Source: Gemmatimonadota bacterium (GTDB lineage: Bacteria > Gemmatimonadota > Gemmatimonadetes > Gemmatimonadales > GWC2-71-9). Taken from it: a stretch of 40,130 bases of DNA. The DNA lies in contig JANYKV010000091.1 in NCBI GenBank assembly GCA_025358055.1, positions 1 through 40,130 of the forward strand. The letters run 5' to 3'. Shown here piece after piece: positions 1-40,130 of the stretch (positions are counted from its first letter, which is position 1; the number at the start of each line of letters is the position of its first letter). Below the pieces are notes generated by a model that was given only the letters and a program-made list of their open reading frames with translations, was not told where the DNA came from and did no database searches. The translations under genes were made by a program, and so were the position numbers.

Positions 1-2
1 CC

Positions 3-1256
3 GGGCACTTCATCAACCGCAAGAAAGACGGCACGCTCTTCGACGAAGACGCCACCATCTCCCCCATCACCGGCGCCGGCGGCGATATCACCGGTTTCGT
101 GGCCCTTAAGCGTGACGTCACCGAACGCCTCAATCTGGAAAACCAACTCCGCCAGGCACAGAAGCTGGAAAGCATCGGCCGCCTTGCCGGAGGCATCGCA
201 CACGATTTCAACAATCTGCTCACCGTCATCAATGGATACAGCAACGTGCTGCTCGCCAAGCTCGACGCGACCCATCCTCTGCGCAAGCCCGTCACCCAGA
301 TCCGCCACGCCGGAGACCGCGCCGTCGAACTCACCACGCAACTCCTCGCCTTCAGCCGCAAACAGGCCGTCACCGTCGAACCCATCGATATCAACGCTCT
401 CATTACCAAGAACCGCGAACTATTCGAACGCTTCGGCGGCGAACCCATCGTGCTCACCCTGGACCTCGCGCCCCACCTCGGGCTCGTCATGGCAGACCGC
501 AGCCAGATCCATCAGGTCATCATGAACCTTGTCGTCAACGCTCGCGACGCCATGCAGTGCGGCGGCAATCTGCTCATTCAAACCGCCGCGGCTGGCCCCG
601 TCATCCGCCTCACCGTCAGCGACACCGGAACCGGCATCGACGAAACCACCCTCGAGCACATCTTCGAACCCTTCTTTACCACCAAGCCACCGGGCCGCGG
701 CACCGGTCTCGGGTTGGCCAGCGTCTACGGTATCCTCAAACAGAATCGGGGGGGATTGATCCTCCAGAGCGAACCAGGACGAGGGAGCACCTTCTCGGTA
801 TTTTTCCCCCGGTTGGAAGAAGGTCGGGCGGAAGCGGTGCCCGCGGAGGACCCCACCAGTACGGCGGGCCGAGCATCCGCGACAATTCTCGTGGTCGAGG
901 ACGAGGCGTCGCTCCGGGAAATTGCCCGAAAGGTCCTGACCCGCGAGGGCTTTCGGGTCTTGGTTGCAAGCGATGCCATCGAAGCAAGAACGATGGTCGC
1001 CAACTCACCGGTCAAAATCGACCTACTCCTCACCGATGTGGTCATGCCCGGAGTGAGCGGGCCTCGACTGGCCGCCGCCCTACTCCAAGACCGGCCCAAG
1101 ATGCGGGTCTTGTTCATGTCAGGGTATGGCGGTGCGGACCTGGCAGGCGAGCTGCTCCCCGAAGAACGCCTTCTCCGAAAACCCTTCACTCCCATCGTGC
1201 TGCTCGAACACGTGAGGGCCGCATTGGAAGATCGAGCCGTCTCGACGCCGCGCTGA
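3..1256 (+). CDS. Hybrid sensor histidine kinase (PAS-HisKA-HATPase-receiver), 5' truncated
   Basis: The gene enters from the left edge; the first whole codon is at 3 and the stop is at 1254-1256. The visible 417 residues begin in the C-terminal part of a PAS/PAC domain (about 1-42). An H-box follows with the phospho-His near visible residue 67 ([13 protein letters not shown], the NtrB/Car-like HDFNN type). The HATPase_c domain has N-box [11 protein letters not shown]1 DTGTGID and G2 [12 protein letters not shown]-terminal receiver (about 290-410) has the acidic pocket VVEDE, phospho-acceptor Asp in LLTDVVMPG and the conserved Lys in LRKPF. All catalytic residues are intact, so it should autophosphorylate and pass phosphate to its own receiver. 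No DNA-binding output domain is present, so a separate phosphotransfer or response partner is expected. What the PAS domain senses cannot be said because the N-terminus lies outside the window. Confidence 0.93.
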
Positions 1257-1417
1257 CTGCTTCACCCGTTCCGATCCTCGTTCAACACGACTCCACGACC
1301 CGCCGCAATTGGCCGTTCGCGAGGCCCGAGGGGGTGTTACATTCTCAGCACGACGGAAGACCCATCAGTAAGGCGAGAATCGCTTCCCTCACTTTCAACC
1401 AATGCGCGGAGTCTCTG

Positions 1418-3064
1418 ATGCGGCGGAATACCACCGTATGCATGCGCCGGCAAACCCTCGGTGCCCTCGGTGCCCTGGCCGTGGCCGTCAGTGCGCAGCT
1501 TTCAGGTCAGTACGACCTGCTGATTCGCCACGGTCGGATCGTCGATGGCACCGGGGCGCCCTGGTACTACGCCGACCTCGCCATCAGTAACGGGAAGATC
1601 GCGGCCATCGGACGCCTTCCCGGCGCCACCGCGAAGCGGTCGATCGATGCAACCGGCCAAGTGATCGCGCCCGGGTTTATCGACATGATGGGCCAGAGCG
1701 CGGCGTCGTTCCTGCAAGACCCCAACTCGGCCTTCAACCTGCTGTCGCAAGGCATCACGACGATCAACGCAGGGGAAGGCGAGAGTGACGCGCCGTTGAG
1801 CGAGGAGGAAGCCGCGAAAAAGGGCTGGCATACCATGCGGCAGTTCTTCGCCAAGCTCGACTCGGCGGGAATGCCCATGAACATGGCGCAGACGGTCGGC
1901 CACACGCAGATCCGGCAAATCGTGATCGGTGACAAAGATCGTCAGGCCACGCCGGATGAGCTCAATCGGATGCGCGCGTTGGTCCGTGAAGCCATGGAAG
2001 CGGGAGCGATCGGAGTCTCAACGTCGCTCATCTACCCACCGGCCGTCTACGCATCGGAACAGGAGATTACCGAACTCACCAAGGTGGCGGGGGAATATGG
2101 TGGCGGCTATTTCACCCACATGCGAAACGAAGGCGATCGGCTGCTCGAGGCAATCGATGAGGCCCTGCGGATCGGCCAAGCAGCCAAAACACCGGTCCAC
2201 ATCTACCATTTGAAAACAGCGGGCCAAGCAAACTGGCCCAAAATGGATCTCGCGCTCGCCCGAATCAGAGCCGCTCGCGCAGCGGGGCAACAGGTGGCCG
2301 CAGACGTATACCCCTACATCAACAACGGCCTTGGGATCCGCGCGCTCCTCCATCCGCGTCACGCGGCGCAAGGCCAAGCGGATTTGCTGGAGCGATTGAA
2401 GAGTCCATCCATCCGGGCCGAGATGCGCAAGGAAATGGAGTCGCTAGGCGGGTGGGAGAACTGGTACGCCCACACCGGCCATGATTGGGATCGAGTCATC
2501 GTCGCCGGTCTCACCCTGCCGCAATACACGAAGTACAACGGCCAAAGCATCGGGGCGATCGGGAGAGGGGTGGGCAAGGATCCCTGGGACGTCTTTTTCG
2601 AGATTGCCCAGACCGAGGCGTTCGCCATGCCCCAAAGCATGTCCGAAGCTAATAAGATGAAGGCGATGCGGGAGGAGTTCACCTCGTTCGATACCGACGC
2701 CGGCCCCGCTGCCACCGGCTTCTGGGTTCATCCGCGCGCCTACGGCGCCTTTGCCCGGCTCCTCGCGCGGTACGTGCGGGACCTCGGGGTGCTTTCGCTC
2801 GAAGGGGCGGTCCACCGCGCCAGTTCGGTCGCCGCCAATGAAATCCTGGCATATGATCGCGGGAAATTGGCGCCGGGGCTCGCCGCGGACATTCTCGTCT
2901 TCGACCCACTCACCGTGCGCGACCGGGCCACGTTTGCCGAGCCAACGCTGCCCTCGGAGGGCTTCAATTTCGTGCTGGTGAACGGTCAGGTGGTCTTGGA
3001 AAATGGCAAGTATACCGGCGCCCGCCCGGGTCGCGTGTTGCGCGGGTTCGGCTATCGACCATAG
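1418..3064 (+). CDS. Amidohydrolase, N-acyl-D-amino-acid deacylase (D-aminoacylase) family, exported
   Basis: 548 residues. The ATG at 1418 has a GGAG 6 bases upstream; an in-frame ATG at 1442 would also keep the signal peptide (hydrophobic stretch, then VSAQ). Amidohydrolase architecture: a small beta segment (YDLLIRHGRIVDGTG), the metal-site region near 85-93, a TIM-barrel with His234 (THMRNEGD) and His264 (HIYHLKTAG), and a C-terminal beta domain (GKLAPGLAADILVFDP). The family's HxH after PGFID is replaced by MMGQ, and the metal-binding Cys strand (GITT..GNCG in classical D-aminoacylases) reads GITTINAGEGES. This resembles a recognised divergent subgroup, so it may use one metal ion or act on another substrate. 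Expected role, from the family only: periplasmic hydrolysis of N-acyl-D-amino acids or related cyclic amides. It is convergent with the TetR gene 19 bases downstream. Confidence 0.88.
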   Translation: MRRNTTVCMRRQTLGALGALAVAVSAQLSGQYDLLIRHGRIVDGTGAPWYYADLAISNGKIAAIGRLPGATAKRSIDATGQVIAPGFIDMMGQSAASFLQDPNSAFNLLSQGITTINAGEGESDAPLSEEEAAKKGWHTMRQFFAKLDSAGMPMNMAQTVGHTQIRQIVIGDKDRQATPDELNRMRALVREAMEAGAIGVSTSLIYPPAVYASEQEITELTKVAGEYGGGYFTHMRNEGDRLLEAIDEALRIGQAAKTPVHIYHLKTAGQANWPKMDLALARIRAARAAGQQVAADVYPYINNGLGIRALLHPRHAAQGQADLLERLKSPSIRAEMRKEMESLGGWENWYAHTGHDWDRVIVAGLTLPQYTKYNGQSIGAIGRGVGKDPWDVFFEIAQTEAFAMPQSMSEANKMKAMREEFTSFDTDAGPAATGFWVHPRAYGAFARLLARYVRDLGVLSLEGAVHRASSVAANEILAYDRGKLAPGLAADILVFDPLTVRDRATFAEPTLPSEGFNFVLVNGQVVLENGKYTGARPGRVLRGFGYRP

Positions 3065-3083
3065 CCAAAGGACGGTCCAGCCG

Positions 3084-3710
3084 TCAGGCGCGGCCGCTCT
3101 TGGGGGAGTCCCGGCCCTTACGCCGGAGGAGGGGACCCAGGTAGGTCCACATGATCTCGCGCTGCCGGGCCGGAGGGTAGAGTTCGGGGCGAAGGAGATG
3201 ACTAAGGCCGATGCCATCGCCCAAGGCCACGATCGCATCGGCCTCCTTGAGTGGTTTTACCGTACCAGCTACGGCCCCCACTTTGCGGAGCGCACTCAAT
3301 TCCGTGGCGATCCGTTGTCGGAGCCGGTCCAGTCGCCGTCGATGCTCCTCCATTAGCCGGGGATGGGCGAGCGCGTACCCGGTGAACACGAACCAGATTC
3401 GCCACCCTTGGGCCTGCCGGGGACCGACGGGGAGTGTAGCCTCCAGCAGCCGAAGGAGCCGGTCCGGACCCACAGCACCCCGCATCTGGTGGTCGATCGC
3501 ATCCTCGATGCCCTGGCTTAGGCGGTCGAGCGCGAAGAGCATGAGGTCCTCTTTATCCCGAAAGTGGTACGTGACGACCCCCGTCGTCGCCTTCAGCTCC
3601 TTCGCAATCGCGCGCACGCTTGCCTCATGCAGCCCATCCCGAACGATGACGCGCCAGGCCGCCCGCGCGACATCCATTCGATCGAAAGACCGGCCCGCCG
3701 TTCGCCCCAC
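3084..3710 (-). CDS. TetR/AcrR-family transcriptional regulator
   Basis: 208 residues when started at the GTG whose first base is 3710. That start has GGGAGG 4 bases upstream and gives the usual short TetR N-terminus; an ATG at 3677 would cut into helix 1. The N-terminal helix-turn-helix occupies about residues 15-52 (SVRAIAKELKATTGVVTYHF, then RDKEDLM, typical TetR wording). The C-terminal helical ligand/dimer domain is unspecific and ends in a basic tail. The frame stays open far upstream (to 3935) but crosses into the divergent gene, so the longer version was rejected. It is divergent from the beta-lactamase-fold gene at 3802, and the spacer holds a perfect inverted repeat at 3742-3755. 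I infer that it represses itself and that neighbour. Confidence 0.9.
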   Translation of the reverse strand: MGRTAGRSFDRMDVARAAWRVIVRDGLHEASVRAIAKELKATTGVVTYHFRDKEDLMLFALDRLSQGIEDAIDHQMRGAVGPDRLLRLLEATLPVGPRQAQGWRIWFVFTGYALAHPRLMEEHRRRLDRLRQRIATELSALRKVGAVAGTVKPLKEADAIVALGDGIGLSHLLRPELYPPARQREIMWTYLGPLLRRKGRDSPKSGRA

Positions 3711-3741
3711 AGCGCCTCCCAGCAGAGTGATTGCAATTAAT

Positions 3742-3755
3742 ATAACATCTGTTAT
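3742..3755. promoter_or_regulatory. Candidate TetR operator (inverted repeat ATAACA-TC-TGTTAT)
   Basis: Perfect 6-bp arms ATAACA and TGTTAT around a 2-bp centre, with further A/T pairing outside the arms. It is the most AT-rich point of the 91-bp divergent spacer between the TetR gene (start 3710, minus) and the serine hydrolase gene (start 3802, plus). A plus-strand promoter TTGCAA (3731-3736), 16-bp spacer, TATTTT (3753-3758) would overlap it. This is the layout expected of an autoregulated TetR repressor. Palindrome seen directly; function inferred. Confidence 0.55.
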
Positions 3756-3801
3756 TTTCTTGAGACATTGACCCTGACCGGCACCGGAACCCGAGGCCTC
3801 C

Positions 3802-5244
3802 ATGCAGCGCATCCTCCGCACGCTCGCCCTCTCGACCGCCGCCCTTACCACTTCGGCCTGCCAGAAGGCTCCGACCCCACCGACGTTTGACGCGAGTGCG
3901 CGACTCGACGCCGCGGTGGAAGACGCGATGACCAAACGCGACTTGCCCGGGCTCGCGCTCGTCGTGGTACAAGGCGATCGGGTGGTCTATTCCAAGGGAT
4001 ACGGGCTTGCGAACATTGAAAAACACATCCCGGTTTCGGACACCACGCCGTTCGTCATTGGATCGACGAGCAAGCCGCTGACGGCGCTTGCCGTGCTTCG
4101 GCTCGTGGCACAGCACAAGGTCGCGCTCGATACGCCCATCGTCCGCTATGCCTCGGAGCTCAAGTTCATCGATCCCCGAGCATCAAGCATCACGCTGCGT
4201 CATCTTCTCACGAATCGATCGGGGCTCCCCGTGGGATTCTCCGGACCCGCCTACGCGGTGCCCTCCATTCAAGACAGGGGCGCACTCGAGCGCCAAGCGC
4301 ACGCGATGACGCTGCTCCCGCTCCGGTTCGCGCCCGGCCAAGGCTACACCTACTCGAATCGGGGCTGGGCCCTTGCCGGCTACATCGTACAACGCGTGAG
4401 CGGGCTACCCATCGAGGACTTCATGCAGCGCGAGATCTTCACTCCCCTCGGCATGCGACACAGCACCCTGGAGTTCTGGAAGGTCCCGAACCTCCCGCAG
4501 GGGTATGCCGAGGGACGCGCGACACGCAACCATCCCCAACCCCCTTCCCTGACCCGGGAGTATGGTCCGGCGGGAATGATGGTCTCGACGGTAACCGATA
4601 TCGGAAACCTTCTGGTGGCAATGCTGAATGAGGGCCGGACGGTAGCGGGGACCCAATTTCTTCCGCCCGACCTCATTCATGAAGCGCTCCGGCCCCAAGC
4701 CGATGCGGAGAGCGAACTCGGGGGTCCCACAAAATATGGCCTCGGTTGGGAAATCGATTCGATGATGGGTACCCTCACCATCAAGAAGGCGGGGTCGGTT
4801 CATACCATGGTCACTCTGTGGGTCATGCTGCCCGAGAAAAAACTCGGCATTGGGCTAGCCATGAACCGTGAGGACTACGAAATTCTGCCTTTGCTCCCCA
4901 ACCTGATCAAGGTCCTCGCCGGCGTAGCCCCAACGCCCCTGAAGTCGGGCGGGCCCGCGCCACTCGCACCGCCCGTGGCCTCTTCTATCCGAGCGGGTGG
5001 GCTGAAACAATGGGTGGGCATCTACGATTCACGAGTAGGTGACACGCGAGTGTATCAGCGCGGCGACTCCCTGTTCGCCGACATGGACGGGTCGGAAGTG
5101 GCGTTGGTGGCAAAAAACGAATCGACGTTCGTGTTGTTCGATGACCTCGTGAGTCATGCCGGCAAAGAGGTGACTTTTCGAAAACAAGGCACCACAATCA
5201 CCCTGTGGCAGGGCCAGGATTCCCTCGGCGTTCGAATGCGCTAG
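3802..5244 (+). CDS. Serine hydrolase, class C beta-lactamase/penicillin-binding fold, lipoprotein
   Basis: 480 residues. The ATG at 3802 follows a GAGG. An N-terminal lipoprotein signal (residues 1-20) ends in lipobox TSAC, so the protein should be anchored by Cys20. The beta-lactamase domain (about 32-385) carries the active-site SxxK as Ser88-Thr-Ser-Lys91 and the YxN as Tyr184-Ser-Asn186. A KAGSVHT segment lies where the third motif (KTG/HTG) is expected. The C-terminal 90 residues (from about 395) form the extra beta-rich domain common to esterase/peptidase members such as EstB- or Pab87-like proteins. True beta-lactam hydrolysis is not implied; esterase, D-aminopeptidase or peptidoglycan activity is equally likely. 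Divergent from the TetR regulator, which probably controls it. The remaining 180 bases to the next gene (converging) show no clear terminator. Confidence 0.9.
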   Translation: MQRILRTLALSTAALTTSACQKAPTPPTFDASARLDAAVEDAMTKRDLPGLALVVVQGDRVVYSKGYGLANIEKHIPVSDTTPFVIGSTSKPLTALAVLRLVAQHKVALDTPIVRYASELKFIDPRASSITLRHLLTNRSGLPVGFSGPAYAVPSIQDRGALERQAHAMTLLPLRFAPGQGYTYSNRGWALAGYIVQRVSGLPIEDFMQREIFTPLGMRHSTLEFWKVPNLPQGYAEGRATRNHPQPPSLTREYGPAGMMVSTVTDIGNLLVAMLNEGRTVAGTQFLPPDLIHEALRPQADAESELGGPTKYGLGWEIDSMMGTLTIKKAGSVHTMVTLWVMLPEKKLGIGLAMNREDYEILPLLPNLIKVLAGVAPTPLKSGGPAPLAPPVASSIRAGGLKQWVGIYDSRVGDTRVYQRGDSLFADMDGSEVALVAKNESTFVLFDDLVSHAGKEVTFRKQGTTITLWQGQDSLGVRMR

Positions 5245-5424
5245 AGGTTGGTGAGGAATTGAGCGTTGGGCTGCCCCCGGAGAATGAAACCCGATGGCAC
5301 TGGAAAATTGTCGGTTTCGGCCGGCGTTACCCATGACCGGTTGAAGAAGCACCCGCAACAAAATCGTTCTGCCCAGCCGGGATCGCCTGGAGTACGGCGA
5401 CCCATCCATCGCGGGCCGTCCCGG

Positions 5425-8400
5425 CTAGTGGGCGTCCGGCGAGACTGAATTGAGCTGACGAGTCTCGACGAGGCTCTCCGCGAGCGATCCCGGCCCCGTC
5501 TTGACGATTTCCAATAGGGTGGGCGCCATGTTCCGTCGATTCGCGATCCGAACCTGTTCGGGATGGGCACGGGCGTAGGTCGAGGGCAGGATGCCAACGG
5601 AATGATTCCGACCGCTGGATTTGGCCCGGTAGAGCCCATCATCCGCGAGTTCGATTACGTCCTCGAACGCAAGGGCTGTGGGATCACAGGGCAACCACGG
5701 AAACGGCGCCCAACCGAGCGAGCAGGTCTTCCGCACGATGATACCCTCGCCCAGGTCGAACGGCACCGAACCGACGGCGTCAAGCAAACGCGCGCACAAA
5801 ACCGGGACGTTTGCTCGCGGGGTCGTCCGCGAAATAATCATGAACTCTTCCCCGCCCCACCGCAGGAGGACATCGGACCGCCGCACGACGGTACCCAATC
5901 GGCGAGCAACCTCTTGGATCATTCGATCACCGGCCGCGTGACCGTGCTGGTCGTTGACCTCTTTGAAGAGATCGATATCAACAAAAAGCACGACCAACTC
6001 TTCGTTGCACGCCGAGATTTTGCCGGGCGAATGGGCGCCGGAATAAGTCCGCAGCACCTTCGCCACATCGTTCACAACCGTCTCGCTGAAGTAGCGCCGG
6101 TTACGAACCTGCGTCAATGGATCGGTCAGGGACATGACCTCCAACTCGTGATTCTTCTGCACCAACTCCGCGTTCCGGGCGGCGACCGCCGCCTCGAGTT
6201 CGATCCGTCGCAGATTCAACGCGCCGGTCCGGACGCGGACGATGCCCCAGATGGCGAGCAGCACGAGCGCGAACGCCCCCAGACGTGCCCACCACGTCTG
6301 CCACCACAGCGCGAGGACGGTAAACGCGAAGGTAGCGCCGGGACGGCTCCAACCCGACGCGTCGGAGCGGCACTGGACCGTTAGCGTATAGTGTCCGGGC
6401 GCCAAGCCCGAGTAGCGGACCTCGCGCAGCAAGGTTTGTTCGAAGTCGTCCTCCAGGCCATCGAGGCGATATCGGCACGGGATTCGGTCTGCGCTATTGA
6501 GGGCGAGCGGGGCGAATTGGACCACGAGCGTTCCGTCCCGGGGCTTCACCGACAATCCCACGGCACCAAGTCGCTCCTGGCCGCCCAGGAGGACCGAGCT
6601 GATGACGACCTGCAAAGAGTCCGGCTTGTGATGGATTCGAGGGGGCGCGTAGCGGGCGAGGCCGCGCGACGTGGCAATCATGTAGCTGCCGTCGGCCTCC
6701 TCGCGAACCCCCCAAGGGCTTACGTCGTCCCAAATAAGGCCATCGAGGTGGCTGAACGCTTGCAGTCGACCGTCGGGCGCGCTGACCTTGAGGCCATCCG
6801 TCCCATCGAGCCAGATCCGGTCGGCAGCGTCGCGACCCACGATACTGACGTCCCACCCGTGCTGGTCGGCGTGCGCATTCCCAACCGAGTCGAGCGAAAA
6901 ATGCGTCACTTCGGCCACATCGTTGTACCCCACCCAAACCTCGTTTTCGCTCAACGCGGCGAGGCTCGAAACGACATCCCCTCGGAGTCCATCCTCCCGC
7001 GCGAAAATCCGCCAGGTGGTCCCATCGAATCGCATGAGCCGTTTGGGCCCGCTTGCCCATAGAGCCCCTTTGGGGCTAAACGACAGGTACCAGATCTGGC
7101 CGAGCGAGTCCGGCAGCGGCACTTCTACTGGAGCGGGCGCGGGGCTCGATCCGTCGAACCGAACCACGCGTTGGCGGGTCGTGGCCCAGATAGAGCCATC
7201 CGGAGCCCGGGTTTGAAACGTGAAGTCCTTGCCGGCGAATGAAGGAAAACACCGGCCGCGCAGTCCAATGGGGTCGATGCGGGCAATCCCGTTCACCGGG
7301 GAAAGGGCCCATACCGATCCGTCCGCCGCGAGTTCGAGACGCCACGTTTGGAGACCACAGAGCCCCTCGCGGATCCCGAGGACCTTCCATCGGTGCGTGT
7401 CGCCATTCCACACCCCGACCCCCAGGCTGGTCGCAACCCAGAGTTTCCCCTGCTTGTCGCGCACCGTGCCCCATGTCGAGTTGTCCGGGAGCCCGTGGGC
7501 TTTGGTCCACGCGGTCCACTCTCGAAAACCCACGACCCGCTCGAGCCCGGTTCCCGAGCCGCCGACCCACAGGGTGCCCTCGCGATCCTCGAGGGCGGCC
7601 ACGATGGTATTGCTCGCCAAGCCTTCTTCGTCGCGAATGACGCGCCACCCGCCGTCGTCCTGCCAAAAGAGTCCGGCGCCGGAAGGCACGAGCAAGTGTC
7701 CGCGCTGGTCGAGCGTTGGCAATCCGCCTTCAGGATTTGCCGGTGCAATTTCCCGATCGCTGAAAAACTGTTGGTGGGTCAGCGGGTCGATGCGAATAAG
7801 GTGTTGCGCAGTGCGGAGCCACAACGCCCCAGCGCCATCGAAGGTGAGGCTGATGTACCGCCCGTGGGGGGCGGGGAGCACCGTGGCGGCATCCCAAACG
7901 AGGTGGTTCGATCCTCGGGCAAGGTGGCCCAGCCGGTTCCCCGACGTGATCCAGACCCCATCGTCAGGTGCAATGGCGATTCCCCCGACCTCGTCGGACA
8001 CACCCTGGGTCGTCGTGAAGAGGCGATATCGGGATCCATCCCCGGATTCGGCCCGGAGCAAACCCTTCGCAACCGATACGAACAGGGTGCCGCGCCGGTT
8101 CACCGCAAACGACTGGGCCGTAGCGGCGATGGCTCCCGCCTCGGCCGGAAGGCGGAAGGGGACAAACCGTCCTCGCACGAAGCTCGCGAGCCCTTCAGTG
8201 CCTTTGACCCAGACTGTTCCGTCCGGCGCAACGGTCAGTTTTTCGATGAAATGCCCCACCAGCGAATCGACCTCGCCAAACCGCTTCACCCGAGACCCGT
8301 CATACCGAAAGAGGCCGGTTTGGGTCCCGATCCAGAGATACCCGCGGAGATCCTGGGCCAAGCTGGTGACCGTTATGACGCCCAGTCCGAATGGCTCGCC

Positions 8401-8619
8401 GAACGGCTGGACGGTGAATCTCGGGCGGTCCGGGTAGGAAAGAACGACCGAAGTTGGGGCCTGTGCCGAAGCCGGCGAGCCGCGCCCAAAGACCAGCCCG
8501 AGCCCAACGACAAAGGCCAAAACCGGAGCACGGCGAGGCGGGGAACCGCCCGGTGCAATCTGTCGGACTACTGCAAGACATTGCAAATCAAGACTCTCCA
8601 CCACCTCACCGCGGGCCAC
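5425..8619 (-). CDS. Membrane diguanylate cyclase with periplasmic two-component-regulator propeller
   Basis: 1064 residues from a GTG at 8619; no strong Shine-Dalgarno is visible and internal GTGs are possible, so the start is uncertain. Order: signal/TM anchor (about 31-52, ending ASAQA); many regulator-propeller repeats (WIGT.TGLFRYDG-like units, about 75-690); a Y_Y_Y immunoglobulin-like domain (YRLDGLEDDF... GHYTLTVQ, about 715-770); one TM helix (about 776-796); a coiled-coil linker; and a GGDEF domain (about 831-1005). The active site is GGEEF at about 922-926, and the RRSD inhibitory I-site sits five residues upstream. It should make c-di-GMP from GTP in the cytoplasm under control of a periplasmic ligand, with product feedback. 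A 60-residue tail follows. It ends convergent with the serine hydrolase gene. Confidence 0.93.
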   Translation of the reverse strand: MARGEVVESLDLQCLAVVRQIAPGGSPPRRAPVLAFVVGLGLVFGRGSPASAQAPTSVVLSYPDRPRFTVQPFGEPFGLGVITVTSLAQDLRGYLWIGTQTGLFRYDGSRVKRFGEVDSLVGHFIEKLTVAPDGTVWVKGTEGLASFVRGRFVPFRLPAEAGAIAATAQSFAVNRRGTLFVSVAKGLLRAESGDGSRYRLFTTTQGVSDEVGGIAIAPDDGVWITSGNRLGHLARGSNHLVWDAATVLPAPHGRYISLTFDGAGALWLRTAQHLIRIDPLTHQQFFSDREIAPANPEGGLPTLDQRGHLLVPSGAGLFWQDDGGWRVIRDEEGLASNTIVAALEDREGTLWVGGSGTGLERVVGFREWTAWTKAHGLPDNSTWGTVRDKQGKLWVATSLGVGVWNGDTHRWKVLGIREGLCGLQTWRLELAADGSVWALSPVNGIARIDPIGLRGRCFPSFAGKDFTFQTRAPDGSIWATTRQRVVRFDGSSPAPAPVEVPLPDSLGQIWYLSFSPKGALWASGPKRLMRFDGTTWRIFAREDGLRGDVVSSLAALSENEVWVGYNDVAEVTHFSLDSVGNAHADQHGWDVSIVGRDAADRIWLDGTDGLKVSAPDGRLQAFSHLDGLIWDDVSPWGVREEADGSYMIATSRGLARYAPPRIHHKPDSLQVVISSVLLGGQERLGAVGLSVKPRDGTLVVQFAPLALNSADRIPCRYRLDGLEDDFEQTLLREVRYSGLAPGHYTLTVQCRSDASGWSRPGATFAFTVLALWWQTWWARLGAFALVLLAIWGIVRVRTGALNLRRIELEAAVAARNAELVQKNHELEVMSLTDPLTQVRNRRYFSETVVNDVAKVLRTYSGAHSPGKISACNEELVVLFVDIDLFKEVNDQHGHAAGDRMIQEVARRLGTVVRRSDVLLRWGGEEFMIISRTTPRANVPVLCARLLDAVGSVPFDLGEGIIVRKTCSLGWAPFPWLPCDPTALAFEDVIELADDGLYRAKSSGRNHSVGILPSTYARAHPEQVRIANRRNMAPTLLEIVKTGPGSLAESLVETRQLNSVSPDAH

Positions 8620-8662
8620 AGCGGAAGAAGCCGCCGATTCCTGCTGGGGTGAGATATAGCGT

Positions 8663-8685
8663 AAGTACCTGTCAATAAAGTACCT
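8663..8685. repeat. 8-bp direct repeat AAGTACCT, 15-bp period, upstream of the GGDEF gene
   Basis: Two identical copies of AAGTACCT at 8663-8670 and 8678-8685 lie just upstream of the minus-strand GGDEF gene start (8619). A perfect minus-strand TTGACA (8675-8670) falls between and over them, and TATATC is at 8658-8653, but the 11-bp spacing is too short for a normal sigma-70 promoter. The remainder of the 335-bp gap 8620-8954 contains only the candidate promoter listed separately and no gene I can support. Confidence 0.35.
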
Positions 8686-8875
8686 ACGAACTTCTCGCTC
8701 AGGTGGGGTGGACGTCCCCTGATGGCCTGGCGAGCCTCAGGGTTCCGGAGGAATGCAACACCCGCGCCGAGGCATCCTGAGGTCGGGGGGGTACCTCTGG
8801 GGACGGTGACTCGACCTCGCCCGGCCACCCGACGTTTCTGTGACGCTAAACGAAATCCCACCGCGCTGCGCCGAT

Positions 8876-8902
8876 TTGACGAGCGAAGGCTAAGGCGACA
8901 AT
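8876..8902 (+). promoter_or_regulatory. Weak candidate promoter for the Tat-exported DsrE-like gene
   Basis: TTGACG at 8876-8881 (5 of 6 to the -35 consensus) is followed after 15 bp by GACAAT at 8897-8902 (4 of 6 to the -10). The spacer is shorter than optimal. It lies 52 bases ahead of the ATG at 8955, which has its own AGGAG ribosome site. Confidence 0.3.
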
Positions 8903-8954
8903 CTTACGAAGCGACCCAACCCCGTCCCATTGATTCCCATAGGTAGGAGTACCG

Positions 8955-9632
8955 ATGAACCCGGATCGCCGTGACTTTCTAGAACAACTCACCGTGGGTG
9001 CCGCCGTTGCCGCCGGGCTAGCGGCCACACCGTTTCGCTCCGCCGCACCGGGAGCGCTCGCGTTGACACCGTCGCAGGGCCCCGCATGGGATCTCAGCTG
9101 GGTCAATCGGGTGAGCGGAAAGTATCGGGCAGTGTTTGACTGCACGGATATCGAAAACGGCGATGGACTCTTCCGCACCTTCTTGTGGAAGGGCCAGTAC
9201 GGCGACGTGTTGGGCGCCAAACCCGACGAGATGTCCGCCGTGCTGGTGATCCGGCACGACGCGATTGCTTTGGTGATGAACCAAGAGTTCTGGGACAAGT
9301 ACAAGATCGGCGAGGAGAAGAAGGTCAAGCACCCGTTCACCGATGCCCCCACCACAAAGAACCCCATCCTACTCGCGGGTGGCGACATGCTACCCGGGAT
9401 GCCCACCATGAACGTGACCGCGTTCCTTGCCGCGGGAGGGATCGCGTTGGCGTGCAATCTGGCCTTCGGGGACTGCGTGGGCCGAATCGAGAAAACAGAG
9501 AAGGTCTCGAGCGAGGAGGCGCGTAAGCGCGCCGTTGCGATGCTGTCGCCTGGCGTGGTTCTACAGCCTTCGGGGGTATTCGCCGTGCTCCGTGCGCAGG
9601 ACGCCGGGTGCCACTACATCAAGGGGAGTTGA
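8955..9632 (+). CDS. Tat-exported DsrE-like protein
   Basis: 225 residues. The ATG at 8955 is preceded by AGGAG with good spacing. The N-terminus has a twin-arginine signal (Arg5-Arg6 in DRRDFLEQL, then a hydrophobic alanine-rich stretch to about residue 38), so a folded protein is likely exported to the periplasm. The mature part resembles the small alpha/beta DsrE/DsrF fold: KYRAVFDCTDIENG, VLVIRHDAIALVMN, a C-terminal ALACNLAFGDCVG segment and a helix/strand end (PSGVFAVLRAQDAGCHYIKG). Cys residues sit in CTD, ACN, DCV and GCH. DsrE-type proteins bind or transfer sulfur or only share the fold; no specific substrate can be named. It converges with the outer-membrane barrel gene, with a single base between the two stop codons. 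Confidence 0.72.
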   Translation: MNPDRRDFLEQLTVGAAVAAGLAATPFRSAAPGALALTPSQGPAWDLSWVNRVSGKYRAVFDCTDIENGDGLFRTFLWKGQYGDVLGAKPDEMSAVLVIRHDAIALVMNQEFWDKYKIGEEKKVKHPFTDAPTTKNPILLAGGDMLPGMPTMNVTAFLAAGGIALACNLAFGDCVGRIEKTEKVSSEEARKRAVAMLSPGVVLQPSGVFAVLRAQDAGCHYIKGS

Positions 9633-9633
9633 G

Positions 9634-11043
9634 TTAGAATTTCACAAGAATGGCGGCGTTGATCCGGCTTTCCGATTTCCGAAGGTCCGGTGTAAAGCCC
9701 GCGACCAAGGACCCTGGCGACCCGGTATTGCCTCCTAGGGGAGTGACGCCACCGGGTCCGGCGAAATAGGGCACGCTCGCCTGGCGATAGTTGAACTCCA
9801 ACCGGAAGGTGGCAAACTGTTCCGGCATGTAGTCAAACGTCACGGTGGCATCCCAGGCGTGAAACGGGTCACCGGGGTTCTCGGTGAAATACGGTGTGCC
9901 TGAAAAGGCCGTTGCGCCGTTGATCGGGGGCATGAGCACGAGGTAACGCCCCGGATTCGTCATGGCGCCACCGCCGACCGTCAGGCCCAGAAGGTCCTTG
10001 GCGAACCAGAACCGATTGTACACCATGAACCCCAAGAAGTTCTGCGCCGGGCCCCCGGCGGAACTCTTCGTGCAGCTGACGCCACCGCCGCTTTCACACC
10101 CCGCATCGACCGTCAAAGAAAACGCGCCCTTGCTCAATGGCTTAGTCGGTGCATCGAGATATTTGACCGTGACGCTGTTATCGCTATGCATCCGCCACCG
10201 GTCCGGGAGGCCCAACCAGTCGCGCCCGTAGTAGTTGTTGGAGAGGACCGACAGCGAGCCATTGGGGCGCCAAAGGATTTGCATGCCAACTCCAGGCGTC
10301 GAGTTGAACATCCCGTACGACTGCCACCCGTTGATGAGCCACGGTTCGATCTTGAGTTTGTCGCTCGGGAAAATCTGCACGCGCACGCCGTTGAAGAACC
10401 ATGGGGTGTTAGACGACACGTATGAAGGCTGGTAGGCCCAATTGTCGAAGTTGTAGTAGCTGAACAGCCCGACATAGGACATGAAAATCCCCGCCTCGAA
10501 ATTGATTCCGTTCATTTTGTCCCAGTGATAGCCGCCGTACGCCTCCGAGATGTAGCGGTAGGCGTCCGCGAGATTCCACTGACCTCGAGCCGGACTCGCA
10601 TCGTTCCGCGGGGTCATGGTCGAGTACATCCCGAACTGGGTCATGAGACGGCCGATGGCGTGGCCGGCGTGGAAGTCGCCTCCGATGCCCAGCTGCTGCA
10701 CCTGAAATTCGCTGGTCCGGCCGCTCTCCGAAGTCCCGATGAGCGTGTGATCCGCGGGATGGTTGAACTGCGCGATGTAGGTCGCGTCCACTCGGAACTC
10801 GCCCGTGAACACTTTGGACTCGAGCACGGAGTACTTTTGGCGGCTGTTGCCGTTGAGCCACGTGAAATCGGCAAACGCAAATGGATCTTTGGCGGCCGGG
10901 GTAGTATCGGCGTGGGCCACTACTATTGTGTCTTTTCTCGCTGGGCCACTCCGATCCTGCGAGGACTCGCTCGTTTGGGCGGCGGCCCCAACGGCGAAGA
11001 ACCAAGATCCAACCAGTGTCGCAATAGCCGCTCGCGTTCCCAT
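9634..11043 (-). CDS. Outer-membrane beta-barrel protein, putative porin (OmpL-like/BBP2 type)
   Basis: 469 residues. ATG at 11043 with GGAGG 4 bases upstream. A signal peptide of about 22 residues ends VGAAAQ. The mature chain alternates short aromatic-rich beta strands and loops (WLNGNSRQKY, QVQQLGIGGDFHAG, GINFEAGIFMSYVGLFSYYN, LNGWQ-like WLINGWQSYG, ATFRLEFNYRQASVPYF) and ends with INAAILVKF. A C-terminal Phe is the usual recognition signal for barrel insertion. Wording resembles the putative beta-barrel porin-2 family. Role inferred: a channel for small solutes across the outer membrane. It is divergent from kdpE across 332 bp, so co-control with potassium uptake is possible but unproven. 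A near-perfect palindrome lies 18 bases before its start codon. Confidence 0.82.
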   Translation of the reverse strand: MGTRAAIATLVGSWFFAVGAAAQTSESSQDRSGPARKDTIVVAHADTTPAAKDPFAFADFTWLNGNSRQKYSVLESKVFTGEFRVDATYIAQFNHPADHTLIGTSESGRTSEFQVQQLGIGGDFHAGHAIGRLMTQFGMYSTMTPRNDASPARGQWNLADAYRYISEAYGGYHWDKMNGINFEAGIFMSYVGLFSYYNFDNWAYQPSYVSSNTPWFFNGVRVQIFPSDKLKIEPWLINGWQSYGMFNSTPGVGMQILWRPNGSLSVLSNNYYGRDWLGLPDRWRMHSDNSVTVKYLDAPTKPLSKGAFSLTVDAGCESGGGVSCTKSSAGGPAQNFLGFMVYNRFWFAKDLLGLTVGGGAMTNPGRYLVLMPPINGATAFSGTPYFTENPGDPFHAWDATVTFDYMPEQFATFRLEFNYRQASVPYFAGPGGVTPLGGNTGSPGSLVAGFTPDLRKSESRINAAILVKF

Positions 11044-11060
11044 CGTTCCTCCGTCAGGAA

Positions 11061-11080
11061 GGAGACGGGCGCCCGCCTCC
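11061..11080. repeat. 20-bp near-perfect palindrome before the barrel gene
   Basis: GGAGACGGGC is followed directly by GCCCGCCTCC, which pair at 9 of 10 positions with no loop. It sits 18 bases ahead of the minus-strand ATG at 11043, overlapping the likely untranslated leader but not the ribosome site. It is a candidate operator or RNA structure. The centre GGGCGCCC is fully symmetric. Confidence 0.45.
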
Positions 11081-11147
11081 GCAGTTCAGACTCGGCCATA
11101 GTCTAGCAACCGGGCCGTGAAAGCCGCACAAAAGCGAAGTGAAATAA

Positions 11148-11164
11148 TGCTAAAATCCCATAAA
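11148..11164 (-). promoter_or_regulatory. KdpE-box-like motif between barrel gene and kdpE (weak)
   Basis: Read on the minus strand this is TTTATG-5 bp-TTAGCA. The known KdpE site upstream of E. coli kdpFABC is TTTATA-5 bp-TTTACA, so the first half matches 5 of 6 and the second is weak. It lies in the AT-rich part of the 332-bp divergent gap 11044-11375. The rest of that gap holds the palindrome at 11061-11080 and the kdpE ribosome site, and no gene. Confidence 0.3.
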
Positions 11165-11375
11165 GATTGCAGAAGTCTCGCGGCATCCCAGAGCGTCCCC
11201 AGTTTGACCGCGGCACCGACCTGCGGTACCTTGCGCACCGCCCCGGCTGCGGGGTTTCCCCATCCGGCCACAAGGGCCCAGACCCACATGCCGCTCCGTA
11301 CTTCCGTCCGAGAATTCGAGCCACCCCGTATGGCGCTGGCCGCCCCAACGCATCATCCAGAACCGGGGGATTGAG

Positions 11376-12092
11376 GTGCCCGTGGCACCCTCCACAGTTC
11401 TCGTGATCGATGATGAAATCCAGATTCGACGGGTGGTCCGCAACGCGTTCGCAAGTGGTGGCGTCCGCGTGTGCGAGGCCGATACTGCCGCGTCCGGCAT
11501 CGACCTCGCAGCGGCGGAGCGACCGGACCTGATCATTCTCGACCTCGGCCTCCCGGACCGTCCGGGCGTTGAGGTCTGTCGCGAGATCCGTAAGTGGTCC
11601 ACCGCTCCAATTCTCGTACTCTCCGCCCGGCATTCGGACGAGGAGAAGGTGGCGCTGCTGGACGCCGGGGCCGACGACTACGTCACGAAACCGTTTAGCA
11701 CTCCCGAGCTGCAAGCCCGGGCCCGGGCGCTGATGCGACGGACCCAATCCGCGGGAACCGGCGAAACCCGACTGACGATTGGGGGATTGGTCCTCGATTT
11801 CGAGGCGCGCATGCTCACTCGCGCGGGCGCTCCGGTCCACTTGTCGCCCATCGAATGGGAACTGCTGCGCGTCCTGATGACCAACGCGGGCCGAACCCTC
11901 ACCCACCAGCATCTCTTCACCCAGGTGTGGAGTGGCCGGAAGTTCGGCGATGCACAGCAATACTTGCGAGTCTACGTGGCGCACCTCCGCCGGAAAATCG
12001 AAGACAATTCGGTCCGGCCGCGCTATATCCTGACCGAACCCGGGGTCGGTTACCGGTTCGTCACCGCGACTGAACTCGACGCAAGCCCGTGA
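11376..12092 (+). CDS. kdpE: KdpE, OmpR/PhoB-type response regulator of potassium uptake
   Basis: 238 residues from GTG 11376 (a second GTG at 11382 is possible). The receiver domain (about 6-118) has acidic residues Asp12-Asp13-Glu14, phospho-acceptor Asp56 in LIILDLGLP, a Ser in the VLSAR segment and Lys105 in TKPFS. The C-terminal winged helix (about 132-230) reads LSPIEWELLRVLMTNAGRTLTHQHL, then YLRVYVAHLRRKIE and EPGVGYRF, as in KdpE. It should activate the kdpFABC promoter when phosphorylated. The stop overlaps the start of the next gene by four bases (GTGA), so the two are translationally coupled. Unlike in E. coli, the regulator lies upstream of the pump genes. Confidence 0.95.
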   Translation: MPVAPSTVLVIDDEIQIRRVVRNAFASGGVRVCEADTAASGIDLAAAERPDLIILDLGLPDRPGVEVCREIRKWSTAPILVLSARHSDEEKVALLDAGADDYVTKPFSTPELQARARALMRRTQSAGTGETRLTIGGLVLDFEARMLTRAGAPVHLSPIEWELLRVLMTNAGRTLTHQHLFTQVWSGRKFGDAQQYLRVYVAHLRRKIEDNSVRPRYILTEPGVGYRFVTATELDASP

Positions 12093-13594
12093 CCACCACG
12101 CGGGCCGTATGGCGCTGGGTCGCGTGGGCACTGATCCTCACGGCCGTCACCCTCCTGCTGCTCGGCTTTCGGGCCAGGCTCGACAAGGCCCATGTCGCGC
12201 TGCTGTACCTGCTGGTCGTGCTGGCGGGGAGCGTCAGCGGCGGACGCCAACTCGGCCTGGTCATTGCCGGGGTGGCCTTCCTGTTGTTCGATTGGCTCTT
12301 TCTGCTTCCCTATTACACCCTCGTCATCACGGATCCGCTCGATTGGCTGGTGCTAATCGCCTTTCTCGTGGTGAGCTTGGTCGCGACGCAAATCGTCCAT
12401 CGTTTACAAGGGGAGGCCAGCACCGCCCGTACGCGAGCAGCGGAGGTGGACCGGTTCGCCACGCTGGGCGCCGAGACGCTCAATGTGGCCCGGGCTGAAG
12501 AGGCGCTCGCCGCCATCTCCCACGTCATCGCCTCGACATTGCAAGCGAGAGCCTGTCGAATTCATGTAGTGGAGGAGGCGCAAGTTCGCGGGGAGGTCCC
12601 GGCCGGGTCTCTGGCGGTGTGGGTGGGACAACACGGACGAGCGGCAATCCGTCGCGCGGACGGAACCACACATCTCGCGGATTCCGCCGAGGTTCCGGCG
12701 GTCGACCTGAACACCGCAACCGCCATCTACCTGCCCCTGCAGGTCCGCGGTCGGATGGCGGGAGTGCTGGCGCTCGAGTACGACCACCCTTTCGACTTCG
12801 GCCCTGGCGAGCGGCGGTTTCTCACCGCGCTTGAGTACTACGCCGCCCTGGCGGTGGAACGAGTCCGGCTGGCGGCGGAGGCGGACCACGCGGAAGCGCT
12901 CCGGGAAGCCGGTCGGCTGAAGGACGCATTGCTGGCGTCGGTGTCACACGACCTCCGGACGCCTCTCACGACCATCAAAGCTCTCGCGCATGATATGGCC
13001 CGCGAGGATGAACGGGCCCGCGCGATCGAGGAAGAGGCTGATCGCCTGAACCGCCTTGTGGCAAACCTATTGGATCTCTCCCGGCTGCAAGGCGGGGCGC
13101 TATCTCTTTCGATCGCGCTCAACCCGGTGGATGAGCTCGTCGGAGCGGCCCTCCAACGAGTCTCTGGCGCCCTCGGTGGACGGCCCCTCGAAGTCCACTT
13201 GGAAGAAGGAGCGGCGCTACTGGTCGGCCGATTCGACTTCGCGCACACACTTCGGATCCTGGTCAACTTGATCGAGAACGCCCATAAGTATGCCCAGCCC
13301 GGCACCCCGGTGGATTTCTCTATCGCTCGGCTCGGAGACCGGATCCAGTTCTCCGTGTCCGATCGCGGCCCGGGTGTGCCAGCGGCGGAACGGCAAAGGA
13401 TCTTCGAACCGTTTTACCGCCCGGCAGGAAGCCTCCCGGACGTCGGCGGAGTGGGACTCGGCCTCTCCATCGCCCGGAAGCTCGCCGAGGCGCAACAGGG
13501 CTCCGTGGAATACCAACCCCGTCCCGGCGGCGGCAGCATCTTCATGCTGTCCCTCCCCGCTGTCGACCTCATTCCGCCTCCGGATTTTTTGTGA
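12089..13594 (+). CDS. kdpD: KdpD histidine-kinase half (DUF4118-GAF-HisKA-HATPase), lacking the KdpD/USP N-terminus
   Basis: 501 residues from GTG 12089, overlapping kdpE by 4 bases. It begins directly with the four-helix membrane domain of KdpD (DUF4118, about 8-103, with short loops and the LLPYYTLVITDPLDWLVL segment). A GAF domain follows (about 125-262), then HisKA with phospho-His287 in SVSHDLRTPLTTIK, and HATPase_c with N-box NLIENAHKYA, G1 DRGPGVP, F-box FEPFYR and G2 GVGLGLSIA. All kinase boxes are intact. Canonical KdpD is near 900 residues with an N-terminal KdpD and USP domain; that part is missing here and is encoded separately at 18823-19974. It should phosphorylate KdpE. Not a fragment by decay: it has a proper start, coupling to kdpE and an intact frame. 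Confidence 0.95.
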   Translation: MTTTRAVWRWVAWALILTAVTLLLLGFRARLDKAHVALLYLLVVLAGSVSGGRQLGLVIAGVAFLLFDWLFLLPYYTLVITDPLDWLVLIAFLVVSLVATQIVHRLQGEASTARTRAAEVDRFATLGAETLNVARAEEALAAISHVIASTLQARACRIHVVEEAQVRGEVPAGSLAVWVGQHGRAAIRRADGTTHLADSAEVPAVDLNTATAIYLPLQVRGRMAGVLALEYDHPFDFGPGERRFLTALEYYAALAVERVRLAAEADHAEALREAGRLKDALLASVSHDLRTPLTTIKALAHDMAREDERARAIEEEADRLNRLVANLLDLSRLQGGALSLSIALNPVDELVGAALQRVSGALGGRPLEVHLEEGAALLVGRFDFAHTLRILVNLIENAHKYAQPGTPVDFSIARLGDRIQFSVSDRGPGVPAAERQRIFEPFYRPAGSLPDVGGVGLGLSIARKLAEAQQGSVEYQPRPGGGSIFMLSLPAVDLIPPPDFL

Positions 13595-13619
13595 CTTTTT
13601 AGCGCTTTGTCCGTGCGCT

Positions 13620-13652
13620 TTTATGCGATCTTCACGCCGTTCACGCTATGCT
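13620..13652 (+). promoter_or_regulatory. Candidate KdpE-controlled promoter region ahead of the pump genes
   Basis: The 100-bp gap between the kinase gene and the first small pump gene is AT-richer than its surroundings. It contains TTTATG (13620-13625), 5 bp, TTCACG (13631-13636), close to the E. coli KdpE box TTTATA-5 bp-TTTACA. A second TTCACG lies at 13640-13645, a 9-bp direct repeat step. TATGCT at 13647-13652 is a possible -10. The motif and layout are seen; use as a promoter is inferred. Confidence 0.4.
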
Positions 13653-13694
13653 GTGCCAAGCGCTGAATGGTGTTTGGCTTTCTGGGAGGCACGC

Positions 13695-13811
13695 ATGCTC
13701 GACCTGCTCTATGTCTTGGGGACTGTGGCCTTTTTCGCGGCCATGCTCGCGTATGTGCGCGGCTGCGAGACCTTGGGCCGCGAAACCGAGGCGGAAAGGC
13801 AGTCGAAGTGA
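13695..13811 (+). CDS. Small membrane peptide upstream of kdpF
   Basis: 38 residues starting MLDLLYVLGTVAFFAAML. The ATG at 13695 has GGGAGG (13684-13689) with ideal spacing, which strongly supports translation. One TM helix (about 3-21) is followed by a charged tail (CETLGRETEAERQSK). Its TGA stop overlaps the GTG start of kdpF (13808) by four bases, so it is coupled to the pump operon. Similar one-helix peptides ahead of kdpF occur in other bacteria, to my recollection, without an assigned role. It may be a second KdpF-like stabilising subunit or a leader whose translation controls kdpF. Too short for most gene finders. Confidence 0.75.
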   Translation: MLDLLYVLGTVAFFAAMLAYVRGCETLGRETEAERQSK

Positions 13812-13897
13812 GTCTCGATACACTCATCGCCGGACTGCTAGTCGTCGCGTTGCTGATCTATCTGATCTACACCCTGCTGCGGCCGGAGAAGTTCTGA
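13808..13897 (+). CDS. kdpF: KdpF, small subunit of the potassium-transporting ATPase
   Basis: 29 residues from a GTG at 13808: VSLDTLIAGLLVVALLIYLI and then YTLLRPEKF. This is the typical KdpF pattern: one TM helix followed by a short tail with the conserved LLRPE(K/R)F ending. KdpF sits at the KdpA/KdpB interface and stabilises the complex. The start overlaps the upstream small gene by 4 bases (GTGA), and one base separates its stop from the kdpA ATG. Confidence 0.92.
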   Translation: MSLDTLIAGLLVVALLIYLIYTLLRPEKF

Positions 13898-13898
13898 T

Positions 13899-15614
13899 AT
13901 GTCGCTCAATGGGTGGCTCCAAATCATCTTCTATTCGGCGGTGTTGCTCCTGCTCACCAAGCCGATGGGGATCTACGCCCTCAAGGTATACGATGGCTCG
14001 ATCGGATGGCTCCGACCGATTGAGCGACTGTTCTATCGCATAGCCGGGGTCGACGCGGAAGAGGATCAGCACTGGACTCGCTACGCCGGCGGGCTGTTGC
14101 TCTTCAGCCTGGCCTCGATGCTGCTCACCTATCTCGCGCTCCGCCTGCAACACCTCCTGCCCCTGAATCCCCAGAAGCTCGGCGCGGTCCCGGACCGGCA
14201 GGCGTTCGAGACCGCAGCGTCGTTCACGACCAATACGAACTGGCAGTCGTACGTCCCCGAAACAACCATGTCGTATTTCTCGCAGATGACCCAATTGGCG
14301 TTTCACAATTTTGCCTCAGCGGCGGCGGGGATGGCCGCCGCGGTTGCGTTGGCACGCGGGATCGCTCGGCGAACAGCGGGTGGACTGGGGAATTTCTGGG
14401 TCGACCTAGTGCGGGGGACGCTATACCTCTTCCTCCCGCTTTCGTTGATTTGGGCGCTTTTCCACGTGCAGCAGGGCGCGATTCAGAATTTCCTACCCTC
14501 CCTGGATGTCCACACGTTGGAGGGCGGCAAGCAAACGATTGCACTGGGCCCGGTCGCGAGCCAGGAAGCGATCAAGGAGCTGGGAACCAACGGAGGCGGA
14601 TTCTTCAACGCGAACTCGGCGCATCCGTTCGAGAACCCCACCCCATGGACCAATTTCCTCCAAATGCTCGGAATCTTCCTGGTGCCTGCTGGGCTCACCT
14701 GGACCTACGGACGAATGGTTCAAAAACCGGCGCATGGTTGGGCGCTGTGGATCGCGATGTTCGTGTTGTTCTTGGGCGGAGTGACCACCAGCTACTGGGC
14801 GGAGGCGCGAGGCAACCCCATTCACGCCGCGCGCGGGATCGACGTGGTGGCCTCGGCGGCCCAATCCGGTGGCAACATGGAAGGGAAGGAAGTTCGCTTC
14901 GGCATCGCGAATTCGGTGCTCTATGCAACGATTACGACCGACGCCTCCTGCGGATGTGTGAACAGCATGCACGATTCCTTCACGCCCTTGGGTGGTATGG
15001 TACCGCTCATCAACATGCAGCTTGGGGAGCTGATCTTCGGCGGCGTTGGGGCGGGACTCTATGGGATGCTGATGATGGTGCTCGCAACGGTGTTCATCGC
15101 CGGACTCATGGTCGGTCGCACTCCGGAATACTTGGGCAAGAAAATCCAAAGCCGCGAGATCCGGATGGTCATGCTCTACGTGCTCGTGTTCCCATTGGTG
15201 ATCTTGGTCCTCACGAGCGTGGCCGTGATCGCGCCCGAGGGCCTCAAGGGCCTGAACAATGCAGGCCCCCACGGGTTCTCGGAAATCCTCTACGCCTTCA
15301 CGTCCACCCCGGCGAACAATGGGAGCGGGTTCGCGGGCATCACCGGCACCACCTATTTCTACAACACGTTGTTCGGCATCGCGACCCTGATCGGCCGTTT
15401 CGCCATGATCGTGCCGATGCTTGCCGTCGCGGGGTTCCTGGCCGAGAAGCGGATTGCGCCAGAGTCTGCGGGCACGTTTCCGGTGACCACGCCGCTCTTT
15501 GTCGTACTCTTGATCAGCGTCATCCTGATCGTCGGCGCTCTCACCTTTTTCCCCGCGCTTTCGCTCGGCCCGATCGTCGAGCACCTGCTCATGGGTGCGG
15601 GGAGGCTCTTCTAG
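13899..15614 (+). CDS. kdpA: KdpA, potassium-binding channel-like subunit of the Kdp ATPase
   Basis: 571 residues, close to the usual 560. It has ten or so TM helices and the four selectivity-filter loops of the superfamily of K+ transporters, all recognisable: TNTNWQSY (about 111-118), GTNGGGFFN (about 229-237), TTDASCGCVNSMHDS (about 346-360) and NNGSGFAG (about 473-480). KdpA selects K+ from the periplasm and passes it through an intersubunit tunnel to KdpB. ATG at 13899 directly follows kdpF. The residues lining the filters look standard, so high-affinity K+ uptake is the expected role. Confidence 0.98.
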   Translation: MSLNGWLQIIFYSAVLLLLTKPMGIYALKVYDGSIGWLRPIERLFYRIAGVDAEEDQHWTRYAGGLLLFSLASMLLTYLALRLQHLLPLNPQKLGAVPDRQAFETAASFTTNTNWQSYVPETTMSYFSQMTQLAFHNFASAAAGMAAAVALARGIARRTAGGLGNFWVDLVRGTLYLFLPLSLIWALFHVQQGAIQNFLPSLDVHTLEGGKQTIALGPVASQEAIKELGTNGGGFFNANSAHPFENPTPWTNFLQMLGIFLVPAGLTWTYGRMVQKPAHGWALWIAMFVLFLGGVTTSYWAEARGNPIHAARGIDVVASAAQSGGNMEGKEVRFGIANSVLYATITTDASCGCVNSMHDSFTPLGGMVPLINMQLGELIFGGVGAGLYGMLMMVLATVFIAGLMVGRTPEYLGKKIQSREIRMVMLYVLVFPLVILVLTSVAVIAPEGLKGLNNAGPHGFSEILYAFTSTPANNGSGFAGITGTTYFYNTLFGIATLIGRFAMIVPMLAVAGFLAEKRIAPESAGTFPVTTPLFVVLLISVILIVGALTFFPALSLGPIVEHLLMGAGRLF

Positions 15615-17684
15615 ATGCCCATATCCAAACGGCCTCTCTTCGATCCTCCGATCGTCCTGCGCGCCCTCTCCGAGGCTTTCGGCAAGCTCTACCCGCGTCA
15701 CATGGTGCGGAACCCGGTGATGTTCGTCGTGTTGGTTGGGAGCGCCTTCACCACCGCGCTCCTGCTTCGCGACGTGATCGCTGGCCATGGAGGTATCGGC
15801 TTCGCGCTCCAGATTACGCTGTGGCTCTGGTTTACGGTGTTGTTTGCCAACTTCGCGGAAGCCATGGCCGAGGGACGTGGCAAGGCCCAGGCGGACGCGC
15901 TCCGGAAAAGTCGGCAGGAGACCCAAGCGAAGCGGCTCGTCGAACCCCAGGACAAAGATCGCTTTGAGACGGTCGCCGCGAACGACTTGCGCGCGGGCGA
16001 TGTCGTGCTCTGTATTCCCGGCGACGTGATTCCCGGGGACGGCGAAGTCATCGGCGGGGTCGCCTCAGTGGATGAGTCGGCGATCACTGGTGAGTCCGCG
16101 CCGGTGGTTCGGGAGTCCGGCGGCGATCGATCCGCCGTCACCGGCGGGACGAAGGTTCTCTCCGACTACCTCGTCATTCGGATCACGGCGAACCCCGGCG
16201 AGACCTTCCTGGATCGCATGATCGCGTTGGTCGAGGGGGCGAAGCGGCAGAAGACGCCGAACGAGATTGCGCTCACCATTCTGCTGTCCGGTCTCACCAT
16301 CATTTTCCTCCTCGCGGTGGCGACGCTTCAGCCCTTCGCGATCTATAGCGGCGGGCCGGTGGCGATCCCGGTGCTCGTGTCCCTCCTCGTCTGCCTCATC
16401 CCCACGACGATCGGTGGGCTGCTCTCCGCCATCGGTATCGCCGGGATGGATCGAATGATCCAGCAGAACGTGATCGCTACGAGCGGCCGGGCCGTGGAAG
16501 CCGCCGGCGACGTGAACACTTTGCTGCTCGATAAGACGGGCACCATTACGCTCGGCAATCGCCAGGCGGTGGAGTTCCATCCGGTGCAGAACGTCACGGT
16601 GGAGGAACTGGCGAATCGCGCGCAACTGGCGTCGTTGCCGGATGAGACCCCCGAAGGGCGGAGCATTGTAGTACTCGCCAAGCAACAATTCAATCTCCGC
16701 GGCCGTGCGGTCAGCGAGACCCCGGAGCACCAGCAAATGGCCTTTGTCCCGTTCTCGGCGGCCACGCGAATGAGCGGCGTCAACATGGGGGCCAGGGAGC
16801 TGCGAAAGGGTGCGGGCGACGCGATCGTGCGCTGGGTGCGCGAGGGTGGATGCGAGATACCCAGGGAGATCACCGAAATCACGGAGCGGATTGCCCGCGA
16901 GGGCGGGACCCCACTCGTCGTGGCGGAACGACAGGACGGCCATGTGCGTGTGCTCGGCGCGGTGTACCTCAAGGACATCGTGAAGGGCGGCATGCGCGAA
17001 CGATTCGACCGGCTGCGCGCCATGGGGATCCGGACCGTGATGATCACCGGGGACAATCCCCTCACCGCCGCGGCCATCGCAGGCGAGGCGGGGGTCGATG
17101 ACTTCCTGGCCGAGGCCAAACCGGAGGACAAGCTCGCCCTCATCCGCCGGGAGCAGCTCGGTGGACGCCTCGTCGCAATGACCGGCGACGGCACCAATGA
17201 TGCTCCAGCGCTCGCTCAGGCCGATGTCGGTGTGGCGATGAACACCGGCACGCAAGCGGCCCGCGAGGCGGGAAATATGGTCGACCTCGATTCGAACCCG
17301 ACCAAACTCATCGAGATCGTCGAAATCGGGAAACAGCTCCTGATCACCCGCGGCTCGCTCACTACTTTCTCCATCGCGAATGACGTGGCCAAATACTTCG
17401 CGATCATTCCAGCGATGTTTGCGGCCACCTACCCGGCGCTCAACGCACTCAACGTGATGCGGCTCCACTCGCCCGAGTCGGCCATCCTCAGCGCAGTCGT
17501 TTTCAACGCGTTGATCATCATCGCGCTGATTCCCCTCGCGCTTCGAGGGGTGCGTTACCGCCCGGCCGGGGCGGCCGCCATCCTGCGCCGCAACTTTGTG
17601 GTCTACGGCATCGGTGGTGTGCTCGTGCCGTTCCTCGGCATCAAAGCACTAGACGTCCTGCTCGTCCTCCTCAGGTTGGTGTGA
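15615..17684 (+). CDS. kdpB: KdpB, P-type ATPase subunit of the potassium pump
   Basis: 689 residues, normal length. ATG at 15615 abuts the kdpA stop and has GGGGAGG upstream. P-type motifs are in order: TGES in the actuator domain (158-161), the PTTIGG loop of TM4 (about 263-268), phosphorylation site DKTGT (Asp306), a [10 protein letters not shown] nucleotide-binding region, TGDN in the P domain and [22 protein letters not shown]. Ser161 in TGES corresponds to E. coli Ser162, reported as an inhibitory phosphorylation site at high K+; its retention matters for the split KdpD seen in this operon. The 3' end overlaps the kdpC start by four bases. Confidence 0.98.
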
Positions 17685-18304
17685 CCATGTTCCGCAAACA
17701 GATTCGCCCCGCGCTCGTCCTAACCCTGCTGCTCTGTCTCGTGACTGGAGCGATCTATCCCGGGGTTGTAACCGCGTTGGCCCAGCTTCTCTTTCCTAAG
17801 CAGGCGAACGGCTCGCTGGTAACGGTGAACGGGCAGGTGGTTGGGAGTGAGCTGATCGGCCAAGGGTTCACGCAGCCGTATTACTTCCATCCGCGGCCCT
17901 CCGCGGCGGGCAACGGCTACGACGCCGCGGCGTCCAGCGGGACCAACAAAGGGCCCACCGACCTCAACCTGGCGGACACGCTGATCGCGGCGAAGGTCGC
18001 GGAGGTCGTGACGCAAGACGGCGCACAACTGGGCGCCATTCCGGCGGACATGGTGACCAGCTCGGCATCCGGCCTCGACCCGCACATCTCGCCCGCCAAC
18101 GCCGCCTTACAGGTGGTGCGAGTCGCCCGGGCTCGCAATGTGAGCGAAGCCGCCATCAAGAATTTTCTGGCCCGGCACGTGGAGGGTCGTCAGTTCGGCT
18201 TCTTGGGAGAACCACGGGTCAACGTGCTCCTGCTCAATATCGCGCTCGATAGCGTTCTGCCCCGCACCGATTCAGCCGCCCACCAATCGGGCGCGCGACG
18301 ATGA
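17681..18304 (+). CDS. kdpC: KdpC, accessory subunit of the potassium-transporting ATPase
   Basis: 207 residues from GTG 17681 (GTGA overlap with the kdpB stop); an ATG at 17687 is an equally possible start. There is one N-terminal TM helix (about 10-35) and a periplasmic domain with the family wording LITGAIYP-like [49 protein letters not shown] and the C-terminal LNIALD. KdpC caps the KdpA entrance on the periplasmic side and is thought to raise K+ affinity. The tail past [10 protein letters not shown] is about 15 residues longer than usual and runs into the next gene with an ATGA overlap. Confidence 0.97.
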
Positions 18305-18813
18305 CGAGGCTGCGTCGGCTTGCCCTCACGGTTGTCGTCCTCGTTCCCCTCGTGGCCTGCCAGGAGGACATGCAGGCATGGCGGGCGAGGTTGGCGGCCC
18401 CGAACGTCCAGCGGCTCCTCGGGCTGTGGGAGGTTCGGATGCGGCTCGATCGGCGGGAGACATCTCCCGATACCTCGAGGGTTGCACCGGAACTCATTCG
18501 AGTCGGCGAGATTGCGATCACGTTGAATGAGAACCGCCTCAACGCCCCTGGCTCCGACGGTCCGCCGATGCTCTTCGGCACGTTCGACATCGACTTTCGG
18601 CGCCTCGATCTCCGAGTCGCGAATTACACCGGGGTACCTGAGTTAGTGGGCCGAGTTAGCGGAGATTCGATTCTCTTCAAGCTGGCGCCCGAGGCGGATC
18701 TTCCGGTGGCCCTACGTGGAGCATGGTCCGGCGACTCAGTTGCAGGCCGGTGGACCGCACACCAGCGAGCCGGAATCGACGCGTCCGGAGACTTCACTAT
18801 CCGTCGGCGATAG
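18301..18813 (+). CDS. Small lipoprotein of unknown function embedded in the kdp operon
   Basis: 170 residues. ATG at 18301 overlaps the kdpC stop by four bases, so it is translationally coupled to the pump. A lipoprotein signal has lipobox LVAC (Cys20), giving a periplasmic or outer-membrane lipoprotein. The mature part starts with a helix (QAWRARLAAPNVQRLLGLWEV) and continues as a beta-rich domain with repeated G-x-(W/D) strands (GTFDIDFRRLDL, GRVSGDSILFKL, GAWSGDSVAGRW). This is similar in style to small calycin-like or lipocalin-like folds, which I cannot confirm. I do not recognise the family. It lies between kdpC and the KdpD N-terminal gene, so a part in sensing or stabilising the Kdp system is plausible but only inferred from position. 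Confidence 0.85.
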   Translation: MTRLRRLALTVVVLVPLVACQEDMQAWRARLAAPNVQRLLGLWEVRMRLDRRETSPDTSRVAPELIRVGEIAITLNENRLNAPGSDGPPMLFGTFDIDFRRLDLRVANYTGVPELVGRVSGDSILFKLAPEADLPVALRGAWSGDSVAGRWTAHQRAGIDASGDFTIRRR

Positions 18814-18822
18814 ATTCTTGCC

Positions 18823-19974
18823 ATGGTCGACGCGCCTCTCACCCCAACGCCCGAACCCTCGTTCGCCGACCTCCTGCGAACGCGTGAGCGCGGCAAGCTC
18901 AAGCTCTATATCGGATCGGCTGCGGGAACAGGCAAAACTTACCGGATGCTCAACGAGGCCCACCAATTGCGCCAGCGTGGCGTCGATATCGTGGTGGGTT
19001 TCGCGGAAACCCACGGGCGGCCTGAGACCGAGGCGCAGATTCGTGACCTGGAGACCGTTCCACGGCGCCGCATCGAGTATCGGGGACGGATTCTTGAAGA
19101 GATGGACGTCGAGGCGATCATCGCGCGCCAGCCCCAGGTGGCGCTCGTCGACGAATTGGCGCACACGAATGTGCCGGGCTCGCAGCGCGCCAAACGGTGG
19201 GAGGACGTCGTTGCGTTGCTCGATGAAGGCATCAGCATCATCTCCGCCGTGAACATCCAGCACCTCGAATCGTTGAACGATGTGATCCAAAAGGCCCTGG
19301 GCGTTACCGTCCGGGAGACCGTGCCGGACTGGGTCGTGATGATGGGGGACCAGGTCATCAACCTCGACATCTCGGCGGAGGACCTGCGCCAACGTCTTAT
19401 CGAAGGCAAGATCTACGCACCAGACAAGATCCCCCTCGCGCTGAATAACTTCTTCACCGAAGAAAACTTGACCACGCTTCGGGAACTAGCTCTCCGCGAG
19501 GTTGCCAGCTCGGTCGATCGCTCCCGCGAAGAGACATTTTCACGACCGGACCGGCGGACGGTCGACCGGGTCCTGGTGGCGATGTCGAGTCATCCCGAAT
19601 ACACGGCGATTCTCCTGCGGAAGGCGAGCCGTATCGCCGGCCGGCTTAATCCGGATTGGTATTGCGTCTACGTCCAAACCGCGAGCGAGAGCGCCAGCCG
19701 CATCGACGCGACCGTGCAACGCAAGCTGGTGGAGAACTTCCAGAGAGCCCAAGCGATGGGGGCCGAGGTCGTCAAATTGCAATCGGAGGATGTAGCGGGC
19801 GCCATCGTGCGGTTTGCGAGGGAAAAGGGCGTGACGTTAGTCATCGCGGGGCAGTCAAGGCGATCGTTTTGGCAGCATTTCACCAGTGGCTCGGTGATTG
19901 ACCGGCTGATTCGCAACACAGAAGGCATCGACGTGCTGATCGTCCCCCTGGAACGCGAGAAGGACCAGCCGTGA
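18823..19974 (+). CDS. kdpD: KdpD N-terminal half (KdpD domain plus USP domain) as a free-standing soluble protein
   Basis: 383 residues. The KdpD domain (about 20-235) has Walker A GSAAGTGKT (31-39), the E-T-H-G-R segment (FAETHGRPET), a Walker-B-like VALVDELAHTNVPGS and the family stretch ISAVNIQHLESLNDVIQ. A universal-stress-protein domain follows (about 248-378: RVLVAMSSHPEY, VTLVIAGQSRRSFWQH, GSVIDRLIRN, IDVLIVPLE). No TM segment is present. In standard KdpD these domains precede the membrane region; here the kinase half is a separate gene at 12089-13594. In E. coli this N-terminal ATP-binding region is reported to have atypical serine-kinase activity on KdpB; in Firmicutes the USP domain binds c-di-AMP. 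The stop overlaps the next start by four bases (GTGA). Confidence 0.95.
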   Translation: MVDAPLTPTPEPSFADLLRTRERGKLKLYIGSAAGTGKTYRMLNEAHQLRQRGVDIVVGFAETHGRPETEAQIRDLETVPRRRIEYRGRILEEMDVEAIIARQPQVALVDELAHTNVPGSQRAKRWEDVVALLDEGISIISAVNIQHLESLNDVIQKALGVTVRETVPDWVVMMGDQVINLDISAEDLRQRLIEGKIYAPDKIPLALNNFFTEENLTTLRELALREVASSVDRSREETFSRPDRRTVDRVLVAMSSHPEYTAILLRKASRIAGRLNPDWYCVYVQTASESASRIDATVQRKLVENFQRAQAMGAEVVKLQSEDVAGAIVRFAREKGVTLVIAGQSRRSFWQHFTSGSVIDRLIRNTEGIDVLIVPLEREKDQP

Positions 19975-20993
19975 GGGTTTCGGAGCGCCTATTTCTGGCC
20001 GTGGCTCCCGCCATCGTCGGCCTCTTCACGGTCGCGGCGCTGGCGTATTGGGGGAACTATCATCGGGCCGCCCCGGAGTGGGTTGTGGTGGCGGCCACAG
20101 TCGGCACCGTCGGCTCGCTCGTCCTCGCCTGGCAAAATACCCGGTATGTTGCCCGGCGCATCGAGCGGCTGGCAGGGCCGGGGGAACGCAGGCACCGGCG
20201 CATCTCACCGGTCGATGCCGTCCGTAATGCGGCGATCCCGCGCCCCGGCACGTCAGCCGACGAGCTCGATTCGCTGGAACAGGTCGTGGATCGTCTGAGC
20301 GGGGCCGTCGCCGCCGCCGAAGCGGACAGCCGTCGGCGAGAGGCCGAGGCGGGTGAGCGGGTGCAGGAATACGCTGCCCTCCTCGCCGAGGCGTCGTCGG
20401 CCGTTTCGCGCCAGCTTGACGAAGTAAAACTCCCGCTCCATATCCTCCTCCAGAACCATTTTGGCGAGTTGAACGAGAATCAGGAGGAGATGCTCGAGGC
20501 AGCCCGCCTTGCGGCTGACGAGGCAGCCACCGAGCTCCGCCGGTTGAAGGAGATCGCCGACTTAGACCGGGGGGCACTGAGATTCCGGCGGGAGCCGGTG
20601 CGGATCGGCGAATTGTTGAAGACCCTGCGCCCCCAATTGGAGGCCGATGGCCGCCGAATTGGCGTCCAAGTGACCCTCGATGTCGCGCCGGGGCTTCCCC
20701 GGGTCGCCGGCGATCGGGTGCGGCTCCAACAGGCGCTCGAACTCCTGCTTCGGTTTCTCGTTCGTCACGCCGCCCCGGAGAGCACCGTCGGTGTTTCGGC
20801 GCTTCTGGAAGGAAGGAAGGTGATCCTGACCATTGTTCACGGCGCAATTCCCATCATCGGCGCGGACATCGCGTTGGCGCGGCGAGTCATTCTCGCTCAC
20901 GGCGGCGCCATGGAGCAGTCGGGAAAGACCACGCTCGTCAGCCTGCCGGTGACGGGACCCAGCGTGCCGAATCTGCCGGACAAGAGCGTTTGA
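19971..20993 (+). CDS. Membrane-anchored degenerate histidine kinase (pseudokinase) coupled to the KdpD N-half
   Basis: 340 residues from GTG 19971. Two TM helices (about 8-28 and 38-55) with a short periplasmic loop, a HAMP-like/coiled linker, a HisKA-type dimer hairpin (about 135-200) and an HATPase-like region (about 208-325). The H-box position is degenerate: aligning Pro155-Leu156 with the SHELRTPL consensus puts Asp150 where the phospho-His should be. The N-box reads ELLLRFLVRHA without the essential Asn. The DxGxG G1 box is absent, and only a vestige of the G2 helix (IALARRVILAHGG) remains. It is therefore unlikely to autophosphorylate. Its four-base overlap with the KdpD N-half gene suggests the two proteins act together; it could supply the membrane anchor that the soluble half lost. 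Confidence 0.88.
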   Translation: MRVSERLFLAVAPAIVGLFTVAALAYWGNYHRAAPEWVVVAATVGTVGSLVLAWQNTRYVARRIERLAGPGERRHRRISPVDAVRNAAIPRPGTSADELDSLEQVVDRLSGAVAAAEADSRRREAEAGERVQEYAALLAEASSAVSRQLDEVKLPLHILLQNHFGELNENQEEMLEAARLAADEAATELRRLKEIADLDRGALRFRREPVRIGELLKTLRPQLEADGRRIGVQVTLDVAPGLPRVAGDRVRLQQALELLLRFLVRHAAPESTVGVSALLEGRKVILTIVHGAIPIIGADIALARRVILAHGGAMEQSGKTTLVSLPVTGPSVPNLPDKSV

Positions 20994-21022
20994 GCAAGCG
21001 GATCGGCGAGCCGCGCCGGCCA

Positions 21023-23170
21023 TCAATGCCGAGCCACCTCGGCGCCAGGTCGATAGGCTCTCTCCAAGTTCGCCTTGATCTCGTCCAAGGTGAACCACGC
21101 CGGCTTGAACTGCCCTTTGGCGAAGAGAGGGGCCTGGTCGAAAAAGTGCGGTGACGCCGAATCTCCGCTCTCGCCGAAGGGGGTGATCGAGAGGGCGCGA
21201 ACCTTCGGCCCGAACTCGATGACCGACACGTAGGCCGAGCCACCGATCGCGTAGCGCCGCTTCTCATCCTTCGGCTTCTGACTCCAAATCGAAAAGATGG
21301 ACCCTACGAGGGTTCCCTCGGAGGCCGGCAACGGCAGACTGGGCCGGTCATCGCGATATGAGCCACCCGCGCGTTCATTGGGGCGTTGCAGCCGTTGAAA
21401 TTCACCCATCGCGACGTCGGTTTTGCCGAAGTCCTTGACCAGGGCATCGCGAGTCTTTTCGAGGGCGGTGATCCGCGGCCAGGGAGCACCACTCTCGTCC
21501 GGGGCTTCGCCTACGAGGCTCCGCCACAGGGCGAACCACAGTGCCGGGGCCGATTCCACCCTACCGTAGCGGTCCCAGCCCTTGAGCCCGTCCACTATAT
21601 CTCGCACCGACTCGGCCCGACCGGGATCCACGGCGCGCAAGAGATCCCACTCCATCGCCAGATTCGGAACTTCGCGTTCGGCCGCGAAGAAGTATGTGTC
21701 GAACGCCATCGAGGTCCACTGATCAAACGTGAACTTCCCCGGCTGCGACAGCAAGCGCCGGGAGGCCCGGGATCGCCAATTGTCGGGATGCAATGCAATG
21801 TACTTCGGAAACCGCTCACGCAACGGGTTGGCATCGGCGGTGGTGGTGAGGAAAGGTGTGGAGTTTGTGTTTTGCATCCAGCCGGCTGGCGGATTCAATA
21901 CCTGGGGCATCTCGGCCGGGGTGTGATAGCCCTGCCAGTCGGTGCGCGGGTCGGTCCCGTCGACCGGCTTGCTCCAATCGAACGTCGTGTCGCGGCGGGG
22001 CACCGTCCCTGCATGGATAAAAAAGATGTTCCCGGCCGTGTCGGCATACATCACGTTGTGGTAGGTGAGGCCGTTGATATCGAGCGCCCGCCTAAATTCC
22101 GCCAAATTCCTCGCCTTCCCCATGGCATACCACTGTTGCAGCAGGCCCCCGTGGTCCACGTTGCCGTACATCACGGCCAACTTCTTCCCGTTTCGCTCGG
22201 CCAAAATGGGACCATGGTGGGTCTTCCGCAAGGTGATTTTTCGAGTCTCGACCCCAGCGGCGGTCTTCACCCGAATTGAGTCCAGCCACTCGGTGGCAAT
22301 CCGGTGGCTGTCCCCATAGCGGTATGCCAGGGGCCGCGCCGGGTCATCGAAGACTTCTTCCCACGCGTCGACCATATCGGAATTGTTGACCGTGAGGGCC
22401 CAGCCCAGATGTTCGTTGTGGCCTTTCACCGGGACGACCGTTTCCGCGTACGCGGTGAGACCAACGATGTTCCACCCTTCGTCGCTCATCCAGTGGCTTT
22501 CGTAGACCGGGAGCATCGGCGTGTGTGGATTCATGAAGAGCATGGGGTGGCCGGAGGCGCTCTTGACTGCGCTCACGGCCCACATGTTGGAGCCCTCGTT
22601 GCGGTCGCGAGGCGCCGGAACCGCAATCTTCGCCAAGGCGCCGAGATCCAGGCCACCCGCGTTCGGGTCGAGCGCAAAGCCACGATGCATCATGAAGGCC
22701 ATCCACCCCTCATAGTGCATCGCGAGTTTTGGCTTCACCGCGGGATGCTTATACAGGAAGTAATTGGTCCCGTCGGCCCACGCATCGACAAGCGCTTTCA
22801 TTGGCGCGCTGGCTTCAGCATATTCGGCCCGACCACGCTGTTCGAGCTCGAACGCCCGAATGAAGGTATCCCAGCCCACCCCGCTCTCGCCTTCAATCTC
22901 AGCAGTTCGGCCCAGCGCCTGGATGTAGGCCGGCTCGGTCTCCTGAAAGCGGTCCTCGCAACGCGCATACGCGATTCCGAACATTGCGTCGGCGTCAGTG
23001 TGACCGTGGACATGGGGCACGCCATAGCGATCGCGATAGATGGTGATTGCCTTGGCTTGGTTCTCCCAGCGACGCACATCCGTGTTTGAGGCTGGCGTTT
23101 GTCCCGAACTCGGGTCTACCAGGGCCACCACAGCCACCGCGCACGCTCCGACCGAACGGGAGACTCGCAT
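21023..23170 (-). CDS. Penicillin acylase family protein (Ntn-hydrolase), exported
   Basis: 715 residues. ATG at 23170 with a perfect AAGGAG 7 bases upstream. A signal peptide of about 24 residues ends SSGQ. The alpha-chain region contains ITIYRDRYGVPHVHG and a YARCEDRFQ segment. The autocleavage site is GSNMWAV, making Ser194 the N-terminal nucleophile of the beta chain. The oxyanion Asn is in TVNNSDMVDAWEE, and TYHNVMYADTAGNIFFIHAG is also typical. It should mature to an alpha/beta heterodimer in the periplasm and hydrolyse amides such as acyl-homoserine lactones, bile-type amides or beta-lactam side chains; sequence alone does not separate these. It converges with the Kdp cluster (29 bp between stops). 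It lies 105 bp downstream of the RND operon on the same strand, so read-through is possible. Confidence 0.93.
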   Translation of the reverse strand: MRVSRSVGACAVAVVALVDPSSGQTPASNTDVRRWENQAKAITIYRDRYGVPHVHGHTDADAMFGIAYARCEDRFQETEPAYIQALGRTAEIEGESGVGWDTFIRAFELEQRGRAEYAEASAPMKALVDAWADGTNYFLYKHPAVKPKLAMHYEGWMAFMMHRGFALDPNAGGLDLGALAKIAVPAPRDRNEGSNMWAVSAVKSASGHPMLFMNPHTPMLPVYESHWMSDEGWNIVGLTAYAETVVPVKGHNEHLGWALTVNNSDMVDAWEEVFDDPARPLAYRYGDSHRIATEWLDSIRVKTAAGVETRKITLRKTHHGPILAERNGKKLAVMYGNVDHGGLLQQWYAMGKARNLAEFRRALDINGLTYHNVMYADTAGNIFFIHAGTVPRRDTTFDWSKPVDGTDPRTDWQGYHTPAEMPQVLNPPAGWMQNTNSTPFLTTTADANPLRERFPKYIALHPDNWRSRASRRLLSQPGKFTFDQWTSMAFDTYFFAAEREVPNLAMEWDLLRAVDPGRAESVRDIVDGLKGWDRYGRVESAPALWFALWRSLVGEAPDESGAPWPRITALEKTRDALVKDFGKTDVAMGEFQRLQRPNERAGGSYRDDRPSLPLPASEGTLVGSIFSIWSQKPKDEKRRYAIGGSAYVSVIEFGPKVRALSITPFGESGDSASPHFFDQAPLFAKGQFKPAWFTLDEIKANLERAYRPGAEVARH

Positions 23171-23275
23171 CCCGGTTCTCCTTGCAATCCAACGCTGGGT
23201 CCATTGAATAGACCAAATGAATCAGCGGAGGCAATGTAGCGGCCCAAAGATCGACCGGCGAGCATCCGCCCCCGT

Positions 23276-26200
23276 CTAGGGCTCTGATCGTTCCACTGCG
23301 AGCGGCACACTCGCGAGTTCGACTTGCCGCGCTTTCTTCCGGCGGCGAAACCATCCCTGCAGGTCGTCGAGATAGGTGTAGAAGACGGGGGTGACATACA
23401 GCGTCACCAACTGCGAGAACGCCAGTCCGCCGACCACAGCGACGCCTAGGGGACGGCGAGTCGCCGCACCGGCCCCCCAGCCGATAGCGATTGGCAGGGC
23501 CCCCATGAGGGCGGCCATCGTCGTCATCATGATCGGGCGGAACCGTACACTAGCGGCCTCGATGATTGCGGCGCTGGGAGACCGACTTCCCTCGCGCTGC
23601 GCGTCGATCGCGAAGTCGATCATCATGATCGCGTTCTTCTCCACGATGCCGATCAACATGATGATGCCGACGAACCCGTAGATGTCGAGATCGAGTCCCA
23701 CCACCCGCAGGGTCACCAGAGCACCGAATGCGGCGAAGGGCAGCCCAGTAAGAATCGTGATCGGGTGGATGAAACTTTCGTATAGGACGCCGAGAATCAT
23801 GTAAATCACGAAGATGGCAAGGACCAACAGCACCACCAGGCCCTGCTGCGTGGTCAGAAATGCCTGGGCAATGCCGGTGAAGTTGGCGGTAATCGAGGCG
23901 GGTAGGAGTAGTTTGGCTTCCTTTTGAACGTCGGCGAGCCCAGTCCCCAACGACACCCCGCGCGTCAAATTGAAGGAGATGGTCGCGGAGGGAACTTGGC
24001 CGGAGTGATTCACGGTCACCGGGCCGACGCTGTTGCGAAATTTCGCCACCGCACTGAGCGGAACGATTGGGCCCCGCGCGGAGCGGACCCACAGCTTGCC
24101 CAAGGCATCGACGTCGGTTTGGTATTGGGGGAGCAACTCCATCACGACCCAGTACTCGTTGCTCGAAGTATAGATCGTGGACACCTGCCGCTGCCCGTAT
24201 GCGTCGTAGAGCGTGTTCTCGATCTCCGTGGCCGAGACGCCCAACTGGCCCGCAGCTTCCCGGTCGATGTCGACCGTCACCTGCGGGTTCTCTATCAGCA
24301 GGTCCGTGGTGACATCGCGAAGCAGCGTGGATTGACGGAGCCGGGCTTCCAAGTCATGGGCGGCACGGTTCAGGGCATCGATGTCGCTGCTCTGTAAGGT
24401 GTATTGGTACAGGCTCTTCGACGCCAGGCCCCCGATGGAGATGGCAGGTGGATTTTGAATGAAGGCCGTGACATCCGGCACGCGCTGCACCGCCCGGCCC
24501 AAATCGTGAGCAATTTGGTCGGCGCTCCGCTTCCGTTCGTGGATCGGCTTGAGGTCGATGGTGAGTTGGCCTTGATTCGCCGCGGCGCTGGTCCCGACGG
24601 CCGACGTCACCGACCGCACATCCGGATCTTTGGCCATGAGGGTGGACACCTCCTGAACGTGCTGAATCAGGGTTGCATACGACACACCTTGAGCCGCCTC
24701 CGTGGTCACCAGGAGCTGCCCAGTATCGTCAGTCGGGAAAAGCCCTTTGGGCGTATCCCAAAACAGCCACCCGGTGGCGACCAGAATAACGAACGAGAAC
24801 ACGAGCGTGGCCGGCTTGCGGTCCATGACCCATACCAACGTCCGCTCGTAGAAGCCGAGTAGGCGCTCGTAGACGCGCTCTGTGGCGTTGAAGACACGAC
24901 CGTGCGTGTGCCCTTGGTGCGAACGCAAGAACCGGCTCGAGAGCATGGGGGTCAACGTCAGCGACACAAACCCCGACACCAGGATCGCGACGCCGATCGT
25001 CACCGCGAATTCATGAAACAGTTTCCCGATGATGCCACCCATGAACAAGAAGGGAATGAACACGGCGGCCAGCGACAGAGTCATCGATACGATCGTGAAC
25101 CCGACCTCCGAGGCTCCGTCGATGGCAGCCTGCAGCTTTGGTTTTCCCATTTCGAGGTGGCGGACAATATTTTCCAGCATCACGATGGCGTCGTCAACTA
25201 CGAACCCCACCGCGAGGGTCAAGGCCATCAACGACAAATTGTCCAGACTGTACTTCAGCAGATACATCACCGAGAAGGTACCGATGATCGACATCGGCAA
25301 GGCCATGCTCGGAATCACGGTCGCCGAGAAGTTGCGGAGGAACAGAAAGATTACCAACACGACGAGGGCGAGGGTCAGTTCCAGCGTGGACGTCACGTCG
25401 TCCACCGAGGCCTGTATCGTCGTGGATCGATCGTAGAGAATGGCGACGTGAATCGTGGGCGGAATCGATGCCTGCAAGGCAGTGAGGGCTGCCTTGACCC
25501 GGTTGGCGACATCGACGGTGTTGGTGCCGGGCTGGCGCTGAATCGCCAGCACGATCGACCGCGCGCCGTTGTACCAGCTCGCGGTTTTGTTGTTCTGCAC
25601 ATCGTCGGTGATCCGAGCGACCTCGTCGAGGTGGACGGGTGCGCCGTTCCGGTAGGCGACGATGACGTCGCGGAATGCGCTGGCATTCTCGAGCTGCCCG
25701 GTTGCCTCCACGGTGAGCGCAGTCTTCGGCCCCCAGAGCACTCCCGTGGGAAGATTGACGTTCTGGCTGGTCACAGCAGTCGCGATATCCTCGAGCGCCA
25801 GGCCTCGGGAGGCCAACTGTCCGGGGTCGACCTGAATTCGGACCGCGTACTTTTGGGCGCCGTACACCAACACCTGGGCCACTCCACCGACCATCGATAG
25901 TCGTTGGCCCAACAAGGTTTCGCCGAATTCGTCGAGCGTCGAGAGAGGAACCCCGTCCGCCGTGAGGGCGATCGTCAAGATCGGCGCATCCGCCGGATTG
26001 GCTTTCTGGTACGACGGCGGGATGATGCCCTGGGGCAAGGTCCGAAGAGTTTGGGCAATCGCCGCCTGCACGTCCTGCGCCCCCGCGTCAATCTTCCGGT
26101 CGAGCGCAAATTGGATCACGATCTGGGTCTGCCCCAAGCTCGAGGTCGACGTCATGTTGTCGATGCTCGCGATCGTGGAGAACTGCTTTTCCAACGGTGT

Positions 26201-26392
26201 CGCGACCGTCGCGGCCATCGTCTGGGGGCTCGTGCCGGGCAGGGCCGCCGTGACCGTGATGGTCGGAAAGTCGACGTTCGGTAAATCGCTCACCGGGAGT
26301 TGTTGGTAGGCCACGATTCCGAACACGAGGATGCCCACCATGACGAGAGTTGTCATGACCGGGCGGCGAATAAACAACGTCGTGAAATTCAT
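23276..26392 (-). CDS. mdtC: RND efflux permease, second pump subunit (MdtC-like)
   Basis: 1038 residues, full length for an HAE1-type RND pump. N-terminus MNFTTLFIRRPVMTTLVMVG, 12 TM helices and two large periplasmic loops. The TM4 proton-relay pair is in VGFVVDDAIVMLENI, and the TM10 Lys is in GIVEKNAIMMIDFAI. It starts three bases after the stop of the first RND gene. Two adjacent, distinct RND genes behind one adaptor is the MdtABC/MuxABC arrangement, where the pumps form a B2C heterotrimer; known substrates include bile salts, novobiocin and similar amphiphiles. No TolC-type outer-membrane gene is in the window. The C-terminus carries a basic tail (FRRRKKARQ). Confidence 0.93.
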   Translation of the reverse strand: MNFTTLFIRRPVMTTLVMVGILVFGIVAYQQLPVSDLPNVDFPTITVTAALPGTSPQTMAATVATPLEKQFSTIASIDNMTSTSSLGQTQIVIQFALDRKIDAGAQDVQAAIAQTLRTLPQGIIPPSYQKANPADAPILTIALTADGVPLSTLDEFGETLLGQRLSMVGGVAQVLVYGAQKYAVRIQVDPGQLASRGLALEDIATAVTSQNVNLPTGVLWGPKTALTVEATGQLENASAFRDVIVAYRNGAPVHLDEVARITDDVQNNKTASWYNGARSIVLAIQRQPGTNTVDVANRVKAALTALQASIPPTIHVAILYDRSTTIQASVDDVTSTLELTLALVVLVIFLFLRNFSATVIPSMALPMSIIGTFSVMYLLKYSLDNLSLMALTLAVGFVVDDAIVMLENIVRHLEMGKPKLQAAIDGASEVGFTIVSMTLSLAAVFIPFLFMGGIIGKLFHEFAVTIGVAILVSGFVSLTLTPMLSSRFLRSHQGHTHGRVFNATERVYERLLGFYERTLVWVMDRKPATLVFSFVILVATGWLFWDTPKGLFPTDDTGQLLVTTEAAQGVSYATLIQHVQEVSTLMAKDPDVRSVTSAVGTSAAANQGQLTIDLKPIHERKRSADQIAHDLGRAVQRVPDVTAFIQNPPAISIGGLASKSLYQYTLQSSDIDALNRAAHDLEARLRQSTLLRDVTTDLLIENPQVTVDIDREAAGQLGVSATEIENTLYDAYGQRQVSTIYTSSNEYWVVMELLPQYQTDVDALGKLWVRSARGPIVPLSAVAKFRNSVGPVTVNHSGQVPSATISFNLTRGVSLGTGLADVQKEAKLLLPASITANFTGIAQAFLTTQQGLVVLLVLAIFVIYMILGVLYESFIHPITILTGLPFAAFGALVTLRVVGLDLDIYGFVGIIMLIGIVEKNAIMMIDFAIDAQREGSRSPSAAIIEAASVRFRPIMMTTMAALMGALPIAIGWGAGAATRRPLGVAVVGGLAFSQLVTLYVTPVFYTYLDDLQGWFRRRKKARQVELASVPLAVERSEP

Positions 26393-26395
26393 GGC

Positions 26396-29300
26396 TTACC
26401 GCGCGGGCGAGGCCGCGGGCGGCACCAGATCCGACGAGTCGGCCTGCTCCCTCGAGGCCCGGGAGAATAAGCGCCCGAACCATCCTTGCAACTGATCGAG
26501 GTAGGTATAGAACACGGGGGTCACATAGAGGGTCACGATTTGGGAAAACGCGAGCCCGCCGACCACGACAATGCCGAGCGGACGCCGGGAGTCCGCACTG
26601 GCCCCGATGCCAATCGCGATGGGAAGCGTGCCGGCCAGCGCGGCCACCGTTGTCATCATGATCGGACGAAACCGCACACTCGCCGCCCGGACGATGGCCT
26701 GGGCCGGGGTGAGGTGCCCCTCGCGTTCCACCGCAATGGCAAAATCGATCATCATGATTGCGTTCTTCTTGACGATGCCGATCAACATGATGACACCGAC
26801 GTAGCCGTACACCCCAAGCTCCACATCGGTAATCCAGAGAGCGAAGAGCGCGCCAAACGCGGCAAACGGGAGGCCGGTGAGAATGGTGATGGGATGAATG
26901 AAGCTCTCGTAGAGCACGCCTAAGATCAGATAGATGATGAAGACGGTGATCAGCAGGAGAATACCCAAGCCTTGTTGCGAGGCCTCGAACGCCTGTGCGG
27001 TGCCGCTAAACCCGGTGCTGATCGTGGCCGGAAGCGTCGTACGCGCCAGCCGGTTCACCTCCACGACCGCGGTTCCCAACGAAACGCTCGGGGCCAGATT
27101 GAAGGAGATGGTGACCGAGGCCATCTGCCCCGAATGGGCTACACTCAAGGGCCCCACACCCGGTGTGAAGCTCGCGACGGCGGAGAGCGGTACTTGCTTG
27201 CCGTTGGCGCCGATGACGTAAAATTTATTCAGCGAGGTGGCGTCCAACTGGGCGCTCGGAACCGTTTCCATCACCACCCAATACTCATTCGTCGGCGTGT
27301 AAATGGTGGACACTTGTTGCTGATTGTACGCGTTGGCGAGCGCGTTCTCAATCGCGGAGGGAGTAACGCCCAATGCGCCCGCCCGTTGGCGGTCGATCCG
27401 AACCGTGACCTGCGGGTTCGTGTTCAGAATGTCGGACGTGACACCGCTCAACATCGGTAGCGCTTGAAGCCGTTTCAAGAACTTCCCGGCCTCGGCGTAC
27501 AACCGGACGATGTCACTCCCGCGCAGCGTGAACTGATACATGCTCTTCGCGGACCGCCCGCCAATTCGGATGCTGGGCGGGTTCTGCACGTACACCGTGA
27601 GACCGGGAATGTTCGACAATCGCCGGGTCAATTCGTGGACGACCGTCTCAGCCTTGGGGCGGCGGCCGGCCGGCTTCAGGGAGATGAAAATGAAGCCTTG
27701 GTTCGTGGCACCACCACCGCCACCGACCCACGAGGTGAACATGGCGACGTTGGAATCGCTGAGGAGGCGCGCGGCGGCAATCTGCTGGAGACGGACCATC
27801 TCCGGGAAGGAGGTCCCCTGGGCGGCCTCGGTCGTAGCGTTGAGGAGCCCGGTATCGTCGCTCGGGAAGAGACCCTTCGGGACCGCGTTGAAGAGCAACA
27901 CCGTGAAGACGAGGATCAGAACCGAGAACACCAGCGTCAGCGGGCGATGCCGCATCACCCAACCGAGACTCCCCTCGTACCCCCGCAGCATCCCCTGAAA
28001 AATGCGTTCAGTCGCGTTGAACAAGCGACCGTGCTGTTCCGGACCGTGGGCCTTGAGCAGCCGGCTGCAAAGCATCGGCGTGAGGGTCAGGGAGACGAAA
28101 CCCGAAACGAGAATCGACACTCCGATGGTGATGGCGAACTCACGGAACAACCGGCCGATGATGCCCCCCATGAACACCAGGGGAATGAAGACCGCCGCCA
28201 ACGAAAGCGTCATGGACAGGATGGTGAAGCCGACCTCGCGGGCGCCTTCCAAGGCGGCCTGCAGGGGCGGCTTCCCCATCTCGAGGTGGCGTACGATGTT
28301 CTCGAGCATCACGATCGCGTCGTCGACCACAAAACCGACCGCGAGGGTCAGCGCCATGAGGGAAAGATTGTCCAGACTGTAGTCCAGCACCGCCATGACC
28401 GAGAACGTACCGACGATGGCCATCGGAAGGGTCAAGCTCGGGATCACGGTCGCGACGGTCTTCCGAAGAAAGAGGAAAATCACCATCACCACCAGGGCCA
28501 GCGCCAGCACGAGTGAGAGCTTCACATCATCCACGGAATGCTGGATCGGCACCGAGCGGTCGTACTGGGTCTTCACCATGACGTTGGCCGGCAGGCCCTT
28601 TTCGATTTCCGCCAGGGCCGCGCGCACGTTGCGGGCCACCGCGACCGTGTTGGTACCCGGCTGGCGCTGCACCGCTAGACCGATCGAGCGCTGATTGCCG
28701 AACCAACTTCCGCCTTTGTTGTTCTGCACATCGTCTAACACCAGGCCCAGATCACCGAGTCGGACGGGAGCCCCGTTCTTGTAGGTGACGATGAGTCGCC
28801 GGAACTGATCCGCGTTGGAGAGCTGCCCAGTGGCCTGAATAGTCAGGGTACGGTCGGGACCGTAAAGCACCCCGGTCGGGATCATCACGTTATTGGCCCG
28901 CACCGCGGCGGCCACCTGCGATACACCGATCCCACGGGAGGCGAGCTGCTCCGGGTCCAGCTGCACGCGAACCGCGTATTTCTGAGAGCCCCACACGTTG
29001 ACCTGTGCGACCCCTTCCACCATGGAGAGGCGTTGAGCGATCACGGTTTCGCCGTATTCGTCGAGCTGCTGGAGCGAAAGGTCCGGCGACGTGAGGGCGA
29101 GAATCAAAATCGGCGAAGCAGCCGGATTCTGCTTGCGGTAGGATGGAGGAATGATGTTGGACGGCAAAGACGCGAGGCTCTGCGAAATTGCCGCGTTGAC
29201 GTCTTGCGCGGCGGCGTCGACATCCCGATCCAATGAAAATTGTAGGGTGATGTTGGTCGAGCCCAGCGAGCTGCTCGAGGTGATTTCATCAATCCCTGCG

Positions 29301-29521
29301 ATGGCCGAAAACGACTTTTCGAGCGGCGTAGCGACCGTGGCAGCCATCGTTTGGGGGCTGGCCCCCGGAAGATTCGCGGAGACGCTGATCGTCGGATAGT
29401 CGACGGTCGGCAGATCGCTCACCGGCAAGGACCGATACGCAACGATCCCAAACACCAGAATCCCGATCATGAGTAACGAGGTCATGACCGGGCGCCGAAT
29501 GAAGAGACCCGTGAAATTCAT
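26396..29521 (-). CDS. mdtB: RND efflux permease, first pump subunit (MdtB-like)
   Basis: 1041 residues from ATG 29521 (MNFTGLFIRRPVMTSLLMIG). The frame is open further upstream but that runs into the adaptor gene, and the homologous start of the second pump fixes this ATG. The full RND architecture is present: TM4 VGFVVDDAIVMLENI and TM10 GIVKKNAIMMIDFAI, the latter as I recall it from MdtB. It is closely similar to the pump encoded next, indicating an old duplication. The gap to the adaptor stop is 16 bases and to the next gene 3 bases, so the three form one operon. It transports drugs or lipophilic compounds from the periplasm and inner-membrane outer leaflet, driven by protons. Confidence 0.93.
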   Translation of the reverse strand: MNFTGLFIRRPVMTSLLMIGILVFGIVAYRSLPVSDLPTVDYPTISVSANLPGASPQTMAATVATPLEKSFSAIAGIDEITSSSSLGSTNITLQFSLDRDVDAAAQDVNAAISQSLASLPSNIIPPSYRKQNPAASPILILALTSPDLSLQQLDEYGETVIAQRLSMVEGVAQVNVWGSQKYAVRVQLDPEQLASRGIGVSQVAAAVRANNVMIPTGVLYGPDRTLTIQATGQLSNADQFRRLIVTYKNGAPVRLGDLGLVLDDVQNNKGGSWFGNQRSIGLAVQRQPGTNTVAVARNVRAALAEIEKGLPANVMVKTQYDRSVPIQHSVDDVKLSLVLALALVVMVIFLFLRKTVATVIPSLTLPMAIVGTFSVMAVLDYSLDNLSLMALTLAVGFVVDDAIVMLENIVRHLEMGKPPLQAALEGAREVGFTILSMTLSLAAVFIPLVFMGGIIGRLFREFAITIGVSILVSGFVSLTLTPMLCSRLLKAHGPEQHGRLFNATERIFQGMLRGYEGSLGWVMRHRPLTLVFSVLILVFTVLLFNAVPKGLFPSDDTGLLNATTEAAQGTSFPEMVRLQQIAAARLLSDSNVAMFTSWVGGGGGATNQGFIFISLKPAGRRPKAETVVHELTRRLSNIPGLTVYVQNPPSIRIGGRSAKSMYQFTLRGSDIVRLYAEAGKFLKRLQALPMLSGVTSDILNTNPQVTVRIDRQRAGALGVTPSAIENALANAYNQQQVSTIYTPTNEYWVVMETVPSAQLDATSLNKFYVIGANGKQVPLSAVASFTPGVGPLSVAHSGQMASVTISFNLAPSVSLGTAVVEVNRLARTTLPATISTGFSGTAQAFEASQQGLGILLLITVFIIYLILGVLYESFIHPITILTGLPFAAFGALFALWITDVELGVYGYVGVIMLIGIVKKNAIMMIDFAIAVEREGHLTPAQAIVRAASVRFRPIMMTTVAALAGTLPIAIGIGASADSRRPLGIVVVGGLAFSQIVTLYVTPVFYTYLDQLQGWFGRLFSRASREQADSSDLVPPAASPAR

Positions 29522-29537
29522 TCCTGCCGCCTCGACG

Positions 29538-30839
29538 TCATGAAGGGCGCCCACCCTTCCGGGCCCCGCCCCCGCCTTTGGCCTTCCCGGCCCCGCCGCC
29601 GGCCCCCGAAGTCGGTTCGCCCTTCCCAAGATCAACCGCGGCGCCAGGGGTCAAACGGGATATGCCTTCCGTCACCACCCGCTCACCGGCAGCAAGGCCA
29701 GACGCCACGATCGAGAGGCTGCCTGCGGTCCGTTCCACCACGACCGGACGCTGTTGCGCGGTTTGGGTCGAATCGATCACGTAGACATAGGTGCCACGCT
29801 GACCCGTCGCAATCGCGTGGGTCGGAACCACAATCGCGTTCTCTTCCACAAACAGGCGCAGGGAGACCGAGACAAATTGACCGACCCACAGCAGCCCCTC
29901 GTCGTTGTTGAAGGTTGCTTTGAGCTGGACCGTCCCGGTGGTCGTGTCCACCGCATTGTCGATGAACGAGAGCGTCCCCCGAGCCAGTTCCTCCCCCAGT
30001 GGAGCCTTGGCAACTGCCGCCCCCGTGGCCGGCGTGTACCCACCCGTCGCCGTGTCCCCTGAGGTCGCCCCGGTTGGCATCCCACTCGGCTGTACCACCA
30101 CTTGAAGGCCGCCGCGCGCCCCGTGTTTCAGAATATTGTGCAGCTCCGAGGCCGGCGCGGAAAAGCGGACCATTATGGGTTTCACCTGATTGATCAGCAC
30201 GAGGGCGGTACCGCTGGCCGCGCGGACCAGATTGCCGGTGCGAACCAGCAAGGCTCCGGTCCGACCCGAGATCGGAGCTCGAATAGTCGTGTTGTCCAGG
30301 TTGAAACTGGCGTTCTTGAGGCCCGCCTCATCCACTTGCACCGTTGCGAGTGCTGCCGCCGCAGTGGTTTGGATTTGCTCGGCCTGCTCCCGCGTAACGT
30401 CGCCGGTCTGCAGCAGCTGCTTGTAGCGCTCGTACTGAGCGGCCGCGTTTTCCGCCGTGGCCTTGTCGCGGGTGATCGCGGCCTGGGCCAAATCATGAGC
30501 CGCCTGGTACGGACGGGAGTCGATGCGAAATAGGACGGCACCACGGGCTACGTCTTGGCCTTCCCGAAACGCCACCTCCATGATGATCCCGTCGACTTGC
30601 GCCGCGACCACCGCGCTCTGGAGGGGAGTCACCACGCCGTTGGCTTCGATCGTGTACGGCACCGAAGCTCGAACGACCGGGGTCATAGCGACCGACACGC
30701 TCGGGCGCTGAGGTTTGGCCTGCGGGGCAGCGGTGCAGCCGGCTAGGGTCCCGGCCGCCGTGACGGCAACCGCCCACCGAAAACCAGGCCCGCGGAGGGC
30801 TCGGAACTGCGTGCTTCGGGTAGTGCGCCAGCCATTCAC
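29538..30839 (-). CDS. mdtA: RND periplasmic adaptor (membrane fusion protein), MdtA-like lipoprotein
   Basis: 433 residues when started at the GTG at 30839, which has AAGGGG upstream and places a lipobox (TLAGC, Cys35) correctly; the open frame reaches 31418 but the extra part has no protein-like content. Order: lipoprotein signal, beta-barrel and lipoyl half-motifs (VVAAQVDGIIMEVAFREGQDVARGAVLFRID and IRAPISGRTGALLVRTGNLV), a helical hairpin between them (about 115-165), and the membrane-proximal domain (VPTHAIATGQRGTYVYVID). The C-terminus is Gly/Lys-rich (GGGAGKAKGGGGARKGGRPS). It links the two RND pumps downstream to an outer-membrane channel. First gene of the mdtABC-type operon; its leader holds hairpins at 30869-30923. 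Confidence 0.9.
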   Translation of the reverse strand: MNGWRTTRSTQFRALRGPGFRWAVAVTAAGTLAGCTAAPQAKPQRPSVSVAMTPVVRASVPYTIEANGVVTPLQSAVVAAQVDGIIMEVAFREGQDVARGAVLFRIDSRPYQAAHDLAQAAITRDKATAENAAAQYERYKQLLQTGDVTREQAEQIQTTAAAALATVQVDEAGLKNASFNLDNTTIRAPISGRTGALLVRTGNLVRAASGTALVLINQVKPIMVRFSAPASELHNILKHGARGGLQVVVQPSGMPTGATSGDTATGGYTPATGAAVAKAPLGEELARGTLSFIDNAVDTTTGTVQLKATFNNDEGLLWVGQFVSVSLRLFVEENAIVVPTHAIATGQRGTYVYVIDSTQTAQQRPVVVERTAGSLSIVASGLAAGERVVTEGISRLTPGAAVDLGKGEPTSGAGGGAGKAKGGGGARKGGRPS

Positions 30840-30868
30840 CGTGAAGCCCCTTCGGTCAAGGTCCGTGT

Positions 30869-30892
30869 CCAGGTCGAGTGGATCTCGACTGG
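30869..30892 (-). other. Stem-loop in the leader of the efflux operon
   Basis: CCAGGTCGAG and CTCGACTGG pair as a 9-bp stem with one bulged G and a 5-base loop (TGGAT). It lies 30 bases ahead of the adaptor GTG, just upstream of its ribosome site. A second inverted repeat, AAACAC (30902-30907) and GTGTTT (30918-30923), lies 9 bases further upstream. It may be a regulatory leader structure or operator; structure seen, role inferred. Confidence 0.45.
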
Positions 30893-31034
30893 CACATCCA
30901 GAAACACATACGACGACGTGTTTGAGGTCGAAACGATGCGAAATGTTGCCATCAGGGGAACCTGTCAAGTAATACGCAGCTGCAGCCGATTCTGCTGACG
31001 TACATTCCAGGCCCGGCCACGGTTTATGTAAGCT

Positions 31035-31040
31035 ATTATA
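31035..31040 (-). promoter_or_regulatory. Candidate -10 element of the efflux operon promoter
   Basis: On the minus strand this is a perfect TATAAT (plus strand ATTATA) in an AT-rich patch within otherwise GC-rich sequence. The -35 at 17 bp spacing is poor (TATCTC), so an activator or another sigma factor may be needed. A TGTA-8 bp-TACA inverted repeat (31027-31042) covers it, as an operator might. The leader to the adaptor start would be about 190 bases. The rest of the 606-bp gap 30840-31445 shows only the stem-loops listed separately; no gene is supported. Confidence 0.4.
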
Positions 31041-31380
31041 CAACATCGGCTTGCACCGAGATACTCCCCATGACCATACCCCTCGCGAAAGCTCCGGCGG
31101 GGTTGAGCAATTTTCACTACCGGCCGACGCTGCCAGCGACGGCGGGAGTCGAGCCCAAGGAGGCTTCTGTGGCATGACGCGAGCGCACATCCCCCAGTCG
31201 AGCGATCGAGGGCGGCCACAGACCCCCGCGGACTGGTCCATCAAGGTGCGCAGACCAGCGGAGCCCGGCCAACCGGGGAAAGGGTCACTCCCCACACAGC
31301 CACCCTGAGGTGGAGAGTGTCCCCCGGAAGAAGGTGGCCGAGCCGTCTCAGAACTTGGGCCATTCCTGCAGCTAGCGATA

Positions 31381-31428
31381 CCGGAGAAAAGTCCGGCCAG
31401 TGCTTGGTATCTCAGCACTGGTCTCCGG
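31381..31428. terminator. Long bulged hairpin after the DUF1460 gene
   Basis: CCGGAGA (31381-31387) pairs with TCTCCGG (31422-31428), and CCAGTGCT (31397-31404) pairs with AGCACTGG (31414-31421). This gives 15 perfect base pairs with a 9-base one-sided bulge (31388-31396) and a 9-base loop. It starts 17 bases past the stop of the minus-strand DUF1460 gene (31446). No clear U-run follows, so it may be a non-canonical terminator or an mRNA 3'-end stabiliser. Confidence 0.55.
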
Positions 31429-31445
31429 GAGGCCGAGCGACGGAG

Positions 31446-32492
31446 TCAGGACGGCGGAGGCTGATCAAGCACCCTCGCCACCATGATTCCATCCTGGTTA
31501 TGGATGGCCAGGATCCGTTCGGCCAGGGGTCGTTGGGAGATCTCCACGCTCTTTCCGACCAGTGGCGCGTGGAGCAGATGAAGCTCACCGTTCTGCCAAA
31601 GCGCGATTCCGGTGTGAGCAACATCGAGGCCCGGCAAGGCCGAAGTCGCGGCGATGATATCGCCGTCGCGAATCCCGGTGGTCAGGGAAGCGATCCGTGC
31701 TTTCGGGATGTAGGATCGGCGGGGGTCGGCGTTGAGCGCTGCCTCCACCCGTTTGATGGCCGCCAAGGCGCCTGAGTCGCCGAGTTGCCGGTAGACCTTC
31801 ACGTGGGAAGACATGAAGGAAATCGAGGCGGGTTCCACAATGCCTCCCAGCTCCTTGGTCAGTCGCAGGACGGCGCCATGGCGCTCGTTGTCGGCCAGCC
31901 ACTCGGAAAAGTAGTGGAGACGGCTCGGGTAGCCATCGATTACGCCACCTCGGTAGCGCATTCTCCGCAGATAGCTCTCGTAGCGCTCGCGAGCTCGACT
32001 TGGATTGGCCAGAGCGACCGTTCCGTCGCCACGGATGAACCGAGCCAGCGCGATCACGTTCTCGACGAGGGTGACACAGTCGAGCTCACGCAGGTTCACC
32101 ACCAACCGCTCAGGGCCCGGAACCTCCAGCGTAGCGGGAGTGTATTGGGTCCCAACGAACGTCTCGGCGAGTCGAGCAATCGCGAGTCCGATCGGAAGCG
32201 TGTCGAGGCGCTGTCGGGCGCCCCAGCGAACCTTGGCCTCGAAGATGCGCCAGTCCTCACGCGTCCAAACCGTGCCGGCAATAGTATCGGAAACAACGAA
32301 CCCTGCCCGGAGGTCGGTCGGAGGTGACCATTTCCCCGAACGGGAGTGCGGAAGAAAGACCACGGCGAGTAGGACGCCGATGGACAGCGGGTTCCGGACC
32401 GCAGATGCCACAGGCATGAGCCCGAGCTGAGTCCGGAAAACGGAGCGGAGACGCATCGACACCTGCACTCGGACAAAGTTGATCGAGATCAT
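31446..32492 (-). CDS. DUF1460 family protein, N-acetylmuramoyl-L-alanine amidase-like, exported
   Basis: 348 residues from ATG 32492 (AAGG 4 bases upstream); ATGs at 32456 and 32417 are alternative starts and would give a more normal-length signal peptide (hydrophobic stretch about 38-48). The DUF1460 core is clear: the likely catalytic Cys139 in NLRELDCVTLVENVIALAR, the YRGGVIDGYPSRLHYFSEWL block, a RIASLTTGIRDGDIIAATS segment and the likely catalytic His in GLDVAHTGIALW. The fold belongs to the papain-like/NlpC-P60-related group; members are annotated as amidase-like and are expected to act on peptidoglycan peptides in the periplasm. It stands alone on its strand, with a hairpin after its stop codon. 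Confidence 0.9.
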   Translation of the reverse strand: MISINFVRVQVSMRLRSVFRTQLGLMPVASAVRNPLSIGVLLAVVFLPHSRSGKWSPPTDLRAGFVVSDTIAGTVWTREDWRIFEAKVRWGARQRLDTLPIGLAIARLAETFVGTQYTPATLEVPGPERLVVNLRELDCVTLVENVIALARFIRGDGTVALANPSRARERYESYLRRMRYRGGVIDGYPSRLHYFSEWLADNERHGAVLRLTKELGGIVEPASISFMSSHVKVYRQLGDSGALAAIKRVEAALNADPRRSYIPKARIASLTTGIRDGDIIAATSALPGLDVAHTGIALWQNGELHLLHAPLVGKSVEISQRPLAERILAIHNQDGIMVARVLDQPPPS

Positions 32493-32884
32493 TACGCCTT
32501 TGGCACTCAGGGAAGCCTAGTAGCCAGAAGGACCTGATACCAGATCGGACGGGGTGTCGACGAGCCGTGGCGATGTACGACCTGGATATTTCGGCCGTCC
32601 GCCGCGCGGGGCGCCACCTAGGGTAATTCCCCAAGACACCCGGTCCGCCCATTCCGGACGAATCGTGAGCCTGCGCGCGTGAAGGTTAACTTAGAGCCCA
32701 AACGCCGTGGCGCGTCGTCCTTTTGAGGTGACCGAAGGCGTCCACCCAGGTAGACGTCCTAACGGTACCAGCCCTGGATCTCACCGGCCAATCGTAAGCG
32801 AACCCAGCACTTGGCACCGGGGCGATGAACGGCATGGAACTCGCGATGCCCGCCCATTGATCTGATGCAAACGGTCCCATCGAA

Positions 32885-32913
32885 TTGACGAGTTCCAACC
32901 AGTTCCAAAAAAT
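32885..32913 (+). promoter_or_regulatory. Candidate promoter with 10-bp-phased direct repeats ahead of the Rieske gene
   Basis: TTGACG (32885-32890), a 17-bp spacer, then AAAAAT (32908-32913), 5 of 6 and 4 of 6 to consensus. Inside the spacer, AGTTCCAA occurs twice at 32891-32898 and 32901-32908, exactly one helical turn apart, as for a response-regulator or activator site. It lies about 80 bases before the Rieske ATG. The rest of the 500-bp gap 32493-32992 shows no gene. Confidence 0.5.
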
Positions 32914-32992
32914 TGTTGCTTGGGTATGGTCACCCGAATCGCGTCAAACCGGATTCTGATCGAGTAACAACCCAACCCGAAGGAAAATGCCG

Positions 32993-33472
32993 ATGCCCCA
33001 ATCCCATTCTGCCCGCGCGACGCGGCACAGATCCTTGGCCGCGTTGTCCACAAACGAGGATTTGAGTCGCAGGATCTTTCTCGTGCGGTGCGGTGCGATC
33101 ACTGCCACAGTTGCGCTAGCGGCGTGTGGCGTCGGCAGCGATTTCCTCACCGCTCCTGGCAATGTGTCCCTGTCCATCAAGATCGCTTCCTACCCTGACC
33201 TGGCTCCGCTCGGTGGCGTCGCCTATGTGGATGCGAACGGGAGTCCCCTCGCTATCGTTCGTACCGGAGCCACGACCTTTCTTGCTCTCTCTCGGATCTG
33301 TCCGCACCGCGGCGGTATTGTGAATGAGGTGGGTGGCGGATTCTCGTGCCCACTCCACGGCGCGCAGTTCGACAACAGCGGCCGCTGGGCCGGTGGCCAA
33401 CCAACCGGAAGCCTGACCACGTACAATTCGAGATACGACGCCGCGACCGACACCCTCACTATCGGGAGTTGA
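32993..33472 (+). CDS. Rieske [2Fe-2S] protein, probable Tat-exported lipoprotein
   Basis: 159 residues from ATG 32993, which is 8 bases after GAAGGA; an in-frame ATG at 32987 is too close to that site. The N-terminal region has a twin-arginine (Arg26-Arg27 in LSRRIFLVRCG) followed by a hydrophobic stretch and lipobox LAAC (Cys45). The Rieske domain has both cluster-binding boxes: CPHRGG (Cys103, His105) and CPLHGAQFD (Cys119, His122). It is too small for a cytochrome bc1 Rieske with its long insertion and resembles the minimal ferredoxin-type domain. An electron-transfer partner is not evident. The metalloprotease gene follows after 34 bases and is probably co-transcribed. Confidence 0.92.
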   Translation: MPQSHSARATRHRSLAALSTNEDLSRRIFLVRCGAITATVALAACGVGSDFLTAPGNVSLSIKIASYPDLAPLGGVAYVDANGSPLAIVRTGATTFLALSRICPHRGGIVNEVGGGFSCPLHGAQFDNSGRWAGGQPTGSLTTYNSRYDAATDTLTIGS

Positions 33473-33506
33473 CCCGGATTTCAACCCACGACTTACAGGA
33501 GCAATC

Positions 33507-35234
33507 ATGCGTGCTCGGGCCGCGATTTCCGGTCTGAAGGTGGCCATCAGCGCGGTCGGCGCCACCGTTGTCGCGGCCTGCGGCGGGGGAAGCTCGCCGA
33601 CAACGTCGGTCCTTCCCCCACCGCCGGCCGCAGTTGCCTGTGCGCCCTCCGGGACAGTGAGCCTGAGTCCGCTCCAAGGTGCCACGCTGGATTGTTCGTC
33701 CGGAACCGCGATCACGGTGGCCGGCAATGGAGCCGTGTATCTGGTCGTTCCGCAATTCGCCACCGGGGGCATCGACGCGGTGGCCTACACGACACACCCG
33801 TACTCCTTGAACGCACAGGGGGCCAACCGCTCCACAGCCGCACCCGTGGCTCGGCGCGCCGGTGCGAATCCAGGCCGCAGTATAGCCCAGAGGATGTTCG
33901 ACGCCAGGCTTCGCGCGGCCGATCGCCACCGCAGCGCCGGAGCGAGCCGGAGTCTTTCCGGAGCCCGGTTCTCGCCCAGGCCGGCCGCGCCACCGGATCT
34001 CGGCAGCATTCGGCAATTCCAGGTCACCGCTTCGCTGAACGGCACGAGCTTCAAAACGAGCAATGCCGCGCTCCGGTATATCGGAAGCAACATTTACGTG
34101 TATGTCGACACCGCAGCCCCCGCGCAAGGATTCACTGATGCTCAGCTCGCGTCCTTCAGTCAACTGAACGACCAGGTTCTGTTCCCCCTGATACTGAGCA
34201 ACTTCGCCCCGCCAACCGACATCGACCAGAACGGCCATGTGATAATGCTGCTGACGCCGATCGTGAACGCTCTGGTCACTGCCTCGGTGTGCCAGAATCA
34301 GGGATTCGTGGCCGGTTTCTTCGACGGGAACGACCTTACGGCCGGGACAAATTCCAATGGGGGAGAGATCTTCTATTCCATCGTGCCGGACCCCGGCGGC
34401 AAGGTGAGTTGCGCCCATTCGGTAGCGACGGTCACCACGGTCATCCCGGCGACGTTCCTTCATGAAGTGCAGCACATGGTTTCGTTTGGACAGCATGTCA
34501 TCTTGCACGGCGGGAATGGCGAGGAAGGCTGGCTCGACGAGGGGATGAGCATCTTCGCCGAAGAATTGGGGTCCTTATACTACGAGGCGAAATTCCCTCC
34601 TCCCACCGGGCGCACCCGATCCACCCAGCTCTTCCCCGACTCGGCGGAGGCGTTCATCTCGGAACAGCTGGTGGACTCGTACGATTACTTGAGTTTCCCG
34701 GATACGGTTTCCCTCACACTCCACTCGGACGACCAAGGCGGGCTGGCCTGGCGGGCGGGTGACTGGCTCCTCATGCATTACGTCGGCGACCAATTCGGGG
34801 CCGGAGTATACCCGCGGCTGCTGCAGACCAATCTTACCGGTCTCGCAAACCTCGAGGCGGCAACCGGGATCCCGTTCCCGACGCTGTTCAGCAACTTTGC
34901 CATCTCCTTGTATGCGGACAGTCTCCCAGGCGTAGCCCGAGCCTCCATCCCGTCCCGGTATCATTTCCGCACTCGGAACCTGCGTCAGATGTACCAGGCG
35001 TTGTACAATGCGGCGGCAGGGTCGAACGGCATCAACAGCCCCTTCCCAATCCTTTTGGGCGCCCTTAGTTCGACCGGAAGTGTCTCGGGGTCCATGGTTC
35101 CCGGGGCGGTGTCTTTCTATCAATTGGCAACCCCCAGCGGAACCGCGACCGTCACGCTCAAGTTCTCGACGCCGGCAAGCGCGTCCTTCGGAACCTCCCT
35201 CCACCCGCAGGTGAGCATCTTCCGGATTCAGTGA
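33507..35234 (+). CDS. M30-like (hyicolysin-type) zinc metalloprotease, lipoprotein
   Basis: 575 residues. ATG at 33507 with GGAG upstream. Lipobox VAAC (Cys25) is followed by a Gly/Ser/Pro-rich linker, so the enzyme should sit on a membrane facing the periplasm or outside. The catalytic zinc motif is His319-Glu-Val-Gln-His323 (FLHEVQHMVSF), with the downstream Glu in EEGWLDEGMSIFAEEL as third ligand, the pattern of peptidase family M30 and other gluzincin-like enzymes. A basic, Arg/Ala-rich stretch (about 115-160) precedes the catalytic domain and may be a propeptide. The C-terminal 80 residues look like a small beta-sandwich. It is encoded directly after the Rieske gene; substrates are unknown. 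Confidence 0.88.
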   Translation: MRARAAISGLKVAISAVGATVVAACGGGSSPTTSVLPPPPAAVACAPSGTVSLSPLQGATLDCSSGTAITVAGNGAVYLVVPQFATGGIDAVAYTTHPYSLNAQGANRSTAAPVARRAGANPGRSIAQRMFDARLRAADRHRSAGASRSLSGARFSPRPAAPPDLGSIRQFQVTASLNGTSFKTSNAALRYIGSNIYVYVDTAAPAQGFTDAQLASFSQLNDQVLFPLILSNFAPPTDIDQNGHVIMLLTPIVNALVTASVCQNQGFVAGFFDGNDLTAGTNSNGGEIFYSIVPDPGGKVSCAHSVATVTTVIPATFLHEVQHMVSFGQHVILHGGNGEEGWLDEGMSIFAEELGSLYYEAKFPPPTGRTRSTQLFPDSAEAFISEQLVDSYDYLSFPDTVSLTLHSDDQGGLAWRAGDWLLMHYVGDQFGAGVYPRLLQTNLTGLANLEAATGIPFPTLFSNFAISLYADSLPGVARASIPSRYHFRTRNLRQMYQALYNAAAGSNGINSPFPILLGALSSTGSVSGSMVPGAVSFYQLATPSGTATVTLKFSTPASASFGTSLHPQVSIFRIQ

Positions 35235-35336
35235 TTCCCGCCCTTCGATCGGGAACCGAAGCAGACGGGCGTCGGTGGGGAGCGATCGGAGCAAGCTCGA
35301 AGTATCTTGCGGGAGCCCCTTCCGGAGATACCAAGC

Positions 35337-36992
35337 ATGCTGAGTGCATTCCCGCGGTCGTGGCGGCTGCTCGTTGCGGTCACACTCCTGTCTGCCCCGC
35401 CGTGTGTTCCGGGGGTGAAGGCACAGAATAGTGCCTCCGCTCGTCACGAAGACCTCGGTGTGCTCTTTAAAGACTGGCGTGCGTTTCAAGGGCCGAGGAC
35501 AATCGACGGCGCTCCGGATTACCGCGCCGCCGCCATGGCAAAGCAGCACCGCGACCTCGGAAGGTATCAGCGCCGCCTCGCGGCAATCGACACGACCGGA
35601 TGGCCGGTCACGAGACAAGTGGACTATCACGTCGTCCGTGCGGAAATGAATGGGCTCGACTTCGACCATCGAGTGCTCCGGCCCTGGTCACGGAATCCCG
35701 CCTTTTACACCACAATCTTCACCGATCAAAGTGACCAGCCCGCGCGTGAAGGACCGGTGGCTGCCGGCGCGATCGAGCTTTGGAGCTATCGCTTTCCACT
35801 GTCGGCCGACCAGGCGGCCGACCTCGGACAGAAACTCAGGATGATTCCGAAGTTGTTGGCGCAGGCGAAGGGCAATCTCATGGGTAACGCGAAAGATCTT
35901 TGGGTCGCGGGGGCCGGAGCCATCCGGAGCCAGAGCAATGATTTGAAAAACCTGGCGAACCGTGTCGCGCAGTTCCCCGCCCTCGTCGCCGAGATTCACC
36001 GAGCCCAGCAAGCGACTGACGAGTTTCACACCTGGCTGGTAGCCCGAATGGCCTCGAAAACCGGTCCCTCAGGCATCGGCGTGGGCAACTATGACTGGTA
36101 CCTCAAGAACGTGCAGCTGCTTCCGTACACGTGGGCTGAGGAAGTGACCATCATGCAACGGGAGCTCGCCCGCGCCCGGGCGGCTCTTGCCCTGGAGGAG
36201 GAGCACAACCGGGCGCTTCCGCTCCTCACTCCGGTTTCGAGCGCCGAGGAACATGGCCGCCGGTTCAATGCGGCGGTAACCGAGTACATGGCATTCCTCA
36301 AAGACCATGACATCATGACGGTCCGCGACTACATGGACCCGGCATTGCGAGGCCAAATTGGAAGCTTTGCTGGAGGCAGTCGACCGCTCGAGTTCTTCAC
36401 CGAGGTCGACTACCGCGATCCTGTCGTCATGCGGACCCACAGTTACCATTGGTTTGATTTGGCGCGGATGGCCCGGGAGCCACATGCGAGCCCCATTCGC
36501 CAGGTGCCACTCCTCTACAACATTTTCGGCAGCCGCACCGAGGGATTTGCCACCGGGTGGGAAGAGATGTCCATGCAGGCGGGGCTGTTCGACGGAAAGC
36601 CTCGGTCGCGCGAGTTGATTTACATCTTGTTGGCCCAGCGCGCGGCCCGGGCGTTGGGCGACCTTCGAATGCACAGCAACGAGTTCACTCTGGAGCAGGC
36701 TGCCCGGTTCGCATCGTCCAATACGCCTCGCGGTTGGCTGCGCCTCGAGGGCACTACTGTTCACGGCGAGCAGCACCTCTACCTTCAGCAGCCGGCGTAT
36801 GGCACGAGCTATGTCATTGGAAAGATCGAGGCGGAGCACTTGCTGGCGGAACGAGCTCGGCAGATGGGGGAAGGATTTTCGCTGCGGAAATTCATGGATG
36901 AGTTCAACGCCGCTGGGCTGATCCCGATCTCACTGATCCGGTGGGAGCTCACGGGCGTGAGCGCGTTTTTCGCCGGACCGGCAACGCAGTGA
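35337..36992 (+). CDS. DUF885-like exported protein with a degenerate active-site motif
   Basis: 551 residues from ATG 35337 (GGAG 9 bases upstream); an in-frame TTG at 35307 is less likely. The signal peptide covers about 1-29 (WRLLVAVTLLSAPP...VKAQ). The mainly helical body matches DUF885 (a group related to M32-type carboxypeptidases): an N-terminal DYHVVRAEMNGLDFD segment, the Glu-rich helix RTEGFATGWEEMSMQAGL, and the C-terminal YGTSYVIGKIEAEHLLAERA. The zinc motif expected near the middle (HEAxPGH in typical members) is replaced by THSYHWFDLARM, so peptidase activity in the usual sense is doubtful or the metal ligands differ. It lies 102 bases after the metalloprotease gene on the same strand. 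Confidence 0.8.
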   Translation: MLSAFPRSWRLLVAVTLLSAPPCVPGVKAQNSASARHEDLGVLFKDWRAFQGPRTIDGAPDYRAAAMAKQHRDLGRYQRRLAAIDTTGWPVTRQVDYHVVRAEMNGLDFDHRVLRPWSRNPAFYTTIFTDQSDQPAREGPVAAGAIELWSYRFPLSADQAADLGQKLRMIPKLLAQAKGNLMGNAKDLWVAGAGAIRSQSNDLKNLANRVAQFPALVAEIHRAQQATDEFHTWLVARMASKTGPSGIGVGNYDWYLKNVQLLPYTWAEEVTIMQRELARARAALALEEEHNRALPLLTPVSSAEEHGRRFNAAVTEYMAFLKDHDIMTVRDYMDPALRGQIGSFAGGSRPLEFFTEVDYRDPVVMRTHSYHWFDLARMAREPHASPIRQVPLLYNIFGSRTEGFATGWEEMSMQAGLFDGKPRSRELIYILLAQRAARALGDLRMHSNEFTLEQAARFASSNTPRGWLRLEGTTVHGEQHLYLQQPAYGTSYVIGKIEAEHLLAERARQMGEGFSLRKFMDEFNAAGLIPISLIRWELTGVSAFFAGPATQ

Positions 36993-37060
36993 TCGTCGGG
37001 GGTCCGACCCGTCCGTCTCGACCGTCCCGTCTGTGCTTGTGTCCGTCCTACCTGGATCTG

Positions 37061-37098
37061 ACCCCCGACCCCTCTCCGCTAAGCGGCGACGGGAGATG
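37061..37098. repeat. Dispersed-repeat-like intergenic element
   Basis: The stretch reads TGACCCCCGACCCCTCTCC, then CCGCT-A-AGCGG (37076-37086, a perfect 5-bp hairpin), then CGACGGGAGA, which partly pairs back to the left side. Elements beginning GACCCCCGACCCC with a short GC hairpin recur between genes in GC-rich environmental genomes (one frame reads LTPDPSPLSG). Multi-copy status cannot be tested here. Confidence 0.4.
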
Positions 37099-37158
37099 TT
37101 CATTTGCCGTCTTGTTCATTCGCCGTCTTGTTATTGCCATCCTGTACTTGCCGTCTTC
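37099..37158. repeat. Short degenerate tandem repeat, four units
   Basis: Units TTCATTTGCCGTCTTG (37099-37114), TTCATTCGCCGTCTTG (37115-37130, one mismatch), TTATTGCCATCCTG (37131-37144) and TACTTGCCGTCTTC (37145-37158) share a core of TTGCCGTCTTG. It lies between two converging genes, just past the stop of the pentapeptide-repeat gene. No coding role is apparent. Confidence 0.6.
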
Positions 37159-37168
37159 CCCTCGCCAT

Positions 37169-37963
37169 TTAGACCGCCCGGTACATGTTGGAGTACTGCC
37201 GCTCTTCGGTATCGGCCATCTTCGCTGAACCCTCGACTGCGCCACGCTCCAACGCCCACGCCAGAAACCCCGACGGCGCATTCCGTACCGCCTCTACATG
37301 GAGATAGCTCACGCTTCCGATCAGCGACCAGTCGCGAATCTCGCGAAGGTCTGCCCCCCCGAGATCCACGGTCCCGAGTTGAGCGCCCTTGAGAATCGCA
37401 CCTTTGAGGTGTGCCTCTCTCAGGTCAGCACCCAGCAAATTGGCGTCGGTGAGGTCCGCCAGCTGCAGATTGGCGCCCCGAAGATTGGCGCCACAGAGGT
37501 TGACTTCGCGAAGACTCGCCTGCGACAGATGCGCGCTGGGCAATTGGATCCCCTCGAGCCAGGCGCCATCGAGTCGCACTCCCGCCAGGGAGACCCCGTT
37601 GGCGTTGAGATCCTGGAGGGCATCGATCCGACCCCCACTCCCTCCCTTACCCTGCGCGCTATTCACCACCTGCCATGCCTGGTAGTTCGCAGCCTTGCGC
37701 GCGATGACCGCGGCCTCCGCCTCCGCACGTCGTCGCTCCCCCCGGCGCGCCCACAGGAGGTACACCCCGCCCAGCAAGACAAGCAACTCCGCGATGGTGA
37801 GAGCGCTCGCGATGGTGGAGAGCCAGAAGGACCAGAGGGGAACGTCGCGGGGGTAACTCATGGTGCTCTGTCCGGCGGCGAGCGCCGGGACGGCGACGAT
37901 CGAAAGAAGGACGGGGGCCTCGATGAATGACCACCGAGGGCGAGGGAAGAACGGAAGACGCAT
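37169..37963 (-). CDS. Pentapeptide-repeat membrane protein
   Basis: 264 residues from ATG 37963, which has AAGGAG 8 bases upstream; a longer frame to 37999 lacks a ribosome site. Two TM helices (about 14-31 and 50-71) enclose a short periplasmic loop, then a basic cytoplasmic coiled region (RRGERRRAEAEAAVIARKAANYQAW). About 19 consecutive pentapeptides follow (about 116-209) with Leu at the central position (for example CGANLRGANL, LLGADLREAHLKGAIL), which should form a right-handed quadrilateral beta-helix. A C-terminal 50-residue domain carries SYLHVEAVRNAPSGFLAWAL. The function of such membrane-tethered pentapeptide proteins is generally unknown; DNA-mimic gyrase protection is known only for soluble ones. 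Confidence 0.87.
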   Translation of the reverse strand: MRLPFFPRPRWSFIEAPVLLSIVAVPALAAGQSTMSYPRDVPLWSFWLSTIASALTIAELLVLLGGVYLLWARRGERRRAEAEAAVIARKAANYQAWQVVNSAQGKGGSGGRIDALQDLNANGVSLAGVRLDGAWLEGIQLPSAHLSQASLREVNLCGANLRGANLQLADLTDANLLGADLREAHLKGAILKGAQLGTVDLGGADLREIRDWSLIGSVSYLHVEAVRNAPSGFLAWALERGAVEGSAKMADTEERQYSNMYRAV

Positions 37964-38170
37964 CGACAATGCTCCTTGAGAATCATGCTGCTGCTGCAAG
38001 AAAACCTACCGCCATCGGCGAGGAGAAGATACGTCAGGACGGACATCCTTTTACGCCAAGCCAGTCCTTTAAGCCGGTCTCCACCTGAATTCACTCGGTC
38101 TTTAAGCCAGCCGACGTAGTTTGCTCCCGAAGCTGGACTTCTTCACCCCGGAATCGGGAGCTCGAAACCT

Positions 38171-38593
38171 ATGGTCTACGCCCGTCCGATTGTCATTTTG
38201 GCGCTTCTGGGATGCTTCGGTATCGCCCTGAACGCGCAACAGCCGCACCACATACCCATGAAGACGGGCGGTCGCATGGACGCTACCGAGATGGCCCGGC
38301 ACAAGGCGACGATGGATTCGATCGAGAGGAAGGTCGATAGTCTCGTCGCCGTTATGAACGCGACCCCAGAGGCAAGTAAGGGCGCTGCCGCCGCAGCGGT
38401 TCTCAGTCAGTTCTGGCAAATGCACAAGAGCATGCACCAAATGATGGGTAACATGGGCATGATGGGCGGCGCACGAATGGGTGGGAACACCGGCGGTTGT
38501 GGCGGTGCTGCCGGGGCAGCGCTGGGCATGTGCAAATCACCGAAGGCGCGAGCGAAGGCCGATACCGGTCAAAAAGCGAAACCACCAGCCTGA
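38171..38593 (+). CDS. Small exported Met/Gly-rich protein
   Basis: 140 residues. ATG at 38171 with GGGAG 10 bases upstream. The signal peptide ends near residue 22 (IALNAQ). A helical stretch follows (about 36-82). A methionine cluster comes next: Met84, 88, 91, 92, 95, 97, 98 and 103 with His85 and His89 (QMHKSMHQMMGNMGMMGGAR). It ends in a Gly/Cys-containing segment (Cys110, Cys121) and a Lys/Ala-rich tail. Met/His clusters of this kind occur in periplasmic copper or silver handling proteins, so soft-metal binding is plausible; no known family is recognised. No metal transporter gene is adjacent. The 269-bp gap to the TonB receptor gene holds nothing else I can support. Confidence 0.75.
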   Translation: MVYARPIVILALLGCFGIALNAQQPHHIPMKTGGRMDATEMARHKATMDSIERKVDSLVAVMNATPEASKGAAAAAVLSQFWQMHKSMHQMMGNMGMMGGARMGGNTGGCGGAAGAALGMCKSPKARAKADTGQKAKPPA

Positions 38594-38862
38594 GATTGGA
38601 CGCGTCAGGAGTCACGCCCAACCCAGGGAGCGCCGCGCGGAAGCGTCATTGTTCCCGCCTTGGGGACTGAACGCTGAGTTGCTCAGCCCCGTCGGGCCGG
38701 ACGCCGATCCGGCGGTTCAAAACCCGAAGAGTTCGAAACGCCCAAGATGTCAGCCTGATCGCGGCGCTCGCTCGGCGCAAAGCCATCGTCTATACCGTAT
38801 CTTTTCGAGGGAGCGGCCAGCGCGCCGCTTCCTCTCCTGTCTCGGGCGGTGATGTGACGGCC

Positions 38863-40130
38863 ATGCATTTCGTCTCGGCTCTCGCCGTGGGGGTAGTGGT
38901 CTGGGCTGAGGCGCTCTCGGCCCAAGCCAGCAATACGGGCATTCTTCAAGGTCACATCCTGACGATCGCGGGTTCGGCTGTGCCCTTGGCCGAGATCACT
39001 GTCGTCCCGCTCGAGGGATCGTCCACGCTGCATGCCACGACTGATCGGTTCGGCGCGTTTCGTGTTGTGTTTCTGGCGCCGGGCGCCTATCGAGTAGCGG
39101 TCCGCCGGATCGGCTACCGCCCGATTTCCGTGCGTGAGATGGTGATCCGGTCAGGAAAGGTGGAGGTTCTCGATCTTGCGCTGACTCCGAGTGCGGTCAC
39201 GCTCGACTCGCTTCTGGTCAGCACATCATCCCTCGCCCTCGATCGCAACGACGCGGAGTTCGGGAGTCGGCTCGGCACGCGCGAATTGGCCCTGTTGCCG
39301 TATTCGAATGACGCCCGAAGCCTCGCGGCCTTTACGCCCGGCGCGCGACCAGACCAGGTCTGGGGGGCCGCGACGGCCCAAGGAAACAACTACCAACTCG
39401 ACGGCATCGCGATGAACCACCCCGGCATCGGTGGTGACCTCCTGCAACCGAGCACCAGCTGGATCCAAGAGATCCAGGTCAGAGGCTTGGGGGCCGGCGC
39501 TGAATCGGGCAACTTTCAAGGGGGCATCATCAACATCGTGACCAAGTCGGGCACGAATCGCTTCGAAGGGTCCCTCCGCACCACCGGGGAGTCGTTTCAT
39601 CTCAACGGTTCCAACCTGCTGGTGGGCGAGTCAGGGAGCGAGCTCTCGCACCGCTCGGAACTCGACGGACAGGTGCGAGGCCCCATCTTCAAGGACCGGC
39701 TCTTTTATGCGCTGTTCGGCCAAGTGGTCACTCGAGGGTTCCGGGTCCTCAACAACGTCCGTCAGGTGGCAGGCGACTTCTCGCCGGTGGCTCCCGAAGA
39801 GCGAGAGCACAAGGTCCTGGGAAAACTGACCTGGCAGGCAACATCGCGCGACCTTTTCAGCGGCTCGCTCGGTCACACCGGGACCAGCGGGGATCACTTT
39901 GGACTCGATGGCTTCGAGAGTCCGGAGGCCTCCGTCAGCCGCATCTCCCGGACGTCGTTTTACAGCTTGGAGTGGCAGCGAACCTGGTCGCCCCGGAACT
40001 TTCTCCACGTGACCTTCGGGGGCTTCGATGGGAGCGATCGCGGCAATCCCTATGACGGCCCCGCAATACCAGGAATCGCGACCCTCCTCGAGGTGAATCC
40101 GCGGCAATACCAAAACGCCACATTTCGTGA
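38863..40130 (+). CDS. TonB-dependent receptor with carboxypeptidase-regulatory-like domain, 3' truncated by the window
   Basis: The frame opens at ATG 38863 (an in-frame GTG lies at 38854) and stays open to the right edge, giving 422 codons. The signal peptide ends EALSAQA (about 20). An N-terminal CarboxypepD-regulatory-like beta domain (about 24-105: GHILTIAGSAVPLAEITVVPLEG, FGAFRVVFLAPGAYRVAVRRIGYRP) precedes a plug domain (about 110-235: NNYQLDGIAMNHPGIGGDL, IQEIQVRGLGAGAESGNFQGG, then IINIVTKSGTNRFEG). Early barrel strands begin after that. This is the OAR/SusC-like layout typical of Gemmatimonadota and Acidobacteriota receptors that import larger substrates with TonB energy. No partner binding protein is visible in the window, so the substrate is unknown. 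Confidence 0.92.
   Translation, partial: MHFVSALAVGVVVWAEALSAQASNTGILQGHILTIAGSAVPLAEITVVPLEGSSTLHATTDRFGAFRVVFLAPGAYRVAVRRIGYRPISVREMVIRSGKVEVLDLALTPSAVTLDSLLVSTSSLALDRNDAEFGSRLGTRELALLPYSNDARSLAAFTPGARPDQVWGAATAQGNNYQLDGIAMNHPGIGGDLLQPSTSWIQEIQVRGLGAGAESGNFQGGIINIVTKSGTNRFEGSLRTTGESFHLNGSNLLVGESGSELSHRSELDGQVRGPIFKDRLFYALFGQVVTRGFRVLNNVRQVAGDFSPVAPEEREHKVLGKLTWQATSRDLFSGSLGHTGTSGDHFGLDGFESPEASVSRISRTSFYSLEWQRTWSPRNFLHVTFGGFDGSDRGNPYDGPAIPGIATLLEVNPRQYQNATFR

Follow-up and report, generated by a model that had tools for sequence, protein, structure and literature searches.

The kdp potassium-pump cluster of a Gemmatimonadota bacterium ends in a gene for a histidine kinase (HK) homologue devoid of kinase motifs, here called pseudo-HK, and we give about even odds (roughly 0.5) to the reading that this protein is a membrane-bound partner dedicated to the KdpD/Usp chain encoded immediately before it, which it would anchor and gate. 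That chain is predicted to inhibit the pump through phosphorylation of KdpB Ser161. The two-chain KdpD layout is already known; the new part is this last gene, which the initial annotation had listed as a pseudokinase and which, on closer study, is what makes the cluster unusual. Silberberg et al. (2024; PMC11018627) state that it has yet to be characterised how pump inhibition by the KdpD serine kinase is triggered. The present cluster has the serine kinase, the HK and the candidate input protein as physically separate units, and each can thus be added or removed singly.

The kdp cluster and its two KdpD chains

The window, that is, the whole stretch of DNA analysed, is 40,130 nucleotides long and belongs to a genome of 4.43 Mb in 193 contigs (93% complete). 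Open reading frames (ORFs) and domain profiles place all the kdp genes on one strand, at 11376-20993:

9634..11043, minus strand: BBP2 porin gene adjoining the cluster (PF07642, 150 bits)
11376..12092, plus strand: kdpE, response regulator, 238 aa (Response_reg and Trans_reg_C)
12089..13594, plus strand: HK chain of KdpD C-terminal type, 501 aa (DUF4118-GAF-HisKA-HATPase; 4-nt overlap with kdpE)
13695..13811, plus strand: small ORF, 38 aa, with a single hydrophobic stretch (from its translation; overlaps the start of kdpF)
13808..13897, plus strand: presumed kdpF, 29 aa, ending in LLRPEKF (from its translation)
13899..15614, plus strand: kdpA (PF03814, 777 bits; TIGR00680)
15615..17684, plus strand: kdpB, with TGES Ser161 (TIGR01497, 1069 bits)
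17681..18304, plus strand: kdpC (PF02669, 237 bits)
18301..18813, plus strand: lipoprotein-like ORF, 170 aa (judged by eye from its start; 4-nt overlap with kdpC)
18823..19974, plus strand: kdpD(N), KdpD domain and Usp, 383 aa, predicted KdpB serine kinase (PF02702, 303 bits; Usp, 47 bits)
19971..20993, plus strand: pseudo-HK, 340 aa, with TM hairpin, DHp and CA (GTG start; 4-nt overlap with the kdpD(N) stop)

This arrangement bears out the initial annotation, which had placed kdpE and a KdpD-type HK upstream of kdpFABC and a 383-residue KdpD/Usp protein downstream. The best NCBIfam match of kdpE is the KdpE model NF007820 (246 bits, under the cut-off of 325), and the 29-codon frame is taken by us to be kdpF from its position and from the sequence features familiar for KdpF. 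The lipoprotein-like ORF has no Pfam or NCBIfam match, and has a relative at 42% in genome G012 (L032:10531-11343). Of the 30 relatives that showed both kdpC and kdpD(N), 23 have porin-like ORFs in the interval separating the two.

The upstream HK chain contains DUF4118 (residues 10-116), GAF, HisKA and HATPase_c domains and no KdpD domain, and aligns with residues 405-882 of the KdpD model NF007793; its active-site motifs are present, with H287, N393, N397, D425, G427 and G429 invariant in 10 aligned rows. KdpD(N) has PF02702 (23-231) and Usp (248-375) domains and no TM/GAF/DHpCA part. Alignment confirmed that it keeps an intact Walker A (G-x5-GKT), as had been claimed, together with Walker B (the equivalents of D109 and E110) and the equivalent of E. 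coli R190, and that the substrate serine, Ser161, is present in the TGES motif of KdpB, also as claimed. The W39 position is Tyr, as it is in all four aligned short KdpDs (Bacteroides, Deinococcus, Trichormus and Allomeiothermus). The best NCBIfam match of KdpD(N) is NF038185, KdpD_non_kinase (392 bits over residues 16-374; family cut-off 550), and the two chains give only partial matches, of 208 and 333 bits, to the full-length KdpD equivalog NF007793 (cut-off 1123 bits). Published studies of KdpD from E. coli and Deinococcus geothermalis lead us to predict that the KdpD/Usp chain is the serine kinase for KdpB and to infer that the upstream HK and KdpE would provide transcriptional control. 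The earlier proposal that these two controls have been separated in this organism stands in that each activity has a chain to itself and that neither the catalytic residues of the serine kinase nor its target serine has been lost; its novelty does not, serine-kinase and HK activities on separate chains having been described by Silberberg et al. (2024; PMC11018627).

A full-length kdpD elsewhere in the genome is rejected on the finding of a single PF02702 match in the whole assembly (93% complete). The gene order recurs in relatives, of which 31 with pseudo-HK were compared, and an assembly join of two loci is therefore also rejected. In these 31 relatives, the HK gene is on the same strand and upstream of kdpA in 21 (with kdpE beyond the stretch in three of the 21), divergent in two and absent within 2.9-4.3 kb in three; the remaining five relatives are cut by an edge.

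A pseudo-histidine kinase paired with the short KdpD

A genome-wide search of 298 genomes of the phylum with a pseudo-HK profile (A1) built from kdp-linked rows, in which at most seven candidates per genome were scored, gave 32 matches at 194 bits or above, followed by a gap down to 100 bits. KdpD matches were found in 49 of the 298 genomes, four of which were below the cut-off and were left out. Pseudo-HK is present in 32 of the 35 short-KdpD genomes, in none of the 10 full-length-KdpD genomes (G043 being assigned to this class from its tree position and a frame truncated where the contig stops) and in none of the 253 genomes without a KdpD match over the cut-off. Pseudo-HK is missing from three short-KdpD genomes (G019, G208 and G001) and is, therefore, not essential to the serine kinase; all three have a diadenylate cyclase (DAC) gene.

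The pairing is also seen in loci found through pseudo-HK rather than KdpD. In named genomes, which partly overlap with the set above (L108 is G190, for example) and include one locus filed as Gammaproteobacteria (L089) and one as 'bacterium' (L114), kdpD(N) lies directly upstream of pseudo-HK in 38 of 39 loci, the contig of the 39th being cut. If the start codon nearest to the kdpD(N) stop is assumed, the 38 junctions comprise overlaps of 4 nt (27 loci), 1 nt (three) and 8 nt (two), one abutting pair, gaps of 31-33 nt (three) and two fusions. The KdpD-Usp-pseudo-HK fusions of L063/L108 and L110 are 95% identical; a database search yielded P0123 and P0124, of the same lineage, and P0125 and P0127 (44 and 38% identical), such that fusions span about three lineages. 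A further candidate, P0126, was dropped, as its Walker A part is missing and its middle resembles a frame shift. The AlphaFold2 model of the natural fusion P0001 was poor, with a pLDDT of 60 and a pTM of 0.34, and is uninformative as to packing. Pseudo-HK belongs to a large family of catalytically dead HKs whose partner gene is defined: 1079 of 7992 candidates scored are related at E <= 0.001, with active HKs possible at the weak end.

Pseudo-HK lacks the phospho-acceptor His, the N box, the G boxes and the ATP lid. At the phospho-acceptor column, set through alignment with active HKs, this cluster has Ser, and His is absent from all 32 phylum rows, from the named loci in which the anchor motif was found (38/39) and from 118 of 120 listed homologues with the motif, the protein of this cluster included; these 120 are the best of the 1079 and lean toward forms with a TM hairpin. 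The columns of HK-family N393 and N397 hold other residues, DxGxG is absent and the lid is deleted. His157 was considered as an alternative phosphorylation site and rejected: it is near-invariant but off the phospho-acceptor column in an alignment with kdp-linked HKs (G208 and Bacteroides), and is Tyr or Gln in some pseudo-HK rows. The protein is under purifying selection (dN/dS of 0.12, 0.24 and 0.28 in three pairs). Its most conserved stretch is the DHp hairpin tip (residues 151-180), with a mean entropy of 0.76, versus 1.12 for the TM hairpin and 1.91 for the CA domain, and the eight positions invariant in 19 pseudo-HK rows all fall within residues 159-178.

A DHp and CA fold is found in the AlphaFold2 model (pLDDT 84.8), which HK structures match, mostly over residues 119-330, and the model has a TM hairpin of two helices (3-31 and 36-68) with a very short loop. 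The first profile match is DivL (2e-14; the next is at 5e-9), with RetS close. In structure matches, ordinary active HKs do as well as DivL and RetS, and likeness to regulatory HKs is weak evidence for this reason. The full TM hairpin is missing from seven of the 32 pseudo-HKs and is seemingly absent from fusions (computed for the G190 fusion; judged by eye for P0124, P0125 and P0127); membrane anchoring is, therefore, not general.

Proposed mechanism and alternatives

In the reading that we favour, pseudo-HK would bind the KdpD/Usp chain through its DHp hairpin tip (residues 151-180), its TM hairpin would hold that chain at the membrane beside KdpFABC, and it would pass a membrane or pump-derived signal to the chain; in genomes without DAC, it would take the place of c-di-AMP as the input. 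More tentatively, with somewhat less than an even chance of being right, the whole may be an invention at the level of the phylum, in which an HK lost catalysis and came to serve as the dedicated controller of a serine kinase at the potassium pump, sensing the membrane or the pump, switching the action of KdpD on KdpB and freeing KdpD from both c-di-AMP and a K+-sensing domain of its own. If true, this would be the first pseudo-HK with a serine-kinase client, as far as our searches show.

DivL acts on CckA and RetS acts on GacS, and pseudo-HK might in the same manner heterodimerise with the active upstream HK, tuning the phosphorylation of KdpE. Dimerisation is a property of the DHp fold, the closest solved structures include DivL and RetS, and the upstream-type HK family has a near full-length match in five of the eight pseudo-HK genomes searched and a shorter or fragmentary one in three (G010, G087 and G291). 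However, in the loci read, the pseudo-HK gene overlaps or is fused with kdpD(N) but in no case with the HK gene, and the kdpD(N)/pseudo-HK pair stays intact in genomes in which the HK gene is divergent or unlinked. Moreover, the pseudo-HK profile did not report the upstream HK of its own cluster, whereas other kdp-linked HKs, the closest among the relatives tested that look active, scored 100 bits (G001), 67 bits (G208) and 53 bits (Bacteroides finegoldii). We consider this explanation rather unlikely.

It is also possible, with a still smaller likelihood, that there is nothing here beyond a two-chain KdpD, the KdpD/Usp chain being under the control of c-di-AMP via Usp, as in D. geothermalis, with pseudo-HK incidental. 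Both the two-chain KdpD and the stimulation of a short KdpD by c-di-AMP have been published (Silberberg et al., 2024; PMC11018627), and DAC was found in 18 of the 32 pseudo-HK genomes, such that c-di-AMP may act there as well. By contrast, no PF02457 match to DAC was found in this 93% complete genome (the search control was positive in 11 of 14 genomes), nor in 13 of the other pseudo-HK genomes, several of which are near-complete (G012, 98%; G027 and G029, 100%); control by c-di-AMP, as proposed for short KdpDs, is therefore unlikely in these 14 genomes, which have a short KdpD that the c-di-AMP model leaves unexplained. Among full-length-KdpD genomes, DAC was found in four of 10. The SxS-X20-FTAxY motif (S. 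aureus type) is absent from Usp, which has an E. coli-type RxxxR...WxxVY stretch instead; the S. aureus-type motif may not be general. The co-occurrence in 32 of 35 genomes and the fusions also argue against an incidental pseudo-HK. Loss of the TM hairpin appeared to be tied to DAC (7/18 genomes with DAC versus 0/14 without; Fisher p = 0.010), but there are only three independent pairs on starred branches and no such association is claimed.

The initial annotation regarded the cluster as a natural dissection of the tandem kinase, a view that has become doubtful, as KdpD(N) groups with the stand-alone short KdpDs of other phyla. That a full-length KdpD was split recently in this lineage is improbable: the upstream HK does match the C-terminal half of the KdpD model, the phylum does have full-length KdpDs, and a clade of all Gemmatimonadota rows was not rejected in an AU test (p = 0.061), but the tree separates the short forms of four phyla from all ten local full-length KdpDs (SH-aLRT 99, in a quick tree with two long rows), and KdpD(N) is 39-43% identical to the full-length KdpDs of the phylum versus 63-77% to other pseudo-HK-linked ones. 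The tree covers 30 of the 32 genomes with short KdpD and pseudo-HK (G168 and G291, with only pieces of KdpD(N), were left out), and these sequences make the KdpD/Usp chain appear to be an old lineage of stand-alone proteins and not a product of local fission.

The view of pseudo-HK as a decaying relic of a former partner HK, retained through operon position only, is already disfavoured and hardly credible, for although the kinase motifs are gone and, among the relatives tested, the closest that look active are kdp-linked HKs, the dN/dS values, the eight invariant positions and the repeated fusion to KdpD all speak against decay.

Comparison with known systems

The cluster resembles the two-chain KdpD of Silberberg et al. 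in having the same domains (KdpD/Usp on one chain, TM/GAF/DHpCA on the other), a serine-kinase chain encoded downstream of the pump and conserved catalytic residues and KdpB serine. It differs in the conserved dead HK that follows the serine-kinase chain, and in that DAC was not found, making the c-di-AMP control proposed in that work unlikely here. Silberberg et al. (PMC11018627) refer to Alicyclobacillus for a split kdpD and to Deinococcus and Anabaena for separate regulatory systems; neither 'gemmatimon' nor 'pseudo' appears in the main text of their paper, and searches of the open-licence PMC literature gave no title or abstract on a pseudo-HK beside KdpD.

Among four short-KdpD loci of other phyla (Deinococcus radiodurans, Bacteroides, Trichormus and Allomeiothermus), an HK directly follows KdpD(N) only in Bacteroides. 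The Bacteroides cluster (F-A-B-C-x-KdpD(N)-HK; L117) has the same order, but its HK, with SHELKTP, N and G boxes, HAMP and PAS, looks active, unlike pseudo-HK. In D. radiodurans, a 507-aa protein without a Pfam match comes directly after KdpD(N). DivL (PDB 4q20), termed a pseudo-histidine kinase (PMC9430884), and RetS (6dk7, 7n0e), the title of the latter entry reporting a solved RetS-GacS co-complex, have the HK fold in common with pseudo-HK (about 14-22% identity in structure matches); they belong to other operons and have other partners, whereas the putative partner of pseudo-HK is a serine kinase rather than an HK.

A last likeness is to the BceS-type intramembrane-sensing HKs, which, like pseudo-HK, have a pair of TM helices joined by a very short loop and are encoded next to a transporter; BceS-type HKs are active, and their partners are ABC transporters.

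KdpD as two chains in one kdp cluster

On the forward strand of the window, the genes follow the order kdpE, histidine kinase (HK), kdpF, kdpA, kdpB, kdpC, a lipoprotein-like ORF, kdpD(N), which encodes a 383-residue KdpD/Usp protein, and a gene for a 340-residue HK-like protein (pseudo-HK), with 4-nt overlaps at kdpE/HK, kdpB/kdpC, kdpC/lipoprotein-like ORF and kdpD(N)/pseudo-HK. On the KdpD model, the upstream HK (DUF4118-GAF-HisKA-HATPase_c) matches residues 405–882 and the KdpD/Usp protein residues 6–378; between them, therefore, the two chains account for most of a single KdpD. The initial annotation had described KdpD as encoded by two genes on either side of the pump, a kdpE-coupled HK upstream and a KdpD/Usp chain downstream of kdpC, and this layout holds. 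The residues of the serine-kinase site in KdpD(N), of which that annotation had named Walker A, and the target Ser161 in KdpB, also described there as kept, were both found by alignment. A full-length kdpD elsewhere, named there as a refuting condition, did not turn up: the source genome, 93% complete at 4.43 Mb in 193 contigs, yielded no second PF02702 match. Three ORFs in or beside the cluster were also noticed:

18301–18813, forward strand: lipoprotein-like ORF, unmatched in Pfam and NCBIfam, at the position that a porin takes in many relatives
13695–13811: small ORF (38 aa) with a single hydrophobic segment, which overlaps the 5' end of kdpF
9634–11043, reverse strand: porin gene of the BBP2 (OmpL-like) type, next to the kdp cluster

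The lipoprotein-like ORF has a 42% relative in genome G012. Of the 30 relatives that showed both kdpC and kdpD(N), 23 have a porin-like ORF between the two. The porin genes at kdp clusters suggest an outer-membrane route for K+.

The KdpD domain scored above the cut-off in 45 of the 298 genomes of the phylum set; a reading of their neighbourhoods gave 35 short forms (the window's included) and 10 full-length ones, a class that includes G043, whose KdpD frame ends at the contig end. A quick tree of the KdpD N-terminal part (48 rows, two of them long) puts every short form, with the Bacteroides, Deinococcus, Allomeiothermus and Trichormus ones among them, to one side (SH-aLRT 99); the Gemmatimonadota full-length KdpDs, ten in number, form a separate branch (96). 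The KdpD(N) rows accompanied by a pseudo-HK form one group (98), of which G019 is the sole member lacking it. Because the tree sets the short forms apart from the local full-length ones, it speaks for KdpD(N) being an old stand-alone lineage rather than the product of local fission, but only tentatively, since two rows are long and the AU test does not reject a clade of all Gemmatimonadota KdpD rows (p = 0.061). The earlier description of a "natural dissection" of the tandem kinase is thus opposed by the tree as far as local fission is concerned, although the AU value leaves it some room. Full-length KdpDs also occur beside pumps close to that of the window (L048, L050 and L074, from G038, G043 and G283; KdpB 76–78% identical in all three, and in G038 and G043 also KdpA, at 75–80%). 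It looks as though one type of regulator had replaced another next to a similar pump.

Fold and constraint of the pseudo-HK

The predicted structure of the pseudo-HK (AlphaFold2, mean pLDDT 84.8, pTM 0.64) comprises a TM hairpin, a helical hairpin of the dimerisation type (DHp) and an alpha/beta catalytic-type (CA) domain, and both profile and fold comparison place it among HKs. The first sequence-profile match is DivL (2e-14; next 5e-9), with RetS close; by fold, ordinary HKs tie with these two. With the phospho-acceptor column fixed by alignment with active kdp-linked HKs, the window's protein has Ser at this position, and His is absent from all 32 rows of the phylum set, from all named-genome loci in which the anchor motif was found (38 of 39) and from the 118 motif-bearing homologues among the best 120 listed. 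None of the N box, DxGxG motif or lid is left in the alignment with the HK family. Across 36 non-redundant rows, conservation peaks at the DHp hairpin tip (LPLHILLENxFGxLNxNQEE; residues 151–180, mean entropy 0.76), followed by the TM hairpin (1.12), the former nucleotide-binding domain being the least conserved folded part (1.91). In three close pairs, dN/dS was 0.116, 0.244 and 0.276 for the pseudo-HK, and 0.091, 0.061 and 0.143 for KdpD(N). Judged from its sequence, the pseudo-HK is a constrained protein without the residues for catalysis.

Pairing with short KdpD and probable descent

A pseudo-HK profile search of the 298 genomes gave 32 matches of at least 194 bits and then ordinary HKs at 100 bits or less. 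The protein is present in 32 of the 35 short-KdpD genomes (the exceptions being G001, G208 and G019, which has a different gene after KdpD(N)), in none of the 10 with full-length KdpD and in none of the remaining 253. In named genomes, kdpD(N) lies directly 5' of the pseudo-HK gene at 38 of 39 loci, the two overlapping by 4 nt at 27 and forming single fused genes at two; 37 of the 39 are filed under Gemmatimonadota. One locus filed as Gammaproteobacteria (L089, PMHN01000128.1) bears both genes, through what may be misbinning or transfer. In G168 (L062:9626-10779), kdpD(N) is in two pieces, perhaps through sequencing error, and the downstream pseudo-HK is intact. When the pseudo-HK part of one fusion was used as the query of a protein search, five of 5058 candidates were retained, four of which combine KdpD, Usp and a pseudo-HK part and represent about three lineages, the query counted; the fifth, P0126, was dropped because its sequence resembles a frame shift. 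The G190 fusion (by computation) and fusions P0124, P0125 and P0127 (by eye) lack the TM hairpin.

Outside the family, the highest-scoring protein of the phylum is a G001 HK encoded 0.9 kb upstream of kdpA. Scored with the pseudo-HK profile, three kdp-linked HKs, from G001 (99.9 bits), G208 (66.7) and Bacteroides finegoldii (52.8), exceeded one full-length KdpD, which reached 35.3; a second full-length KdpD, the KdpD of E. coli and the HK of the window itself went unreported. All three kdp-linked HKs have complete HisKA and HATPase_c domains, with the motif SHxLRTP or SHELKTP. Because these kdp-linked HKs outscore full-length KdpD, the pseudo-HK probably descended from an HK already accompanying short KdpD, as in Bacteroides, in which an HK still directly follows KdpD(N), the position of the window's pseudo-HK. 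No HK follows KdpD(N) at three other short-KdpD loci from other phyla. The B. finegoldii cluster, with KdpD(N) and the intact HK, lies whole on a 14.5-kb record filed as a plasmid (L117, NZ_OY725961.1).

Signal input and published two-chain KdpD

By analogy with E. coli KdpD/KdpE, low K+ would lead the HK encoded upstream and KdpE to turn the cluster on; at high K+, the KdpD/Usp chain would inhibit KdpFABC via Ser161, as expected from PMC11018627. The pseudo-HK would be likely to bind this chain by its hairpin tip, place it at the membrane and gate it, a covalent link taking over the tethering in fused forms.

No diadenylate cyclase (DAC), the enzyme making c-di-AMP, was found in 14 of the 32 pseudo-HK genomes, the source genome among them and several of them 98–100% complete, and the Usp domain of KdpD(N) is of the E. 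coli type, not bearing the S. aureus c-di-AMP motif (as described in PMC4686210). If the serine kinase is regulated in the genomes in which no DAC was found, another input must exist, for which position, fusion and co-occurrence make the pseudo-HK the leading candidate. A DAC is present in the other 18 and in the three short-KdpD genomes without a pseudo-HK, so c-di-AMP may act there. The TM hairpin is incomplete only among DAC-bearing pseudo-HK genomes (7/18 vs 0/14), which represents few independent events, too few for a link with DAC to be claimed. In G001, the short KdpD is fused to PTS_EIIA_2 (KdpD-Usp-EIIA, 553 aa; L075:9597-11258), which, from its domains, is another way of supplying short KdpD with an input; in E. 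coli, EIIA-Ntr is known to act on KdpD.

No account of the pseudo-HK family was found in the literature searched. The two-chain KdpD is of a kind already described in PMC11018627 (Silberberg et al., 2024), which reports serine-kinase and HK activities on separate chains and in which c-di-AMP is the input for a short KdpD, that of D. geothermalis, eliciting a response where K+ elicits none; the new element is the conserved pseudo-HK that accompanies the two-chain KdpD.
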